Source: Zoogloea sp. (GTDB taxonomy: Bacteria > Pseudomonadota > Gammaproteobacteria > Burkholderiales > Rhodocyclaceae). Taken from it: a stretch of 64,000 bases of DNA. The translations under genes and the position numbers were made by a program. Location of the stretch: NCBI GenBank assembly GCA_016703645.1, contig JADJBR010000007.1:1634501-1698500 (forward strand), read 5' to 3'. The first letter of the stretch is position 1; the number at the start of each line of letters is the position of its first letter. The notes under the pieces were generated by a model that worked only from the letters and a program-made list of their open reading frames with translations, was not told the origin of the DNA and did no database searches. Positions 1 through 64,000 of this stretch are shown piece after piece.

Positions 1-333
1 CTGCCCCCCTTCCCCGCGCTGGACAAGCACCGCTTCGATCTGGTGTTCCTCGACCCGCCCCGCTACGCCAAAAGTGCCTTCGGGGTAGTGGACCTGGTCA
101 ATGACTACCCCGCCCTGTTCAAGCCCGCCCTGCTGTGCACCCACGAGGGCGGCACACTGGTGTGCTGCAACAATGTGGCCCAGGTGGAGAGGGACGCTTG
201 GGCGGATCAGCTGGTACGCAGCGCCAAAAAGGCCGGCCGCGAAGTCCGCGGGATGGAATGGATCACCACGGAAGCGGACTTTCCCAGCAGTGACGGCAAC
301 CCGCCCCTGAAGACCCTGCTGCTGCGCGTCTGA
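1..333 (+). CDS. RlmI-like class I SAM-dependent rRNA methyltransferase, C-terminal part
   Basis: The reading frame is open from base 1 to the TGA at 331-333, so the true start lies upstream of the window. The visible 110 residues carry the catalytic-domain motif FLDPPRYAKS, followed by a strand and helix typical of the Rossmann fold, and end in NPPLKTLLLRV, which resembles the C-termini of RlmI/RlmK-type 23S rRNA cytosine methyltransferases. Family assignment is from motif recognition. The N-terminal PUA domain that would confirm RlmI is not in the window, so the exact rRNA target is open. It converges on the YlqF gene. Confidence 0.7.
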   Translation: MPPFPALDKHRFDLVFLDPPRYAKSAFGVVDLVNDYPALFKPALLCTHEGGTLVCCNNVAQVERDAWADQLVRSAKKAGREVRGMEWITTEADFPSSDGNPPLKTLLLRV

Positions 334-380
334 GACCGATACTCAATGGCCCGGCCCCTTGCGGGCAGAGCCGGCAGGGG

Positions 381-1322
381 TCACTCCTCGCGCTCCGCGT
401 CGCTCTCCCGGTCGGCTTCAAACGCGGCCTCCTTCGCCGCCAACCGGGCAGCCTCGGCTTCGGCATGGGCGAGCAGCATGGCGGCGCGGCTGTCCGGACT
501 CTCCAGGCTGACCCGGCCGATGGCGCCATCCCGGTATTCCTGGAGCAGGATCAGGGACGCCTTCTCGATATCGAGCCCGCCGCCCTTGAGCAGACAGCCC
601 CGGCGCCGGGCAATGGCCTCCACCAGGGCCGGCCCGTCCAGCCCGTCGACGGACAGCTTGTAACGGGCCGCCACCAGGGCCGGGTAGCGGGCCAGCAGCA
701 CATCACCGAGAAAGTTGGCCACCGCCTCGTCGATCACCGCGTTGCGGCCAATCGCGTGGCTGGCCGCGAGCATGTAACCGTCGGAATCGTAGGCGATCTT
801 CGGCCACATCATGCCCGGGGTGTCGATGAGCGTGGCCGTGGGCGACAGGTCCAGCACCTGCTGGGTCTTGGTCACCGCCGGCTCGTCCCCCACCTTGGCC
901 ACGCGCTTCTTGAGCAGGGCATTCATCAGCGTGGACTTGCCCACGTTGGGGATGCCCATGATCATCATGCGCAGGGGCTTGAGGCGGTCGTTGCGGTGGG
1001 GTGCCAGGGGCCGGCACAGGCCCACCACCTTGGCCACGTCGCCGGGCTTCTTGCACGACAGGGCCACCGCATGCACCCCCTTCTGGGCGTTGAAGTGGGC
1101 CAGCCACTGGGCCGTGACCGCCGGATCCGCCAGATCGGCCTTGTTGAGGATCTTCAGGCAGGGGCGCTGGCGGTGCACCCGCAGCTCCCGGATCATTGGA
1201 TTGCAGCTAGCCTCGGGCAGGCGGGCGTCGAGCACTTCGATGACGACGTCGATCCGTTCCATGCTCTCCGCCGCCTTCTTGCGGGCGGAAGTCATGTGAC
1301 CGGGAAACCACTGGATGGACAT
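381..1322 (-). CDS. ylqF: ribosome biogenesis GTPase YlqF/RbgA
   Basis: A 313-residue circularly permuted GTPase. The protein opens with [10 protein letters not shown], the hallmark N-terminus of YlqF/RbgA, and then shows G4 (NKAD, about residue 60) before G1 ([12 protein letters not shown]) and G3 (DTPG), which is the permuted order. The frame is open to 1400, but the ATG at 1322 is chosen because it begins at the conserved [10 protein letters not shown]. In the family this GTPase acts late in 50S subunit assembly, releasing after GTP hydrolysis on the large subunit. The C-terminus is rich in Glu, Ala and Arg. It is transcribed divergently from the DUF1415 gene. Confidence 0.92.
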
Positions 1323-1408
1323 GGGCGTGCGCGGAATCAATGTAAGCCCGCCATTATCAGGGCAAAATGTCGCCCTCCCGAAGGAAACTCTGCCGGACAT
1401 CCCGCACC

Positions 1409-1981
1409 ATGAACCACGAAGAAGTCATCGCCGCCACCCGCGAATGGATCGAAAAGGCCGTCATCGGCCTCAATCTGTGCCCCTTTGCCAAATCGGTCTA
1501 CGTCAAGAACCAGGTCCGCATCGTGGTCAGTGACGCCCGCCACCTGGACGGCTTCCTGGAGGATCTGGACCGGGAGCTCGACCACCTGGCCGAGGTGGAC
1601 CCGGAGATCACCGACACCACCCTGCTGGTGCATCCCACGCTCTTCCCCGACTTCCTGCTCTTCAACGACGTGCTCGAAATCGCCGACGAGGCCATCACCG
1701 AGCATGAGCTGGACGGCGTGCTGCAGCTCGCCAGCTTCCACCCGGACTTCCAGTTCGAGGGCACCGAGCCGGACGACATCACCAACTACACCAACCGCTC
1801 CCCCTACCCCACCCTGCACCTGATCCGTGAGGCCAGCATCGACAAGGCGGTGGAAGCCTTCCCCGAGGCCGAGGAGATCTACGAGCGCAACATGGAAACC
1901 CTGCAGAAGCTGGGGATTGCCGGCTGGAAGGCCCTAGGCCTGACGGTTTCGGGGGCCACCAAGAAGCATGGCGAAGAATAA
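1409..1981 (+). CDS. DUF1415 family protein
   Basis: A 190-residue soluble acidic protein. The N-terminus (MNHEEVIAATREWIEKAVIG followed by LNLCPFAKSV) is the recognisable signature of DUF1415, a proteobacterial family without an established function. No signal peptide or membrane segment is visible. The frame is open a further 14 codons upstream; the ATG at 1409 is preferred because it matches the family N-terminus. The 3' end overlaps the next methyltransferase gene by 14 bases, so the two, plus the hypothetical gene after them, are probably translated together. Confidence 0.85.
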   Translation: MNHEEVIAATREWIEKAVIGLNLCPFAKSVYVKNQVRIVVSDARHLDGFLEDLDRELDHLAEVDPEITDTTLLVHPTLFPDFLLFNDVLEIADEAITEHELDGVLQLASFHPDFQFEGTEPDDITNYTNRSPYPTLHLIREASIDKAVEAFPEAEEIYERNMETLQKLGIAGWKALGLTVSGATKKHGEE

Positions 1982-2831
1982 GCCCGCCGCCGCCAAGCCT
2001 GCCGGCACACCTGCAGTTCACCCGGAGATCCGCCCGGGTCAATCCATCGAGCTGCTGAAAGAACTGCACATCCTGACCCGCGACGGCCAACTCAACCAGG
2101 ACAGCCGGCGCAAGCTCAAGCAGGTCTATCACCTCTACCAGTTCATCGAGCCCCTGCTCGCCGAGGTGCTGGCCGAGACCGGCGACCTGAGCCTGGCCGA
2201 TCACGGGGCCGGCAAGTCCTACCTGGGCTTCATCCTTTACGACCTGTTCCTCAAGGACAAGCCGGCCGGCACCATCCACGGCATCGAAACCCGTGCCGAG
2301 CTGGTGCAACGCTCCCGCGAGCTGGCCGAACGCCTGGGCTTTCCGCGCATGCACTTTCTGGATGTGAGTGTCGAGGAGTCCACCCACTCCGGCCAGTTGC
2401 CGGAGCGCATCGACGTGGTCACGGCCCTGCATGCCTGCAACACCGCCACCGACGACGCCATCCAGTTCGCCTTTGCCAAGGACGCACGCTTTGTGGTGCT
2501 GGTGCCCTGCTGCCAGGCCGAGGTGGCCAGCGTGCTGCGCCAGAACAAGAGCGCCAGCTTCGGCAAGACGCCCCTGTCGGAGATCTGGCGCCATCCCCTC
2601 CACACCCGGGAGTTCGGCAGCCAGCTCACCAACGCCTTGCGTTGCCTGCAGCTCGAGGCCCATGGCTATCAGGTCACGGTCACCGAACTGGTGGGCTGGG
2701 AGCATTCCATGAAGAACGAACTGATCATTGCACGGCACACGGGCGCGCCGCGCAAGAATGCCGGCGAGCGCATTGAAGCCATTCTCGGTGAGCTGAATCT
2801 GACCGAGCTGCGGAGCCGCTTCGCGTGCTGA
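1968..2831 (+). CDS. class I SAM-dependent methyltransferase (Methyltransf_32-like)
   Basis: A 287-residue predicted cytoplasmic enzyme. After a Lys/Ala/Pro-rich start it has the motif LADHGAGKSYLGFIL (about residues 75-90), which forms the SAM-binding loop, then an acidic strand GIETRAELV, and the pairs ALHACNTATDDAI and VLVPCCQ, which are typical of the Methyltransf_32 family, where the substrate is often RNA. The substrate here is unknown. It overlaps the DUF1415 gene at its start and the next gene at its end, suggesting a three-gene operon. Confidence 0.75.
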   Translation: MAKNKPAAAKPAGTPAVHPEIRPGQSIELLKELHILTRDGQLNQDSRRKLKQVYHLYQFIEPLLAEVLAETGDLSLADHGAGKSYLGFILYDLFLKDKPAGTIHGIETRAELVQRSRELAERLGFPRMHFLDVSVEESTHSGQLPERIDVVTALHACNTATDDAIQFAFAKDARFVVLVPCCQAEVASVLRQNKSASFGKTPLSEIWRHPLHTREFGSQLTNALRCLQLEAHGYQVTVTELVGWEHSMKNELIIARHTGAPRKNAGERIEAILGELNLTELRSRFAC

Positions 2832-3460
2832 GCGTCGAGCTGGCCCTGGCCCTGGGGCTCGCCGCCGCCTTTGCCCCGCGCCTGCCCCACCTGCGCCGAC
2901 GCTACGACGCGACGGCCCTCAGCCCGATCACCCGCCGCCCCGAGGCCGACCCCGGTGACGAAGCCCTCAAGGCACGCCTGAACGCCTGGGTCCGCGACGG
3001 CGCCGGCAGCGGCGCAGCCCTTCTGCCGTGGGCCACGGCCCACCTTCCCACCCCGCTCTCCCGCCTGCAGCTACCGGACGGACAGGAAAATGCGGTGCGC
3101 CATTTCGGCTATCGTCTGGCGGGCTATCACCAACTCGATGAGCGCGGCCGCCTCGGCGGAATTCTCTACCGCATCGGCGTGCAGATGCGCCCCCTGCTGT
3201 GGTTTCTCCCCCGGCGCCCGGACGAGCCCTGGGACGATGCCTGGCTTGATGAGGTGGATGACAACCGCCTTGCGGCCCTGGCGCGCTGGATACCCCGCCG
3301 CCCGACCCTGATCGTGCTTGACCGCCTGTCGGCAAGCCGCGTTGAGCAGATCGCCGCCGCCCTGGGCACCGCGGCCGGGAAGGCAGAACATCCGATCCGC
3401 CTGCTCGTGCTTAAAGCAAAGACGACCCAGCCCCACCGGGCGCGCGGGGAAAAACCTTAG
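2825..3460 (+). CDS. hypothetical protein
   Basis: A 211-residue protein that I do not recognise. It starts with GTG at 2825, overlapping the end of the methyltransferase gene by 7 bases, which supports it as the third gene of that operon. It is rich in Arg, Leu, Ala and Pro, with a hydrophobic N-terminal stretch (about residues 1-18) that is too short and too charged nearby to be a clear signal peptide. A WFLPRRPDEPWDD segment lies in the middle. No catalytic motif is visible. Codon use matches its neighbours. Confidence 0.6.
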   Translation: MLSVELALALGLAAAFAPRLPHLRRRYDATALSPITRRPEADPGDEALKARLNAWVRDGAGSGAALLPWATAHLPTPLSRLQLPDGQENAVRHFGYRLAGYHQLDERGRLGGILYRIGVQMRPLLWFLPRRPDEPWDDAWLDEVDDNRLAALARWIPRRPTLIVLDRLSASRVEQIAAALGTAAGKAEHPIRLLVLKAKTTQPHRARGEKP

Positions 3461-3494
3461 CTCGCAGCCCGAACTCGCGACGGGCGGCACACGC

Positions 3495-4007
3495 TCAGCG
3501 GAAGGGGTAGGCCCGCATCTTGGCCGGCGGTGCGACCGGTGCCGCCTGAGTCGCGGGTGGCAGCACCGAATGGGGACGGTAGCGCAGGGGCACCGGATAG
3601 ACGGGTACGGAATAGACCGGCTGCGCCGACATCCGCGACAGGCGCTCGGCCTCGTCCAACTCGGCCTGACGCCGCTGCGCCTCGATCTGGCGCTGCATGT
3701 CCTCGTAACGCCGCCGCTCGGCAGCCTCCCTCGCCCTGCGCGCCTCCAGCTCGCGCGCTTCACGCACCAGGCCTTCGCTGCGCGACATGGCCGCCGCCTG
3801 CTCTTCCCGGCTCAGGGGCGGCGGCGTCTCCACCCGACTCACCTGACTTCCGCCTCCGCAGGGTCCGTCGGTATAGGTGACCTTGCCATCGACACCGACG
3901 CACTTGTTCACGGCGACAGCCGACGGCGCGAAGACCGCCATGGCCACCGCCAGCGCTGCCACCACACTCGCCCGCAAACCGCTGCGTGCCACGCCATTTA
4001 CCACCAT
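3495..4007 (-). CDS. secreted DUF4124 domain protein
   Basis: A 170-residue exported protein. Residues 1-33 form a signal peptide ending AVFAPSAVAV. Next comes a DUF4124-like module, NKCVGVDGKVTYTDGPC, with its two cysteines probably disulfide-bonded. A charged Arg/Glu/Ala-rich coiled-coil region follows (about residues 70-115), then a Pro/Val/Tyr-rich tail. The frame is open to 4100; the ATG at 4007 is preferred because it starts the signal peptide and has a GGAG a few bases upstream. Function of DUF4124 proteins is not established. It is divergent from the Met-rich/molybdoenzyme operon and shares its upstream region. Confidence 0.75.
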   Translation of the reverse strand: MVVNGVARSGLRASVVAALAVAMAVFAPSAVAVNKCVGVDGKVTYTDGPCGGGSQVSRVETPPPLSREEQAAAMSRSEGLVREARELEARRAREAAERRRYEDMQRQIEAQRRQAELDEAERLSRMSAQPVYSVPVYPVPLRYRPHSVLPPATQAAPVAPPAKMRAYPFR

Positions 4008-4198
4008 ATCCACTCCACTCGGCTCCAGAAACACCCCGGGGACGCCCGCCCCCTTAAACAGATTAGGCCGACCCGCCCCCCAGCGCCAGCATGACAACAC
4101 GACAGGCAGGGGCCATCAAACAGGCCAAAACGGATCGGATACCGGGCATCGCCCTGCCGAGCCTCCCGGTGATCGCGCGCCAAGGCCCATCCACAAGC

Positions 4199-4213
4199 CT
4201 GCCAGTTTGGCAG
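4199..4213. promoter_or_regulatory. inverted repeat, candidate activator site (UAS)
   Basis: The sequence CTGCCAGTTTGGCAG is a perfect 6-3-6 dyad about 100 bases upstream of the -24 element. The NtrC-type regulator encoded at the operon's 3' end is an obvious candidate to bind it. That link is inference. Confidence 0.35.
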
Positions 4214-4310
4214 ACAGCACCTGTCAATATGACTTGACCAATCCCGCCACGATAGCCGGCACGAAAACATAACCCAATAAAAACATCCACTTGTGCCATG
4301 CAGGAGGTCA

Positions 4311-4325
4311 GGCACGCTACCTGCT
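4311..4325 (+). promoter_or_regulatory. sigma-54 (-24/-12) promoter
   Basis: GGCACG-CTAC-CTGCT matches the RpoN consensus (TGGCACG-N4-TTGCW), with the required GG (4311-4312) and GC (4323-4324) exactly ten bases apart. Transcription would start near 4336, just upstream of the AAGGAGG at 4337-4343 and the ATG at 4352. The operon encodes its own sigma-54-dependent activator with a GAFTGA loop, which fits. Confidence 0.7.
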
Positions 4326-4351
4326 GAATAGATGGCAAGGAGGATAGATTG

Positions 4352-4642
4352 ATGAGCCCAACCATCAGGGTATTGAGTTTTGTTCTGCTGTCCCAGCTCT
4401 CGTCCGCAGTCCCGGCTGCCGAGTTCATTGCCGGACTCAAGCCCGATCGGCGTCCCGCGGAGCCTCCCCGGACGATGACGGTCGTGATCGACCAGGCCCT
4501 GAAGGAGCAGCGTCTGAAGGGCATCTCCCAACCCTGGCCCGGCAATCTGGAAGCCATCGCCGCCCAGGGCAACTGGTACTCCCCCCTGTTTCAACCCGGT
4601 CTGCCCGGGCCATACGACCTACGTGGTCTGCATGCCCGATAG
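4352..4642 (+). CDS. small secreted protein of unknown function
   Basis: A 96-residue protein. Residues 1-23 form a signal peptide ending at about SAVPAA. The mature part (about 73 residues) contains a short helix-like region (VVIDQALKEQRLKG) and a Trp/Gly/Pro-rich end (PWPGNLEAIAAQGNWYSPLF). It has no cysteine or CXXCH motif. A strong AAGGAGG lies 8 bases before the ATG at 4352; a TTG three bases earlier is less likely. It is the first gene after the sigma-54 promoter. I do not recognise the family. Its place suggests a periplasmic accessory role with the Met-rich protein or the reductase. Confidence 0.65.
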   Translation: MSPTIRVLSFVLLSQLSSAVPAAEFIAGLKPDRRPAEPPRTMTVVIDQALKEQRLKGISQPWPGNLEAIAAQGNWYSPLFQPGLPGPYDLRGLHAR

Positions 4643-4756
4643 CCGGAGAACCTGTCGTGACGACCTCCGGTCGCCGCGATGCTCCCGGATGCCCCCACCC
4701 CGTGAGGCCTCCGGATTCAACCCGCATCTCAATTCTGTCAACGAAGGAGAAACCCC

Positions 4757-5335
4757 ATGAAGTCTTTCGGCAAACTCGTTAGCTGTTCCGCCCTCGCCAT
4801 CGCCCTCTGCGCAGCGCTGCCCGTCTCGGCCAAGGACGATCAGAAGGGTATGTCCGGCATGTCCGGTATGCAGGGTCAGAAAGGCATGTCCGGCATGTCG
4901 GGCATGGAAGGCCAGAAAGGCATGAGCGGCATGTCCGGCATGGAAGGTCAGAAGGGCATGAGCGGCATGTCGGGCATGCAAGGCCAGAAGGGCATGAGCG
5001 GCATGTCCGGTATGGAAGGCCAGAAGGGCATGAGCGGCATGTCTGGCATGGAAGGCCAGAAAGGCATGAGCGGCATGTCCGGCATGGAAGGCCAGAAGGG
5101 CATGAGCGGCATGTCCGGCATGGAGGGCCAGAAGGGCATGAGCGGCATGTCCGGCATGCAAGGCCAGAAGGGCATGAGCGGCATGTCCGGCATGCAAGGC
5201 CAGAAGGGCATGAGCGGCATGTCTGGTATGTCCGGGAACAAGGCCAAGAAAGCCAAGAAGGCCAAGCAGCAAGGAATGTCAGGCATGTCCGGGATGTCGG
5301 GCATGTCCGGCATGTCCGGCATGGAAGGCAAGTAA
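4757..5335 (+). CDS. methionine-rich repeat protein, secreted
   Basis: A 192-residue protein with a signal peptide (residues 1-25, ending LPVSA) and then ten tandem 12-residue repeats of the form GMSGMSGM(E/Q)GQK, residues 31-150. After this come a partial repeat, a Lys/Ala linker (NKAKKAKKAKQQ) and five more GMS units. The mature part has no cysteine or aromatic residue and about one Met in four residues, spaced as MxxM. Such spacing is known in Cu(I)-binding proteins, and Met-rich periplasmic peptides (MrpX of Azospira suillum) scavenge hypochlorite. Either role is possible. A GAAGGAG ribosome site precedes the ATG. A hairpin follows at 5347-5366, so this gene may be expressed more strongly than the reductase genes. 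Confidence 0.85.
   Translation: MKSFGKLVSCSALAIALCAALPVSAKDDQKGMSGMSGMQGQKGMSGMSGMEGQKGMSGMSGMEGQKGMSGMSGMQGQKGMSGMSGMEGQKGMSGMSGMEGQKGMSGMSGMEGQKGMSGMSGMEGQKGMSGMSGMQGQKGMSGMSGMQGQKGMSGMSGMSGNKAKKAKKAKQQGMSGMSGMSGMSGMSGMEGK
4847..5206 (+). repeat. ten tandem 36-bp coding repeats
   Basis: Ten in-frame 36-bp units encode the dodecapeptide repeats. Units differ at synonymous positions (GGT/GGC, TCC/TCG/TCT, AGC for the first Ser) and at one GAA/CAA or CAG codon, so the protein repeat is conserved more strictly than the DNA. This suggests selection on the peptide rather than very recent duplication alone. Confidence 0.9.
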
Positions 5336-5346
5336 CCCTTCCTTTC

Positions 5347-5366
5347 ACGGCCCCGCAAGGGGCCGT
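5347..5366 (+). terminator. hairpin after the Met-rich gene, possible attenuator
   Basis: ACGGCCCC-GCAA-GGGGCCGT forms a perfect 8-bp stem with a four-base loop, 12 bases after the stop codon, followed only by a short TTCC. The short T-run suggests a leaky terminator or mRNA-stabilising hairpin rather than a complete stop, since the cytochrome gene begins 49 bases further on without a clear promoter. Confidence 0.55.
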
Positions 5367-5414
5367 TTCCTGCCGCGGTCAGCGCGTCTGCCGGGCATGT
5401 ACTGAGAGGTTGTC

Positions 5415-6245
5415 ATGGTGGTCAGTCTAAGAACAATACGCTTCTCCGCCGCACTGCTTCTGTTGCTCGTATCCGGAGGACGGCTCGTCGCCGCCGGCTC
5501 CGCCGACAACACGCCGCAGACAGCGCACGATTACCAACGCGCGCGCTATAGCGCGCTGCATTTCAAACCCGCCATCGCATCCGCAAGCAATGCGGACTGC
5601 CTTGCCTGCCACGCGGAAGTACTCAAACCCTCCGTCCGGGAGCGCTCGCCGGCGGGCGTCAAGGCCGCCGATGCCAAGGCGTGGTATCAGCAGGTATCGA
5701 CTTACCAGGGTGCTCAGGACACCTTTCATCGCCGTCACCTTGAAAGCGATTTCGCGCGGACGACCATGTCGCTCCAGTGCACCACCTGCCACGAAGGACA
5801 CGATCCCCGGGACGAGCATCCGCTGAGTTCAGCGAGCGCCCAACGGGAGGGCGGCTTCCGCCTGCGCAAGAGCGTCACTCCCGAAACCACCTGCCTCAAG
5901 TGTCACGGCCAGATGAACACCGCCGTGATGGGTCTGCCCGGCCCCTGGCACACCAGCCGCGAGATGTTCCAGAACGACTGTCTCACCTGCCACGCGGCGA
6001 TCCGCACCAACCGGCACCAGGTGAGTTATCTGAAGGCCGACGCCATCGAGACCGCCGGCAAGGGCAACGGCGATGTGTGCTACGGCTGCCATGGTGGCAG
6101 GGCCTGGTATCGCACGACCTACCCCTATCCACGCCACGCCTGGCCCGGGATGGCCGACGAGACACCGGACTGGGCCAAAGGACGGCCAACGGAATCGGAA
6201 GCGCGCTTCCTCACCGGGGACAGGGCAAAAGGACAATCAAAATGA
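5415..6245 (+). CDS. periplasmic pentaheme c-type cytochrome
   Basis: A 276-residue protein with a signal peptide (hydrophobic core at about residues 10-20) and exactly five CXXCH haem motifs: CLACH (62-66), CTTCH (122-126), CLKCH (160-164), CLTCH (189-193) and CYGCH (222-226). Scattered His residues could supply second axial ligands. No membrane anchor is visible beyond the signal. It ends in an ATGA overlap with the molybdoenzyme gene, so translation is coupled and a direct electron-donor role to that enzyme is likely. The operon has no DmsC-like quinol-oxidising anchor, so this cytochrome may replace it. Start ATG at 5415 follows GAGAGG. Confidence 0.88.
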   Translation: MVVSLRTIRFSAALLLLLVSGGRLVAAGSADNTPQTAHDYQRARYSALHFKPAIASASNADCLACHAEVLKPSVRERSPAGVKAADAKAWYQQVSTYQGAQDTFHRRHLESDFARTTMSLQCTTCHEGHDPRDEHPLSSASAQREGGFRLRKSVTPETTCLKCHGQMNTAVMGLPGPWHTSREMFQNDCLTCHAAIRTNRHQVSYLKADAIETAGKGNGDVCYGCHGGRAWYRTTYPYPRHAWPGMADETPDWAKGRPTESEARFLTGDRAKGQSK

Positions 6246-8815
6246 AGATCGAATTCAAGGGCGCCAACCCGGATATCCCTAACCAGACGGGCCGGCGGGA
6301 TTTCCTGAAAGTCATGGGTGTCGGCGCCGGTCTGGCCGGGCTCGGCGGCTTGACCGTGGCACCGCGGGAAGCATCGGCCTTTGCCTACGAGCCCTATCCC
6401 ACCGACGACCAGCTCACCACCGTAGTCACCTCCTGCGCCCACAACTGCGGCTCACGCCACATGCTGGTGGCACACAAAAAGGGCGACGTGATCGTGCGCC
6501 TGTCCACCGATGACGGTCGCTACCAGAAGGGGGGCGCTTACGGAAAGGACACCGTCGACGAGCCCCAGCTTCGTGCCTGCCTGCGCGGCCGCTCCTACCG
6601 CTCGCGGCTGTATTCGCCCGAGCGTCTGCTGTACCCGATGATGCGAGTCGGCAAGCGCGGGGAGGGCAAGTTCAAGCGCGTATCGTGGGACGAGGCGCTC
6701 GACTTCCTTGCGCACAAGATGGTCGAGCTGAAAAAGACCTACGGCCCCACCGCGATACTCGACCAGAGCTACGCCGGTGCATCGTATGGCGTCTTGCACA
6801 AGTCGGACCAGATCGAGGGCCTGCTCGGGCGCTTTCTGGGCATGTTCGGCTGCCGCACCAATAGCTGGTCGGTGCCCAGTTATCAGGGCACCACCTTCTC
6901 CAGCCGCATCACCTTCGGCACCATCGAGGATGGCAACGAGGACGATGCCTATGCCCACTCGAAGCTGATCATCATGTGGGGCTGGAATCCGGCCTACACC
7001 TTCCACGGCGGCAACACGTTCTACTACATGCGGATGGCCAAGCAGCGCGGCTGCAAGTTCGTGCTGGTGGACCCGCAATACACCGATTCGGCATCTGCCT
7101 ACGATGCCTGGTGGATCCCCATCCGCCCCAATACCGACGCCGCCATGCTGGCCGGGATGGCCCATGTCATCTTCAGCGAAAACCTCCACGACCAGAAGTT
7201 CATCGATCGCTTCGTGCTCGGCATGGACAAGGGAACCCTGCCCCCGGAGCACCAGGATGCCGAGAGCTTCAAGGATTACATCCTCGGTACCCGGGATGGC
7301 ATCCCCAAGTCGGCCGAATGGGCCGAGGCCATCTGCGGCGTGAAGGCCGACGACATCCGCAAGCTGGCACGCATGTACGCGACCACCAAACCCGCTGCGC
7401 TGAAAGCCTCCTGGGCACCCGGTCGGGCCGCCTACGGCGAGCAGTACAACCGCATGGCCGCCGCGGTGCAGGCCATGACCGGCAACATCGGCAAGCTGGG
7501 CGGCTGTGCCGAGGGCGTGGGCAAGGCCTGGCACTCCGAATCCATCGCCTACCCCTACGACGAGTTCGCCAACGTGTGGTTCGGATCGATCAAGTCGGAT
7601 CGCTGGGCCCATTGCGTGCTCAACTACCCCAACGTACGCCGGGAGGAAGTCGGCCTGTGGCCGCGGGAAGACGAACTGGACGGTCAGATCCCCAATATCC
7701 GGGCCATCTTCTGGCAGGGATCGGACTGGTTCAACCAACTCACCAACATCAACAAGGAAATCCAGGCCATCGAGAAACTGGACCTGGTGGTGTGCATGGA
7801 CTCGACCATCACGCCATCAGGCATCTGGGCCGACGTGCTGCTCCCCGTGGCAACCCACTTCGAGCGGCACGATGTGGCCTTGCCCTGGTACAAGGGCCAC
7901 TACTACATCCATCGCCCGAAGGTGATCCAGCCCCTTGGCGAGTCCCGCTCCGATTTCCAGATCTTTACCGAGCTCGCCTACCGTCTCGAGGCCATCGACC
8001 CGACGGTGAAGGACTTCGGCAAGCGCTACAACCCCCGCGCCACCCGCGACTACTTCCACAACGCCGACCCGGTGGACGAGGCCTATCTTTCGGCCTGGTG
8101 GAACGGCAAGGTGCGCCCGCACCAGGGCGTCACCATGAGCTGGGATGAGTTCAAGAAACACGGGGTCTACAAGTTCGTCTTCAAACGCCCCCTGGTGGCC
8201 TTCCGCGATCAGATCGTCAAGGGCGAACCCTTCGAAACCAACTCCGGCAAGATCGAGATCTTTTCGCCCTATCTCGCCGAGATCGACGACTGGACCAAGA
8301 CCCAGTACGGCTATGCCATCCCGCCCATTCCCAAGTGGATCGAGCCCTTCGAGTCCCTCAACAGCCCCCTGACCAAGGACTACCCTTTCCACCTCATCAG
8401 CCCCCACCCGCGCTGGCGTACCCACTCGATCTTCCACAACATCCCGTGGCTGCGCGAAACCTACGACCAGGAACTGACCCTCAACGCCTCCGATGCCCGC
8501 CGGCTCGGCATCCAGACCGGCGACACGGTGGAAGTCTGGAATGCGCGCGGCAAGTGCGTGGTTCCGGCCTATGTCACCGAACGCTGCCTGCCCGGCGTGG
8601 CGGTGCTCTTCGAGGGTGCCTGGATGGACCTGGACGAGAACGGCGTGGACCGCGCGGGCAACCCTGACTTCCTGACCCTCGACGAACCGAGTCCGGCCGG
8701 TGCTTTCGCCTACAACACCGCGCTGGTCAACGTGAAGAAGTCCGAACTTGCCCATCGTCCCGGCTGGGACGAGCTCGCCACTGCGCGCTCCAGCGTGTTC
8801 CGGCGCGACTACTGA
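6242..8815 (+). CDS. DmsA-type molybdopterin oxidoreductase, Tat-exported catalytic subunit
   Basis: An 857-residue DMSO-reductase superfamily enzyme. Residues 16-23 (TGRRDFLK) are a Tat signal motif, so it folds in the cytoplasm and is exported to the periplasm. The N-terminal Fe-S motif reads C65-x3-C69-x3-H73 with C113; the third ligand of the usual Cys set is His. LRACLRGRS, the YP-M-RVGKRGEGKF stretch and the VDPQYTD and WIPIRP motifs closely resemble E. coli DmsA. By hand alignment Ser213 (VPSYQ) falls at the DmsA molybdenum-ligating serine. The C-terminal molybdopterin-binding domain (HLISPHPRWRTHS) is complete. Likely substrates are S- or N-oxides such as DMSO or methionine sulfoxide. 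The true substrate is not shown by sequence. Confidence 0.87.
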   Translation: MKIEFKGANPDIPNQTGRRDFLKVMGVGAGLAGLGGLTVAPREASAFAYEPYPTDDQLTTVVTSCAHNCGSRHMLVAHKKGDVIVRLSTDDGRYQKGGAYGKDTVDEPQLRACLRGRSYRSRLYSPERLLYPMMRVGKRGEGKFKRVSWDEALDFLAHKMVELKKTYGPTAILDQSYAGASYGVLHKSDQIEGLLGRFLGMFGCRTNSWSVPSYQGTTFSSRITFGTIEDGNEDDAYAHSKLIIMWGWNPAYTFHGGNTFYYMRMAKQRGCKFVLVDPQYTDSASAYDAWWIPIRPNTDAAMLAGMAHVIFSENLHDQKFIDRFVLGMDKGTLPPEHQDAESFKDYILGTRDGIPKSAEWAEAICGVKADDIRKLARMYATTKPAALKASWAPGRAAYGEQYNRMAAAVQAMTGNIGKLGGCAEGVGKAWHSESIAYPYDEFANVWFGSIKSDRWAHCVLNYPNVRREEVGLWPREDELDGQIPNIRAIFWQGSDWFNQLTNINKEIQAIEKLDLVVCMDSTITPSGIWADVLLPVATHFERHDVALPWYKGHYYIHRPKVIQPLGESRSDFQIFTELAYRLEAIDPTVKDFGKRYNPRATRDYFHNADPVDEAYLSAWWNGKVRPHQGVTMSWDEFKKHGVYKFVFKRPLVAFRDQIVKGEPFETNSGKIEIFSPYLAEIDDWTKTQYGYAIPPIPKWIEPFESLNSPLTKDYPFHLISPHPRWRTHSIFHNIPWLRETYDQELTLNASDARRLGIQTGDTVEVWNARGKCVVPAYVTERCLPGVAVLFEGAWMDLDENGVDRAGNPDFLTLDEPSPAGAFAYNTALVNVKKSELAHRPGWDELATARSSVFRRDY

Positions 8816-8850
8816 ACGCATCGCCAGCGACGCAGAAGGAGTACATAGCT

Positions 8851-9540
8851 ATGGCTGACAAGAAGACCATCCGCAAGCTGGGGGCCGAGGCCCGGGCCCA
8901 GGTGCCCGACGCCCAGGCCCGCCGCGACGCGGCGACCTACGAGCCGGTCAAGCCGGCAAAGCAGCTCGGCTTCATCCACAACAACATGGACTGCATCGGT
9001 TGCCGCGCCTGCGAGATCGCGTGCAAGGACAAGAATGGCCTTGCCCCCGGGCCGCGCTTCCGTCGCGTGATGTACGTGGAGGGCGGGCAATTTCCCGACG
9101 TCTTTGCCTATAAGGTGAACATGTCGTGCAACCACTGTGCCGAACCGGCCTGCCTGCCCACCTGCCCCACCGGCGCCATCTGGAAACGTGCCGACAACGG
9201 CATCGTGGATATCGATTCCACCCTCTGCATCGGCTGCCGGCGCTGCGAGGCCGCATGCCCCTATGGCGCCCCCCAGTTCGACCCGGTCGACAATCTGGTC
9301 AAGAAATGCAACATGTGTGTTGACGAAATCGACGCCGGTCGCAAACCCTACTGTGTGATGGCCTGCATGATGCGCGTGCTCGACATCGGTCCCATCGATC
9401 AGTTGCGGGCGGGCTTGATGAACACCAAGGCAATGGTCAAGGGCGACAAGCCGGTGCGCCAGGTGCAGCACATGGCCAGCCCTGAACTGACCAACCCCTC
9501 CATCGTCTTCATTGCCCATCCGAAGGGACGCGTCGAATGA
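8851..9540 (+). CDS. DmsB-like four-cluster [4Fe-4S] electron-transfer subunit
   Basis: A 229-residue protein with four ferredoxin-type cysteine groups: CIGCRACEIAC, CNHCAEPACLPTC, CIGCRRCEAACP, and CNMC with later Cys in a CVMAC context. This is the arrangement of DmsB, NrfC and PsrB subunits that pass electrons into a molybdoenzyme. It has no signal peptide and would be exported bound to the Tat-targeted catalytic subunit. An AGAAGGA site precedes the ATG at 8851. The unusual N-terminal 35 residues are charged and Ala-rich. Its partner for electron input is probably the pentaheme cytochrome, which is inference. Confidence 0.9.
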   Translation: MADKKTIRKLGAEARAQVPDAQARRDAATYEPVKPAKQLGFIHNNMDCIGCRACEIACKDKNGLAPGPRFRRVMYVEGGQFPDVFAYKVNMSCNHCAEPACLPTCPTGAIWKRADNGIVDIDSTLCIGCRRCEAACPYGAPQFDPVDNLVKKCNMCVDEIDAGRKPYCVMACMMRVLDIGPIDQLRAGLMNTKAMVKGDKPVRQVQHMASPELTNPSIVFIAHPKGRVE

Positions 9541-10184
9541 GCACGTCCAAGCTCGAACCGGCACCACAAGCCACCGCCCTGCCCCTGGAAGCGGCATCCG
9601 AAGACCTGGCTGCACTCGCCTGGCTGCATGAGTCCGAACGGGACGTGAGCACCCTCGGCCGCCTGCACGCCGGGGGCTTCCCCGACGGCTTGACCCTGGC
9701 CCGGCCGGACATGCCGGCCGTCACCGACATGGAGCAGGCGCTGGCGGTGATCCGCCAGGTGGGCGCGGAGGAACAGGCCGCACTCCAGGATGACCTCGAC
9801 GCCGACTTCGCCGGCATCTACCTCACCCACGCCCTGCGCGCCTCGCCCTGCGAATCCGTGTGGCTTGATGAGGAGAACCTGATGATGCAGGGCCCCAGTT
9901 TCGCGGTGCGCGACTGCTACCGCAGGCACGGACTGTCGGTCGCAAACTGGCGGCACATTGCCGACGACCACCTCGCCAATGAACTGGCCTTCGTTGCCTA
10001 TCTGCTGGCCAAAGGCCATGGCGGCGAGGCCCGTCGCTTCATCGACGAACACCTCATGCAATGGTTGCCGCGCTTCGCCGGCCGGGTGACCGAGCGCGCC
10101 TCGACCCGCTTCTACGCGGCCCTGGCAGGGCTGACGCTGCAAGTCGTCGAGAGTCTGCAGCAGCGGCTGCCGGCCAGCGGCTGA
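9537..10184 (+). CDS. TorD/DmsD-family molybdoenzyme maturation chaperone
   Basis: A 215-residue all-helical, acidic cytoplasmic protein. The central region (WRHIADDHLANELAFVAYLL) matches the TorD/DmsD fold, in which a conserved D-H-x-x-x-E segment helps bind the Tat leader of the molybdoenzyme. Such chaperones hold the apoenzyme until cofactor insertion and prevent early export. It starts in an ATGA overlap with the Fe-S subunit gene. The N-terminal 30 residues are poorly conserved in type. Its likely client is the enzyme encoded three genes upstream in the same operon. Confidence 0.82.
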   Translation: MSTSKLEPAPQATALPLEAASEDLAALAWLHESERDVSTLGRLHAGGFPDGLTLARPDMPAVTDMEQALAVIRQVGAEEQAALQDDLDADFAGIYLTHALRASPCESVWLDEENLMMQGPSFAVRDCYRRHGLSVANWRHIADDHLANELAFVAYLLAKGHGGEARRFIDEHLMQWLPRFAGRVTERASTRFYAALAGLTLQVVESLQQRLPASG

Positions 10185-10221
10185 AGCCCGTGTCACCGCG
10201 CCTGTGGATGTCCCTCTCAGC

Positions 10222-10338
10222 GGGTGTGAATAAATCTGCTGCACGATCCGATTTCGCCCCTGCGATGCTCACCGTACCCTTGTACGGCTGCGCTTCTCGG
10301 GGCGAACTCGAACCGCTCGCTACGATTTCTTCACACCC
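10222..10338. repeat. long imperfect palindromic element, copy A
   Basis: A 117-bp dyad between the TorD-like and polyferredoxin genes. The outermost arms GGGTGTGAA and TTCACACCC and the central CCGTAC-CCTT-GTACGG pair perfectly, with an imperfectly paired region between them. Bases 10260-10329 recur with few changes at 44024-44094. There is no T-run, so it is not a standard terminator. In RNA it would fold into one long hairpin. Confidence 0.75.
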
Positions 10339-10374
10339 TCTCCGCACTGTTCAGGCAGCCGTTCGGGTGATCCG

Positions 10375-11325
10375 ATGCTGATCGTGGATGACGAACGCTG
10401 CGTGCATCGACTGACAACGGTGGCCACGTGTCATGCCTGCGTGGATAGCTGCCCGACCGGCGCCTGGTCGCTCAAGGCCGACGGGCTTGAGTTCGAGCCG
10501 GGCCAGTGTGATGGCTGCGGGCTATGCGTCCCCGCCTGTCCAACCGGCGCACTGGCGCTTGCTCAGCCACCCGAGCTGCCCCTCCACCGTGGCACCCTGG
10601 ATCTGGCCTGTGAGCGCACGACGGGGCCAGGCATCCGCTTACCCTGTGCCCATGCCCTCTCCGAGGCACGGCTGCTCGGTCTGCAACGGAATGGCCTGCG
10701 GCGCCTGATTGTGCGCACAGGCGATTGCAGTGCATGCCCACGGGGCACCGCCGTCCGGCTCCCGGAACGTGTTGACGCGGTGAATCGCGTGCTGCAGCGT
10801 GCCGGGGCCGCAACGATTTCCCTCATGGCGGCGGATGAGGCTTTGGCAACAGAGCCACCACGTCGGGGCTTCCTCGCCGGGCTGCTGGCCCGCCCTGCCG
10901 CGCTGCTGAGCACGACACCACCACCGGAACCCGACACCCGCCGTGCCGCCTTGCAGGGTCTTGCCGCGCGGGGTGTCCGCAGCGGGCTCTGGGCCGTGGA
11001 GCTCGACGCCCAACGCTGCGACGGATGCGCCCTCTGCGCCCGCCTGTGCCCCGAGGGCGCCATCGACTGGCTCGAGGGTGATAGGGAAGCCGGGCTGTGC
11101 CTGCACATGGAGCGCTGTGTGGGTTGTGGCATCTGCGTGGACGCCTGTGCCCAGCAGGCGCTGAAGCCCGGCAAGGCCGGTTGCGGTGCCCCGGGAGCCG
11201 TCTTTCGACAGGCCAACTGCAGCGCCTGCGGCGCGCGTTTCCGTCATTTGGGCACCACTGCGCCGCGCCACTGCCCGGTATGCCGCACCCGCACACGGCG
11301 TCCGGATCGGCTGGTGGTAGACTGA
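10375..11325 (+). CDS. polyferredoxin-type Fe-S protein with C-terminal zinc-ribbon-like motif
   Basis: A 316-residue cytoplasmic protein. It has four ferredoxin-type groups: one N-terminal (C9, C19, C22, C26), a second at 45-55 (CDGCGLCVPACP), then two near the C-terminus (CDGCALCARLCP and CVGCGICVDAC). A CSACPRG motif lies in the middle, and the last 45 residues have paired CXXC motifs (CSAC and CPVC) like a zinc ribbon. No signal peptide is present, so it acts inside the cell, unlike the exported reductase. It may feed electrons to the system, insert a cluster or sense redox state. I do not recognise a named family. It lies between the chaperone and the sensor kinase. Confidence 0.75.
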   Translation: MLIVDDERCVHRLTTVATCHACVDSCPTGAWSLKADGLEFEPGQCDGCGLCVPACPTGALALAQPPELPLHRGTLDLACERTTGPGIRLPCAHALSEARLLGLQRNGLRRLIVRTGDCSACPRGTAVRLPERVDAVNRVLQRAGAATISLMAADEALATEPPRRGFLAGLLARPAALLSTTPPPEPDTRRAALQGLAARGVRSGLWAVELDAQRCDGCALCARLCPEGAIDWLEGDREAGLCLHMERCVGCGICVDACAQQALKPGKAGCGAPGAVFRQANCSACGARFRHLGTTAPRHCPVCRTRTRRPDRLVVD

Positions 11326-11351
11326 AAACCGCCCCGCCCCCCGTCCTGCGC

Positions 11352-13226
11352 ATGTCTCCGCTTTCCCGTCTGTGGTTTGCCACCTCCCTTGCACGAAGGC
11401 TCATGCTCGTGCTGATGATGGCGTTGCTGTTCGCCTCCGGCCTGCTCGTCGGCGGCATCGTGTGGATCTCGGGCACGGCCATGCAGATGGAGCACGAGGC
11501 CTCCGCCCACCGGCTTGCCGCCCTGTTCGAAACAAGCCTGCATTCGGCCATGTTGCGCCGTGATCTGCCGGGTCTGACCGAAACGCTCATCCACCTGGGG
11601 AGCCTGCCCGGCGTACACTTCGCAGCCCTGCTCAACCCCAGTGGTGAAGTCCGCTTTGCGTCCCGCGAGGGCGACCGGGGCCAACAGCACCCCGAGTGGG
11701 TCCGCGGTCTGTGCCTGAGCGCCGGCTGCACCGCATCGCCGCCACGGCTGGACGCCCTTGAAACAGGCGCGACGGGGCTACTTCGCATCGCCTACCCGAT
11801 CCGCAACCAGGCTCGCTGCGGCGGCTGCCACGGCGCCACGGAAACACACCCGGTCAATGGCGTTCTGGTTCTGGAGTTCACACCTCCCACGGACGAGAGC
11901 CGGGCCGTCATCCAGGCACGTCGCCTGCTCCCCCTGGGCCTGACGGCACTCGCCGTGCTGGCGCTGGCCATCTGGTGGGTCGTCCGGCGCGAAGTGCTGG
12001 CGCCGGTGGATCGACTGGCGGGCGTTGCCGCGGCGGTTGCCGACGGTGATCTGTCAGCCCGCGCCGGCAGCCTGTCGGGTGGCGAGCTCGGCCAGCTCGG
12101 CAAGCAGGTGGACGCCATGACCGGCCGTCTCGGCGCCATGATCGAACAGGCAAGCCAGCAAGGGGTCTTCCTCCAGGGCCTGGTGGACGCTGCCCCCGAC
12201 CCGATGGTTGTCATCGACGAGGACTACCGCATCGTCCTTGCCAATCAGGCCTACGCCACCCTGATCCAGCGCCCCCTGGATGCCGTCCGCGGCCGACCCT
12301 GCCATCGCATCGGCCGCGGGCTCGGCGAGCCCTGCCCGGTGACGCTTGTCACCTGTCCGGTCGCAGAACTGAAGAAACGGCCGGAGCCCCTGCGCACGGT
12401 GATGAGCATGCTGCGTCGCGACGACACGCAAGTCAGCGTCGAGATCCATGCCGCGCCCCTCGTCGGGCCCGATGGCCGCCAGCTGGTGGTGGAGGCCATC
12501 CGCTCCCTTGACGATCAGGTACGCTTCTCCCAGGAGCAGCGTCTCTCCGCGGTCGGCCTGCTGGCCAACGGGGTGGCCCACGAGATCCACAATCCACTCG
12601 CCTCCATCCGCCTTGCCCTCCAGTCGAGCTTGCGTGGACTGCGTGATGGCTCGATGGGGGTTGCCGATGTCACTGAATACCTGGAGCTTGTGGATCAGGA
12701 GATCGACCGCTGCGCCCTGATCACCCAGCGGCTCATGACCCTCAGCCACCCCCCTGGCGGAACCCGGCCGGTGCTCCTGCGCACGGCGGTCGAGGATGTG
12801 GTGGCCTTGCTCGCCGAGGAAGCCCGCTCCGCCCGGGTGAACGTCAACATGACGCTGCAAGCACCGGACGCCCGGGTGCTCAACGACGAGGCCGAGCTGC
12901 GCCAGGTCGTGCTGAACCTTCTGCAGAATGCCTTTCACGCCATGCCCGCCGGCGGTACCCTTGAGATCGGACTGTCACGGGAGGCGGGGTTCTTCCATTT
13001 CTCGGTGAGTGACGAGGGCGTCGGAATTCCCGTCGAGGAGCAAGGCCTGATCTTCATGCCCTTCTTCAGCCGGCGCGCCGATGGCCGCCGTGGGTCCGGT
13101 CTTGGCCTCGCCATCTGCAAGGCCATCCTTGAACGCCATGGGGGTCGTATTGCAGTGGAAAGTCGGCCGGGTCAGGGCAGCACCTTCCATGTCTTCATGC
13201 GCAGCGCCGACGAGGACACCGAATGA
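11352..13226 (+). CDS. haem-binding PAS sensor histidine kinase
   Basis: A 624-residue membrane kinase. TM1 is at about residues 19-38 and TM2 at 194-211, enclosing a periplasmic sensor domain with one CXXCH motif (CGGCH, 156-160), which should carry covalent haem c. HAMP follows, then a PAS domain with a Cys cluster (C317-H318, C328, C335), then HisKA (His410 in VAHEIHNPLAS) and HATPase_c (DEGVGIP, GSGLGLAICK). The frame is open far upstream, overlapping the polyferredoxin gene, but the ATG at 11352 begins directly before TM1. It probably senses a periplasmic oxidant or redox state and phosphorylates the regulator encoded next, with which it overlaps by four bases. Confidence 0.88.
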   Translation: MSPLSRLWFATSLARRLMLVLMMALLFASGLLVGGIVWISGTAMQMEHEASAHRLAALFETSLHSAMLRRDLPGLTETLIHLGSLPGVHFAALLNPSGEVRFASREGDRGQQHPEWVRGLCLSAGCTASPPRLDALETGATGLLRIAYPIRNQARCGGCHGATETHPVNGVLVLEFTPPTDESRAVIQARRLLPLGLTALAVLALAIWWVVRREVLAPVDRLAGVAAAVADGDLSARAGSLSGGELGQLGKQVDAMTGRLGAMIEQASQQGVFLQGLVDAAPDPMVVIDEDYRIVLANQAYATLIQRPLDAVRGRPCHRIGRGLGEPCPVTLVTCPVAELKKRPEPLRTVMSMLRRDDTQVSVEIHAAPLVGPDGRQLVVEAIRSLDDQVRFSQEQRLSAVGLLANGVAHEIHNPLASIRLALQSSLRGLRDGSMGVADVTEYLELVDQEIDRCALITQRLMTLSHPPGGTRPVLLRTAVEDVVALLAEEARSARVNVNMTLQAPDARVLNDEAELRQVVLNLLQNAFHAMPAGGTLEIGLSREAGFFHFSVSDEGVGIPVEEQGLIFMPFFSRRADGRRGSGLGLAICKAILERHGGRIAVESRPGQGSTFHVFMRSADEDTE

Positions 13227-14602
13227 ATGCACCGGTCCAGCACTCGATCCTGGTGATCGAAGACGACAGCGTACTCAACCGCCTGCTGCTCAAGACCCTG
13301 GTCCGCAGCGGCTTCGACATGCACGGTGCCCTCACCTGGGCGGAAGCACGCGCCCGCATTGACGAGATTGCTCCGGACCTCGTGCTGCTCGACATGAACC
13401 TGCCCGACGCGCGGGATTTCACCCCCCTTACCGAGATTGTCCAGACCCGCCCGGTGATCATGCTCACCGCCTACGGCTCAATCAATCAGGCCGTCGAGGC
13501 CATGCGGCTCGGCGCGGTGGATTACCTCGTCAAGCCGGTGAATCTCGAAGAGCTCGAGCTGGTCATCCAGCGGGCACTGGAAGGCACGCGGCTGAGACGA
13601 ACCGGCGATGCCCTGAAGGCCGCAAGGAAGGGGCTGACCGACAACCCCATGGTCGGTGCCAGCCCGGCCATGCGCCAGGTGTGGGATCTCATTGAGGCCG
13701 TCGCCGACGACGAGGTCACCGTGCTGGTGCGCGGTGAAAGCGGCGCCGGCAAGGAACTGGTCGCCCGCGCAATTCATGACGCCGGGCGACGCCGGGATGG
13801 GCATTACGTGGCGGTGGACTGCTGCACCCTGCAGGAAACCCTTTTTGAAACCGAACTCTTCGGCCATGAGCGGGGCGCCTTCACGGGAGCCGACCGCCTC
13901 AAGCCCGGCCTCATTGAAGCGGCTGCCGAGGGCACCCTGTTTCTCGATGAAATCGGTGACATCGGCCCGGCCATCCAGGCCAAGCTGCTGCGCGTGCTCG
14001 AAACCGGACGCTTCCGGCGGGTTGGCGCCACCACGGATCTGCGTGCCAACGTGCGCATCGTTGCCGCCACCAACCGCGACCTGACCCAGATGGTCCGGGA
14101 AGGCCGCTTCCGGGCCGATCTCTACTACCGCCTCACCGCCTTCGAGATCAACGTACCGCCCCTTCGCGATCGTCGCGAGGACATCCCCCGGCTGGTCGCC
14201 CACTTCGCCCGCGCGCGGGCGCGCAATGGCCGCCTGGTGGGCTTCTCGGATGCCGCACTGGCCCGGCTCGTGACCTATGACTGGCCAGGCAACGTGCGCG
14301 AACTGCGCAACGTGGTGGAGCGCGCCCTGATCCTCGCCAGCCACACCGGCCTCGCCGGGCCCGAGCACCTGCCACCCTTGCGTGACCCCGGCTTCGACCC
14401 CCAGACCCCAGTCGCCTGCGGACCGGTGAGTTTTCATGGGGAACCCACCCTCGACGAGATCGAACGCCACTATCTCACCGAACTCCTCGACCGCCACCAG
14501 GGCAACCGCCGCAAGGTGGCCGAAGCGATGGGCGTGTCCGAACGCACGGCCTACCGCATGCTGGAACGCCACGGGCTGAAGAGCCGGGGCGAGGGCGCTT
14601 GA
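13223..14602 (+). CDS. NtrC-family sigma-54-dependent response regulator
   Basis: A 459-residue regulator with three domains: an N-terminal receiver with phosphoacceptor Asp57 (VLLDMNLPD), a central AAA+ domain with Walker A GESGAGKE and the sigma-54-contacting GAFTGA loop, and a C-terminal Fis-type helix-turn-helix (NRRKVAEAMGVSERTAYRML). It overlaps the kinase gene (ATGA). It should activate a -24/-12 promoter, and one lies at 4311-4325 at the head of the same gene group, implying positive autoregulation if transcription reads through. DNA target is inferred, not shown. Confidence 0.93.
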   Translation: MNAPVQHSILVIEDDSVLNRLLLKTLVRSGFDMHGALTWAEARARIDEIAPDLVLLDMNLPDARDFTPLTEIVQTRPVIMLTAYGSINQAVEAMRLGAVDYLVKPVNLEELELVIQRALEGTRLRRTGDALKAARKGLTDNPMVGASPAMRQVWDLIEAVADDEVTVLVRGESGAGKELVARAIHDAGRRRDGHYVAVDCCTLQETLFETELFGHERGAFTGADRLKPGLIEAAAEGTLFLDEIGDIGPAIQAKLLRVLETGRFRRVGATTDLRANVRIVAATNRDLTQMVREGRFRADLYYRLTAFEINVPPLRDRREDIPRLVAHFARARARNGRLVGFSDAALARLVTYDWPGNVRELRNVVERALILASHTGLAGPEHLPPLRDPGFDPQTPVACGPVSFHGEPTLDEIERHYLTELLDRHQGNRRKVAEAMGVSERTAYRMLERHGLKSRGEGA

Positions 14603-14692
14603 ACAACTGACCGGAGGGATGGCCGGAGCACGCCAGAGGGTGCCGGCGCCACTTCGCCGGAACGGGGGAAGTGCCAAGGCTGACCCATTGAA

Positions 14693-14730
14693 ACGAATAA
14701 AGGCCCTGACTGCGCAGGGCCTTTATTCGT
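14693..14730. terminator. bidirectional Rho-independent terminator
   Basis: A perfect 16-bp stem, ACGAATAAAGGCCCTG with its complement, around the loop ACTGCG. The A-rich and T-rich flanks make it usable on both strands. It would end the plus-strand regulator operon and the minus-strand tRNA transcript. Confidence 0.85.
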
Positions 14731-14737
14731 GAATCGT

Positions 14738-14814
14738 TGGGGCGACATACCGGGTTCGAACCGGTGACCACTGGAATCACAATCCAGTGCTCTACCAACT
14801 GAGCTAATGCCGCC
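14738..14814 (-). tRNA. tRNA-His (GTG)
   Basis: A 77-nt cloverleaf with anticodon GTG in the loop TTGTGAT. Acceptor GGCGGCAT pairs with ATGTCGCC, placing G-1 opposite C73, the tRNA-His identity pair. The CCA is encoded. Confidence 0.93.
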
Positions 14815-14865
14815 ACTGCGGATCGTCGACATGCATCGCCGACCCAATGAGCAAATTTTCCAGAG

Positions 14866-14939
14866 CCTGCCCGACAGGAATCGAACCTGTAACCTACGGC
14901 TTAGAAGGCCGTTGCTCTATCCGGTTGAGCTACGGGCAG
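14866..14939 (-). tRNA. tRNA-Arg (TCT)
   Basis: A 74-nt cloverleaf. Acceptor CTGCCCG pairs with CGGGCAG; the anticodon loop CTTCTAA gives TCT. The D-loop and T-loop (TTCGATT) are normal. The 3' CCA is not encoded (CTC follows the discriminator). Confidence 0.9.
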
Positions 14940-14966
14940 ATCGCCGCGGGCACCGGGGTCAAGCTT

Positions 14967-15043
14967 TGGTCGGGGTGGAGAGATTCGAACTCCCGACATC
15001 TTGCTCCCAAAGCAAGCGCGCTACCGGACTGCGCTACACCCCG
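14967..15043 (-). tRNA. tRNA-Pro (TGG)
   Basis: A 77-nt cloverleaf with anticodon TGG in the loop TTTGGGA. Acceptor CGGGGTG pairs with CACCCCG, and the discriminator A is followed by an encoded CCA. First of the three tRNAs in transcription order. Confidence 0.93.
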
Positions 15044-15220
15044 AGAGGCGCGAATGATACATATCCCTTCGGCTCCCGTCAAACAGGTTTCAAACAAATC
15101 TATTTCGCCCTCGAAAATGCCGTGGTGAGAACATATTCTTGCATTCTCCGTGTCAAGCCACATGGTCAGGCCGCTTTGAAGCTGCACCAAGTCCGTTTCC
15201 GCAAACGATAATAGGGCTCG

Positions 15221-18079
15221 ATGGCTCTTCCCCGTACCCCTTCGCCGCCCCGTCGGGCGCGCCTTGCATGTCTCCTATTGGCGGGCGGCCTTCTTTCGCC
15301 CCTCGGTGTCGCAGCCAGTCAAGCCATGCCTGGCTTCATCGACACGGCAGCTGCGCCCTATCTGCTCGGAGGCGTGAGTGGCCTGGCGGCCGGGCTGGTG
15401 GCACGGCGCCTGCTGAGACGGCGGCCCCCGGCGCCTTCACCCACACCCCGGACCAGCGAAGCCCAGTGGCGTGACTTCATTGAAGCCTCCGGAGACTGGC
15501 TGTGGGAAGTCGATTCCGACCTGTGCTTCGTCGCGATTCCCGACGCACCGCCCGCCCCCAGCATCGCGCCTGAGGGCGTGATCGGCCGGAACTGGAAGGA
15601 AGTGGTTCTACCCGATCTGCCTGAGGATTTTGCCGCGGCCCTCGAGGAGACCATGGCACGCCATGGCCCGCTCGCCGCAACCCTGCCCCGCCGGACCCCG
15701 GGTGGAGAAACTCGCTACCTGGAACTGAAGGGGCGGCCGAAGTTTGATGCGGATGGCCACTTCGCCGGCTATCGGGGCATTGGCCGGGAGGTCACCGAAA
15801 GGGCGCGCTTGGCGGCAGATCTGGAAAGAAGCGAGGAGCGCACCGTCGCACTCATCGCCTACGCCCACGACGGTTACTGGGAGCAGGATGCGGATCTGCG
15901 CTACACCACACTCACGGCCAGCTCCGGGCACCTGACTGATCTGGCCGCTGACGACGTGATGGGAAGCCGGCGCTGGGAGCTGCCCGGCGTATCGCCGACG
16001 AACGAACCCTGGGCCAGTCATATTGCCCACCTGCGTCAGATCGAGCCGTTCTCCGATTTCCTGTTCTGCCGCCACGACGCACAAGGGCGTCCGGTTTGGC
16101 TGATGGAGTCCGGCATTCCGGTGTTCGATCAGCGCGGCGTCTTTGCCGGCTATTGCGGCACAACGCGTAACGTCACGGCAGAGATCGCATCACGGCGCCA
16201 ACTGGCCCGGGATGAAGCCCTGTTCCGGCAGATCTTCGAGTACGCGCCCGCCGGTATGGGAAGAATCGGGGCCGATGGACGCCTCCTGCAGGCCAATCAG
16301 GCACTCGCCGAAATGCTGGGTCACCCCGTGGCTGACCTGATCATGCAGCCCGCGGAAGCCGTGCTGGCGGAAGACGACACGGCGGGCGGCCAGGCCTTCC
16401 GTCAGCTTGGCCTAACCGGCAAGCCTCGCGAAATCTCCCGCGAGATGACCTACCGCGGCGCCGATGGCGCACGACGCAGAGGCCACGAGGCCGCTCGGCG
16501 CATTGATGATCCGGAAGGTGGCCCGCCAAGCCTGTTGCTGGTGCGTAATGACATCACCACCCTGCATGCCAGTGTCGCTGACCATGAAGCAGTCGGAAGA
16601 AGCTACGAGGCGCTCTTTGAGCACTCTCCGGAGGCCAGCCTTGTCGTTGTCAGCGGTCAGATCCGCATGGCCAATGCCGCCTGTCGGAAGCTCCTTGGCG
16701 GCAGCGAGACGACCCGGCTCGAAGGGATCGAGCTTCTCAGCCTGACCCACCCGGACGACCGGGAGATGGAAGGCGCGCGCCTGGCAGATTTTGATGCGGA
16801 TGCCCGACAGCACCGCCTGCCCCCCCTGCCACTGCGCTATCGCCGCCTTGACGGAGAGACCATCAATGCCGAGGCCGCCGGCGTGCGGATCAATTTCCAG
16901 GGCAGTCGAGCCGTGCTTTATGTGCTGCGGGATGTGACCCGCTGGCTGCTGGCCGAACAGGTGCTTCGCGAGAGTCAGGCCATGTACCGGGACGTGGTTG
17001 AGTCCGTCAACGAAGTTCTTTTCCAGGCCGACGCCGAGGGGCGGATCACCTTCCTCAACCGGGCATGGCGCAACACCACGGGTTTCGACACCCGGCTGAG
17101 CATCGGTCAGAACCTCCTTGATTTCGTGATCGAGGATGACCGGGGCCGGGTTGGCCATTGCCTGAGTGCCATTCGCGAAGGCTACCAGGACATCGGTCAG
17201 TTCGAATTCCGCCTGCGCACCCAGGCCACCAGCCCGCGCTGGGTCGAAGCCACCATCCGCCCCCTGCGCAATGCATACGACCATGTGGTGGGGAGTTCCG
17301 GCACCCTCGACGACATCACCGTCCGCAAGGAAGCCGAGCAGACCCAGCGCAACCTCAACCGGGAACTTGAGGCCCGCGTCCGCGTGCGAACGGCCGAGCT
17401 GGAAGCCTCGAATCGGGAACTCGAAGCCTTCTCCTATTCCGTCTCCCACGACCTGCGCGCCCCCCTGCGCGCCATCGACGGCTTTGCGCAGATCGTCGCG
17501 GAAGACTACGCCCCCCGTCTCGATGAAATCGGCCGTGAATACCTGCAGCGCATCCGGGTAGCCACCCAGCGCATGGCGCGGCTGATTGACGATCTGATCG
17601 ATCTCGCCCGCCTCACCCGCCAGAGCATGCGCCGCGAAACCGTCAATCTCAGTCAGCTGGTGGAGCAGATCCTCGGAGAATTGCATCAGGAAGAACCCGA
17701 CCGCCAGGTTGAAACCAGTGTCGAACCCGGGCTGACCGCCGCCGCGGACCGGGCCCTGATCAGGGTTGCCCTCGACAACCTGCTGCGCAATGCCTGGAAG
17801 TTCACCAGCCGACGGGAGCTTGCCCGGATCCGCTTCCATGCGGAAATGCGCGACCGACAGATCGTCTATTGCGTCTCCGACAATGGAGCGGGCTTCGACA
17901 TGAGCTTCGCGTCCAAGCTCTTCCTGCCCTTCCACCGCCTGCATGGCATCAGCGAATTCGATGGGACGGGCATTGGTCTGGCGACCGTGCAGCGGGTCAT
18001 CCAGCGCCACGAAGGCAAGGTCTGGGCGGAGTCCACCCCGGACGAAGGTGCCAGTTTTTTCTTCACGCTCAGCCACTGA
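15221..18079 (+). CDS. multi-PAS hybrid-less sensor histidine kinase
   Basis: A 952-residue kinase. The N-terminus has two hydrophobic segments (about 15-32 and 46-62), then about five PAS/PAC units in tandem (from about residue 80 to 700), a short coiled coil, a HisKA domain with His743 (SYSVSHDLRAPLRAIDGF) of the bacteriophytochrome-like type, and HATPase_c (DNGAGFD, GTGIGLATVQ). There is no receiver domain, and no adjacent response regulator gene, so it is an orphan. The signal is unknown. AGGG precedes the ATG at 15221. The next gene is over 200 bases away. Confidence 0.88.
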   Translation: MALPRTPSPPRRARLACLLLAGGLLSPLGVAASQAMPGFIDTAAAPYLLGGVSGLAAGLVARRLLRRRPPAPSPTPRTSEAQWRDFIEASGDWLWEVDSDLCFVAIPDAPPAPSIAPEGVIGRNWKEVVLPDLPEDFAAALEETMARHGPLAATLPRRTPGGETRYLELKGRPKFDADGHFAGYRGIGREVTERARLAADLERSEERTVALIAYAHDGYWEQDADLRYTTLTASSGHLTDLAADDVMGSRRWELPGVSPTNEPWASHIAHLRQIEPFSDFLFCRHDAQGRPVWLMESGIPVFDQRGVFAGYCGTTRNVTAEIASRRQLARDEALFRQIFEYAPAGMGRIGADGRLLQANQALAEMLGHPVADLIMQPAEAVLAEDDTAGGQAFRQLGLTGKPREISREMTYRGADGARRRGHEAARRIDDPEGGPPSLLLVRNDITTLHASVADHEAVGRSYEALFEHSPEASLVVVSGQIRMANAACRKLLGGSETTRLEGIELLSLTHPDDREMEGARLADFDADARQHRLPPLPLRYRRLDGETINAEAAGVRINFQGSRAVLYVLRDVTRWLLAEQVLRESQAMYRDVVESVNEVLFQADAEGRITFLNRAWRNTTGFDTRLSIGQNLLDFVIEDDRGRVGHCLSAIREGYQDIGQFEFRLRTQATSPRWVEATIRPLRNAYDHVVGSSGTLDDITVRKEAEQTQRNLNRELEARVRVRTAELEASNRELEAFSYSVSHDLRAPLRAIDGFAQIVAEDYAPRLDEIGREYLQRIRVATQRMARLIDDLIDLARLTRQSMRRETVNLSQLVEQILGELHQEEPDRQVETSVEPGLTAAADRALIRVALDNLLRNAWKFTSRRELARIRFHAEMRDRQIVYCVSDNGAGFDMSFASKLFLPFHRLHGISEFDGTGIGLATVQRVIQRHEGKVWAESTPDEGASFFFTLSH

Positions 18080-18086
18080 AACATCG

Positions 18087-18111
18087 CGGCAGAACAACAT
18101 CGTTGCTGCCG
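18087..18111 (+). terminator. hairpin downstream of the multi-PAS kinase
   Basis: CGGCAG and CAAC pair with GTTG and CTGCCG around ATC, with an AA bulge. There is no T-run, so it is a weak candidate for termination or transcript stabilisation. Confidence 0.35.
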
Positions 18112-18150
18112 TGCAACACTTTGTACGTGCAGGGCCAGGGCTTATGTCAC

Positions 18151-18164
18151 ACAATGCATTGTGC
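18151..18164. promoter_or_regulatory. 14-bp palindrome upstream of the PatZ-like gene
   Basis: CACAATGCATTGTG is a perfect palindrome 139 bases before the ATG at 18303. It could be an operator for the acetyltransferase gene. The binding protein is unknown. Confidence 0.35.
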
Positions 18165-18302
18165 GGCGCAATACATGCCCGTTTATTCTCATGCGCACGC
18201 AACACCTGCGGGGTAAAATCCGCCCGACCCCATACGTGATCGACGTCCCCGTGGCAACGGCAGGTCAATAGCCGCACGAACGCACTCAGCCGAGTACTCA
18301 TC

Positions 18303-20990
18303 ATGAACGAACAGCATTACCTCACGCCCCTCTTCGAACCCCGCTCCGTGGCCATCATCGGTGCCAGCGAAAGGGAAATGTCCCTGGGCAACATCCTCGT
18401 CCGCAACATGCTGGAAGCAGGATTCAAGGGAAAGCTCTTCGCCGTGAATCCCAAGCACGAATCGGTGCTCGGCGTACCGTGCTACAAGAGTGCCGAGGAC
18501 ATTCCCCAGCGCCTCGATCTGGCCGTCATCACCACCAAGACCGACCGGGTTCCGGCCATTGTTGACGCCTGCGGCCGTGCAGGCACCAAGTGCGTCGTCG
18601 TGTTGCCCTCGGGCTTTTCCGATGCCGGCCCGCGCGGTCGCATGCTCGAGAAGAACACCTTCGAAAACGCCCGCCGACACCGTATTCGCCTGCTGGGTCC
18701 GAACTGCCTGGGCGTGCTGCGCCCCGAGCTGGGCCTCAACGCCAGCTTTGCCGACGGTGGCGCGATCAAAGGCTCCATCGGCCTGATCTCCCAATCCGGC
18801 GCCCTCTGCTCTGCCATTCTCGACTGGGCGCGCCCCAACAACGTGGGCTTCTCATCGGTGGTGTCCCTGGGCACCTCGGTGGACATCGACTTTGGTGAAG
18901 TCCTCGAATACATGGTGTCGGACTCCCGCACCGAGAGCATTTTCCTTTACGTCGAAGGCATCAAGGACGCTCGCCGCTTCGTCAGCGCCCTGCGGGCCGC
19001 CGCCCGGGTCAAGCCCGTGCTGCTGATCAAGGTCGGCCGCCACCCGGCCGGCTCCCAGGCCGCCCTGCTGCACTCGGGCGCGATGGTCGGCGAGGACGCC
19101 GTGTTCGACGCCGCCCTGCGCCGTGCCGGCGTGATCCGGCTGTTCACCCTGGGCCAGCTTTTCGCCGCCGCCAACGCCCTGTTCTCCCACTTCCGCCCGC
19201 GTGGCAACCGCCTCGCCGTCATCACCAACGGAGGCGGGCCGGGCGTGATGGCCGCCGACCGCGCTGCCGACCTGCGCATTCCCCTTGCCCAGCTCAGCGA
19301 CGGCACCGTCGCCAAACTCAACGAGATTCTTCCGGCCAACTGGTCGCACTGCAATCCGGTGGACATCATCGGCGATGCCGACCCGGAGCGTTACGCCAAG
19401 ACCCTCGAGATCGTGCTTGCCGACGAGAACGTGGAAGGTGTCCTTACCATCCTCACCCCCCAGGCCATGACACGCCCGACCGAGGTCGCCCAGAAGATCA
19501 TCGATATCGAACGGGCCGCGGACAAGCCGGTATTCACCTGCTGGATGGGCGAGGAACAGGTGCGCGAGGGGCGCAAGCTCTTCGAAGCAGCCGGCATCCC
19601 CACCTTCCGTACCACCGAACCGGCCGTCGAGCTGTTCGGCCACATCTCGGCCTACTACCGCAATCAGAAGCTGCTGGTGCAGACCCCCAGCTCCCTGTCC
19701 TCCGATCTCAACCCACCGTCCGTCGAGAGCGCCCGGCTGGTGATCGAGACTGCCCTCTCTGAGCGCCGCAAGAACCTCAACGAGATGGAGTCCAAGGCCC
19801 TGTTGGCCGCTTTCCGCATTCCCATTGCACAGACCGTGGTGGCCCGTTCGGCCACGGAGGCCATGGTGCTGGCCGAGGAACTCGGCCTGCCGGTGGCCAT
19901 GAAGATCGACTCCCCGTCCATCACCCACAAGGCCGAGCTGGGTGGCGTGCGCCTGAACCTGCGCGGTCTGGCCGCCGTGCGCAGCGCCTACCAGGAGATC
20001 CTGGAAGAGGTGAAGAAGAAGCGCCCCGACGCCATCATCAACGGCGTCGCCATCGAGCCGATGATCCTCAAGCCCTATGGCCGCGAACTGATGGTCGGCG
20101 CGTTCCGCGACCCGGTCTTCGGCCCGGTGATCACCTTCGGTGAAGGCGGTGCCCACGTGGAGATCCAGAAGGACCGTGCCGTCGCCCTGCCCCCCCTGAA
20201 CAACTATCTTGTCCAGGATCTGATCAAATCCACCCGCGTGGCGACCCTGCTCGGCGAATACCGCAACATGCCGCCGATCAACATGGAATCGCTGGAGTTC
20301 GTGCTGCTGCGCATCTCCGAAATGGTCTGCGAGCTGCCGTGGATCCGCGAGATGGACATCAACCCCTTGATCGTGGACGAGAACGGTGCCGTTGCCGTGG
20401 ATGCCCGCATCGTGGTGGACAACATCGCCCCCACGGCGGACCGCTACGACCACATGGCGATCCACCCCTACCCGTCCCACCTCATCACCAAGGTTTCGAT
20501 GCCCGAAGGCGAGATCGTCATCCGCCCGATCAAGCCCGAAGATGCCGAACTCGAAGTCGAGTTCGTGCGCAAACTGACGCCGGAAACCAAATACCTGCGG
20601 TTCATGAACACCATGCGCGAGCTGCCGCCCGCCATGGTCGCCCGCCTCACCCAGATCGACTACGACCGGGAAATGGCCTTTGTGGCCACCATTGAGGAAG
20701 AAGGTGCGGAGGTGGAGATCGGGGTGGCCCGCTATGCGGTCAATCCTGACGGGGAAACCTGTGAGTTCGCCATCGTCGTGGCCGAGGACTGGCAGCACCG
20801 GGGTCTGGCCCGGCGTCTGATGGGCGTGCTGATTGAAACCGCCCGCAACCGCGGCCTCCACGCCATGACCGGGATCTTCCTGTCCAACAACGACCGCATG
20901 CTCAAGTTCGTCCAGAGCCTCGGTTTCGTGCTGACCAACGATCCGGAAGACAACACCATCAAGCATGGTGCCCTGATGCTGCAGGGCTGA
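18303..20990 (+). CDS. PatZ-like protein lysine acetyltransferase (NDP-forming acyl-CoA synthetase fused to GNAT)
   Basis: An 895-residue fusion. Residues 1-130 form a CoA-binding domain (SVAIIGASEREMSLGN), residues to about 460 the succinyl-CoA-synthetase-like flavodoxin domains, about 480-700 an ATP-grasp domain, and the last 160 residues a GNAT acetyltransferase (EDWQHRGLARRLMGVLIETA). This is the layout of E. coli PatZ (YfiQ) and Salmonella Pat, which acetylate lysines on acetyl-CoA synthetase and other enzymes. The synthetase part is usually inactive in the family; whether it is here cannot be told by eye. The tag gene follows directly, sharing one base. Confidence 0.88.
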   Translation: MNEQHYLTPLFEPRSVAIIGASEREMSLGNILVRNMLEAGFKGKLFAVNPKHESVLGVPCYKSAEDIPQRLDLAVITTKTDRVPAIVDACGRAGTKCVVVLPSGFSDAGPRGRMLEKNTFENARRHRIRLLGPNCLGVLRPELGLNASFADGGAIKGSIGLISQSGALCSAILDWARPNNVGFSSVVSLGTSVDIDFGEVLEYMVSDSRTESIFLYVEGIKDARRFVSALRAAARVKPVLLIKVGRHPAGSQAALLHSGAMVGEDAVFDAALRRAGVIRLFTLGQLFAAANALFSHFRPRGNRLAVITNGGGPGVMAADRAADLRIPLAQLSDGTVAKLNEILPANWSHCNPVDIIGDADPERYAKTLEIVLADENVEGVLTILTPQAMTRPTEVAQKIIDIERAADKPVFTCWMGEEQVREGRKLFEAAGIPTFRTTEPAVELFGHISAYYRNQKLLVQTPSSLSSDLNPPSVESARLVIETALSERRKNLNEMESKALLAAFRIPIAQTVVARSATEAMVLAEELGLPVAMKIDSPSITHKAELGGVRLNLRGLAAVRSAYQEILEEVKKKRPDAIINGVAIEPMILKPYGRELMVGAFRDPVFGPVITFGEGGAHVEIQKDRAVALPPLNNYLVQDLIKSTRVATLLGEYRNMPPINMESLEFVLLRISEMVCELPWIREMDINPLIVDENGAVAVDARIVVDNIAPTADRYDHMAIHPYPSHLITKVSMPEGEIVIRPIKPEDAELEVEFVRKLTPETKYLRFMNTMRELPPAMVARLTQIDYDREMAFVATIEEEGAEVEIGVARYAVNPDGETCEFAIVVAEDWQHRGLARRLMGVLIETARNRGLHAMTGIFLSNNDRMLKFVQSLGFVLTNDPEDNTIKHGALMLQG

Positions 20991-21595
20991 TGATGGGCAG
21001 CGCACCCGCCAACCCAGTGCGCTGCGCCTGGTGCGGGGATGATCCCCTGTACCAGGCCTATCACGACACGGAGTGGGGCGTTCCGCTCCACGACGACCGG
21101 GCGCTGTTCGAACTCCTGACCCTCGAAGGCGCCCAGGCCGGGCTGTCGTGGATCACCGTCCTGCGCAAGCGCGAGACCTATCGTGAAGCCTTCGCCAACT
21201 TCGATCCGGCCAGCGTTGCCCGCTTCACCGAGGCCGACCAGGCCGCGCTGATGCTGAACCCGGGCATTGTCCGCAATCGCCTGAAGATCTCCTCCACCGT
21301 CGACAATGCCCGCGCCTTCCTGGCCATCCAGGCCGAGTTCGGCAGTTTCGACACCTGGCTGTGGCGCTTTGTGGATGGACACCCCATCCACAACAGCCTG
21401 CGCAGCCTGGCCGACGCCCAGGCCAGCACAGCCCTCTCCGACGAACTCAGCAAGGCGCTCAAGAAGCGCGGCTTCCGCTTCGTCGGCAGCACCATCTGCT
21501 ATGCCTTCATGCAGGCCGCCGGCCTGGTGAACGACCACACCACCGACTGTTTCCGCCACGGGGAAGTGGCCGCGTTATCATCGCGCCCTCTGTAA
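20990..21595 (+). CDS. tag: DNA-3-methyladenine glycosylase I
   Basis: A 201-residue base-excision repair enzyme that removes 3-methyladenine from alkylated DNA. The N-terminal CAWCGDDPLYQAYHDTEWG and the late C-H pattern supply the zinc-binding Cys/His set of the Tag family. The middle region (LEGAQAGLSWITVLRKRE) is strongly conserved in Tag. The ATG at 20990 overlaps the stop of the PatZ-like gene by one base, and a second in-frame ATG follows at once. Length is normal for the family (about 190). Confidence 0.93.
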   Translation: MMGSAPANPVRCAWCGDDPLYQAYHDTEWGVPLHDDRALFELLTLEGAQAGLSWITVLRKRETYREAFANFDPASVARFTEADQAALMLNPGIVRNRLKISSTVDNARAFLAIQAEFGSFDTWLWRFVDGHPIHNSLRSLADAQASTALSDELSKALKKRGFRFVGSTICYAFMQAAGLVNDHTTDCFRHGEVAALSSRPL

Positions 21596-21613
21596 CCCGT
21601 ACCCTCCGGAATC

Positions 21614-22462
21614 ATGACCGACCCGATCGAAATGGCCGAGCTTCACGGCCAGCCCGTCATCAAACTGCAAACCCCCGAGGGCGCCGTCGCCCTGATCAGC
21701 CTGTTCGGCGCGCAACTGCTGTCATGGACCCCGGCCGGCGGCGAAGACCGCCTCTACCTCAGCCCGAAGGCCATCTTTGATGGCCACACCGCCCTTCGCG
21801 GTGGCGTCCCGGTGTGCTTTCCCCAGTTTGCCGGCGAAGGCCCCCTGCCCAAGCATGGCTTCGCCCGCAACAAACGCTGGGAAGTGGGCAGCTCCCGCGC
21901 AGGCAAGGATTTCGCCGTCACCACCCTGCAGCTCGCCGATGACGCCGACACCCGTGCCCTGTGGCCCCACGCCTTTGCCGCTGAGATGAGTATCTCCATC
22001 GGCGGCGGACGCCTGGACATGGAGTTGGAAGTCACCAACACCGGCGACTCACCCTTCACCTTCACGGCAGCCCTGCACACCTACCTCAAGGTGCGCGAAG
22101 TGGAGGCCCTGCGCATCGAGGGCCTGCGGGGGCTTGACTACCGGGATTCGGCCGACGAGGGCAGGATAAAGAAGGAAAGCAGTGTCGGCGTCCTCATCGA
22201 AGACGAGACCGACCACATCTACCACGGTACGCCTCCAACCCTGCTGGTGCGCGAAGATCACCGGGCGATGGGCATCCACGCCGAGAACTTTCCCGACGTG
22301 GTGATCTGGAACCCGTGGGAGGAGAAATGCCGCCAGCTGGCAGACATGCCCGCCGACGGCTTCCGCCGCATGCTCTGCGTGGAAGCGGCTGCGGTGCGTC
22401 AGCCCATCGAACTGGGCGCCGGCGCCTCCTGGTGGGGCCGGCAGACCCTCGTGGCGATGTAA
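21614..22462 (+). CDS. D-hexose-6-phosphate mutarotase (YeaD family)
   Basis: A 282-residue aldose-epimerase-fold protein. The motif GGVPVCFPQFAGEGPLPKHG (about residues 62-82) carries the catalytic His and substrate-binding residues of the glucose-6-phosphate 1-epimerase family, and EVTNTGDSPFTFTAALHTYL the second conserved His. It interconverts alpha and beta anomers of hexose 6-phosphates, feeding glycolysis and NADP-linked routes. It is soluble, with no signal peptide. It begins 18 bases after tag, so co-transcription is likely. It converges on the SNase-like gene. Confidence 0.88.
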   Translation: MTDPIEMAELHGQPVIKLQTPEGAVALISLFGAQLLSWTPAGGEDRLYLSPKAIFDGHTALRGGVPVCFPQFAGEGPLPKHGFARNKRWEVGSSRAGKDFAVTTLQLADDADTRALWPHAFAAEMSISIGGGRLDMELEVTNTGDSPFTFTAALHTYLKVREVEALRIEGLRGLDYRDSADEGRIKKESSVGVLIEDETDHIYHGTPPTLLVREDHRAMGIHAENFPDVVIWNPWEEKCRQLADMPADGFRRMLCVEAAAVRQPIELGAGASWWGRQTLVAM

Positions 22463-22488
22463 GGCAGATTCACTGCCCTCGGCGCTTG

Positions 22489-23724
22489 TCAGTTGGTTGA
22501 AGCCCGCACGGCATCGGCCACATTGCGGCCATTCACCCGCACCACCGCCACGGTATGGCCGGAACCATCCACCTCCACCGGCTCCACCGTCACGCTCCCC
22601 GCATCCAGCGCCCGTTGCAGGCGCTGGGTCGCATGCTCGGAACTCATCCCCGGATCACGGGCATCCAGCCCCTGAACACGGATCTTGCGACCACTCTGAT
22701 AGAAGGTTGCCCCATCCATCGCGTAAGCCCGCGCCACCCCGCGCCCGGAGCGAGCCTGGGGCTGGGGCGCAACGGCCGGCGCGACGGCCGGCACAGCCGG
22801 CGCGACACGCTCCGCAGGAGCCGGCGCTGGCTCGGGCACTGGCGGAGAAGCCGGACGTGGCGCTTCGGCGGCACGCGACGCGTTCAGGGCTGCCGCTGCG
22901 GCAGCCGCGGCCTCGGGGCCGGACAGTTCGGACGGTGCCGGGGTATAGCGAGCAACGGGCCTGGGCGCCTCGCTGGTCGTCGGAGCAGGCATCTCAGCCA
23001 CTGTCGCCGGACGGGCTGCGGCGCGGGAAACCTCTGCCGCAGGCGGAGGAAGGGTCAGTGATGCACGGGGCGCCACCACCGCGGGCGCCGTGGCAGGCGC
23101 TGCCACCCGCCCCTGGAGCTGCCTCACGGCCTCGGCGCGGGGAATGGGGGGCGAACTGGGAACGAAAGCCTCGCGCCCGATGGGTGCCGCACCGCCCCTG
23201 ACAACGGGCTGACGCGCAACAACCGGGGCCGGCGTCGGCTCCAGTGCCGCTGGCTCGACACGGCCGCGACGCACGCCGCGGGGCTCACGCGCCACCGCCA
23301 CGGTGGGCACGGGCCGGGCCGCGCGCCCCTTGGCCACGGGCACCTGCGGGGCCGCCCCAGGAGCGGCCTTCACGCCGCGCACGGCCTTGCCGGTCACAAC
23401 CTGCTTGCCTGCGGGCGTCTTGCCCGCAACCGCCTTCACCGGCAACGGCTTTGCCGGGGTCGACTTGGCTGAACCACCCTTGGCCACCACAGACTTGACC
23501 ACCGGTGCCTTGGCGGGCCTGGCGACAGCCCCCGTACGAGGCGCCCCGGCCTTGGCCACCGCTTTCGGAGCTGCTTTGGGAACGGACTTTGCGGCGGCCT
23601 TGGCCACCGGCGCGACCTTGCGAGCCGGGGCGGGGCGGGATGGCTGAGGTGCAGCCGAGACATCGGCCCCAACCACGGTCAAGCCAAACGCCACCGCCGC
23701 CAACGCGGCGAAAAAGGGATTCAT
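22489..23724 (-). CDS. secreted Ala/Pro/Lys-rich protein with degenerate SNase-like C-terminal domain
   Basis: A 411-residue protein. A signal peptide (residues 1-24, ending GADVSAAP) is followed by about 300 residues of low complexity. This part is first Lys/Ala/Pro-rich, like histone H1 tails, and then Ala/Pro-rich. The last 75 residues (from about AYAMDGATFYQSGRKIRVQG) resemble staphylococcal-nuclease-fold domains of the form DGDTF-x-GxxIRLxGIDAPE, but with the acidic and Arg catalytic residues changed, so nuclease activity is doubtful. Function is unknown. ATG at 23724 follows GGAG. The low-complexity part gives a very long antisense open frame, which is not a gene. Confidence 0.65.
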   Translation of the reverse strand: MNPFFAALAAVAFGLTVVGADVSAAPQPSRPAPARKVAPVAKAAAKSVPKAAPKAVAKAGAPRTGAVARPAKAPVVKSVVAKGGSAKSTPAKPLPVKAVAGKTPAGKQVVTGKAVRGVKAAPGAAPQVPVAKGRAARPVPTVAVAREPRGVRRGRVEPAALEPTPAPVVARQPVVRGGAAPIGREAFVPSSPPIPRAEAVRQLQGRVAAPATAPAVVAPRASLTLPPPAAEVSRAAARPATVAEMPAPTTSEAPRPVARYTPAPSELSGPEAAAAAAAALNASRAAEAPRPASPPVPEPAPAPAERVAPAVPAVAPAVAPQPQARSGRGVARAYAMDGATFYQSGRKIRVQGLDARDPGMSSEHATQRLQRALDAGSVTVEPVEVDGSGHTVAVVRVNGRNVADAVRASTN

Positions 23725-23905
23725 GCGGTGTTATCTCCTGCTGGGCCAGACTCGCTGAAAATGGCGGCCTGGCTGGATGTGCGCGGAATGGAACTGCGTC
23801 GCGGCACGGACAATTGATTGATTTTACCGGAAACTGGGTCTGCAACGGGCTTGCAGGCGCGGCCGGCTTTCTGCACCATGCGCCCTTTTTTGCGTCAGCC
23901 TGTCC

Positions 23906-26233
23906 ATGCTTCTGCCGATCGAACAACGCATTGCCGCCGAATTGGGTGTACAGCCCCGTCAAGTTTCCGCTGCCGTGCAGCTTCTCGACGAAGGCGCCAC
24001 GGTGCCCTTTGTTGCCCGCTACCGCAAGGAAGTCACCGGCGGCCTGGACGACACGCAACTGCGCAACCTCGAAGAACGCCTCGGCTACCTGCGTGAGCTG
24101 GAAGACCGGCGCGCCGCCGTGATCGCCAGCATTGCCGAGCAGGGCAAGCTTGACGCGCCCCTGCGGGAAGCCATCGAGAACGCCGAAACCAAGCAGCGCC
24201 TCGAAGACCTTTACCTGCCCTTCAAGCAAAAGCGCCGCACCAAGGCCCAGATCGCCCGCGAAGCCGGCATCGAGCCCCTGGCCAACGCCCTGCTCGCCAA
24301 CCCCAGCCTGGTCCCCGAGACCGAAGCCTGCGCCTACCTCAACGCCGAGGCGGGCTTTGCCGACACCCGGGCGGTGCTCGACGGCGCCCGCCAGATCCTG
24401 ATGGAGCGCTTTGCCGAGGATGCCGAACTGATCGGCAAGCTGCGGGAGTACCTGGCCGACCACGGCGTCGTCGCCTCCACCGTGATCGCCGAGAAGGAGA
24501 ACGATCCGGCTGCGGCCAAGTTCCGCGACTGGTTCGACTTCCGCGAATCCATCGAGACAGTCCCCTCCCACCGGGCGCTGGCGCTGTTCCGCGGCCGCAA
24601 CGAAGGCTTCCTGCGCCTGCAGCTGGGCCTCGACTCCGACCCCACCGACGGCAGCGCCCCTGGCCCCAACCCCTGCGAGGGGCGTATCGCCGGCCACTTC
24701 GGCATCCGTGACGAAGGGCGCGGCGCCGACACCTGGCTGCGTGAAACCGTGCGCTGGGCCTGGAGTGTCAAGATCTCCCTGCACCTGGAACTGGAACTGC
24801 TCGGGCAGCTGCGCGAGAAGGCCGAGGAAGAAGCCATCCGCGTCTTCGGGCGCAACCTCAAGGATCTGCTTCTCGCCGCCCCCGCCGGCCCGCGCGCCAC
24901 GCTGGGCCTCGACCCGGGCCTGCGGACCGGCGTGAAAGTCGCCGTCGTGGACCAGACCGGCAAGCTCCTCGACACCGGCGTGATCTACCCCCACGAACCC
25001 CGCCGGGACTGGGACGGCAGCCTGCACGCACTGGCAAAGATGTGCGAGAAGCACAATGTGTCGCTGATCGCCATCGGCAACGGCACGGCCAGCCGCGAAA
25101 CCGACAAGCTCGCCGCCGACCTGATCAAGCTGCGCCCCGAGCTCCACATGACGAAGATCGTCGTCTCCGAGGCCGGCGCCTCGGTGTACTCGGCCTCCGA
25201 ACTGGCCGCCAAGGAATTCCCGGATCTGGACGTGAGCCTGCGCGGTGCGGTGTCCATCGCCCGCCGCCTGCAGGACCCGCTGGCCGAGCTGGTCAAGATC
25301 GATCCCAAATCCATCGGCGTTGGCCAGTACCAGCACGACGTCAACCAGACCCGCCTGGCCCGGGCCCTGGATTCGGTGGTGGAAGACTGCGTAAACGCCG
25401 TTGGCGTGGATGTGAACATGGCCTCCGCCGCCCTGCTCACCCGCATCTCCGGCCTCAACCCCACCCTGGCCGCCAACATCGTCGCCCACCGGGACGCCAA
25501 CGGCCCCTTCCCCAGCCGCGAGGCCCTGCTCGACGTTCCCCGCCTCGGCCCCAAGACCTTCGAACAGGCCGCCGGATTCCTGCGCATCAGCAATGGCAGG
25601 AATCCGCTGGATGCGTCGGCCGTGCACCCGGAAGCCTACTCGCTGGTGGAGCGCATCCTCGCCGACATCCGCAAGGACGCCCGCGAGGTGATGGGCGACT
25701 CCCGCACCATCAGCCAGCTCAAGCCCGAGCGCTACACCGATGAGCGCTTCGGCCTGCCCACCGTGCAGGACATCCTCAAGGAACTCGACAAGCCCGGCCG
25801 CGACCCGCGCCCCGAGTTCAAGACCGCCAGCTTCAAGGACGGTGTCGAGGAGCTGAAGGACCTGGAAGTCGGCATGATCCTCGAGGGGGTGGTCACCAAC
25901 GTCACCAACTTCGGCGCCTTCGTGGACATCGGCGTACACCAGGACGGCCTGGTCCATGTGTCGGCCCTGGCCGATCGCTTCGTGAAGGATCCGCACAGCG
26001 TCGTGAAGGCCGGCCAGGTGGTGAAGGTGAAGGTCATTGAAGTGGACCTGCCGCGCAAGCGCATCGCCCTGACCATGCGGATGGGCGACCAGCCCCAGGG
26101 CGGCAGCAAGCCGGCCGGGGATCGACGGGATGCCCCCCGCAGCAATGCCCGTCCGACCGCATCCAAGCCGAGCCGGGAACCCGCCATGGCCGGCTCCCTG
26201 GCCTCGGCCTTCGCCAAGGCCCTGAAGAAATAA
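23906..26233 (+). CDS. tex: Tex family RNA-binding protein with S1 domain
   Basis: A 775-residue protein with the full Tex layout: an N-terminal helical domain ([32 protein letters not shown]), a YqgF/RNase-H-like domain ([18 protein letters not shown]), helix-hairpin-helix repeats ([18 protein letters not shown]) and a C-terminal S1 RNA-binding domain ([20 protein letters not shown]). Tex binds single-stranded nucleic acid and affects transcription or toxin expression in several bacteria. It ends in a basic Arg/Pro/Ser tail. It is divergent from the SNase-like gene, with 181 bases between them. Confidence 0.93.
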
Positions 26234-26285
26234 GCCCTGGCACTGCCGCAGGCGGCTAAAATCCGCCCATCCCCTTGATTTTCCA

Positions 26286-26307
26286 GCGACGCCTCCCGGG
26301 GCGTCGC
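26286..26307 (+). other. leader hairpin before the ArsC-like gene
   Basis: GCGACGCC and GGCGTCGC form an 8-bp stem with a six-base loop, 14 bases before the ATG at 26322. It is not followed by a T-run. It could end the tex transcript weakly or affect translation of the next gene. Confidence 0.35.
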
Positions 26308-26321
26308 GCCGCTTCCGCACC

Positions 26322-26687
26322 ATGACAACGATTTACGGCATCAAGAACTGCGACACCATGAAAAAGGCCTTTGCCTGGCTCGACGAGCACGCGGTGGCCT
26401 ACACTTTCCACGACTACAAGAAGTCCGGCATCGACTCCGCCCGCCTCCACGCCTGGAGCAAGACCATCGGCTGGAAGAGCCTGATCAACACCCGCGGCAC
26501 CACCTGGCGCAAGCTGCCGGTCGAGCGCCAGGCCATCGACACCCAGAGCGCCGCCGTCGCGTTGATGCAGGAATTCCCCAGCCTGATCCGCCGGCCGGTC
26601 ATCGAAACCGATGGCGGGCAACTGCTGGTCGGCCTCGACACCGCCCTTTACACCAGCTTTCTCAGCCCGGCAGGGACGACCGAATGA
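26322..26687 (+). CDS. ArsC/Spx-family reductase (YffB-like)
   Basis: A 121-residue thioredoxin-fold protein. MTTIYGIKNCDTMKKAFAWL is the start of the YffB/ArsC-like family, with a single active-site Cys in NCDTM and no CXXC. Members are glutathione-dependent thiol reductases of uncertain substrate. True arsenate reduction is not indicated because no ars genes are near. It ends in an ATGA overlap with the Hsp33 gene, suggesting a two-gene thiol/oxidative-stress unit. The hairpin at 26286-26307 lies in its leader. Confidence 0.82.
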   Translation: MTTIYGIKNCDTMKKAFAWLDEHAVAYTFHDYKKSGIDSARLHAWSKTIGWKSLINTRGTTWRKLPVERQAIDTQSAAVALMQEFPSLIRRPVIETDGGQLLVGLDTALYTSFLSPAGTTE

Positions 26688-27553
26688 GCACCTCCATCCT
26701 CCAGCGCTTTCTGCTTGAAGATCTCGACATCCGCGGCGCTTTCGTCAGGCTCGACGACGTCTGGCAAGCCCTGCTGGCCACGCGCAACTACCCGTCCACC
26801 GTGCGCGACCTGCTCGGCGCCATGAGTGCGGTAGCCAGCGTCATCGGCGGCAACCTGAAGCAGGCCGGCCGCCTCACCATCCAGCTTCAGGGCCACGGCC
26901 CCGTGAGCCTGCTGGTGGTGGACGTGACCGAGGCCCTCAACCTGCGCGGCTACGCCAAGACCAGTGACGAGGTGGCCGGCAAAGTCAGCATCGCCGACCT
27001 GGTGGGTGACGGCCAGCTCCTGCTGACCCTGGACATGCCCGGCCTGCGCCACCCCTACCAAAGCTACGTACCCATCGAAGGCAACTCCGTCGCCGAGATC
27101 TTCGAGCACTACCTCACCCAGTCCGAGCAGCAACCCGCAGCCCTGCACACCGCAGCCTCTTCCCGCGGCGCAGCCTGCCTGTTCCTGCAGAAGCTCCCCG
27201 ATGCCGACCGCAAGGATCCGGACGGCTGGGACCGGATCACCCGCCTGGCCGCCACCGTGCGCGAGGAGGAGCTCCTCGGGCTTCCCGCCGAGGAACTCCT
27301 TATCCGCCTCTTCCACCAGGAAACCGTGCGCCTCCTGGATGCCCGCGAAGTGACCCACGACTGGCCCCAGGACTGGGACAAAGTACGCGACATGTTGCGC
27401 TCCCTGGGCCGGTCCGAGCTTGAAGCCATGCTCGAAGAACACGGCGAAATCCTGATTCACGACGACCTGTCGAACCACGAATACCGCTTCGATGCCGAGG
27501 ATGTGGCCGCCCTGTTCGCCGAGCCCCCCGCCGAACCCCGCATCCTGCATTGA
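26684..27553 (+). CDS. hslO: Hsp33 chaperone lacking the zinc-binding cysteines
   Basis: A 289-residue protein that matches Hsp33 along its length: RGAFVRLDDVWQALL near the N-terminus, LSVASVIGGNLK-like substrate-binding region, and HDW-DKVRDMLRSLGRSELEAML followed by FDAEDVAALF at the C-terminus. Canonical Hsp33 has CxC and CxxC in this last domain, holding zinc and forming the redox switch. Here those positions read THDWPQDW and HDDLSNH, and the only cysteine in the protein is in AACLFLQ. So the oxidation switch is absent. Either it is constitutively active or unfolding is triggered another way. It is coupled to the upstream ArsC-like gene. Confidence 0.88.
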   Translation: MSTSILQRFLLEDLDIRGAFVRLDDVWQALLATRNYPSTVRDLLGAMSAVASVIGGNLKQAGRLTIQLQGHGPVSLLVVDVTEALNLRGYAKTSDEVAGKVSIADLVGDGQLLLTLDMPGLRHPYQSYVPIEGNSVAEIFEHYLTQSEQQPAALHTAASSRGAACLFLQKLPDADRKDPDGWDRITRLAATVREEELLGLPAEELLIRLFHQETVRLLDAREVTHDWPQDWDKVRDMLRSLGRSELEAMLEEHGEILIHDDLSNHEYRFDAEDVAALFAEPPAEPRILH

Positions 27554-27577
27554 TCTTCAGTCATTTGGCGAGCGGAC

Positions 27578-27606
27578 TTGCCCGAAACCCCGCTGAAAAG
27601 TAGACT
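27578..27606 (+). promoter_or_regulatory. candidate sigma-70 promoter for minCDE
   Basis: TTGCCC at 27578-27583 and TAGACT at 27601-27606, with a 17-base spacer, lie 39 bases before the minC ATG. Confidence 0.45.
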
Positions 27607-27644
27607 TCACCGGTTTAAGTCCGCTAACCCTCCACCCGACATCC

Positions 27645-28433
27645 ATGGCCGACGCTTCCCTGCAGGGCAAACTGATCGAGTTCAAAGGCGCCAGCCTGGC
27701 GGTAATGACCGCCCACCTCCGTGAAACGGAAGCCGTGCGTCTTGCCGACGCCCTGCACATGATGCTCGGCGGCATGCCCGACTTCTTCGCCGGCGAACCG
27801 GCGGTGCTGGACTTCGCCCAGCTCGTCAGCACACCGGACCGGGTGGACTGGACGGCCATCATCAGCCTGCTGCGCCGCTATCAGGTGCAGCCGATCGGTG
27901 TGCGCAACCTGCCGGACTACCTGCACGACGGCGCCCGCCACGCCAATCTGGCCATTCTCGGTCCGGAGGGCATTTCCCCCGAGCGCCCCATCGCCGCGCC
28001 CCAAGCCCCACCACCGGCCCCGGCCCCAGCCCCCGTCGAAGCGCCCCCGCCGCCCCAGCCGGCTGCAGCGCCCGCCACGGCAGCGCCCACCATGGTTGTC
28101 GAACGTCCGCTGCGCTCCGGCCAGCAGGTGTATGCCAAGGGTGGCGATCTGGTCTTGCTGGCCGGCATGAGCCCGGGCTCCGAGGTCATCGCCGATGGCT
28201 GCATCCACTGCTACGGCCCTCTGCGCGGCCGCGCCCTGGCCGGCGCCCGGGGCGACACCGGCGCGCGCATCTTCAGCACCAATTTCGGCCCCGAACTGGT
28301 CTCCATTGCCGGGGTGTACCGCACCTTCGAACGGGGCATCCCGCAGGCTGTCGCGGGGCGCGGTGCCCACGTCCGGCTGACCGGATCCGACAATCTGCAT
28401 ACTCTCGAAATCACGCCGCTTCAGAACGACTGA
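27645..28433 (+). CDS. minC: septum site-determining protein MinC
   Basis: A 262-residue inhibitor of FtsZ polymerisation. The N-terminal domain (about 1-105) binds FtsZ. A 35-residue Pro/Ala linker ([20 protein letters not shown]) joins it to the C-terminal beta-helix domain ([34 protein letters not shown]), which dimerises and binds MinD. The linker is at the long end for the family. It begins the minCDE operon; minD follows after 31 bases. Confidence 0.94.
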
Positions 28434-28464
28434 AGCGGCGACTCATACGACTTAAGGGGACATC

Positions 28465-29280
28465 GTGGCACGCGTCATCGTAGTAACGTCCGGCAAGGGT
28501 GGCGTCGGCAAGACCACCACCAGCGCGAGCATTTCCACCGGCCTGGCCCTGCGTGGCTACAAGACCGCCGTCATCGACTTCGACGTGGGCCTGCGCAACC
28601 TCGACCTCATCATGGGCTGCGAACGTCGCGTGGTGTATGACCTGATCAATGTGGTGAACGGTGAAGCCAACCTGCACCAGGCCCTGATCAAGGACAAACA
28701 CTGCGAGAACCTCTTCATCCTGCCCGCCTCCCAGACCCGCGACAAGGACGCGCTGACCGAAGAAGGCGTCGAGAAGGTGCTCAAGGAGCTCGGGCACATG
28801 GGCTTCGACTACGTCATCTGCGACTCCCCGGCCGGCATCGAACGGGGTGCCGTGATGGCCCTGACCTTCGCCGACGAAGCCATCGTCGTGTCCAACCCCG
28901 AGGTCTCGTCGGTACGTGACTCCGACCGCATCCTCGGCATCCTGCAAAGCAAGAGCCGGCGAGCCATGGAAGGCCGTGAGCCGGTCAAGGAACACCTGCT
29001 GGTCACCCGCTACTCCCCGAAGCGCGTCGAGGATGGAGAGATGCTCTCCTACAAGGACGTCCAGGAGCTGCTGCGCGTGCCGCTGATCGGCGTCATCCCT
29101 GAATCCGACGACGTGCTCCAGGCCTCCAACCAGGGCACCCCGGCCATCCACCTGAAGGATAGCGACGTCGCCACCGCCTACCAGGACGTGGTTGCCCGCT
29201 TCCTCGACGAAGACCGCCCGCTGCGCTTCGTCGCCTACGAAAAGCCCGGCCTGCTGAAGCGCCTCTTCGGAGGCAAGTAA
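28465..29280 (+). CDS. minD: septum site-determining ATPase MinD
   Basis: A 271-residue membrane-cycling ATPase. The deviant Walker A motif [11 protein letters not shown] is at the N-terminus, followed by the switch region [10 protein letters not shown] and [10 protein letters not shown], with a C-terminal amphipathic helix ([12 protein letters not shown]) that binds the membrane. With MinE it oscillates from pole to pole and places MinC away from mid-cell. The start codon is GTG at 28465, preceded by AAGGGGA. minE starts two bases after its stop. Confidence 0.96.
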
Positions 29281-29281
29281 G

Positions 29282-29542
29282 ATGTCGCTCCTTTCCTATT
29301 TCTTCGGCACCAAGCAGAAGACCGCCTCCGTTGCCAAGGAGCGCCTGTCCCTGATCATCGCCCACGAGCGGGGCACCAACCGGGCACCGGACTTCCTTCC
29401 GGAACTACAGCGCGAGCTGATCGCCGTGATTTCCAAGTACGTCAATGTGGGCCCCGACGACATCAAGGTCCAGCTCGAAAAGCAGGACAACTGCGAGATC
29501 CTCGAAGTCAACATCACGCTGCCGGAACAGCCCCAGCGCTGA
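29282..29542 (+). CDS. minE: cell division topological specificity factor MinE
   Basis: An 86-residue protein. The N-terminal membrane-targeting and MinD-binding region ([20 protein letters not shown] then [10 protein letters not shown]) and the C-terminal dimerisation domain ([12 protein letters not shown]) are both normal. It stimulates MinD ATP hydrolysis. Last gene of minCDE; tRNA-Leu follows after 10 bases. Confidence 0.96.
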
Positions 29543-29552
29543 AGCCTTCCCC

Positions 29553-29637
29553 GCCCGGATGGTGAAATTGGTAAACACAGCGGACTTAAAATCCGCCGGC
29601 GCAAGCCTTACGGGTTCAAGTCCCGTTCCGGGCACCA
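29553..29637 (+). tRNA. tRNA-Leu (TAA)
   Basis: An 85-nt class II tRNA with a long variable arm. Anticodon TAA lies in ACTTAAAAT. Acceptor GCCCGGA pairs with TCCGGGC, followed by A73 and an encoded CCA. The DNA downstream changes character, as often seen where foreign elements have integrated at tRNA 3' ends. Confidence 0.95.
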
Positions 29638-30144
29638 CGCAAAAACAAGCACTTAGGATGCATCACACCTAATCCGGATGCGCCCAGCGGTACCACAAAG
29701 CGCACCGGATTGCGCTGCGTGCGCGCAAATTGCGCGCACGCAGCGCTGACAACACCATCCTCGGTCACATGCTGCACCACATCCGCATCTTCTCATCGGT
29801 GGTGATAGCTACCGCCTTAAAGACAAGTGTCACGCCTAGGCAGCGCTTGACGTCGCCGCTACGTCACCCCTTCATCAATCTACAAAGGGGATCAGTTCCT
29901 AGCTGTCGCTTGACATAAGCGCTGAGGCAGTCCGCCAGATCGATATCAACACCTAGAAATTCATCTCCGAACGCCGTCAACCTCGAACTCCCTACGATCA
30001 GCCGCTCAGGTCTTACGCGTACAAGCCCGCCGCATGATTGAAGCCTGAGTCGAGAGGATGGGGTGCACCGGGGGAGGGGGCTGGCTCCTCGCGAAGATTG
30101 CCCCCTTGAGAATTTCCATCGGACTTCGGGCTATGCTCCTGGCC
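29638..30144. other. 507-bp non-coding stretch downstream of tRNA-Leu
   Basis: No convincing gene is seen. Base composition is more AT-rich than the flanks and short open frames lack ribosome sites. The only striking structure is the 35-bp palindrome at 29712-29746. No integrase, and no second copy of the tRNA 3' end, is visible nearby. Probably degraded accessory DNA. Confidence 0.5.
29712..29746. repeat. perfect 35-bp palindrome (17-1-17)
   Basis: The left arm GCGCTGCGTGCGCGCAA is followed by a single A and then its exact reverse complement. It lies 75 bases after tRNA-Leu and has no T-run, so it is not a normal terminator. A 17-bp perfect arm is far beyond chance. Confidence 0.85.
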
Positions 30145-30591
30145 ATGGACATTCAGACCATTTGGATATTCGTTGCCGCAGTCTCGACTCCGATAACTGG
30201 TGTGGTGGGCTTCGCCATTCAGTTGCGGCAGGTCGAGAAAGCACGGCTAGAAAATAGGAAGCTAAAGCTGGAGTTGGTCAAGCTGGCAGGGGACAGGGAC
30301 AAGATGGCCTAGGAACGGACGAAACTAGCGCTGGAAATTGAGCATCTTCAGCATCAATCGAACAAGACGAGGCCTCGAATCGTCGTGGCAACGAACGATC
30401 AGGTCGCCCAGTTCAACGACATGGACATTAAGTTCAGTCGCAAGGGGCAACGCCCCACGGTTTTCCGCACCGAAACATCAACAGAACCGCCCACCGCCCG
30501 AGCCCAAAAGCCTCGCGCGGTGCCGTGGGCTCTGACTGCCACCGGGATAGCCTTGCTAGCGTTTTTAGCTTGGGCTTACTGGCCTCGATAG
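30145..30591 (+). pseudogene. membrane/coiled-coil protein interrupted by an in-frame amber codon
   Basis: An ATG at 30145 opens a frame with a hydrophobic segment (TIWIFVAAVSTPITGVVGFA) and a coiled coil (EKARLENRKLKLELVKLA). It stops at TAG 30310-30312, yet the same frame continues ERTKLALEIEHLQHQ, extending the coiled-coil pattern. It then goes through a linker to a C-terminal membrane segment (ALTATGIALLAFLAWAY) and stops at 30589-30591. The continuity across the TAG argues for one 147-residue protein disabled by a nonsense mutation. Amber suppression or restart at GTG 30385 are less likely alternatives. The family is not recognised. Confidence 0.55.
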
Positions 30592-30794
30592 AGCTCGTAA
30601 GCAGTGGCAGTCCCGTGATAGCCCGCCCTCCCAGACAGCGGATGGAGCAGTATCCACGCGGGCTTCAAGCTAAATTAGATTGTCCGCGCATCCCGGTCCA
30701 GACACCGGAAACGCCCTTTCAAGTACAACGCCATGAGACCCGACAACTCAAGGCGCTCCGTTTTTTCGTAATTGGACTACTAGCGACCGGCAGC

Positions 30795-30811
30795 GTAGGA
30801 TTGAATCCTAC
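30795..30811. promoter_or_regulatory. palindrome upstream of the toxin-antitoxin operon
   Basis: GTAGGATT-G-AATCCTAC is a perfect 8-1-8 dyad, 21 bases before the antitoxin ATG. ParD-type antitoxins bind such palindromes to repress their own operon, so it is the likely operator. Confidence 0.55.
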
Positions 30812-30832
30812 CCCCAAGCTTTGGAGCTCGCC

Positions 30833-31099
30833 ATGCGAACCACTCAACAACTGAGTATCACCCTGCCAAATGACATGGCTGACGTGGTCAAAGCCAAGGT
30901 GCGGACGGGTGAGTACGCATCCGAAAGCGAAGTCATTCGAGATGGCTTGCGTGCGCTCCTGGCGCGTGATCGCGCCATCGACAACTGGCTGCACCAGCAA
31001 GTGGGCCCGGCCTATGATGCACTGAAGGCAGAGCCATCCCTCGCCCTCTCCGTTGATCAGGTGCGTGCCCGCCTCGCTGCCGAACACACCAAGACGTGA
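30833..31099 (+). CDS. ParD/CopG-like ribbon-helix-helix antitoxin
   Basis: An 88-residue protein. The N-terminal 50 residues (QLSITLPNDMADVVKAKVRT then YASESEVIRDGLRALL) are a ParD-type ribbon-helix-helix DNA-binding domain. The C-terminal half is the flexible toxin-binding part. GGAG precedes the ATG at 30833; a TTG at 30821 is less likely. It overlaps the toxin gene start by one base, the usual antitoxin-first order. It should neutralise the toxin and repress the operon through the palindrome at 30795. Confidence 0.88.
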   Translation: MRTTQQLSITLPNDMADVVKAKVRTGEYASESEVIRDGLRALLARDRAIDNWLHQQVGPAYDALKAEPSLALSVDQVRARLAAEHTKT

Positions 31100-31425
31100 T
31101 GAACTACCGCGTTGTCTTCTCCCCCGAGGCCGAGGAGCAACTTGTAGCCCTTTACCGCTATATCGCTGCAGCAGCATCTCCCGTCATCGCAGCCCGGTAC
31201 ATCGGAGCCATTCTGAGCTACTGTGAAAGCCTTGGTAGCTTTCCTCATCGAGGCACCATGCGCAATGACGTACGACCCGGATTGCGCATCACCCACTACA
31301 AGAAACGCACCGTGATTGCTTTCGGCGTAGATGCCGAAACAGTGTCCATCATTGGCGTTTTCTACGGTGGCCAAGACTACGAGACGATTTTGCAGGACGA
31401 CGCAGAAAATGGCTCGGCACAATGA
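31099..31425 (+). CDS. ParE/RelE-family toxin
   Basis: A 108-residue protein with the ParE fold signature: NYRVVFSPEAEEQLVALYRYIA at the N-terminus, then GTMRNDVRPGLRITHYKKRTVIAF and a GVFYGGQDYE end. ParE toxins usually poison DNA gyrase; RelE members cleave mRNA. ParE is favoured by the ParD-type partner. Start ATG at 31099 overlaps the antitoxin stop. The pair lies in an accessory segment next to tRNA-Leu and may be what stabilises it. Confidence 0.88.
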   Translation: MNYRVVFSPEAEEQLVALYRYIAAAASPVIAARYIGAILSYCESLGSFPHRGTMRNDVRPGLRITHYKKRTVIAFGVDAETVSIIGVFYGGQDYETILQDDAENGSAQ

Positions 31426-31527
31426 ATTTCTTGGCGCGCCTTCCCGGTTTCCGAGACGCCCCCGGATGGGTTCTGACCATGACGGGTGCAGGCTCAACGG
31501 GAGACCTTGACCGACTCCACCCTTAGT

Positions 31528-31544
31528 GTGCCAGTCCGTGGCAC
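31528..31544. promoter_or_regulatory. inverted repeat upstream of glucokinase
   Basis: GTGCCA-GTCCG-TGGCAC is a perfect 6-5-6 dyad about 80 bases before the glk ATG. It could be an operator. No nearby regulator gene is seen. Confidence 0.3.
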
Positions 31545-31622
31545 TGTCCGAGACCAGTAACTAAGTGGGCTTTATGTCATCTCGCACCATGAGATCCGTC
31601 TTACTGCGTTAGAGAGTGCGCA

Positions 31623-32560
31623 ATGAATACCCTGCTGCTCGGCGGTGACATCGGTGGCACCAAGACCTTGCTGGCCCTGGCCTCGGTGGGTGGCGCAGGC
31701 ATTGCCATCCTGCATGAGCAGCGCTACGCCAGTTGCGAACATGAAGGACTCGCCCCCCTGCTGGACGACTTCCTGGCGGGCGGCCCCATACCGGCGGCGG
31801 CCTGCTTTGGCGTGGCCGGGCCCACCGATGGGCAGACGGCAGACCTGACCTACTTACCCTGGCGCCTGTCCGCGTCAGCCCTGGAACGGCGCTTCGGCAT
31901 CAGGCATGTGGGGCTGGTCAATGATTTTGCCGCCGCCGCCCATGGCCTGCCCTTGGTCGCGCCGCAGCACGTCGTACCGCTGCAGGCCGGCCAGCCACTG
32001 GCCCGGGCGCCCCGGGTCATCCTCGGCGCCGGCACCGGTCTGGGGGTGGCAGGAATGGTCTGGAATGGGGAACGCAGCCAGGTGATTCCCGGCGAGGGCG
32101 GCCACATGGGCTTCTCGCCCCAGACGCCGGAACAACTGAAACTGGCGGAGGCGCTGCTGGCCCAAACGGGCCGGGTCAGCGTGGAGGACATGGTGTCGGG
32201 GCCGGGCCTGGTGCGCATCCACCGCTTCCTGGGCGGCCGGGCAGACAGCCCGGCCGGTGTGGGCGCCGCAGCCCTGGACTGCAGCGACCCACTGGCACGC
32301 CGGGCCCTTGACCTGTGGCTGGAAGCCTACGGCGCCTTCGCCGGCGACCTGGCCCTGCAGTGGCTGGCCCGGGGCGGGGTGTACCTGGCCGGTGGCATGG
32401 CCGCCAAGCTGCTCCCTGACGGTGCTGGTGCAGCGCCCTTCGTAGCAGCCTTCAACGCCAAACGGGAGCATCGCCCGCTGGCCGAAGCCATGCCCATCCA
32501 TCTGGTCACCGAAGAGCGCCTCGGTCTGCTCGGTGCCCTGGCCCTGGCGGCAGCCCGCCT

Positions 32561-32573
<13 letters not shown>
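31623..32573 (+). CDS. glk: glucokinase
   Basis: A 316-residue ATP-dependent glucokinase of the Glk family. The phosphate-binding motif LLGGDIGGTKTLLALA is at the N-terminus, with CFGVAGP and VNDFAAAAHGLP in the middle and ILGAGTGLGVAGM and GEGGHMGFSP in the sugar-binding region. It makes glucose 6-phosphate, linking free glucose from glycogen breakdown with glgC supply. It converges on glgB and the two coding regions overlap by 13 bases. Confidence 0.92.
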
Positions 32574-34426
<1,853 letters not shown>

Positions 34427-34481
34427 TTCCGCCCCCTTCGCGCAGTACCATACGGCAAAACAGTAGCAAGGGAGAACAATC

Positions 34482-35807
34482 GTGGCCCCGAGCAACACCT
34501 GTCCGCATCTGCCGTATTGCGAGATGCGTGATCAGACCGACCTGCGCTTCATCAGCCAGCTCACCCGCAATACCTTCGCCATCATCCTGGCCGGCGGTCG
34601 CGGCAGCCGTCTCAAGCAGCTTACCGATTTCCGCTCCAAGCCGGCGGTACCCTTCGCGGGGAAGTTCCGCATCATCGACTTCACCCTGTCCAACTGCGTC
34701 AACTCCGGCATCCGCAAGATCGGGGTGGCCACCCAATACAAGGCCCACAGCCTGATCCGTCACGTCCAGCGGGGCTGGAGCTTCCTCGACGGGCGTTTCG
34801 GCGAGTTCATCCAGCTCCTTCCCGCCCAGCAGCAGATCGATGAAACCCAGTGGTACCAGGGCACCGCCGACGCCGTGTACCAGAATCTCAACTTTCTCCG
34901 CCACAACAGCCCGCGCCACATCCTGATCGTCGCCGGCGATCACATCTACAAGATGGATTACGGTCGCATGCTGGCCTTCCACGCCCGGCACCACGCTGAC
35001 ATGAGCGTCGCCTGCATCGATGTGCCCATCGCCGAGGCACGGGAGTTCGGGGTGATGAATGTGGATGACGAAGGCCGGGTGATCGATTTTGTCGAGAAGC
35101 CCGCCAGTCCGCCCCCCATGCCGGGCAACCCGGGACGGGCCCTGGCCTCCATGGGCGTCTATATCTTCAACGCCGACTTTCTCTATGAGCAGCTTGGCCG
35201 CGACGCGCTGACCAGGGGGTCGAGCCGGGACTTTGGCAAGGACATCATCCCCCACATCGTGCCGCGCTACCGGGTGTTCGCCCACCGCTTTGCCGACTCC
35301 TGCGTGGGCAGCGACCATCAGCAGCCCTACTGGCGTGACGTGGGCACCATTGACGCCTACTGGGAAGCCAACATGGAAATGACCAAGGTCACCCCCGATC
35401 TCAACCTCTACGACCGGGAATGGCCGATCTGGACCTACCAGGAGCAGCTCCCCCCCGCCAAGTTCGTCTTCGACGACGAAGACCGCCGCGGCATGGCGGT
35501 GGACTCCATGGTCTCCGGTGGCAGCATCATCTCCGGGGCGACGGTCAAGCGCTCGCTATTGTTCTCGAGTGTCAATGTGCATAGCTGGGCCCGGGTCGAG
35601 GATTCCGTGATCCTGCCCAACGTGGATATCGGCCGGCATGCGGTGATCCGGCGCTGCGTGATCGACAAGAACGTGCGCATACCGGAAGGGCTCTGCATCG
35701 GACTGGACCCGGAGGAAGACCGCAAGCGCTTCTTCGTCTCGCCCGGCGGTGTCACCCTGGTCACCGCCGAGATGCTCGGCCAGGGCGCAGCGGCCCCAAC
35801 CACCTGA
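34482..35807 (+). CDS. glgC: glucose-1-phosphate adenylyltransferase
   Basis: A 441-residue enzyme that makes ADP-glucose, the committed step of glycogen synthesis. Signatures are [20 protein letters not shown] (nucleotide binding), [25 protein letters not shown] and a C-terminal left-handed beta-helix ([14 protein letters not shown]). The start codon is GTG at 34482 preceded by GGGAG. glgB lies divergently 55 bases away, so both promoters share a short region. It leads the glgC-GH57-GH57-glgP-glgA operon. Confidence 0.95.
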
Positions 35808-35825
35808 GCCTTCGGGATCAGCACC

Positions 35826-37481
35826 GTGGCGGATCTCGCCTTCCTGTGGCACATGCACCAGCCGGACTACCGGCATCCGGAAACCGGCCACTTCACCTTG
35901 CCCTGGGCCCTGCTCCACGCGCTCAAGGACTATCCGGACATGGCCAGTCACCTGGAACGCCACCCGGCGATCCGCTGCACGGTCAACTTCGTGCCTGTCC
36001 TGCTGGCCCAGATCGAGGATTACTGCGATCAGCTCGCCACCCGTCAGTGGCGCGACCCGCTGCTGCGCATCCTCGCCTGGCCGAACCCCGACCACCTCGA
36101 GCAGGCCGACCGCAACTGGATCCTGGACATGGCCTTCCGCTGCCACGCCCCGACCATGCTGGAGCCGTTTGCCCCCTATCGGCGCCTGCGTGACCTGCTT
36201 GCCTTCGTGCGCAGTCAGGACGCCGACGGCCTCGCCTACCTCTCGGGGCAGTATTACGCCGATCTGGCCACCTGGTATGTGCTTGCCTGGAGCGGCGAAA
36301 GCCTGCGCCGGGGCCCCGGCCCCATCGCAGCCTTGATGGCCAAGGGCGGCAACTTCGAACTGGCCGACCGCGAGGCCCTGGTCAGCGAGATCGGCAAGGT
36401 CCTGAAAGGGCTCATTCCACGTTATCGCGCACTTGCCGACCGCGGCCAGATTGAACTTAGCTGCACCCCCGCGCACCACCCACTGGCCCCCCTGCTGCTG
36501 GATTTCGGCGTGGCCCGCGAAGCGCAACCCGATTGCCAGCTACCCGCGGCACCGGGCTACGCTGGCGGCCGCTCTCGGGTCGAAGCCCATTTGCAGCTTG
36601 CCCAGCACAGCCACCGACAACGCTTCGGCCAGACACCCAAGGGCCTGTGGCCGGCAGAAGGTGCCCTGTCGACGGCCTTTCTGCGCCAGATCGCCGACGC
36701 AGGATTCAGCTGGACGGCAAGCAGCCAGGGCGTACTTCGGCACTCCGCCGGCCCTGGCGCAGACACGGGCGTCCCGTGGCAGGCACCGGAAGACATCCCC
36801 GGCGACCTGACCCTTTTTTTCCGCAACGAGCACCTCTCCGACCTCATCGGTTTTGAGTATGCCCGCTGGCACGGCCGCGACGCGGCGGCCCATTTCCTGA
36901 GCGAAGTGGTCACCCTCCATGAGCGCGCCCCGGAAGGGCTCATCCCGGTCTTCCTTGATGGTGAAAACGCCTGGGAGTACTACCCCTACAACGGCTGGTA
37001 CTTCTTCAACGACCTTTACGAGAGCCTCGCCCACAATCCGGCCGTCCGCACCCTGACCCTTTCAGAAGCGACAGAAGGCCATCGGCACCGAAGGCAACGC
37101 CTGCCCCGCCTGGTCGCCGGTAGCTGGGTTTACGGCACCCTGTCCACCTGGATCGGCAACCCCGACAAGAACCACGCCTGGGAACTGCTCTGCGAGGTCA
37201 AGCAATGTGCCGACCGGGTTCTCGAGAACGCGGCGGCGGACGCGGGCCAACGCCAGCAGATCGTTACCCTGCTGGCCGTATGCGAAAGCTCGGACTGGTT
37301 CTGGTGGCTGGGCGACTACAACGCCTCCGAATCCGTAAGCGCCTTCGACCGGCTGTTTCGCGACAACATCCGTGCCCTTTACCGGCTCCTCGGGCTTCCC
37401 GCCCCCAGCAGCCTTGACCACCCCATCAGCCGCGGTGGTGGCGCCCCCGAGAGCGGTGGCACCATGCGGCGCGCCACCTGA
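35826..37481 (+). CDS. glycoside hydrolase family 57 protein, uncharacterised subfamily
   Basis: A 551-residue GH57-type protein. It starts with the family motif FLWHMHQPDYRHP, continues with the long (beta/alpha)7 barrel, and has a WPAEGALS segment and PVFLDGENAWEYYPYNG, the conserved region supplying a catalytic acid. The start is GTG at 35826. GH57 enzymes act on alpha-glucans (amylase, branching or 4-alpha-glucanotransferase). Which of these applies is not clear. It lies between glgC and a second GH57 gene, so a role in glycogen or maltodextrin turnover is probable. Confidence 0.82.
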   Translation: MADLAFLWHMHQPDYRHPETGHFTLPWALLHALKDYPDMASHLERHPAIRCTVNFVPVLLAQIEDYCDQLATRQWRDPLLRILAWPNPDHLEQADRNWILDMAFRCHAPTMLEPFAPYRRLRDLLAFVRSQDADGLAYLSGQYYADLATWYVLAWSGESLRRGPGPIAALMAKGGNFELADREALVSEIGKVLKGLIPRYRALADRGQIELSCTPAHHPLAPLLLDFGVAREAQPDCQLPAAPGYAGGRSRVEAHLQLAQHSHRQRFGQTPKGLWPAEGALSTAFLRQIADAGFSWTASSQGVLRHSAGPGADTGVPWQAPEDIPGDLTLFFRNEHLSDLIGFEYARWHGRDAAAHFLSEVVTLHERAPEGLIPVFLDGENAWEYYPYNGWYFFNDLYESLAHNPAVRTLTLSEATEGHRHRRQRLPRLVAGSWVYGTLSTWIGNPDKNHAWELLCEVKQCADRVLENAAADAGQRQQIVTLLAVCESSDWFWWLGDYNASESVSAFDRLFRDNIRALYRLLGLPAPSSLDHPISRGGGAPESGGTMRRAT

Positions 37482-37498
37482 CCCGACGGAGGCCCATC

Positions 37499-39478
37499 TT
37501 GACCCGCGCCGTGACCCTGCTCCTGGGTGTGCATGCCCACCAACCCGTGGGCAACTTCCCCGAAGTGATCGAGGATGCCCACCGGCGCTGCTACAAACCC
37601 TTCCTGGAAACCCTCAACGCCTACCCGGACTTCCGCTTTGCGGCTCACTTCTCGGGCTGGCTGCTGGACTGGCTGCGGGTGCGCTTTCCGGACGACATGG
37701 AGATGCTCGCGGGGATGGTGCGGCGCGGCCAGGTGGAGATGTTCAGCTCCGGCGACACCGAACCCGTGCTCGCCGCGATTCCGCACCGGGACCGGGTGGG
37801 CCAGCTCACCGCGCTCAACGACAAGCTCACCGCCTGGACGGGCGTACGCCCGCAGGGTGCATGGCTTACCGAACGGGTATGGGAATCCGCGGTCGTACCG
37901 GCGCTGGCCGAAGCCGGCATCCGCTACGTGACCGTCGATGATTACCACTTCTTCTGTACCGGCCGCAGCGCCGACGAGCTGGACGGCCACTTCAGCACCG
38001 AGGAGGACGGCACCCGCCTCGATCTCTTTCCCATCTCCGAAGCCCTGCGCTACCGTCTGCCCTTCCATCCTGCCCATGAGGTGGTGGCCTACCTGGAGCA
38101 ACTGGCCGACAGTGGCCAACGCGCCGCCATCTACTTCGACGACATCGAGAAATTCGGCATCTGGCCTGAAACCTACGACTGGGTCTACAACCGGGGCTGG
38201 CTCAAGGCCCTGATCGAAGGCGTGCTGGCCAGCCCCAGGATCCGCACCGCCACCTACGCCGATTTCCACGCCCGCCAAGCCACCCGCGGCATTGTGTACC
38301 TGCCCACCGCCTCCTACAGCGAGATGAACGAGTGGACCTTGCCCATGCCGGCAGCCGCCACCTATGCCCGGCTCCTCGCCAGCGAGAAGGCCGCGGGGCG
38401 GGGCGACCTGCACCGCCCCTTCATCCGTGGTGGCATCTGGCGCAACTTCCTGTCCCGCTACCCGGAGGCCAACTGGATGCACAAGCGCATGCAGGCCTTG
38501 TCGGCACGCCTCGCCGCCCTGCCCGCAGCGCCACCGGACCTCACCGAGGCCTTGTACCGCGCCCAGGCCAACGACGCCTACTGGCACGGGCTCTTCGGCG
38601 GGCTCTACCTGCCCCACCTGCGCCGGGCCGTGTGGAACAACATCCTCGCCCTCGAGGCCGGTCTCGATCGCCTGCAGCCCCGAGCCCCCGGCCGCCCTGA
38701 CGATATGGACCTGGATGGCTGCCGGGAGACCCTCGTCACCACCCCCCTGCTGCAGATCGCCCTGCGGGATGACGGGCTCGGCGCCGTCCACGAACTGTCC
38801 AGCTATCCCCTGACCCACAATTTCGGCGACACCCTGCGCCGCCACAGCGAGCACTACCACGAACGCATCGGTGCCGGCCCCAGCCAGCACGACGGCAGCG
38901 GCATCGCCTCGGCCCACGACATCGTGCGTTTCAAGCATCCGGTGGAGGCCTCCGATGTGCTGCCCGACCCCCATCCCCGGGTCCTCTGGCTGGACCAGCT
39001 GGACGGCCACACCCTGGCTGACTATCGGCAGGCGGACGACAGCCCGGTTCTTTTCCAGCGCGAGGGCATCGACAAGACCTACACCGTGACGGCAGCCACC
39101 ATCGGCGTGCGCTGGCAGCTAAGGGGTCTCGCGGGGCGGCAGTTCACCACCACCCTCAATCTGGCCATGCCTAGCTGCGACGGCTTCCTCGGGCGCTACG
39201 TGCTCGAGAACGGACACATTCCCTGTGGTTTCGGCCAGGCCCTCGACCTGCCCGAGGCCACCGGGCTGAGCCTTGAGGACGGCGTACTCGGCGGCCTCCT
39301 GCGCCTCACCTGCGCCCCCGCGCCCCGGGTCTGTGGCCGCCCCCACCACACCGTTTCCCAGTCGGAAGCGGGCTTTGAGAAAATCATGCAGGCGACCGAA
39401 GTCAGCCTTGGCTGGACGATCCCCGACGACGACTGCACCCTTCAACTCCAGATCACCATCGAGCCCCGTACGCCATGA
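37499..39478 (+). CDS. GH57 alpha-amylase/4-alpha-glucanotransferase with DUF1926 domain
   Basis: A 659-residue enzyme resembling the Thermococcus 4-alpha-glucanotransferase type. The N-terminal LLLGVHAHQPVGNF, WLTERVWES (likely nucleophile Glu) and YFDDIEKFGIWPE (likely acid Asp) are the GH57 signatures. The C-terminal 270 residues are the beta-sandwich region of DUF1926/DUF1925. It starts with TTG at 37499 after GGAGG. It would rearrange or shorten maltodextrins released by the phosphorylase. It overlaps glgP by four bases (ATGA). Confidence 0.86.
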   Translation: MTRAVTLLLGVHAHQPVGNFPEVIEDAHRRCYKPFLETLNAYPDFRFAAHFSGWLLDWLRVRFPDDMEMLAGMVRRGQVEMFSSGDTEPVLAAIPHRDRVGQLTALNDKLTAWTGVRPQGAWLTERVWESAVVPALAEAGIRYVTVDDYHFFCTGRSADELDGHFSTEEDGTRLDLFPISEALRYRLPFHPAHEVVAYLEQLADSGQRAAIYFDDIEKFGIWPETYDWVYNRGWLKALIEGVLASPRIRTATYADFHARQATRGIVYLPTASYSEMNEWTLPMPAAATYARLLASEKAAGRGDLHRPFIRGGIWRNFLSRYPEANWMHKRMQALSARLAALPAAPPDLTEALYRAQANDAYWHGLFGGLYLPHLRRAVWNNILALEAGLDRLQPRAPGRPDDMDLDGCRETLVTTPLLQIALRDDGLGAVHELSSYPLTHNFGDTLRRHSEHYHERIGAGPSQHDGSGIASAHDIVRFKHPVEASDVLPDPHPRVLWLDQLDGHTLADYRQADDSPVLFQREGIDKTYTVTAATIGVRWQLRGLAGRQFTTTLNLAMPSCDGFLGRYVLENGHIPCGFGQALDLPEATGLSLEDGVLGGLLRLTCAPAPRVCGRPHHTVSQSEAGFEKIMQATEVSLGWTIPDDDCTLQLQITIEPRTP

Positions 39479-42036
39479 CCGGCACCGTCTATAAACTCGA
39501 AGTCAATCCCCGGATCACCCCGCGCCTTGAACGCCTCGAAGAGGTCGCCAACAACCTCTGGTATAGCTGGGACCGGCCCACCCGCTCCCTCTTTGCCAGC
39601 CTCTCCCGTTCCCTGTGGAAGGCCGTGGATCACAACCCCAAGGCCTTCCTGAAACGTGCCGACCAGAAACACCTGGACTCGGCGGCGGAGAACCCGGTTT
39701 TCCTGGGCAGCATGGCCCGGGTGCTGTCCACCTACGACACCTATCATGACCTTCCATCGATGGCCCATGTGCACGGCCGTCCCTTCCGCGATGACGACCT
39801 GATCGCCTACTTCTGCGCGGAGTTCGGCTTTCACGAGAGCCTGCCGATCTATTCCGGCGGCCTTGGCATTCTGGCGGGTGACCACTGCAAGGCGGCCAGC
39901 GACATGGGGCTGCCCTTCGTGGGGATCGGTTTGCTTTACCGCCAGGGCTACTTCCACCAGACCCTGGATGCCGACGGCCAGCAACACGCCACCTACACCG
40001 ATTCGGATTTCGACGACCTGCCCGTCGCACCGCTCCATGACCCGGAAGGCCGCGAGCTTAGAGTCGAGGTGGACCTGCCAGGTCGCTCGGTGCAGGCCAA
40101 GGTCTGGGAAGTGAGGATCGGACATGTGCGCCTGATCCTCCTCGATACCTGGCTCCCGGAAAACACCGAGCACGACCGCGAGATCACCCACCGCCTCTAC
40201 GGTGGTGACCGCAATACCCGCATTGAGCAGGAGATCCTGCTGGGCGTCGGCGGCGTGCGCGCCCTCACCGCCCTCGGCCTGAAGCCGACTGTCTGGCACA
40301 TCAATGAGGGCCATGCCGCCTTCCTGATCCTGGAGCGCATCCGTGGCCTGGTGGCTGCCGGCCAGCCCTTTGCCGCGGCCCTGGAGGCCACCGCTGCAAA
40401 CGTGGTGTTCACCACCCATACCGCCGTGCCGGCCGGCCATGACCACTTTGCGGAAGACGTGATCCGGCGCTATTTCTCCCATTGGGAGAGGGATACCGGC
40501 ATCACCTGCGAGCGCCTGCTGGCCCTGGGGGCCGAACCGGGCAAGACCGACTTCAACATGACGGCCCTGGCGATCCGCGGCTCCCGCCACCAGAACGGCG
40601 TCTCGCGCATCCATGGCGACGTGTCGGCGCGCATCTGCAGCCACTTCTGGCCGCAACTCAGCGCCGCCGAAAACCCCATGGACTACGTCACCAACGGCGT
40701 CCACCTGCCCACCTTCCTGGCCACCGAATGGCACGAAACCTTCGACCGCTATCTCGGTGTCGGATGGCAACAACGCCAGACCGACCCCGCCAGCTGGGAA
40801 GGCATCGACCGCATCCCCGACCAGACCTACTGGAGCGTGCGCCAGTTGCTCAAGTCGCACCTGCTCTACCTGGTGCGTGACCGGGTGCGCGAGCAGCACC
40901 TGCGCAACCAGGGCTCACCGGCCCACCTGGATCGGCTGCTCAAGCTCGCCGACCCGAGCCGGCCCAATGTGCTCACCATCGGTTTTGCCCGGCGCTTCGC
41001 CACCTACAAGCGCGCCGCGCTGCTCTTCCACGATCCGGAAGTCCTGCGCAGCATCATCTGCGACGCCGACCGGCCCGTCCTCTTCCTTTTCGCCGGCAAG
41101 GCTCACCCGGCCGACCATCCCGGTCAGGAGATCGTCCGGCGCATCGCGGAGATGGCGGCCCGCCCGGAGTTCGAAGGCCGCATCCTGCTGCTGGAGGGCT
41201 ACGACCTGCACCTCTCGCGGCGCCTGGTGGCCGGGGTGGACGTGTGGCTCAACAACCCCATCTATCCGCTGGAAGCCTCCGGCACCTCGGGCATGAAAGC
41301 CGCCATGAACGGTGCCATCAACCTGTCGGTGCTGGATGGCTGGTGGGGCGAGGGGTACGACGACAAGGGGAACGTCCCCAATGGCTGGGCCATCAAGCCC
41401 GCTTCGGGTCACCTGGATGAAGCCCGTCGGGACGCAGAGGAGGCCCGCACCCTCTACGAACTGCTCCAGGACAAGGTCATCCCCACCTTTTACCGCAGCG
41501 GCCCGATGGGGTATTCACCCGAATGGGTCGCCATGTCAAAGCGCTCCATTGCCACCATTGCGCCCCGTTACAACGTGATCCGCATGGTGGGCGAATACGT
41601 GCAGAAGTTTTACGCCCCCGCCGCCCGCCAGGGCCGTCGACTTAGCGCCGATGGCTTTGCTCCCGCCCGCGCCCTGGCCGACTGGAAGACCCGAATCCGC
41701 AACGCCTGGGCCGGGGTCCGCCTGCGCTGCCTGGAAACCCCCACGGGCCGGGTGCCCTTCGGCCAGGCAGTACGTGTGCAGGTGGCCGTTCAGCTGGGTG
41801 GCTTGCTACCGGAGGATGTCACGGTGGAGGCCCTCTTCGGCCGCCCGGACACGGACCATGGCCGGGCCCGGCGTTACAGCCTCACCCACAGTGGCGCCCT
41901 GGACCATGGCGAACACCTTTTCGAACTGGACCTGACCCCGGAGCAGTGCGGCAAGCTGGAATACCGCATCCGCGCCTTTCCCGAACACGCCCTATTGACC
42001 CACAAGTTCGAACTGGGGCTGATGGTATGGCTGTGA
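39475..42036 (+). CDS. glgP: alpha-glucan (glycogen/maltodextrin) phosphorylase
   Basis: An 853-residue GT35 enzyme of the shorter bacterial type with an N-terminal DUF3417 domain (RLEEVANNLWYSWDR). It releases glucose 1-phosphate from alpha-1,4 chains. Motifs include IYSGGLGILAGDHCKAASD, WHINEGHAAF, and the PLP-lysine region EASGTSGMKAAMNG. Length is close to other members of this subtype. It overlaps the GH57 gene upstream and glgA downstream, so its expression is tied to both synthesis and breakdown enzymes. Confidence 0.93.
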   Translation: MTGTVYKLEVNPRITPRLERLEEVANNLWYSWDRPTRSLFASLSRSLWKAVDHNPKAFLKRADQKHLDSAAENPVFLGSMARVLSTYDTYHDLPSMAHVHGRPFRDDDLIAYFCAEFGFHESLPIYSGGLGILAGDHCKAASDMGLPFVGIGLLYRQGYFHQTLDADGQQHATYTDSDFDDLPVAPLHDPEGRELRVEVDLPGRSVQAKVWEVRIGHVRLILLDTWLPENTEHDREITHRLYGGDRNTRIEQEILLGVGGVRALTALGLKPTVWHINEGHAAFLILERIRGLVAAGQPFAAALEATAANVVFTTHTAVPAGHDHFAEDVIRRYFSHWERDTGITCERLLALGAEPGKTDFNMTALAIRGSRHQNGVSRIHGDVSARICSHFWPQLSAAENPMDYVTNGVHLPTFLATEWHETFDRYLGVGWQQRQTDPASWEGIDRIPDQTYWSVRQLLKSHLLYLVRDRVREQHLRNQGSPAHLDRLLKLADPSRPNVLTIGFARRFATYKRAALLFHDPEVLRSIICDADRPVLFLFAGKAHPADHPGQEIVRRIAEMAARPEFEGRILLLEGYDLHLSRRLVAGVDVWLNNPIYPLEASGTSGMKAAMNGAINLSVLDGWWGEGYDDKGNVPNGWAIKPASGHLDEARRDAEEARTLYELLQDKVIPTFYRSGPMGYSPEWVAMSKRSIATIAPRYNVIRMVGEYVQKFYAPAARQGRRLSADGFAPARALADWKTRIRNAWAGVRLRCLETPTGRVPFGQAVRVQVAVQLGGLLPEDVTVEALFGRPDTDHGRARRYSLTHSGALDHGEHLFELDLTPEQCGKLEYRIRAFPEHALLTHKFELGLMVWL

Positions 42037-43496
42037 AACTTCCCTCGGTGCTGTTCGTCACCTCGGAGATGGCACCCTGGGTCAAGACCGGTGGCCTCGG
42101 TGACGTCGCTGCCGCGCTGCCCGCCAGCCTGCGTCAAGCTGGAGTGGATATCCGCGTTCTGATTCCCTGCTATCCCGCCCTGCGGGCCGCCTTTCCAGAC
42201 GCCCGGACCGTGGCGGAACTGCCCGCCCTGGCCCCCGCGCTGCCCGCAGCCCGCCTGCTGGCCGCCCACAGCGACGGCCTACCTCTGCTGTTGCTGGATT
42301 GCCCCGAGCTCTTTAACCGCCCCGGCAACCCCTATCTGGACAGCAAGGGCCAGGACCAGCCCGACAACGCCCGGCGCTTCGGCCTTCTGTCCCGGGTCGC
42401 CGCCCGGCTCGGCCAGCCGGGCTCCCCCCTCGGCTGGCAACCGGACGTGGTGCATGTGAATGACTGGCAGGGTGGCCTGGCGCCCGCCTTCCTGCACTAC
42501 GAAGGCGGCGTGGCAAGCGTCATCACCGTTCACAACATCGCCTTCCAGGGGTGCTTCGGCCATGACATGCTCGCCGGACTGGGCTTGCCCGGGCATGCCT
42601 GGCGTTTTGACGGGGTGGAGTACCACAACCAGCTATCCTTCCTGAAAGCCGGCCTGCAGTTTGCCACCCGGCTGTCCACCGTCAGCCCCACCTATGCCCG
42701 GGAGATCCAGGACGCGCGTTTCGGCTACGGCCTCGCCCCCCTGCTGCGCTACCGGGCCGACGCCCTGCGCGGCATCCTCAACGGCATTGACACCCGCGTG
42801 TGGAACCCGGCCACCGATACTGCCCTGCCCCATCCCTATTCGGCAGACGAGCCCGCAGCCAAGCAGCTCAACAAGGCCGCCCTGCAGGCGCAGATGGGGC
42901 TCCCGGTCACCAATAGCTGCCCACTGTTCGGGGTGATCAGCCGCCTCACCCACCAGAAGGGCCTGGACCTCCTGCTTGCCATCGCCGATGGTCTGCCGGC
43001 CTTGCCCGCCCAGCTGGTCGTGCTCGGCAGCGGCGACAAGGACATGGAGGCCGGCTTCCAGACCCTGGCCCAACGTCTTCCCGCCCACGTCGCGGTGCAG
43101 ATCGGCTTCGACGAGACCCTCGCCCACCGCATTGAGGCCGGGGCCGACAGCTTCCTGATGCCGTCCCGTTTCGAGCCCTGCGGCCTGAACCAGATGTACA
43201 GCCTGCGCTATGGGACACCGCCCGTGGTGCGTGCCACCGGTGGCCTCGCCGATACGGTCGTGGACTGCGACACGCCTTCTTCAACCGAGCGGGGTAACGG
43301 CTTCCGGATTGACGGAGACAGCCCCCACGCCCTATGGACCAGCCTTGAAAGGGTATGCCGCACCTGGCGCGATCAGCCCCGATGGGCGCGCATCCAGCAG
43401 AACGCCATGCGCCAGGATTTTTCCTGGGAACAGCCGGCCAGAGAGTACATTGACCTGTATCGGGAGGCCGTCTCGGTCTGCGCAGAACTGCAGTAG
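42027..43496 (+). CDS. glgA: glycogen synthase
   Basis: A 489-residue GT5 enzyme that adds ADP-glucose to glycogen ends. The N-terminal VTSEMAPWVKTGGLGDVAAA contains the KTGGL ADP-glucose motif; HVNDWQGG, FGVISRLTHQKGLDLLL and PSRFEPCGLNQMYSLRYGT are also diagnostic. The ATG at 42027 overlaps the end of glgP by ten bases. The frame is open 27 codons further, but those lie inside glgP and do not match the family. Confidence 0.95.
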   Translation: MAVKLPSVLFVTSEMAPWVKTGGLGDVAAALPASLRQAGVDIRVLIPCYPALRAAFPDARTVAELPALAPALPAARLLAAHSDGLPLLLLDCPELFNRPGNPYLDSKGQDQPDNARRFGLLSRVAARLGQPGSPLGWQPDVVHVNDWQGGLAPAFLHYEGGVASVITVHNIAFQGCFGHDMLAGLGLPGHAWRFDGVEYHNQLSFLKAGLQFATRLSTVSPTYAREIQDARFGYGLAPLLRYRADALRGILNGIDTRVWNPATDTALPHPYSADEPAAKQLNKAALQAQMGLPVTNSCPLFGVISRLTHQKGLDLLLAIADGLPALPAQLVVLGSGDKDMEAGFQTLAQRLPAHVAVQIGFDETLAHRIEAGADSFLMPSRFEPCGLNQMYSLRYGTPPVVRATGGLADTVVDCDTPSSTERGNGFRIDGDSPHALWTSLERVCRTWRDQPRWARIQQNAMRQDFSWEQPAREYIDLYREAVSVCAELQ

Positions 43497-43586
43497 AATG
43501 CGCGGCCAGCGGACGGGGGCTTGAATCCGGCCTCCCTGCCCCGACCTTCCGGGGGCTGCAATGAACCCCATGGAGTCGCTCCGACC

Positions 43587-44009
43587 ATGATCGTCCTCGA
43601 CCTGTGCTGTGACCGGGATCACCACTTCGAAGCCTGGTTTGCATCAGGCGAGGCCTTTGAAAGCCAGCTCGCGGCCGGTCTGGTGAGCTGCCCCCACTGC
43701 GGAAGCCAGGAAGTGAGGCGCCTGCCCTCGGCACCCTATGTCCAGACCTCCTCCCATTCGGCGCCTGCCGCATCCACGGCACCCAGCCCCCAAACCATTG
43801 CCACGCGCTTGATCGATGCCCTGCGGAGCGCGGCAGAAAAATCCGAGGACGTGGGCGAACGTTTCGCGGAGGAAGCCCGCCGCATCCACTACGGGGACAG
43901 CGAGGAGCGGGCCATCCGGGGCAAGGCGGACCGCAAGGAGGTTATCGAACTGATCGAGGAAGGCATTCCCGTCCTGCCTGTACCGCCGGACAAGGACGAC
44001 ATGCACTGA
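43587..44009 (+). CDS. DUF1178 family protein
   Basis: A 140-residue protein. The N-terminus MIVLDLCCDRDHHFEAWF and the pair CPHCGSQEVRRLPSAPYV are typical of DUF1178, a proteobacterial family of unknown function with a likely Zn-binding N-terminal half. The C-terminus is acidic (LIEEGIPVLPVP). The frame is open upstream but the ATG at 43587 fits the family start. A palindromic repeat follows its stop. Confidence 0.82.
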   Translation: MIVLDLCCDRDHHFEAWFASGEAFESQLAAGLVSCPHCGSQEVRRLPSAPYVQTSSHSAPAASTAPSPQTIATRLIDALRSAAEKSEDVGERFAEEARRIHYGDSEERAIRGKADRKEVIELIEEGIPVLPVPPDKDDMH

Positions 44010-44023
44010 GCGAGCAAGTACGT

Positions 44024-44094
44024 CTGCGACGCTCACCCTGGCCCTTGTACGGCGGCGCGTCCCTGACCGGATACGAACCGCTCGCTACGATTTC
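44024..44094. repeat. palindromic element, copy B
   Basis: A second copy of the core of the element at 10222-10338. It shares CTGCGA-GCTCACC, CCCTTGTACGGC and CGAACCGCTCGCTACGATTT with it. It lies between the DUF1178 gene and the convergent glycosyltransferase. A weaker left arm (about 44000-44020) overlaps the stop codon of DUF1178. Confidence 0.75.
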
Positions 44095-44115
44095 ATGACA
44101 AGCGCGGAGCGTCCG

Positions 44116-44952
44116 CTATACGCCCGGGCCCGTGCGCCGGGGATCAAAGCGCGATAGCAGACGATAGGCCCGGTGACGCAAGGGTGTTGGCAATACCGCG
44201 CGCAACAAGGGAACAAAACAGGCCAGACGCGTCCACAGGGGCATGCCCAGCAGACTGGCACCGCGGTATCCACTCATGGCCCGCTCCAGGGCATCCCGAA
44301 ACGCATGGCGCAGATGGCTGGTTTCATCGAAACGGTGAAGAATCAGGGCTTCCGGGAGGTTGGCAAAACGCATCCCGGCCTTGGCGCAGCGAAACCACAG
44401 ATCGTAGTCCTCACTCCGCCGCAAATCGGTTCGATATCCGCCGATGGCCAGGATACGGCTGCGCCGGTAAGCCACCGTGGGATGAATGAGGGGGCAGGCC
44501 CACAGCGTGGCGAGAATCTCGTCATGGGACAGAGGCATTGAACGGATCCGGCCCGGCGTCCCGGCGCTGTCCATTTCCTGTGCGTAGCTTCCCATCACGT
44601 CAACCTGCGGGACGGTCTCAAAGGCCGACATCTGACTGGCGAAACGCCGGGGAAGCGCCACGTCATCGCTGTCGAAACGGAAGACGATCTCATGGCGGCA
44701 GTGCTGCAATCCGGCGTTGAGCGCCGTGGCCAAGCCGACATTGCGGGGCATCACGACTGACTGGATGTTGAGCCTGGCGCGATGCCCCTCGATGACGCTC
44801 CGCGAGGCATCCCCAATCGGCCCATCCTCAACCAGCACCACTTCCGACGCGGGGAGGCTCTGCTCCAGCAGACTTGCGAGCGCCTGTTCAAGATGAACTG
44901 CATCATCACGCCCGTAAGTCGCCATCAATACCGAAAATTCCGTGCTGCTCAA
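44116..44952 (-). CDS. family 2 glycosyltransferase
   Basis: A GT-A fold enzyme of about 278 residues. VLMATYGRDDAVHLEQALAS at the N-terminus, VVLVEDGP, FRFDSDDVALPRRF (the DxD metal/sugar-nucleotide site) and LRRSEDYDLWFRCAKAG (catalytic ED) identify GT2. The start is uncertain: the frame is open to 45063, but TTG at 44952 is preferred because it lies just before the first strand and follows AAAGG. The acceptor is unknown; such enzymes usually build surface polysaccharides. It is isolated from other polysaccharide genes here. Confidence 0.82.
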   Translation of the reverse strand: MSSTEFSVLMATYGRDDAVHLEQALASLLEQSLPASEVVLVEDGPIGDASRSVIEGHRARLNIQSVVMPRNVGLATALNAGLQHCRHEIVFRFDSDDVALPRRFASQMSAFETVPQVDVMGSYAQEMDSAGTPGRIRSMPLSHDEILATLWACPLIHPTVAYRRSRILAIGGYRTDLRRSEDYDLWFRCAKAGMRFANLPEALILHRFDETSHLRHAFRDALERAMSGYRGASLLGMPLWTRLACFVPLLRAVLPTPLRHRAYRLLSRFDPRRTGPGV

Positions 44953-45176
44953 TCCAGACCTTTCAACCCTGCCAGCCCGGCGAAAATGCCGGAACCGCGC
45001 AAAGGCCCAAAGGCCTAAAGACCCGATCCCATGCGGAACCGGGCCATAACGCGGCAAGACCAACGTAAACCTTTGAATTGTACTAGAAAGAGCCCGCCGC
45101 CATCACACCCCGCGACAGGTGAGCAGGTAAGAGACGACGCTCAGGGGCCGGCTGACTGCACCAACCCGCACGCCCT

Positions 45177-45368
45177 TCAGCAGCGGAGAAACTCCCGCGG
45201 ACTGGACGCCATCTCGGGCAGGTCCTGAACGCCCTTTTCAGCCACGTCGAAAGCATCGGGAACAAACAGGGGGGCCCGCCACTGGCCATCCATCAGAAAT
45301 GCGCTCACCTCTGGTCCAAAGGCAAAGCGGCACAGCTTTCTGGCGAGGGCATCGAGAACTTGCTTCAT
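45177..45368 (-). CDS. small hypothetical protein
   Basis: A 63-residue protein, MKQVLDALARKLCRFAFGPE at its start, ending SSPREFLRC. The ATG at 45368 follows GGGAG. The sequence is plausible as a compact helical protein with three possible cysteines counting the last. I do not recognise it. The frame is open a further 62 codons upstream, but that part is Arg/Ser-rich and unlikely to be coding. Evidence is limited to the ribosome site and composition. Confidence 0.4.
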   Translation of the reverse strand: MKQVLDALARKLCRFAFGPEVSAFLMDGQWRAPLFVPDAFDVAEKGVQDLPEMASSPREFLRC

Positions 45369-45524
45369 CCTGGTCTCCCGTCGGCCCGATCCGGAGTGGA
45401 TCGATAGCGCCGCCGACATGTTCAATCGTGCGTCAGCACCGTGACATCCTGACGACAAAAGCTTGTCAGCCGCGCTACACGCGCCATGGACAGCGCGACG
45501 GAAGACACGGAAGGGAGAAGGACG

Positions 45525-45567
45525 GAACAAAACAAAACGGGGAAAACGCATCATCGTTTTCCCCGTT
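45525..45567 (-). terminator. Rho-independent terminator of the tRNA Gly-Cys-Gly array
   Basis: On the minus strand AACGGGGAAAACG and CGTTTTCCCCGTT form a 13-bp stem with a six-base loop, followed by TTGTTTTGTT. It lies just after the last tRNA. Confidence 0.85.
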
Positions 45568-45573
45568 ACATGC

Positions 45574-45649
45574 TGGAGCGGCAGAAGAGTCTCGAACTCT
45601 CGACCTCAACCTTGGCAAGGTTGCGCTCTACCAACTGAGCTACTGCCGC
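45574..45649 (-). tRNA. tRNA-Gly (GCC), second copy
   Basis: A 76-nt cloverleaf with anticodon GCC in TTGCCAA. Acceptor GCGGCAG pairs with CTGCCGC; the discriminator T is followed by encoded CCA. Its sequence equals that of the other tRNA-Gly at 45776. Confidence 0.95.
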
Positions 45650-45662
45650 CTTGTTCTATACC

Positions 45663-45736
45663 TGGAGGCGCGAGCCGGAGTCGAACCGACCTACACGGAT
45701 TTGCAATCCGGTGCATAACCGCTTTGCTATCGCGCC
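45663..45736 (-). tRNA. tRNA-Cys (GCA)
   Basis: A 74-nt cloverleaf with anticodon GCA in ATTGCAA. Acceptor GGCGCGA pairs with TCGCGCC; the discriminator T is followed by encoded CCA. It lies between the two tRNA-Gly genes. Confidence 0.95.
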
Positions 45737-45746
45737 GTGAATCAAA

Positions 45747-45767
45747 CGGGGAAGCAAGGCTTCCCCG
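45747..45767 (-). other. hairpin between tRNA-Gly and tRNA-Cys
   Basis: CGGGGAAGC and GCTTCCCCG form a perfect 9-bp stem with a three-base loop, without a T-run. It is probably a processing signal in the tRNA precursor. It resembles the stem of the terminator at 45536-45567. Confidence 0.5.
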
Positions 45768-45775
45768 GGAATCTC

Positions 45776-45851
45776 TGGAGCGGCAGAAGAGTCTCGAACT
45801 CTCGACCTCAACCTTGGCAAGGTTGCGCTCTACCAACTGAGCTACTGCCGC
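45776..45851 (-). tRNA. tRNA-Gly (GCC), first copy
   Basis: A 76-nt cloverleaf identical to the copy at 45574-45649. First in transcription order of the Gly-Cys-Gly array, 57 bases after pgsA. Confidence 0.95.
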
Positions 45852-45908
45852 TCGACAGACCGCCATTATAGGCAAAATTTTTTCGATGTCAAACCTGGAA
45901 TGCAGGAT

Positions 45909-46481
45909 TCAGCGACTGCGCCGCATCAGCTCGGGCCAGGCACAGCGCATGTAGTAACCCATGGACCACAGGGTCAGGACTGCCGCCACATAAATCAGCA
46001 CAGTTCCCAGGGCCATCCCGTCAAAACCAAGCACCGGGGCCTGATAGAGCAGAAGGGGGATCGCCGACATCTGGGCTGCCGTCTTGAGCTTGCCCACAAA
46101 AGCCACCGCCACACTGCCTGCGGCGCCGACTTTGGCCATCCATTCGCGCAGGGCAGAGATGGTGATCTCGCGGCCGATGATGACCAGCGCGATCAGGGAA
46201 TCCACCCGCCCAAGGTGCACCAGCACGATCAGGGCAGCCGCCACCATCAGCTTGTCGGCCACCGGATCGAGGAAGGCGCCAAAGGCGGATGTCTGGCCCA
46301 GGGTGCGCGCCAGATAGCCGTCGAACCAGTCCGTCACCGCGGCTGCAATGAAGGTCACAGTGGCCACCAGATTCTTGTCCTCCGCTGAAATGGCGGAGTC
46401 CGGAAGATAGTAGATGCCGACGAAAAAGGGGATCAGGGCGATGCGCGCCCAGGTCAGGGAGTTGGGGATATTGAAAAGCAT
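45909..46481 (-). CDS. pgsA: CDP-diacylglycerol--glycerol-3-phosphate 3-phosphatidyltransferase
   Basis: A 190-residue inner-membrane enzyme for phosphatidylglycerol synthesis. The CDP-alcohol phosphotransferase signature is complete: DWFDGYLARTLGQTSAFGAF followed by LDPVADK. Several hydrophobic segments follow. The N-terminus FNIPNSLTWARI is typical. It follows uvrC by 15 bases and precedes the tRNA array. Confidence 0.95.
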   Translation of the reverse strand: MLFNIPNSLTWARIALIPFFVGIYYLPDSAISAEDKNLVATVTFIAAAVTDWFDGYLARTLGQTSAFGAFLDPVADKLMVAAALIVLVHLGRVDSLIALVIIGREITISALREWMAKVGAAGSVAVAFVGKLKTAAQMSAIPLLLYQAPVLGFDGMALGTVLIYVAAVLTLWSMGYYMRCAWPELMRRSR

Positions 46482-46496
46482 GTCGGCGTTTGCAGG

Positions 46497-48293
46497 CTAT
46501 CGCAGCGCATTGTATATCTGTTCGGCAAGGTGCCGGTTGATGCCTTCCACACGACACAGATCCTCAATCGTGGCGTTTCGCACACCATCCATGCCGCCGA
46601 ACGCAGCCAGCAGCTTTTTCCGCCGTGTCGGCCCCACTCCGGCAATATCCTCCAGGCGCGAGGTATTACGGGTCTTGGCCCGTCGGGCACGGTGACCGGT
46701 GATTGCAAAACGGTGTGCCTCGTCACGGATCTCCTGGATCAGGTGCAGGGCCGGGGCATCGGGGCGCAGATGCACCGGCTCACGCCCGTCCGGGAAGACC
46801 AGCTCTTCCAGCCCCGGCTTTCGGCTCTCGCCCTTGGCCACTCCGAACATGGTGATGCTCTCCAGGCCCAGTTCAGCAAGAACCTCCCGGGCCACGCCCA
46901 TCTGGCCCTTGCCGCCGTCGATGAGGATCAGGTCGGGGCGAACGCCTTCCCCGGCGGCCACCTTCTCGTAGCGCCGGGTCAGGGCCTGGCGCATGGCGGC
47001 GTAATCGTCACCGGCAGTGATACCCGTGATGTTGTATCGCCGGTACTCGGACTTCTTCATGGCGGTGCCGTCCCACACCACGCATGAGGCCACGGTGGAC
47101 TCGCCCATGGTATGAGAAATGTCGAAGCACTCGATACGGCCGGGCGTATCGGCCAGGCCGAGTGCGTCACGCAGGGCCTCGAGACGCTGCTCTCCCCGGC
47201 TGGATTCCTGCTCCCGCACCATCAGGGCCAGGCTGGCGTTGTTCTCGGCCATGCTCATCCACGCCCGCTCGTTCTCGTAGCGTGCCGCCGTAACGCCCAC
47301 CTTGCCGTCGATCACCTCATCGAGGGCTTCCTTGATAGTCGCGGGTTCGACATTGACCAGGATCTTGCCCGGCAGGGGTTGATCCAGGTAATGCTGCTCG
47401 ACGAAGGCCACCAGCGCATCGAGCGGCGTGCAACCCTGGGCATTGCTGGGAAACAGGGGCCGGTCGCCAAGATGGCGCCCGCCACGGATCATGGCCAGGT
47501 TGACGCACACCGTGCCGCCCCGCTCGACCGCAGCCAGCACATCCACGTCCTCGTCCTTGGCGCTTTCGACAAACTGCTTGTGAAGCACGGCCTGCAGGTT
47601 ACGGATCTGGTCGCGATAGACCACCGCCTTCTCGAAGGCCAGTGCATCGGAGGCCTCCTGCATGCGCCTGGACAGATCATTCACCACGTCCCCATGGCGT
47701 CCGCTGAGGAACAGGCTGGCCAGCTGCACATCGGCAGCGTAGGCATCCTTGTCGATCAGCCCGACACAGGGCCCGGTGCAACGCTGGATCTGGTGCAGCA
47801 GACAGGGCCGCGAGCGGTTGCTGAAAGTGCTGTCTTCGCAGGTGCGCAGGCGAAAGATCTTCTGCATCAGGTGCAGGCTTTCACGCACCGCCCAGCTATT
47901 GGGAAAGGGCCCGAAATAGCGCACCCCTTTGCGGAAACCGCCCCGGTGATAGTAGATCTGCGGAAAGTCGCCCCCCGACAGGGCGATGTAGGGGTAGGAC
48001 TTGTCGTCCCGGAACAGAATGTTGTATTTGGGCCCGAGGCTCTTGATGAGGTTGTTCTCGAGGATCAGGGCCTCGGCCTCGGAACGGGTGGCGGTGATGT
48101 CGACGCGGGCCACCTGCCCCACCATGATGGCGATGCGCGGGCTGAGCTGGGTGCGCTGAAAATAGGACGACACCCGGCGCTTGAGGTTCTTCGCCTTGCC
48201 CACGTACAGCACGGCCTCGTCGCCCCCGATCATGCGATAGACGCCGGGCTCCTCGGTGAGGGTACGGAGGAAGGCTTTGGCATCGAAGGCCAC
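46497..48293 (-). CDS. uvrC: excinuclease ABC subunit C
   Basis: A 598-residue nucleotide-excision-repair endonuclease. The N-terminal GIY-YIG domain (PGVYRMIGGDEAVLYVGKAK) cuts 3' of the lesion. A Cys-rich segment, a UVR motif, the RNase-H-like 5' nuclease domain (ECFDISHTMGEST, LILIDGGKGQ) and C-terminal HhH motifs (DIAGVGPTRRKKLL) follow. The start is GTG at 48293 (VAFDAKAFLRTL), after GGAG. The frame is open much further, but that lies inside nagZ. It follows nagZ by 16 bases. Confidence 0.95.
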   Translation of the reverse strand: MAFDAKAFLRTLTEEPGVYRMIGGDEAVLYVGKAKNLKRRVSSYFQRTQLSPRIAIMVGQVARVDITATRSEAEALILENNLIKSLGPKYNILFRDDKSYPYIALSGGDFPQIYYHRGGFRKGVRYFGPFPNSWAVRESLHLMQKIFRLRTCEDSTFSNRSRPCLLHQIQRCTGPCVGLIDKDAYAADVQLASLFLSGRHGDVVNDLSRRMQEASDALAFEKAVVYRDQIRNLQAVLHKQFVESAKDEDVDVLAAVERGGTVCVNLAMIRGGRHLGDRPLFPSNAQGCTPLDALVAFVEQHYLDQPLPGKILVNVEPATIKEALDEVIDGKVGVTAARYENERAWMSMAENNASLALMVREQESSRGEQRLEALRDALGLADTPGRIECFDISHTMGESTVASCVVWDGTAMKKSEYRRYNITGITAGDDYAAMRQALTRRYEKVAAGEGVRPDLILIDGGKGQMGVAREVLAELGLESITMFGVAKGESRKPGLEELVFPDGREPVHLRPDAPALHLIQEIRDEAHRFAITGHRARRAKTRNTSRLEDIAGVGPTRRKKLLAAFGGMDGVRNATIEDLCRVEGINRHLAEQIYNALR

Positions 48294-48309
48294 GGCGGTG
48301 AGCTCCGGC

Positions 48310-49347
48310 TCAGGCGAGGGCCAGCACGCCGTCGCGGGCCGCACGGTAAGGCGCCCACCCAGCCAGGGTGCCAGGATCGGCCGGCGCCGTGCCTGGCCTG
48401 GGGCGCAGGGCCACGATGCGCTCGCGGCTGCCCGCTTGGGCCTGGGGATGCCAGTTGTCGAGCAGGTCCACGGCCATGTCCGGGCGATTGCACACCAGCA
48501 CCATGTCGCAGCCCGCCGAGTGGGCCGCCTCGGCCCGGGCAACGATGCCTCCGGCCACGCTGGCACCCTCCATGGTCAGATCGTCGCTGAAGATCACGCC
48601 CTGGAAGCCGAGCCTGCCGCGCAGGATGTCCTGCAGCCAGAAGCGGGAAAAGCCCGCCGGACGTGCGTCGATGTTCTCGAAGATCACGTGGGCCGGCATG
48701 ACGCCGCCGAGCTGGGCGGAGAGCAGACGGAAAGGCACGATGTCCTCCGCCCATACCGCCTCGAAGCTGCGCCCATCCACCGGAATCGCCACATGGGAGT
48801 CCGCCTCGACGGCCCCATGCCCGGGAAAATGCTTGCCCACCGCCCGCAGGCCGGCGTCCGCCAGCCCCGCCACGACCTCGCCGGCCAGCTCGACGGTAAC
48901 CTGCGGATCCCGATGGAAGGCCCGGTCGCCGATGACGCTGCTGACGCCGTAATCCAGGTCGAGCACTGGCGCATAACTCAGATCCACACCGTGGGCCCGC
49001 AATTCGGCCGCGAGCACAAAGCCGGCCTGGCGGGCACGGGCCCTGCCGACCACCGGATCGGCCGCCCAGGCCTCGCCGAGGCGGCGCATCGCCGGCAGCC
49101 GGGTGAAGCCCTCACGGAAACGTTGCACGCGCCCGCCTTCGTGATCAACGGAGATCACCAGCTCCGGCCGCGCGGCGCGGATCGCACCGGTGAGGGCCCG
49201 CAACTGCTCCGGCTCGGCATAGTTGCGGGCAAACAGAATGACCCCACCGACAAGGGGGTGCTGCAGGATCTCCCGTTCTTCGGCGGTGATCTCATGGGCA
49301 GCCACGTCGAGCATGACGGGGCCGGGAAGGGCGGGAGAGGACTTCAT
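48310..49347 (-). CDS. nagZ: beta-N-acetylhexosaminidase
   Basis: A 345-residue GH3 enzyme that removes GlcNAc from anhydromuropeptides during peptidoglycan recycling in the cytoplasm. ISVDHEGGRVQRFR, AVGKHFPGHGAVEADSH (with the catalytic His/Asp loop) and GVIFSDDLTMEG (nucleophile Asp) are the NagZ signatures. It overlaps acpS by four bases. Confidence 0.95.
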   Translation of the reverse strand: MKSSPALPGPVMLDVAAHEITAEEREILQHPLVGGVILFARNYAEPEQLRALTGAIRAARPELVISVDHEGGRVQRFREGFTRLPAMRRLGEAWAADPVVGRARARQAGFVLAAELRAHGVDLSYAPVLDLDYGVSSVIGDRAFHRDPQVTVELAGEVVAGLADAGLRAVGKHFPGHGAVEADSHVAIPVDGRSFEAVWAEDIVPFRLLSAQLGGVMPAHVIFENIDARPAGFSRFWLQDILRGRLGFQGVIFSDDLTMEGASVAGGIVARAEAAHSAGCDMVLVCNRPDMAVDLLDNWHPQAQAGSRERIVALRPRPGTAPADPGTLAGWAPYRAARDGVLALA

Positions 49348-49721
49348 GGTTTTTCTATGACGGCAAAGGCGACAACATAGTCGGCCTCGTCGGACAGGCT
49401 GAGATGGGCACTGAGACCCCGCTCCGCCATGTAGTCGGCAAGGCCTGGCGAATACTCGAAGAGGGGTTTGCCAAGTGCATCATGGCCGACCCGCAGGGCA
49501 TGCAGCGTGGCCGGCACCGCGACGCCGGTACCGAGCGCCTTGCCGAAAGCCTCCTTGGCGGCGAAACGCTTGGCAAGGAAGCGGGCCGGCGCAGGCGCCG
49601 CATGGAAGGCGGCCCGCTCGGTGACGTCCAGAATACGCTCGGCAAAACGCAGGCCGTGGCGGGTCAGCGCATCCTCCATGCGGGCCACCCGCACGATGTC
49701 GGTGCCAACCCCGTGGATCAC
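49344..49721 (-). CDS. acpS: holo-[acyl-carrier-protein] synthase
   Basis: A 125-residue enzyme that attaches 4'-phosphopantetheine to ACP. Motifs [13 protein letters not shown] (Mg-binding Asp) and [19 protein letters not shown] (with the catalytic Lys/Glu pair) are complete. It is sandwiched between pdxJ and nagZ with four-base overlaps on both sides. The substrate acpP is at 63624. Confidence 0.95.
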
Positions 49722-50479
49722 GCCTGCTCGCCGCGCTCGGCAGCTTCCCGCATGAGGCGCTTCATCTCACGAACGGCCTCCCGCAGGCCGGTGAACACCG
49801 AGCGACTGACGATGGCGTGCCCGATGTGCAGCTCGCGGATCCCCGGCAGACGGGCGATGGGCTGGACGTTGTAGTAGTTGAGGGCATGACCGGCATTGAA
49901 GCGCAGCCCGAGCTGCCGTATCGCCGCCCCCGCCTGGCGGATCTTGTCGATCTCGGCCAGCACCGCCGGGCTCTCGGCATCGCGCCCGGCGCCGTGGAAA
50001 ACATGCGCATAGGGGCCGGTGTGGATCTCGCACACCTTGGCACCAATGCGTGCTGCCGCCTCCACCTGGGCAATCTCGGCATCGATGAAGACGCTGACGA
50101 TGATGCCCTGCTCAGCCAGGCGCGCCACGGCGTCCTTGAGGCGGGACTCCTGGGAAACGATGTCGAGGCCGCCCTCGGTGGTCACCTCGTGCCGCCCCTC
50201 GGGCACGAACATGGCCATCTGCGGCTTCAATCCGCAGGCAATACCGACCATCTCATCCGTCGCCGCCATCTCCAGGTTGAGCTTGATCTGGGTGAGCTCA
50301 CCGAGCTTGCGTACATCCGCGTCCTGGATGTGACGGCGATCCTCGCGCAGGTGCACGGTGATGCCGTCCGCACCGCCGAGATGGGCCTCCACCGCCGCCC
50401 AGCAGGGGTCGGGCTCCCAAGTGCGGCGAGCCTGGCGCAGGGTGGCCACGTGGTCGATATTGACGCCGAGTTCGATCAA
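49718..50479 (-). CDS. pdxJ: pyridoxine 5'-phosphate synthase
   Basis: A 253-residue TIM-barrel enzyme of the DXP-dependent vitamin B6 pathway. The N-terminal [27 protein letters not shown] and [12 protein letters not shown] regions are conserved. It overlaps recO and acpS by four bases each, as in many proteobacteria. Confidence 0.95.
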
Positions 50480-51213
50480 GAGGGGTCTCCGGGATAGGCA
50501 AACAGTTCGGTGAACACGCGGCGGGACTGAAGCACCTGACCGCCGAGGTAATGCTGGATGAGCCTGCGCATCAAGGCCTTGCTCTGGACCAGGGTTTCAG
50601 GATCGCGGAAGTCCTGGTGCGCCATGTCGATGAGCGTCTTGCCACGCACGCCCATCGGATCATCGAGCCGGTGTTCATCCAGGGGTACCGCGCCGCGCTC
50701 GATTATATAGGCGTAGTGCTCCTCAGGCCGGACGGGCAAACCGTCGCTATCGGACTCCAGATCCAGCCCGTAACCCAATTCCCGAAGCAAGGCCAACTCA
50801 AACCGCCGGAGCACCACCTCCTGGGGTTCGCCCATGGCCAGCGCCCGCAGGGCTTCACCATAGGCCTGGTAGAGGGTGGGATGGGCATCTTCCCGAGGCA
50901 TCAGCCGCAGCAGGAGTTCGTTGAGGTAATAGGCGCACAACAGGGCCTGGCCACCCAGGAGCGGTTGTCCACCCTGCCATTCAGCGCGGACCAGGGTCTT
51001 CATCTCGCCCCCCCCACTCCAGTCGATGAGCAGGGGCTGGAAGGCCATGAGGACGCCGCGTAGCTGCGACATGGGACGCCGGGCACCCTTGGCCACCAGG
51101 CCGATGCGGCCGTGGTCGCGGCTGAAGACCTCGACGATCAGGCTGGTTTCCCGGTAGGGATAACTGTGCAGCACGAAACCGGGCTGTTGGTCGATGCGCT
51201 GCCTGACACTCAC
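50476..51213 (-). CDS. recO: DNA repair protein RecO
   Basis: A 245-residue protein of the RecFOR pathway, which loads RecA onto SSB-covered gaps. The N-terminal OB-fold ([32 protein letters not shown]) and the C-terminal helical part are present. The zinc-finger cysteines of some RecO proteins are absent. It lies between era and pdxJ. Confidence 0.92.
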
Positions 51214-51234
51214 GGCGGGCAGTTCCGGATGGGC

Positions 51235-52143
51235 TTACTCGTAACCGAGGCTCTTGAGGGCACGCTCGTCGTCGGCCCAGCCACTCTTGACCTTGACCCA
51301 CACCTCCAGGAAGACCTTGGAGTCGAAGAGCTTTTCCATTTCGAGACGGGCTTCGGTGCCAATGCGCTTGAGACGCTCACCCCCCTTGCCGATCACCATG
51401 GCCTTGTGAGCTGACTTGTCCACAATGATGGCCGCATGAATTCGGCGCAGGCCGGGCTCGGCCTCGAATTTCTCGATTTCAACGGTCATGCCGTAGGGCA
51501 GCTCTTCACCCAGCTGGCGGAACAGCTTCTCGCGCAGGAACTCGGCCGCGAGGAAGCGCTCACTCCGGTCCGTAATATCATCCGCATCAAAGATCGGATC
51601 CCCTTCGGGCAGATAAGGCTGGGCCGCCTTGATTAGCTGGTCGGTGTTGCGGCCCTTTTCTGCGCTTACCGGGACGATCTCGGCAAAAGAATAGACGGCA
51701 CTCATCTTCTGCAGGAAAGGCAGCATGCGCGCCTTGTCCTCGAGGAGATCCACCTTGTTGACCACCAGGATCACCTTCGCCCTCTCAGGCAACAGCTTCA
51801 CCACCTGCTCGTCCTCGGGCCCGAAACGGCCACTTTCGATGACGAAGAGCACCAGATCCACATCGGCCAGTACCTGGGTCACGGTACGGTTCATGGCCCG
51901 ATTGAGGGCGTTCTTGTGACGGGTCTGGAAACCCGGCGTATCGACGAAGATGAACTGGGAAGCCCCTTCGGTGAGTACTCCGGTCACCCGATGGCGGGTG
52001 GTCTGTGCCTTGCGCGAGACAATGCTGATCTTCTGGCCGATGAGGCGATTGAGCAAAGTGGATTTGCCGACATTGGGACGGCCGACGATGGCGACAAAGC
52101 CGGTGCGGAAGGTGGGGTCAGCGGCAGATACGATGTCAGTCAT
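51235..52143 (-). CDS. era: GTPase Era
   Basis: A 302-residue GTPase for 16S rRNA maturation and 30S assembly. G1 [13 protein letters not shown]3 DTPG and G4 NKVD are in order, and a C-terminal KH domain ([20 protein letters not shown]) binds the 16S 3' end. The ATG at 52143 overlaps rnc by four bases; the open frame upstream lies inside rnc. Confidence 0.96.
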
Positions 52144-52811
52144 TGCTTGGGGAGAAGTTCCAGCGCCCGCTGGGCGGACTGCTGTTCGGCAGCGCGGCGA
52201 CTCACGCCGATGCCACGGGTCTTGAGGCCGAGGCCGGCGATTTCGCACTCGACCTCAAATTCCTGCTGATGGGCCTCGCCACGGGTATCGGCAAGGGAAT
52301 AGCGGGGCAGTGCCATGCGACGGCCCTGCAGCCACTCCTGCAGGGCCGTCTTGGGATCCTTCAGGGCACGGGCCGGATCGAGGGCTGCGAGGGAGGGGGC
52401 GTACAGGCGATCAATGACGGCCTTCGCCGCCTCAAAGCCCGCATCGATGTACACCGCAGCGAAAATGGCTTCCAGCGCATCGGCCAGGATGGAAGGCCGG
52501 CGGTGTCCGCCACTCTTCAGCTCTCCTTCGCCCAGACGCAGGTACTCCCCGAGATTGAGGCTGTCGGCAAGGCGGTGCAGCGCCTCCTGGCGTACGAGAT
52601 TGGCGCGCAGGCGGGACAGATCCCCTTCGCGCAATTCGGCAAAACGCCCGAACAGGGCGAGGGCCGTCACGCAGTTGAGGACGCTATCCCCCAGAAACTC
52701 CAGGCGTTCGTTGTGGGGCGACCCGAAACTGCGGTGGGTAACTGCCTGCTCGAGCAGCTCCAGGCGGGCAAAGCGATGACCGATGGCCCGCTGCAATCCT
52801 TCCAGCTTCAT
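52140..52811 (-). CDS. rnc: ribonuclease III
   Basis: A 223-residue double-strand-specific RNase. The signature [12 protein letters not shown] carries the catalytic Glu/Asp, and the C-terminal dsRNA-binding domain ends with [17 protein letters not shown]. The ATG at 52811 is preferred over TTG at 52820. It processes rRNA precursors, as its partner era helps mature the 30S subunit. It lies between the DUF4845 gene and era. Confidence 0.96.
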
Positions 52812-52821
52812 CGCAGCCAAC

Positions 52822-53190
52822 TTAGCGGGAAGACCCGGTAGTCGCGGAAAAATCTATGACAAGACTCACGTTGGAAAACAGGGGAATCTTGCGGGAGTAA
52901 TCAACGGAAATCACGATCCGGCCATCTTCCTTGGTGATGTCCAGATCGGATGCCGCAACGCTCGAGATGTCATCCACGGTGGCACGCTTGGAGAACGCAC
53001 TGCGCAACTGAGACACGCTCGCGTTCTGGGGATCGGCTTCACTGGCCACCGCATTGATTGAGCGCTTGACACCATAATACTCGGTCATCACCGGAACCAG
53101 CTTCAGGCCCAAAATGACAAGCGCACCAAGCACTGCGCCGACAAACAGCACACCGATGAGGCTGAGGCCCGACTGACTTTTTCGCGTCAT
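52822..53190 (-). CDS. DUF4845 family membrane protein
   Basis: A 122-residue protein with one N-terminal membrane segment (LSLIGVLFVGAVLGALVILG), resembling a pseudopilin-like anchor but without a clear cleavage motif, and a periplasmic domain. DUF4845 genes sit between lepB and rnc in many beta- and gammaproteobacteria. Function is unknown. ATG at 53190 follows the lepB stop closely. Confidence 0.85.
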   Translation of the reverse strand: MTRKSQSGLSLIGVLFVGAVLGALVILGLKLVPVMTEYYGVKRSINAVASEADPQNASVSQLRSAFSKRATVDDISSVAASDLDITKEDGRIVISVDYSRKIPLFSNVSLVIDFSATTGSSR

Positions 53191-53192
53191 GA

Positions 53193-53981
53193 TCAATGGA
53201 AGCTGCCGATACGTTTCAGATCACTGAAATTGAACCAGATGAAGAAAGCCTTGCCAACGATATTCTGCTCGGGGACAAATCCCCAACCCCGGCTGTCGAA
53301 GCTGCCATCCCGGTTGTCGCCCATCATGAAATAGTGCCCGTCCGGGACCGTGCAGGAGACACCACGGCTAGTATAGGTGCAGTTATCGCGGTGGGCGTAC
53401 TGGGTGATCTGGGAAACGAAGGCCGGCGCGTCATTTTCCACAATGATGCTGTGTTCGACCTCACCGAGCTTCTCGGAGCGCCGCGGTGAATAGTAGAGGC
53501 GGTCCGTATGGAGGTAGTCCCCCTCGTCCCGCTGGGACATGGCGACACCATTGATGGTGAGCTTCTTGTCGATGTACTCGACCTTGTCCCCGGGCAGCCC
53601 CACTACACGCTTGATGTAATCGAGGGACGGGTCGGCCGGAAAGCGGAAGACCATCACGTCACCGCGCTTGGGCTGATTGACCTCGATGATCTTCTTGTTG
53701 ATGACCGGCAGGCGCACGCCGTAAGTCCATTTATTGACCAGGATGAAGTCGCCCACCAGCAGGGTGGGGATCATGGAGCCGGATGGAATCTTGAAGGGCT
53801 CGACGACGAACGACCGCAGGCAGAAGACCAGCAGGATCACGGGGAAAAAGCTGGCTCCGTACTCCACCCACCAGGGCGACTTGGCTCCGACCGAACGCCG
53901 TTTGCTCGCGACAAATCGGTCCAAGGCCCACAGGGCACCGCTCAGGACCAACAGGCCGAATAGAATCAGGGCAAAATTCAC
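53193..53981 (-). CDS. lepB: signal peptidase I
   Basis: A 262-residue membrane peptidase that cleaves Sec and Tat signal peptides. The catalytic Ser is in PSGSMIPTLLVGDF and the Lys in YIKRVVGLPGDKV; MGDNRDGSFDSRGWG is box E. Two N-terminal membrane segments are present. The start codon is GTG at 53981. It follows lepA by 30 bases. Confidence 0.95.
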   Translation of the reverse strand: MNFALILFGLLVLSGALWALDRFVASKRRSVGAKSPWWVEYGASFFPVILLVFCLRSFVVEPFKIPSGSMIPTLLVGDFILVNKWTYGVRLPVINKKIIEVNQPKRGDVMVFRFPADPSLDYIKRVVGLPGDKVEYIDKKLTINGVAMSQRDEGDYLHTDRLYYSPRRSEKLGEVEHSIIVENDAPAFVSQITQYAHRDNCTYTSRGVSCTVPDGHYFMMGDNRDGSFDSRGWGFVPEQNIVGKAFFIWFNFSDLKRIGSFH

Positions 53982-54011
53982 GCACGCACTCCAGCCACCG
54001 GATGCACCGGC

Positions 54012-55808
54012 CTATTTACCTTCATCGACCCGCAGCACGGCCAGGAACGCCTCTTGCGGAATCTCCACGTTACCCACCTGCTTCATCCGCTTCTTGCCCT
54101 CCTTCTGCTTTTCGAGGAGTTTCTTCTTCCGCGTGATATCGCCGCCGTAGCACTTGGCCAGCACGTTCTTGCGCAGGGCCTTGATGGTCTCACGGGCCAC
54201 AATATTGGAGCCGATGGCGGCCTGGATGGCCACATCGAACATCTGGCGGGGAATCAGCTCACGCAGCTTGGCGACCAGCTCGCGGCCACGGTACTGGGAG
54301 TTGGCCCGGTGCACGATGATGGACAGGGCATCGACCTTCTCACTGGACACCAGCACATCAAGCTTGACCAGATCGGCCGCGCGGTATTCCTTGAACTCGT
54401 AGTCGAGGGAAGCATAGCCACGCGACACCGACTTGAGCTTGTCGAAGAAGTCCATCACGACTTCATTCATGGGCATGTCGTAGATCAGCTGCACCTGACG
54501 GCCGTGGTAAAGCATGTCCACCTGGGCTCCACGCTTCTGGTTGCAGAGAGTGATCACCGAGCCGACATACTCCTGGGGCAGGAAGATGATCGCCTTGATG
54601 ATCGGCTCCCGCACCTCCTCCACCTTGGAAAGGTCGGGCAGGCGCGAGGGGTTCGAGATCTGCTCCACGGTGCCGTCCTTCATGAGCACCTCATAGACCA
54701 CGGTCGGTGCCGTGGTGATGAGGTTCATGTCGAACTCACGTTCCAGGCGCTCCTGCACGATCTCCATGTGGAGCAGGCCGAGGAAGCCGCAGCGGAAGCC
54801 GAAACCCAGGGCCTGGGACACCTCGGGCTCGAACTGCAGGGAGGCGTCGTTGAGGCGCAGCTTTTCGAGGGATTCGCGAAGCTGGTCGTATTCGTTGGAC
54901 TCCACCGGGTACAGCCCCGCGAACACCTGGGGCTTGATCTCCTTGAAGCCGGCCAGCGGTTCCGTCGCCTGTCTGCCCGCCAGGGTGATGGTATCGCCCA
55001 CCTTGGCGGATTTCAGCTCCTTGATGCCGGCGATGATGAAGCCCACCTGCCCCGCGGAGAGACTGTCCCGCGACTGGGACTTGGGGGTGAACACACCGAC
55101 CTGCTCGCATAGATGCTGGTTGCCATTGGACATGAAGAGAATTTTGTCCTTGGGCTTGAGCGAGCCATCGACCACGCGCACAAGCATCACGACCCCCACG
55201 TAGTTGTCGAACCAGGAGTCAATGATGAGGGCCTTGAGAGGCGCCGCCGGATCGCCCTTGGGTGGGGGAATGCGTGCGATCACCGCTTCGAGGATGTCCT
55301 CGACGCCCATCCCGGTCTTGGCCGAGCAGGGAATCGCATCGGTTGCATCGATACCGATGACATCCTCGATTTCCTGTTTGGCGCCGTCCGGATTGGCCTG
55401 GGGCAGATCCATCTTGTTGAGAACCGGCACGACCTCAACCCCCTGCTCCAGCGCCGTGTAGCAGTTGGCCACAGTCTGGGCCTCGACACCCTGGGAGGCA
55501 TCCACCACCAGCAGCCCCCCTTCGCAAGCGGCGAGGGAGCGGGAGACCTCATAGGAGAAGTCCACGTGCCCCGGCGTATCAATGAGGTTGAGGTTGTAGA
55601 TCTGACCATCCCGGGCGCGATAACTCAGCGCCGCCGTCTGGGCCTTGATGGTGATGCCGCGCTCGCGCTCGATGTCCATCGAGTCCAGCACCTGGCTTTC
55701 CATCTCCCGGGCGGAGAGGCCGCCGCACAACTGGATGATCCGGTCGGCCAGGGTGGACTTACCGTGGTCGATGTGGGCAATGATCGAGAAGTTTCTGATG
55801 TGTTGCAT
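54012..55808 (-). CDS. lepA: elongation factor 4 (LepA)
   Basis: A 598-residue translational GTPase. [20 protein letters not shown] begins the G domain; [15 protein letters not shown] and NKMD follow, and the C-terminal domain [20 protein letters not shown] is specific to LepA. ATG at 55808 is preferred to the one at 55817, which lies in the T-tract of a terminator. It starts the lepA-lepB-DUF4845-rnc-era-recO-pdxJ-acpS-nagZ-uvrC-pgsA run. Confidence 0.96.
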
Positions 55809-55816
55809 GTGGGCCA

Positions 55817-55842
55817 TGAAAAAGGGTGCCGAAGGGCACCCT
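55817..55842 (-). terminator. Rho-independent terminator before lepA
   Basis: On the minus strand AGGGTGCC-CTTC-GGCACCCT is followed by TTTTTC. It separates the rpoE-mucD-glutaredoxin block from lepA. Since it ends only a few bases before the lepA start, lepA must depend on readthrough or on a promoter upstream of the hairpin. Confidence 0.8.
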
Positions 55843-55876
55843 GATAGATTTTGTTTGCCTGGCAAAGACTTGCATT

Positions 55877-56128
55877 CTAACCGATACGCCGGAAATGAGC
55901 ACGAACGGCAGACTCATCAAGGAAATGGTGACAGATCTCGGTATCACCATCGAGCACCACCGGCACCCACTCGCTCCAGCGGGCTTCAAGCAGGTCATCG
56001 GCATCCACATCCAAGACCTTCACCCTAAAACCGAGTTCATCCTGCAAGGGCTTGAGGGCATCAAGCAGATCGTGGCACAGATGACACCACGCCCGGCTCA
56101 ATACGGTGAGTTCGCGGTCAGCGCTCAA
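55877..56128 (-). CDS. glutaredoxin-like protein (DUF836)
   Basis: An 83-residue thioredoxin-fold protein with the active-site motif [14 protein letters not shown] (CHLC) and [15 protein letters not shown] near the cis-Pro loop. DUF836 proteins are small glutaredoxin relatives. The start is uncertain: TTG at 56128 overlaps the end of mucD by 11 bases and fits the fold; the frame is open to 56170. It ends the rpoE-mucD gene block. Confidence 0.78.
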
Positions 56129-57554
56129 GGGATCGCACCGGAACGAAAGTCTGCACATCACCACGGGCAACCAGCAGAGTCACGATCTGGCCCGCATCCA
56201 GCCCGGCCACTGCGCGGTTGAACTGCTCCACGGAGCGGATCTCGGTGCGCACACCCTTGCTGATCAGGGCAAGAATTCCGTCGCCGGACTGCAGCTCTGC
56301 GGCCCGGGCCGACGCGCTGCGCAGCGCATCCACCACCACGCCCCCGGCCGCAAAACGGCCATCCCGGCGCTGCTCGGCATTGGGCTCGACAACGGCGATC
56401 CCCAGCTTGTTGGGCGCGGCAGGCTCGGGCCGGGGGGCGCGGGCCACGGGCTTGCGGGGTTTCTCTTCGGCCATCTCGGCCACAGCAACCGTCAGCACCC
56501 GGGTTCCACCACGCCGCCATACCTGCACCGGCACCCGGTTTCCCGGGCGGGTGCCTCCGACCAGCCGCGGCAGGTCAGCAGACTCCCCCACCGGACGGCC
56601 ATCGAAACTCAGCACGATATCGCCCTGTTCAAGACCCGCCTTGTCCGCCGGGCTACCCTTCTCAACCGAGCTAACCAGCGCACCGGCCGGCTTCACGAGC
56701 TTGAAACTGTCGGCAAGCTCGCGGGAGACTTCCTGGATCACCACACCGATTCGCCCGCGGTGAACCCGGCCGTTGGCCCGCAACTGCTCCTGCACTTCCA
56801 TCGCCACGTCGATGGGTATCGCGAAGGAGAGCCCCATGAAACCCCCGGTTCGGCTGTAGATCTGGGAGTTGATCCCGACCACCTCGCCCTTCAGGTTGAA
56901 GAGCGGGCCTCCGGAGTTGCCCGGATTGATGGCCACATCAGTCTGGATGAAGGGGACAAAGTTCTCCTGGGGCAGGGATCGCCCCTTGGCACTGACAATG
57001 CCCGCAGTCACCGAATTCTCGAAACCAAACGGCGAGCCGATCGCCACCACCCAATCCCCGACACGCAGCTTCGAGGGGTCGCCAAAGCTCACCCGGGGCA
57101 GACCGCTTGCATCGATCTTCAGCAAAGCCAGATCTGTACGGGCATCCACCCCTATCACCCGGGCACGGAACTCCCGCTTGTCGGTGAGCTTCACAACGAT
57201 CTCTTCAGCCCCCTCAACGACATGCGCGTTGGTCAGCACATAGCCGTCACCGGAGACGATGAACCCCGAACCGAGGGAACGGTTGTCAGGCTCCGGCCCA
57301 CGCTGCAAACCGGGATGGCGAGGCACGAGGCGCCGGAAGAAGTCGAACATGGGATCGTCTTCATCCAGGCTGGGCACGCCGGGACGCACCTGCCGAATCG
57401 CCTGAGTCGTACTGATATTCACCACAACCGAACCCTGCCGCTCGGCCAATCCCGCAAAATCGGGAAGATCCCTTGCCGTCAGCGGTGCAGACACGAAGAG
57501 GCAAAACAGCACGACAAGGCCATGGGAGAGCCGGGCGCAGACCGAACCGATCAT
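56118..57554 (-). CDS. mucD: periplasmic serine protease MucD (DegP/DegQ family)
   Basis: A 478-residue protease with a signal peptide (residues 1-27). The catalytic triad is in LTNAHVVEG (His), ARTDLALLKI (Asp) and INPGNSGGPLF (Ser). Two PDZ domains follow, the second after a Pro/Ala/Arg linker. As in Pseudomonas algW/mucD loci it lies at the end of the sigma-E operon and probably clears misfolded envelope proteins. It overlaps rseC by four bases. Confidence 0.93.
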   Translation of the reverse strand: MIGSVCARLSHGLVVLFCLFVSAPLTARDLPDFAGLAERQGSVVVNISTTQAIRQVRPGVPSLDEDDPMFDFFRRLVPRHPGLQRGPEPDNRSLGSGFIVSGDGYVLTNAHVVEGAEEIVVKLTDKREFRARVIGVDARTDLALLKIDASGLPRVSFGDPSKLRVGDWVVAIGSPFGFENSVTAGIVSAKGRSLPQENFVPFIQTDVAINPGNSGGPLFNLKGEVVGINSQIYSRTGGFMGLSFAIPIDVAMEVQEQLRANGRVHRGRIGVVIQEVSRELADSFKLVKPAGALVSSVEKGSPADKAGLEQGDIVLSFDGRPVGESADLPRLVGGTRPGNRVPVQVWRRGGTRVLTVAVAEMAEEKPRKPVARAPRPEPAAPNKLGIAVVEPNAEQRRDGRFAAGGVVVDALRSASARAAELQSGDGILALISKGVRTEIRSVEQFNRAVAGLDAGQIVTLLVARGDVQTFVPVRSLER

Positions 57555-58000
57555 CGCCCGCAGCCTCCAGCACCAGCCCCCTGGGGCCGCTCGAGCTTCA
57601 TGGGCATCACTCCGGCCCCCCCCGCACGGGCACGTCCGACGAGATACATCACCGCCCCCCCTGCGCCCGCGCCAAGCGCCGCAGACAAGTCGGCATTGCC
57701 TGCGGCCAGGGCTGTGCCCAGCCAGGCCCCTGCAAGCACGCCGAGAATGGGGAATCCGTAGGTCAGGAGCGCCGCCTTGAGGGGCACCGCATCATCAACG
57801 ACGACACTCACCGGATCCCCCGGCAGCGCATCGATGTCATTGAGCAAACGCAGCTCGCGCTGCACGCCGCCAAAGGGCCTGGCAATATTCACGCCCCCAC
57901 ACCCCCCTGCCTCGTGGCAACGCCCGCAGCCGCCGGAGACCGAAACCACCACCCAGGCACATTCGCCATCAACCCGGCTGACCACACCCTGCACCCGCAT
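57551..58000 (-). CDS. rseC: sigma-E positive regulator RseC/MucC
   Basis: A 149-residue inner-membrane protein. The N-terminal Cys group GCGRCHEAGGC could bind an Fe-S cluster, and two membrane segments follow (about residues 78-98 and 105-122). RseC modulates sigma-E and is related to the RsxABCDGE/SoxR-reducing system. ATG at 58000 overlaps rseB by one base. Confidence 0.88.
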   Translation of the reverse strand: MRVQGVVSRVDGECAWVVVSVSGGCGRCHEAGGCGGVNIARPFGGVQRELRLLNDIDALPGDPVSVVVDDAVPLKAALLTYGFPILGVLAGAWLGTALAAGNADLSAALGAGAGGAVMYLVGRARAGGAGVMPMKLERPQGAGAGGCGR

Positions 58001-58968
58001 CACCGCTTCCGCATCTCCACGCCGTCCGCAATCCGCACCAGGGCCTGGGCAGGAACCTCGCCAAGCACGGTGATCCGATGATCCGCGACGCTGCGGCGGA
58101 AGATGTTGAAGGAGCCGGATGCACTCAGACCACTCTGGGCCGCCCCCTTTCCTGACTCCGGCTCAATAAACACCGAGATCGCTGCGAGGCCATCCGAAAA
58201 CACCACGTGATAGGCCTCCCCCCGCTCCTTACGCGCCTGACGCGCCACGGAGACGACTTGCCGGAAACCCGGAATGGTGTTCCGGAAAGTCCAGCCGATG
58301 TCCTCGACACGCACATCGTTACCACGGGCGTTCACCACCTTCCAGTCGGCGGAACGGGTGAAACGGGGGCGCACCTTCTCCTTGTCAAAAGGCGCGCCAA
58401 TCTGGACCTCCGTGAACACGAACTGTTCGATGCTATCCCCCTTCTCGCCAACCAGACGGGCCCGGAGCAACAGTCCGGAGGACACATCCGCCCAGAAATG
58501 ATGGCCAAACCGCATCTCGTCCCGTGGCTCAAGGATGATTTGCTGACTCTCCATCCCGGCAATCCGGGAAACCTCGCCCTTGCGGATGCGGTAATTCTCG
58601 GCCAGCGCATTGGGTGACGGGGGCAGCCGCGCCGGAAAACTGCGGCGGGCGCCGAACTGGTCGACGATCAGGAGCTTCTGCTCCGGGAGGAAGCACTGCA
58701 CTTCATCGTTGTTGCGGACCACCTCCCGGGGGCTTCCATCAAGAGCCTCAAGCTTTTCGTACTCGCCACTCGTATCCACCAGATGGGTGATGCGCGAAGT
58801 CTCCACATGCTTGCCGCTCTGGTAGGTAAAGGTACCCGTGTAGTTCAGCTTGTGGGCAGCGTTTGAAATCCTGCCCAGCCAACTGAGCGGATCGTTGGGC
58901 GCCTGGGCCAGCGCCGATCCGCAACCGGCGAATACGAACGCCAGACAGCACAGGAAGCGCATCATCAC
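58000..58968 (-). CDS. rseB: sigma-E regulatory protein RseB/MucB
   Basis: A 322-residue periplasmic protein with a signal peptide. It binds RseA and protects it from cleavage until lipoprotein or LPS signals displace it. The two-domain MucB fold is recognised from LNYTGTFTYQSGKHVETSRI and HHFWADVSSGLLLRARLV. It starts in a four-base overlap with rseA. Confidence 0.92.
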   Translation of the reverse strand: MMMRFLCCLAFVFAGCGSALAQAPNDPLSWLGRISNAAHKLNYTGTFTYQSGKHVETSRITHLVDTSGEYEKLEALDGSPREVVRNNDEVQCFLPEQKLLIVDQFGARRSFPARLPPSPNALAENYRIRKGEVSRIAGMESQQIILEPRDEMRFGHHFWADVSSGLLLRARLVGEKGDSIEQFVFTEVQIGAPFDKEKVRPRFTRSADWKVVNARGNDVRVEDIGWTFRNTIPGFRQVVSVARQARKERGEAYHVVFSDGLAAISVFIEPESGKGAAQSGLSASGSFNIFRRSVADHRITVLGEVPAQALVRIADGVEMRKR

Positions 58969-59504
58969 TCGCCGGCCGCCCGCGTGTCGGAAACCGACCG
59001 CACGTAGAGCGCCACACCTGGCATCGCAGCAGACGGCGCCATGGCCTGATGAGCGATGAGGTACTCACGCACGGAAGGCTCGGTGGTGGCCGCGGCAAGG
59101 CGTGCCGATGCGGCCGAATCCACGACAGCCACAACCGGCTGAGGCTTCTTGAGTGCGGCCAGCTGCGCCGCAGGGGAGCCTGGATTGTTCAACGTCATGG
59201 CAACCCATCCCACAGCGGCAACGCCCATCACCGATGCCGCAATCGGCATGAGGTGGCTGACCCAACCGGTTCGCGGCTCAGCACGCGCCGGAGCCAGGAC
59301 GGTAGGCTCGCCCTCCAGCTGCAGCATGAGTCTGCTGGTGAAGTCAGCCGACAGGATTGGCTCGTCCCGCAGCACATCTCCGATAAGACTGTAGCGCTCC
59401 CATTCCCGCCTCAAGCCGGCGTCCCGCTTGAGGGAGTCCAGCATCCGGACAGAGGCCGCCTCGTCGAGCGCGCCATCAAGCAGGGCAGAAACTTTCTCTT
59501 TCAT
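58965..59504 (-). CDS. rseA: anti-sigma-E factor RseA/MucA
   Basis: A 179-residue inner-membrane anti-sigma factor. The N-terminal cytoplasmic domain (KVSALLDGALDEAASVRMLD and WERYSLIGDVLRD) binds RpoE. A membrane segment (LMPIAASVMGVAAVGWVAM) and a periplasmic tail follow. ATG at 59504 follows AAGAGG. It is released by regulated proteolysis under envelope stress. Confidence 0.93.
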   Translation of the reverse strand: MKEKVSALLDGALDEAASVRMLDSLKRDAGLRREWERYSLIGDVLRDEPILSADFTSRLMLQLEGEPTVLAPARAEPRTGWVSHLMPIAASVMGVAAVGWVAMTLNNPGSPAAQLAALKKPQPVVAVVDSAASARLAAATTEPSVREYLIAHQAMAPSAAMPGVALYVRSVSDTRAAGE

Positions 59505-59508
59505 CCTC

Positions 59509-60108
59509 TTACCACCTTTTGTTCGGAGCCGTGTCGAGCAACGGCTTGAGCTTTTCTGAAATTGCTTCACGCGCACGGAAAATCCGTGAGCGCACCGTGC
59601 CGATCGGGCATTCCATGATTGAGGCGATCTCTTCGTAGCTCAGCCCCTCGATCTCTCTCAGGACGATTGCCGTTCTCAGCTCCTCGGGAAGGGCCTCCAT
59701 GGCCACATTGACCGTATCACCGATCTGCTTGGTCATCAGAAGACGTTCAGGCGTATTAATATCTCGAAGCTGATCTCCCTCTTCGAAGGTCTCGGCCTCC
59801 TCGGAATCAAAATCCGTGGAAGTGGGCGCCCTCCGCCCCTGGGATACTAGGTAGTTCTTGGCAGTATTGATTCCGATCCGGTAGAGCCACGTATAGAAAG
59901 CACTGTCCCCGCGAAACGAAGGCAAGGCCCTGTAAGCCTTGATGAACGTCTCCTGGGCAACATCCTCCACCTCGGCAGGATCCCGGATCAATCTCGACAG
60001 CAGGCGGCCTAGCTTGCGCTGATACTTGGAGACCAGAAGGCCAAAGGCCTGCTTGTCGCCGCGCTGCACTCGCTCGACCAACAGCTGGTCAATTTCGCGA
60101 TCGCTCAT
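59509..60108 (-). CDS. rpoE: RNA polymerase sigma-E factor
   Basis: A 199-residue ECF sigma factor. Region 2 (RLIRDPAEVEDVAQETFIKA) and region 4 (IVLREIEGLSYEEIASIMEC) match RpoE/AlgU. ATG at 60108 gives the family length; the open frame upstream is not coding. It heads the rpoE-rseA-rseB-rseC-mucD operon and is probably autoregulated from the candidate promoter at 60203-60229. Confidence 0.95.
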   Translation of the reverse strand: MSDREIDQLLVERVQRGDKQAFGLLVSKYQRKLGRLLSRLIRDPAEVEDVAQETFIKAYRALPSFRGDSAFYTWLYRIGINTAKNYLVSQGRRAPTSTDFDSEEAETFEEGDQLRDINTPERLLMTKQIGDTVNVAMEALPEELRTAIVLREIEGLSYEEIASIMECPIGTVRSRIFRAREAISEKLKPLLDTAPNKRW

Positions 60109-60202
60109 GGTCGGGGAACGTGATCCTTCGTTGTCGTGACCAGAAAGGTCACCGACCGCCGAGTATACCGCGAGACATCCCCATTTCTCACCGAAGTAAT
60201 CG

Positions 60203-60229
60203 CTAGACCCCGGACCAAGCTTATAGTTC
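60203..60229 (-). promoter_or_regulatory. candidate sigma-E promoter of rpoE
   Basis: On the minus strand GAACTA (-35) and TCTAG (-10) are 16 bases apart, close to the sigma-E consensus GAACTT-N16-TCTRA. It lies about 95 bases before the rpoE ATG. Confidence 0.45.
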
Positions 60230-60321
60230 AGTTGCCCGCAAGGCCTTCGGCGTTCAGTGTGACGAACGGCCCATGTTATAGTCGGCACTCCGTAATATCG
60301 CCCTCTGCGGCAATTCCCGAA

Positions 60322-61908
60322 GTGACCGCTTTTGATGTCCTTATCCTGGGCAGTGGCCTTGCCGGGCAGTCCCTCGCGCTGCGTCTCGCTGACAAGCTCA
60401 AGGTTGCCCTCATTACCAAGCGAACCCTGGAGGACAGTGCCAGTGCGTGGGCCCAGGGTGGCATCGCAGCCGTCCTCGACCCGGCTGACAGCACTGAAGC
60501 CCACATCGCTGACACCCACACGGCCGGAGCGGGCTTGTGCTCGGACAAGGCCACCCGCTTTGTGGTCGAGAACGGCCCCCGCGCGATCCACTGGTTGATC
60601 GAGCATGGAGTGGCGTTCACGCCCGACAGCCACTCTCCAATCGGCTTCCACCTCACGCGGGAAGGCGGGCACGGACAACGCCGCGTCATCCACGTCGCCG
60701 ACGCCACCGGGGCGGCCGTGCAGGCCACGCTCACCGAGCAGGTGCGGGCCCACCCGAACATATTCATCTTTGAGCAGCACATTGCCGTTGATCTCGTCGT
60801 CGGCGACAAGATCGGCCGACCGGGCACCGGTTGCCTGGGTGCTTATGTGCTGGACATTGCCAGTGATGAAGTCCGCACGTTCTCAGCCCCCCACACCGTG
60901 CTCGCAACCGGCGGCACCGGCAAGGTGTATCTGTACACCACCAATCCCGACACCGCCACCGGCGATGGTGTCGCCATGGCCTGGCGAGCCGGGTGCAGCG
61001 TGGCGAACATGGAGTTCATCCAGTTTCACCCCACATGTCTGTACCACCCCCAGGCCAAGTCTTTCCTGATCTCAGAAGCTGTACGCGGCGAAGGCGGGCT
61101 GCTGCGCCGCCCCGATGGCTCACGCTTCATGCCCGAACACGACCCTCGTGAGGAGCTCGCGCCCCGCGATGTGGTGGCCAGAGCCATCGACTTCGAGATG
61201 AAAAAGCATGGCCTCGACTGCGTGTTCCTTGACATCAGCCACAAGCCGGCCGACTTCCTTGAGGCCCACTTTCCCAACATCCTCGCACGCTGCGCGGAGC
61301 TGGGCATCGACATCACTCGCCAGCCCATCCCGGTCGTACCCGCCGCCCACTACTCCTGCGGGGGGATCGTCACAGATCTGCATGCGCGCACCGATGTGGC
61401 TGGCCTGCACGCGGTCGGAGAGTCGGCATGCACCGGTTTGCACGGCGCCAACCGCCTGGCGAGCAATTCGCTCCTGGAGTGCCTTGTTTTCAGCGAAGCG
61501 GCGGCCGATGACATCCTGAAAAATCCACGCCCCCACCCTGGCGAATTGCCCCAGTGGGATGAAAGCCGCGTAACGGACGCGGACGAGGCGATCGTGATCT
61601 CCCATAACTGGGACGAATTGCGCCGCTTCATGTGGGACTACGTAGGCATTGTGCGCACCAACAAGCGCCTCCAACGGGCTCAGCACCGCATTCGCCTGCT
61701 GGCCCGCGAAATCAATGAGTTCTACAGCCACTTCCGCATTTCGAACGACTTGATCGAATTGCGAAACCTGGTTGTGACAGCCGACCTCATCGTTCGGAGC
61801 GCACTCAAGCGCAAGGAAAGCCGCGGACTGCACTTCAGCCGGGATTACCCGGAGACGCAAACCAAAGCCCGGGACACGGTCATCCGTCCCACCAGGCTCA
61901 AGAACTGA
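60322..61908 (+). CDS. nadB: L-aspartate oxidase
   Basis: A 528-residue FAD enzyme, first step of de novo NAD synthesis. VLILGSGLAGQSLALRLAD is the FAD site; SASAWAQGGIAAVLD, MEFIQFHPTC and HYSCGGIVTDLHART are typical of the succinate dehydrogenase/fumarate reductase flavoprotein family and NadB. The start is GTG at 60322; the open frame upstream does not fit the family. It is divergent from rpoE. nadA/nadC are not in the window. Confidence 0.94.
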   Translation: MTAFDVLILGSGLAGQSLALRLADKLKVALITKRTLEDSASAWAQGGIAAVLDPADSTEAHIADTHTAGAGLCSDKATRFVVENGPRAIHWLIEHGVAFTPDSHSPIGFHLTREGGHGQRRVIHVADATGAAVQATLTEQVRAHPNIFIFEQHIAVDLVVGDKIGRPGTGCLGAYVLDIASDEVRTFSAPHTVLATGGTGKVYLYTTNPDTATGDGVAMAWRAGCSVANMEFIQFHPTCLYHPQAKSFLISEAVRGEGGLLRRPDGSRFMPEHDPREELAPRDVVARAIDFEMKKHGLDCVFLDISHKPADFLEAHFPNILARCAELGIDITRQPIPVVPAAHYSCGGIVTDLHARTDVAGLHAVGESACTGLHGANRLASNSLLECLVFSEAAADDILKNPRPHPGELPQWDESRVTDADEAIVISHNWDELRRFMWDYVGIVRTNKRLQRAQHRIRLLAREINEFYSHFRISNDLIELRNLVVTADLIVRSALKRKESRGLHFSRDYPETQTKARDTVIRPTRLKN

Positions 61909-62332
61909 GCCGGCCACCCGCGTCCGCTGCCGCCTGGGAGCCCACGCCCAGGCGAAGCCACACCTGCAAGGTGCGCCACTCGCGCGCCGACATCTGATCC
62001 CGGCAAAGCAGGATTGCCCCCGAACACCAACCCGGGCTCTTGTCCCACGCCAGCCAGATGGCACCCGTGCTGACCACTGTCGATGGCGAGACGCGGGCGG
62101 GCAAATGCTCCTGCACCGCATGCACGAAATGCATGGTTCCGTCCGGTGTCAGCCCGAGCTGAGATGGCGCCCGACGCTGCCCACGCAGCGCATGCACGAG
62201 CGACAGGCCAAGCGCCAACAACGCGCAGCCCTGCAACCACACCCCCGGCAAATACAGACACGAAAAAGCCGCCAGCGCATGCCCGCCTGCAAGCAGCAGG
62301 CGAAGGCAGCGTGACGGCCTGACATCGATCAT
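61898..62332 (-). CDS. YgfX-like small membrane protein
   Basis: A 144-residue protein with two close hydrophobic segments (AGGHALAAFSCLYLPGVWLQ and GCALLALGLSLVHAL) and a soluble C-terminal part with conserved Trp residues (WLAWDKSPGW, REWRTLQVW). This resembles the YgfX/CptA family, whose genes often lie next to sdhE or nadB. ATG at 62332 is likely. Its end overlaps nadB by 11 bases, convergent. Confidence 0.65.
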   Translation of the reverse strand: MIDVRPSRCLRLLLAGGHALAAFSCLYLPGVWLQGCALLALGLSLVHALRGQRRAPSQLGLTPDGTMHFVHAVQEHLPARVSPSTVVSTGAIWLAWDKSPGWCSGAILLCRDQMSAREWRTLQVWLRLGVGSQAAADAGGRLSS

Positions 62333-62369
62333 GTTCAAGGTGTGCACGGCCACCGTGCAAGCAGCCTAG

Positions 62370-63605
62370 TCAGATCTTGCGGAACACCAGCGTACCGTTG
62401 GTGCCACCAAAGCCAAAATTGTTCTTCATGGCCACATCAATCTTCATGGGACGGGCAACGTTCGCGCAGTAGTCCAGATCACATTCCGGATCCTGATCGA
62501 AAATATTGATGGTCGGAGGCGACACCTGGTGATACACCGCCAGCGTCGTGAGCACGGACTCCAACCCACCTGCGCCACCGAGGAGATGACCAGTCATCGA
62601 TTTGGTCGAATTGACAACGAGCCCCTTGGCAGCATCAAGCCCGAAAGCCAGCTTGATGGCCTCCGTCTCGTTCTTGTCACCCAGCGGAGTGGATGTTCCG
62701 TGGGCATTCAGATACTGCACCTCATCCACATTGACCCCCGCATTACGGAGGGCATTGACCATACTTCGACGGGGCCCGTCAGTGTCAGGCGCGGTCATGT
62801 GGTAGGCATCACCACTCATGCCAAAACCCGCCAGCTCAGCGTAGATGCGGGCACCCCGCTTCACCGCGTGCTCGTACTCCTCCAGCACCAGCACCCCCGC
62901 CCCTTCACCCAGCACGAAACCGTCCCGGTCCTTGTCCCAGGGACGACTGGCCGTCGCCGGATCATCGTTGCGTGTGGACAACGCCTTCGCCGATGCGAAC
63001 CCCCCGACTGCCAGGGGCGTCACGGTCGATTCAGCCCCACCGCACACCATCACATCGGCATCCCCATACTCGATCATCCGGGCACTGGTACCAATGGCAT
63101 GCAGACCGGTGGTACAGGCTGTCACCACCGCCAGGTTCGGCCCCTTCAGGCCGAACATGATCGACAGATTGCCGGAGATCATGTTGATGATCGTACCAGG
63201 GATGAAGAAGGGTGAAATCTTGCGGGGACCACCAGCGAGGAAATCGTTGTGGGTGTCCTCGATCATGGGCAAACCGCCGATGCCGGAGCCGATATTGACA
63301 CCAATGCGATCCGCATTGGCCTCTGTGACTTCGATTCCGGAATCACGGAAAGCCTGTATGCCCGCTGCGAGACCGTAATGGATGAAACCATCCATGCGGC
63401 GCGCCTCCTTCGGCGAGAGATAAGCCCCAAGGTCAAAACCCTTCACTTCGCCGGCTATCTTCACCGGAAAGGAAGAGGTATCGAAACGGGTGATCTCACC
63501 GATGCCGGAACGCCCATTGGAAATGGCGTCCCATGCTTCAGACACGGTATTACCGACCGGCGAAACAACGCCAAGGCCGGTGATGACGACTCTGCGACGG
63601 GTCAA
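62370..63605 (-). CDS. fabF: beta-ketoacyl-ACP synthase II
   Basis: A 411-residue condensing enzyme of fatty-acid elongation. The active-site Cys is in [13 protein letters not shown], and the two His are in [11 protein letters not shown] and [13 protein letters not shown]. Length is normal. It follows acpP by 18 bases in the fabG-acpP-fabF order. Confidence 0.96.
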
Positions 63606-63623
63606 GGCAGGCTCCGGGAGGAT

Positions 63624-63863
63624 TTACTTCTTGAGGTGTGCGGTGACGTAGTCGATCGCCTGCTGAACGCTGGTGATCTTTTCGGCCTCTTCGTCGGGGA
63701 TCTCGCACTCGAACTCTTCTTCAAGGGCCATCACCAGCTCGACGGTGTCGAGGGAGTCGGCGCCCAGATCGTCCACAAAGGAAGACTCGTTCTTGATCTC
63801 GGACTCGTTGACGCCAAGTTGTTCGGCAACGATCTTCTTGACACGCTGTTCAATATTTTCCAT
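63624..63863 (-). CDS. acpP: acyl carrier protein
   Basis: A 79-residue acidic helical protein. The Ser of [20 protein letters not shown] receives phosphopantetheine from AcpS. A GGAG site precedes the ATG at 63863. Confidence 0.97.
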
Positions 63864-63950
63864 GTGATAACTCCTTCCCAGATTGTGCGGGTGAATTCAA
63901 AAACCCCCGCATTCTACCAAAAACGCGCACCCCCGCCAGCACGGCGAGAT

Positions 63951-64000
63951 TTACGCCATGTACATGCCGCCATTCACGTGCAGGGTGGCCCCCGTCACGT
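63951..64000 (-). CDS. fabG: 3-oxoacyl-ACP reductase, C-terminal end
   Basis: Only the last 15 codons are present, reading VTGATLHVNGGMYMA and a TAA stop at 63951-63953. This C-terminus is characteristic of FabG, and its place before acpP-fabF supports the call. The rest lies beyond the window. Confidence 0.88.
   Translation of the reverse strand, partial: VTGATLHVNGGMYMA

Follow-up and report, generated by a model that had tools for sequence, protein, structure and literature searches.

Methionine-rich peptides that work together with a molybdenum-dependent reductase are described for Azospira suillum (MrpX/YedYZ) and Brucella (BcrXQP), where, in the available text of the reports, a Met-rich MXKDX peptide is paired with MsrPQ and a sacrificial sink and its recycler are proposed (PMC4623255, PMC8315932). 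Reduction of methionine sulfoxide (MetO) is also documented in the DMSO reductase family, again in the accessible portions of the papers: E. coli DmsABC reduces it and is induced by HOCl (PMC12096835), and the activity has been demonstrated for DorA (Rhodobacter) and MtsZ (Haemophilus; PMC7402097, PMC5122715), with DorA, a DMSO reductase, acting on protein-bound MetO (PMC7402097). The window analyzed here, a 64,000-nucleotide stretch of a Zoogloea sp. genome, carries an operon that resembles MrpX/YedYZ and BcrXQP in that an exported Met-rich protein adjoins a molybdenum enzyme, the ability to reduce MetO being known for those two systems from the same partial texts. No published description of a module combining a Met-rich protein with a DmsA-like enzyme was found in the literature searched.

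The operon lies on the plus strand, with its genes in the following order. A sigma-54 (-24/-12) promoter (AGGCACGCTACCTGC, positions 4310–4324), matching 9 of the 11 positions of the consensus, precedes a small secreted "PYDxRGWH" protein of a 97-aa family (4352–4642), recognized by its conserved tail in homologous rows. The Met-rich exported repeat protein follows (4757–5335; 192 aa, 40 Met), and a GC-rich 8-bp hairpin (ACGGCCCC-GCAA-GGGGCCGT, then TTCC; plus strand, 5347–5366) is located 3′ of its stop codon. Further downstream are encoded a pentahaem c-type cytochrome (5415–6245, five CXXCH), a Tat-exported DmsA-like molybdoenzyme with an RRDFLK Tat-type motif (6242–8815), a DmsB-like Fe-S subunit (8851–9540; TIGR02951, 194.7 bits, curated cut-off 214.1), a TorD/DmsD-like chaperone (9537–10184; PF02613, 78 bits; PRK04976, 74 bits, cut-off 132), a cytoplasmic polyferredoxin with several Fer4 domains (10375–11325), a sensor histidine kinase with one CGGCH haem-c motif in its N-terminal half (11352–13226), and a sigma-54-dependent response regulator (13223–14602; PF00158, PF00072, PF02954). 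A preliminary description of this DNA had listed the series from the Met-rich gene to the two-component pair, with overlapping starts at several junctions and a -24/-12 promoter in front; every gene was recovered in that order, stop/start overlaps were confirmed at the cytochrome/dmsA, dmsB/torD, and kinase/regulator junctions, and the promoter was located. It had missed the separate small secreted protein, which is the first gene, and the gene series it described as consecutive is loose at two junctions, namely at the hairpin and between torD and the polyferredoxin gene, where a gap of ~190 bp contains an inverted-repeat element. Among the 80 loci compared, the polyferredoxin gene is present in only part of the family.

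In comparison with the MrpX and BcrX systems, the repeat is of the G-M-S type, with units of (G-M-S)(G-M-S)(G-M-E/Q)(G-Q-K), rather than MXKDX; the enzyme belongs to the DMSO reductase family (PF00384) rather than being MsrP (PF00174); a pentahaem cytochrome and an Fe-S subunit are found in place of MsrQ; and a sigma-54 promoter with a two-component pair replaces control by an ECF sigma factor and its anti-sigma factor. The Met-rich protein has no match to the MXKDX repeat profile TIGR02953 at E-values up to 0.001, and a search of the whole genome with this profile returned none, although the control genomes gave no match either. No sigma factor gene was detected among the nine neighboring genes scanned, and the genome's own MsrP (PF00174) sits elsewhere, outside the operon. 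Membership in an MXKDX/MsrP system is ruled out by repeat type, the PF00384 enzyme, and the position of MsrP, and the earlier suggestion of a distinct version of the MrpX/YedY defense holds for repeat type, enzyme fold, and regulation.

The domains of the enzyme place it in the DMSO reductase superfamily (PF00384, 167.7 bits; PF01568, 75.4 bits). It is 35.6% identical to E. coli DmsA, scores 611.5 bits against the DmsA profile TIGR02166 (under the curated cut-off of 777.7), and forms a separate, apparently uncharacterized clade on a long branch of the enzyme tree. It shares with DmsABC an N-terminal Fe-S motif, a serine ligand, a DmsB-like partner, and a TorD/DmsD-like chaperone. Unlike in DmsABC, the third Fe-S cysteine is a histidine invariant in 32 rows (Cys65/Cys69/His73/Cys113; CxxxCxxxH instead of the CxxxCxxxC of DmsA), a cytochrome stands in place of DmsC, and a Met-rich protein is added. 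Ser213 aligns with Ser147 of DMSOR, the Mo ligand, and Tyr177 aligns with DMSOR Tyr114, both being invariant in 32 rows. This S-oxide-type tyrosine, also found in DorA and MtsZ, distinguishes S-oxide from pure N-oxide reductases according to the available text of one report (PMC5122715). Known S-oxide reductases have a further active-site residue, Trp116, whose position is occupied by Gly179 here; of the Tyr114 and Trp116 pair that characterizes DorA, BisC, and MtsZ, only the tyrosine is kept. Alignments to R. sphaeroides DMSOR and to MtsZ start at query residues 121 and 138, past the Fe-S motif, and no Met-rich partner is described for DorA or MtsZ in the portions of the papers available. DorA and MtsZ are the top structure-library matches of the AlphaFold2 enzyme model, a weak ranking because the model is poor (mean pLDDT 55.8).

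Occurrence of the pairing outside the Zoogloea genome had been set beforehand as a check on the idea, which survived it strongly. A Met-rich gene, called by motif cut-offs of our own setting, lies upstream of the enzyme in 60 of 80 loci, a count that covers 80 of 321 relatives (the other 241 are not included) and homologous loci that are not mutually independent. At the class level (369 genomes), at least 10 repeat matches were found in 13 of 16 enzyme-bearing genomes versus 1 of 353 others (Fisher p = 2.6e-20), and of 23 genomes of the genus, 4 encode the enzyme and exactly these 4 have at least 8 repeat matches, the cut-offs of 10 and 8 having been picked after the counts were seen. TIGR02166 homologs outside the clade were recovered as a control from only two of 185 genomes (G143 and G221), each with at most 2 repeat matches, a number too small to carry weight. 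The co-occurrence across loci, class sample, and genus rules out a chance or purely local pairing. The module also turns up in records with Alpha-, Beta-, and Gammaproteobacteria in their titles, which makes it more than chance, and by record titles it is spread over wastewater, sediment, and symbiotic Proteobacteria.

Among the 20 loci without a Met-rich gene in cis, 5 are truncated and 15 truly lack it with at least 5.8 kb of upstream DNA. On the enzyme tree, which leaves out 2 short enzymes, pairing is found on the early branches and absence is grouped in few lineages (6 changes versus 14.1 in shuffles, with 13 rows without a callable state dropped from the counts). The two-component pair accompanies 26 of 32 loci with a Met-rich gene versus 0 of 11 without (counted over 43 loci flanked on both sides by at least 5 kb, which excludes L057), and is missing from the flanking DNA of 14 of the 15 loci that truly lack the gene. 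L057, which has no Met-rich gene in cis, encodes a kinase and a regulator nearby and has a good sigma-54 element.

Conservation extends to the repeats and to the presumed control elements. Across 71 Met-rich proteins, Met is kept at ~26% while other letters vary, and a median of 97% of Met spacings run by threes; that this spacing persists despite variable repeats indicates selection on Met. The protein is probably unstructured, its AlphaFold2 model being disordered (mean pLDDT 45.5), although modeling from a single sequence tests this only weakly. Sigma-54 elements scoring at least 9 out of 11 against the consensus are found in 41 of 62 homologous upstream regions with enough upstream DNA, versus 2.1% of mononucleotide shuffles. 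A hairpin follows the stop codon of 39 of 71 Met-rich genes versus 6.3% of shuffles, and its frequency is 8–31% at five other junctions. The hairpin in the window, which is absent from the set of terminator-like sites, is possibly a partial terminator or an RNA stabilizer, and may allow synthesis of the Met-rich protein in excess. CXXCH is present in 52 of 52 kinases chosen by similarity to the N-terminal half of the window kinase, for which haem binding is predicted, and five CXXCH motifs are present in 90 of 93 homologs of the cytochrome. The operon has no DmsC homolog, and across the loci, with the E. coli references set aside, the sole hit was a weak YnfH match on the minus strand of L031, ~8 kb downstream; since the operon lacks DmsC, the pentahaem cytochrome is the likely electron donor.

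Based on gene content, conservation, co-occurrence, joint absence, promoter, hairpin, and active-site residues, we propose, with a probability of about 0.62, that the module is a rechargeable periplasmic methionine sink resembling MrpX/MsrP in its working and made of unrelated parts. The Met-rich protein would be made in quantity and oxidized chemically to MetO, and the DmsA-like enzyme, together with the Fe-S subunit, would turn the sulfoxides back to methionine, so that one polymer could be reused many times. Electrons would flow from the quinol pool through the pentahaem cytochrome to the enzyme complex, and the haem-c sensor kinase and sigma-54 regulator would activate the set through the -24/-12 promoter. 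Both the substrate, MetO of the Met-rich protein, and hypochlorite as the oxidant are putative. The preliminary description had proposed such a sink and recycler: the pairing, the serine ligand, and the tyrosine support it, while the 15 unpaired loci, the missing Trp116, and an MSGM run in a presumed CopA-type oxidase speak against it. If correct, the proposal adds a second build of methionine-recycling oxidant defense, with parts unrelated to MrpX/MsrP, and gives the enzyme clade a testable physiological substrate. A bolder possibility, tentative and rather doubtful, is that the cell respires oxidants by way of a Met polymer charged by peroxide, hypohalite, or similar and discharged by a dedicated Mo reductase that cytochrome c couples to the quinol pool, in which case detoxification would at the same time be a terminal step of electron transfer, with a polymer encoded in the genome as the acceptor.

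The enzyme could instead respire another acceptor (DMSO, an oxyanion, or another S- or N-oxide) while the Met-rich protein only absorbs reactive by-products, its oxidized Met being repaired by MsrP, which the genome encodes elsewhere, or never. Promiscuity is described for enzymes of this family (PMC10100899) and a protective role in (per)chlorate respiration for MrpX itself (PMC4623255), as the available parts of these reports state, and the 15 loci without a Met-rich gene in cis indicate that the enzyme is useful without this protein; 9 of those 15 genomes encode another exported Met-repeat protein elsewhere (an uncontrolled count). However, neither MsrP, MsrA, nor MsrB was assigned in the window operon, no Msr-type gene was seen in clusters recurring in at least 8 of 80 loci (judged by matches to window genes and by eye only), and the co-occurrence is tight for an optional protectant, making this alternative unlikely. 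Chlorite dismutase (PF06778), on which a (per)chlorate respiration context was rejected, is found in 0 of 16 enzyme-bearing genomes of the class sample, yet is rare there overall (1 of 369).

A role of the Met-rich protein as a Cu(I) chaperone or store, linked to the molybdoenzyme through copper or redox stress and not as its substrate, appears quite improbable. M-x-x-M motifs can bind Cu(I), and CopA-type Met-rich copper proteins are likewise exported with MSGM repeats; in the sole relative that lacks the enzyme but has a long MSGM run, this run lies within a multicopper oxidase that we take to be CopA-type, with what are presumably copper-type neighbors. In the operon described here, by contrast, the repeat lies outside any such oxidase, the repeats contain almost no His or Cys (17 and 15 residues, respectively, in 71 proteins), inspection by eye of the clusters recurring in at least 8 of 80 loci revealed no copper gene, and a copper role leaves the S-oxide-type molybdoenzyme partner unexplained. 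A structural role as a surface filament of collagen-like or polyglycine type, with Met incidental, suggested by Gly at every third residue, a Pfam Collagen match of 88 bits, and phage tail-fiber-like PHROG matches, is highly improbable given the retained Met, a proline content of just 0.9% (71 proteins), no anchor seen in the window protein, NCBIfam collagen-adhesin matches far below cut-offs, and the disordered model from its weak single-sequence test, and a collagen-like adhesin is kept only as a weak rival.

The small secreted protein has matches in 62 further loci and a conserved tail (QG.WytPf..PGm.gpYD.RgwH; 63 rows including the window), with zero Pfam, NCBIfam, or PHROGs matches. One module unites a new small secreted protein family with a kinase bearing a haem-c motif, and the signal that induces this module can be looked for. 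When 1,241 ORFs of the 80 loci were clustered, by a coarse procedure that caught the enzyme in only 70 of 80 and formed no Met-rich cluster, no further conserved plus-strand family emerged in more than 10 loci beyond the operon genes. The larger minus-strand ORF clusters overlap genes of the operon and resemble antisense ORFs.

The DmsA-like enzyme, the Met-rich protein, and their operon form a real, widely conserved module, with strong support for functional linkage. When GTDB genome contigs were scanned with the enzyme (window 6242-8815, plus strand), 321 relatives were obtained, and among the best 80 of these an upstream Met-rich repeat ORF, as at window 4757-5335 (plus strand), was present in 60 loci. 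The pairing that the preliminary description had noticed here was thus found outside its own genome as well. The window enzyme matches the one in a Zoogloea MAG (locus L010) at 100% identity. Going by record titles, the loci belong to Alpha-, Beta-, and Gammaproteobacteria, plus one titled Desulfobulbus that falls among betaproteobacterial sequences in the enzyme tree. Of the 20 loci lacking the ORF, five are covered for no more than 1.2 kb upstream (L022, L049, L050, L068, and L080); upstream DNA of 5.8 kb or more is available for each of the remaining 15, which are real absences of the Met-rich gene in cis. Nine of these 15 genomes (G427, G428, G432, G433, G434, G435, G436, G438, and G440) encode another exported Met-repeat protein elsewhere, often a lipoprotein, at a frequency uncontrolled against enzyme-free genomes. 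For one locus without the cis gene, L057, a Met-rich gene lies at the end of another contig of the same genome. Other regions of genomes without the cis gene (L173, L180, and L187) carry Met-repeat tails on what we take from sequence to be amino-acid-binding-type lipoproteins, and a presumably ammonium-transporter-like protein there begins with a Met repeat. Three genomes also have a small Met-repeat lipoprotein gene away from the enzyme locus (L248 4493-4834, L250 4029-4394, and L251 3-209), with adjoining genes that look alike.

In an even sample of 369 genomes from the class, the enzyme was called in 16 (E ≤ 1e-150), and repeats were counted as matches to a DNA pattern for G-M-x-G-M-x-G-M. 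With a cut-off of 10, chosen after the counts had been seen, 14 of the 369 genomes have at least 10 matches and 13 of the 14 bear the enzyme (Fisher p = 2.6e-20). The fourteenth (G095), without the enzyme, encodes a 116-aa secreted protein with a plain GGM run. Three genomes with the enzyme stay below the cut-off, G091 (7 matches), G182 (3), and G285 (3); in inspected genomes, a background of one to four matches often stems from the GGM tail of a chaperonin, presumably GroEL-like. Fourteen of the 16 enzyme-bearing genomes have the repeat next to the enzyme gene: the window, 12 others, and G236, where it ends 1.4 kb upstream of the enzyme, at the contig start. The contig of G190 breaks 53 bases upstream of the enzyme, and its listed repeat sites are on another contig; no Met-rich repeat was found on the 6.7-kb contig bearing the G182 enzyme, and G091 has a second enzyme copy (L162) without a repeat nearby. 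Among 60 relatives, at least eight matches occur in six of seven enzyme-bearing genomes vs. one of 53 others, and within the genus enzyme and repeat occur in the same four of 23 genomes. The enzyme-bearing relative below this cut-off (G034, 5 matches) encodes a Met-repeat lipoprotein at a distance from the enzyme gene.

A quick maximum-likelihood tree of 101 enzymes (73 with the Met-rich gene, 15 without, 13 not scored) places 95 in one group, which long branches separate from E. coli DmsA and YnfF, with mixed support (39 of 98 inner branches starred) and a program warning that long outgroup branches meet. Presence of the Met-rich gene requires at fewest six changes on this tree vs. 14.1 on average in shuffles; enzymes without the gene fall mostly in clusters within Rhodocyclaceae-type lineages, and the early branches have it. 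Across 43 loci flanked by 5 kb or more on each side, the haem-c histidine kinase and sigma-54 response regulator are both present in 26 of 32 loci with the Met-rich gene (one of the two in one locus, neither in five) and in none of 11 without it (Fisher p = 2.2e-6). Over all 15 loci without the cis gene, the pair is absent from the available DNA in 14, three of which have <2 kb downstream; L057 is the exception. A sigma-54 element matching at least 9 of 11 positions was found in 41 of 62 upstream regions vs. 2.1% of mononucleotide shuffles, and among eight testable loci without the cis gene only L057 reaches a score of 9.

In the best supported reading, the Met-rich protein would be a methionine sink recharged by the DmsA-like enzyme. 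We infer this recycling from the chemistry of related enzymes: R. sphaeroides DorA reduces protein-bound methionine sulfoxide about as well as the free form (PMC7402097), and E. coli DmsABC reduces methionine sulfoxide and is induced by hypochlorite (PMC12096835). The repeat regions of 71 Met-rich proteins contain ~26% Met, 37% Gly, and 16% Ser, with His and Cys nearly absent, and 97% of Met-Met spacings in the median protein are multiples of three. In the window protein Gly occupies every third residue throughout the main repeat, which explains its Pfam Collagen match; a three-residue-per-turn conformation would set all Met on one face, but a single-sequence AlphaFold2 model is disordered. 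An 8-bp GC-rich hairpin (window 5347-5366) lies 3′ of the Met-rich stop codon and is missing from the terminator-scan list because it has too few T. GC-rich stems of at least 6 bp within 90 bases 3′ of the stop follow 39 of 71 Met-rich genes vs. 6.3% of shuffles; elsewhere in these operons they follow the small secreted protein gene in 16/52 cases, the cytochrome gene in 10/69, dmsA in 6/70, dmsB in 15/70, and torD in 5/64. If it acts as a partial terminator or stabiliser, the hairpin would yield more Met-rich protein than enzyme, as a sink requires.

The Met-rich protein may have a copper role, given that an MSGM-type repeat lies inside what we take, from sequence and neighbours, to be a CopA-like multicopper oxidase (L247 3535-5343) of G038, the sole enzyme-negative relative with at least eight matches. 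The Met-rich protein may instead merely guard against by-products of another respiration, although the chlorite dismutase that chlorate respiration would call for is encoded in none of the 16 enzyme-bearing genomes of the class sample (one of 369 overall).

Over aligned positions, the enzyme shares 35.6% identity with E. coli DmsA and 31% with BisC and TorA. Ser213 and Tyr177 align with Ser147 and Tyr114 of DMSO reductase and are invariant in 32 sequences. According to PMC5122715, S-oxide reductases have both Tyr114 and Trp116, and the tyrosine is missing from TorA, a pure N-oxide reductase, so Tyr177 would favour S-oxides; the pocket is uncertain because the tryptophan is missing, an invariant Gly179 taking the Trp116 position in this clade. 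Every residue of the N-terminal motif Cys65, Cys69, His73, and Cys113 is invariant among 32 aligned clade members, with His73 (window 6458-6460) in all 32 where the DmsA Fe-S motif has its third Cys. The DmsA-like and DmsB-like proteins score below both curated cut-offs for DmsA and DmsB. By function, the nearest system is MrpX/MsrP; as that system is described in PMC4623255, PMC8315932, and PMC8692401, the operon falls outside it in repeat type, enzyme family, and regulation, in keeping with the distinctness from MrpX/YedY claimed earlier. No description of a Met-rich gene paired with a DmsA-like enzyme was found among the papers listed by searches of the open-licence PMC literature.

Translation and family scans of the window recovered every gene named in the preliminary description, together with a first gene that it had not listed separately, encoding a small secreted protein (window 4352-4642) for which Pfam, NCBIfam, and PHROGs gave no family match. 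Another 62 loci have matches to it, with a conserved tail (QG.WytPf..PGm.gpYD.RgwH), and these proteins, tied to the enzyme operon, are a new family. The gene is retained in eight of 15 loci without a cis Met-rich gene, and its order swaps between lineages (before the Met-rich gene in 31, after it in 21, and not found in 18 of 70 Met-rich loci). Five CXXCH motifs are present in 90 of 93 pentahaem cytochrome homologues, and CXXCH occurs in the sensor half of 52/52 kinases, which were picked by similarity to that half. No DmsC-type subunit was found accompanying the operon gene set. Additional genes include a presumed small c-type cytochrome downstream of torD in nine loci (representative L066 7934-8389) and, in ten, what we take to be a thioredoxin-like protein that also has a repeat domain (representative L061 15929-17656), both representatives being from Thiodiazotropha records. 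Between torD and the polyferredoxin gene of the window lies a ~123-bp element (10219-10341) bounded by imperfect inverted repeats of 18 nt, which may be small and mobile or REP-like. Its core occurs once in the window and, among 251 loci compared, at one locus of the window's own genome. Further downstream, tRNA genes for His, Arg, and Pro occupy the minus strand (window 14738-15043), and the plus-strand ORF overlying them (14807-15211) is probably spurious.
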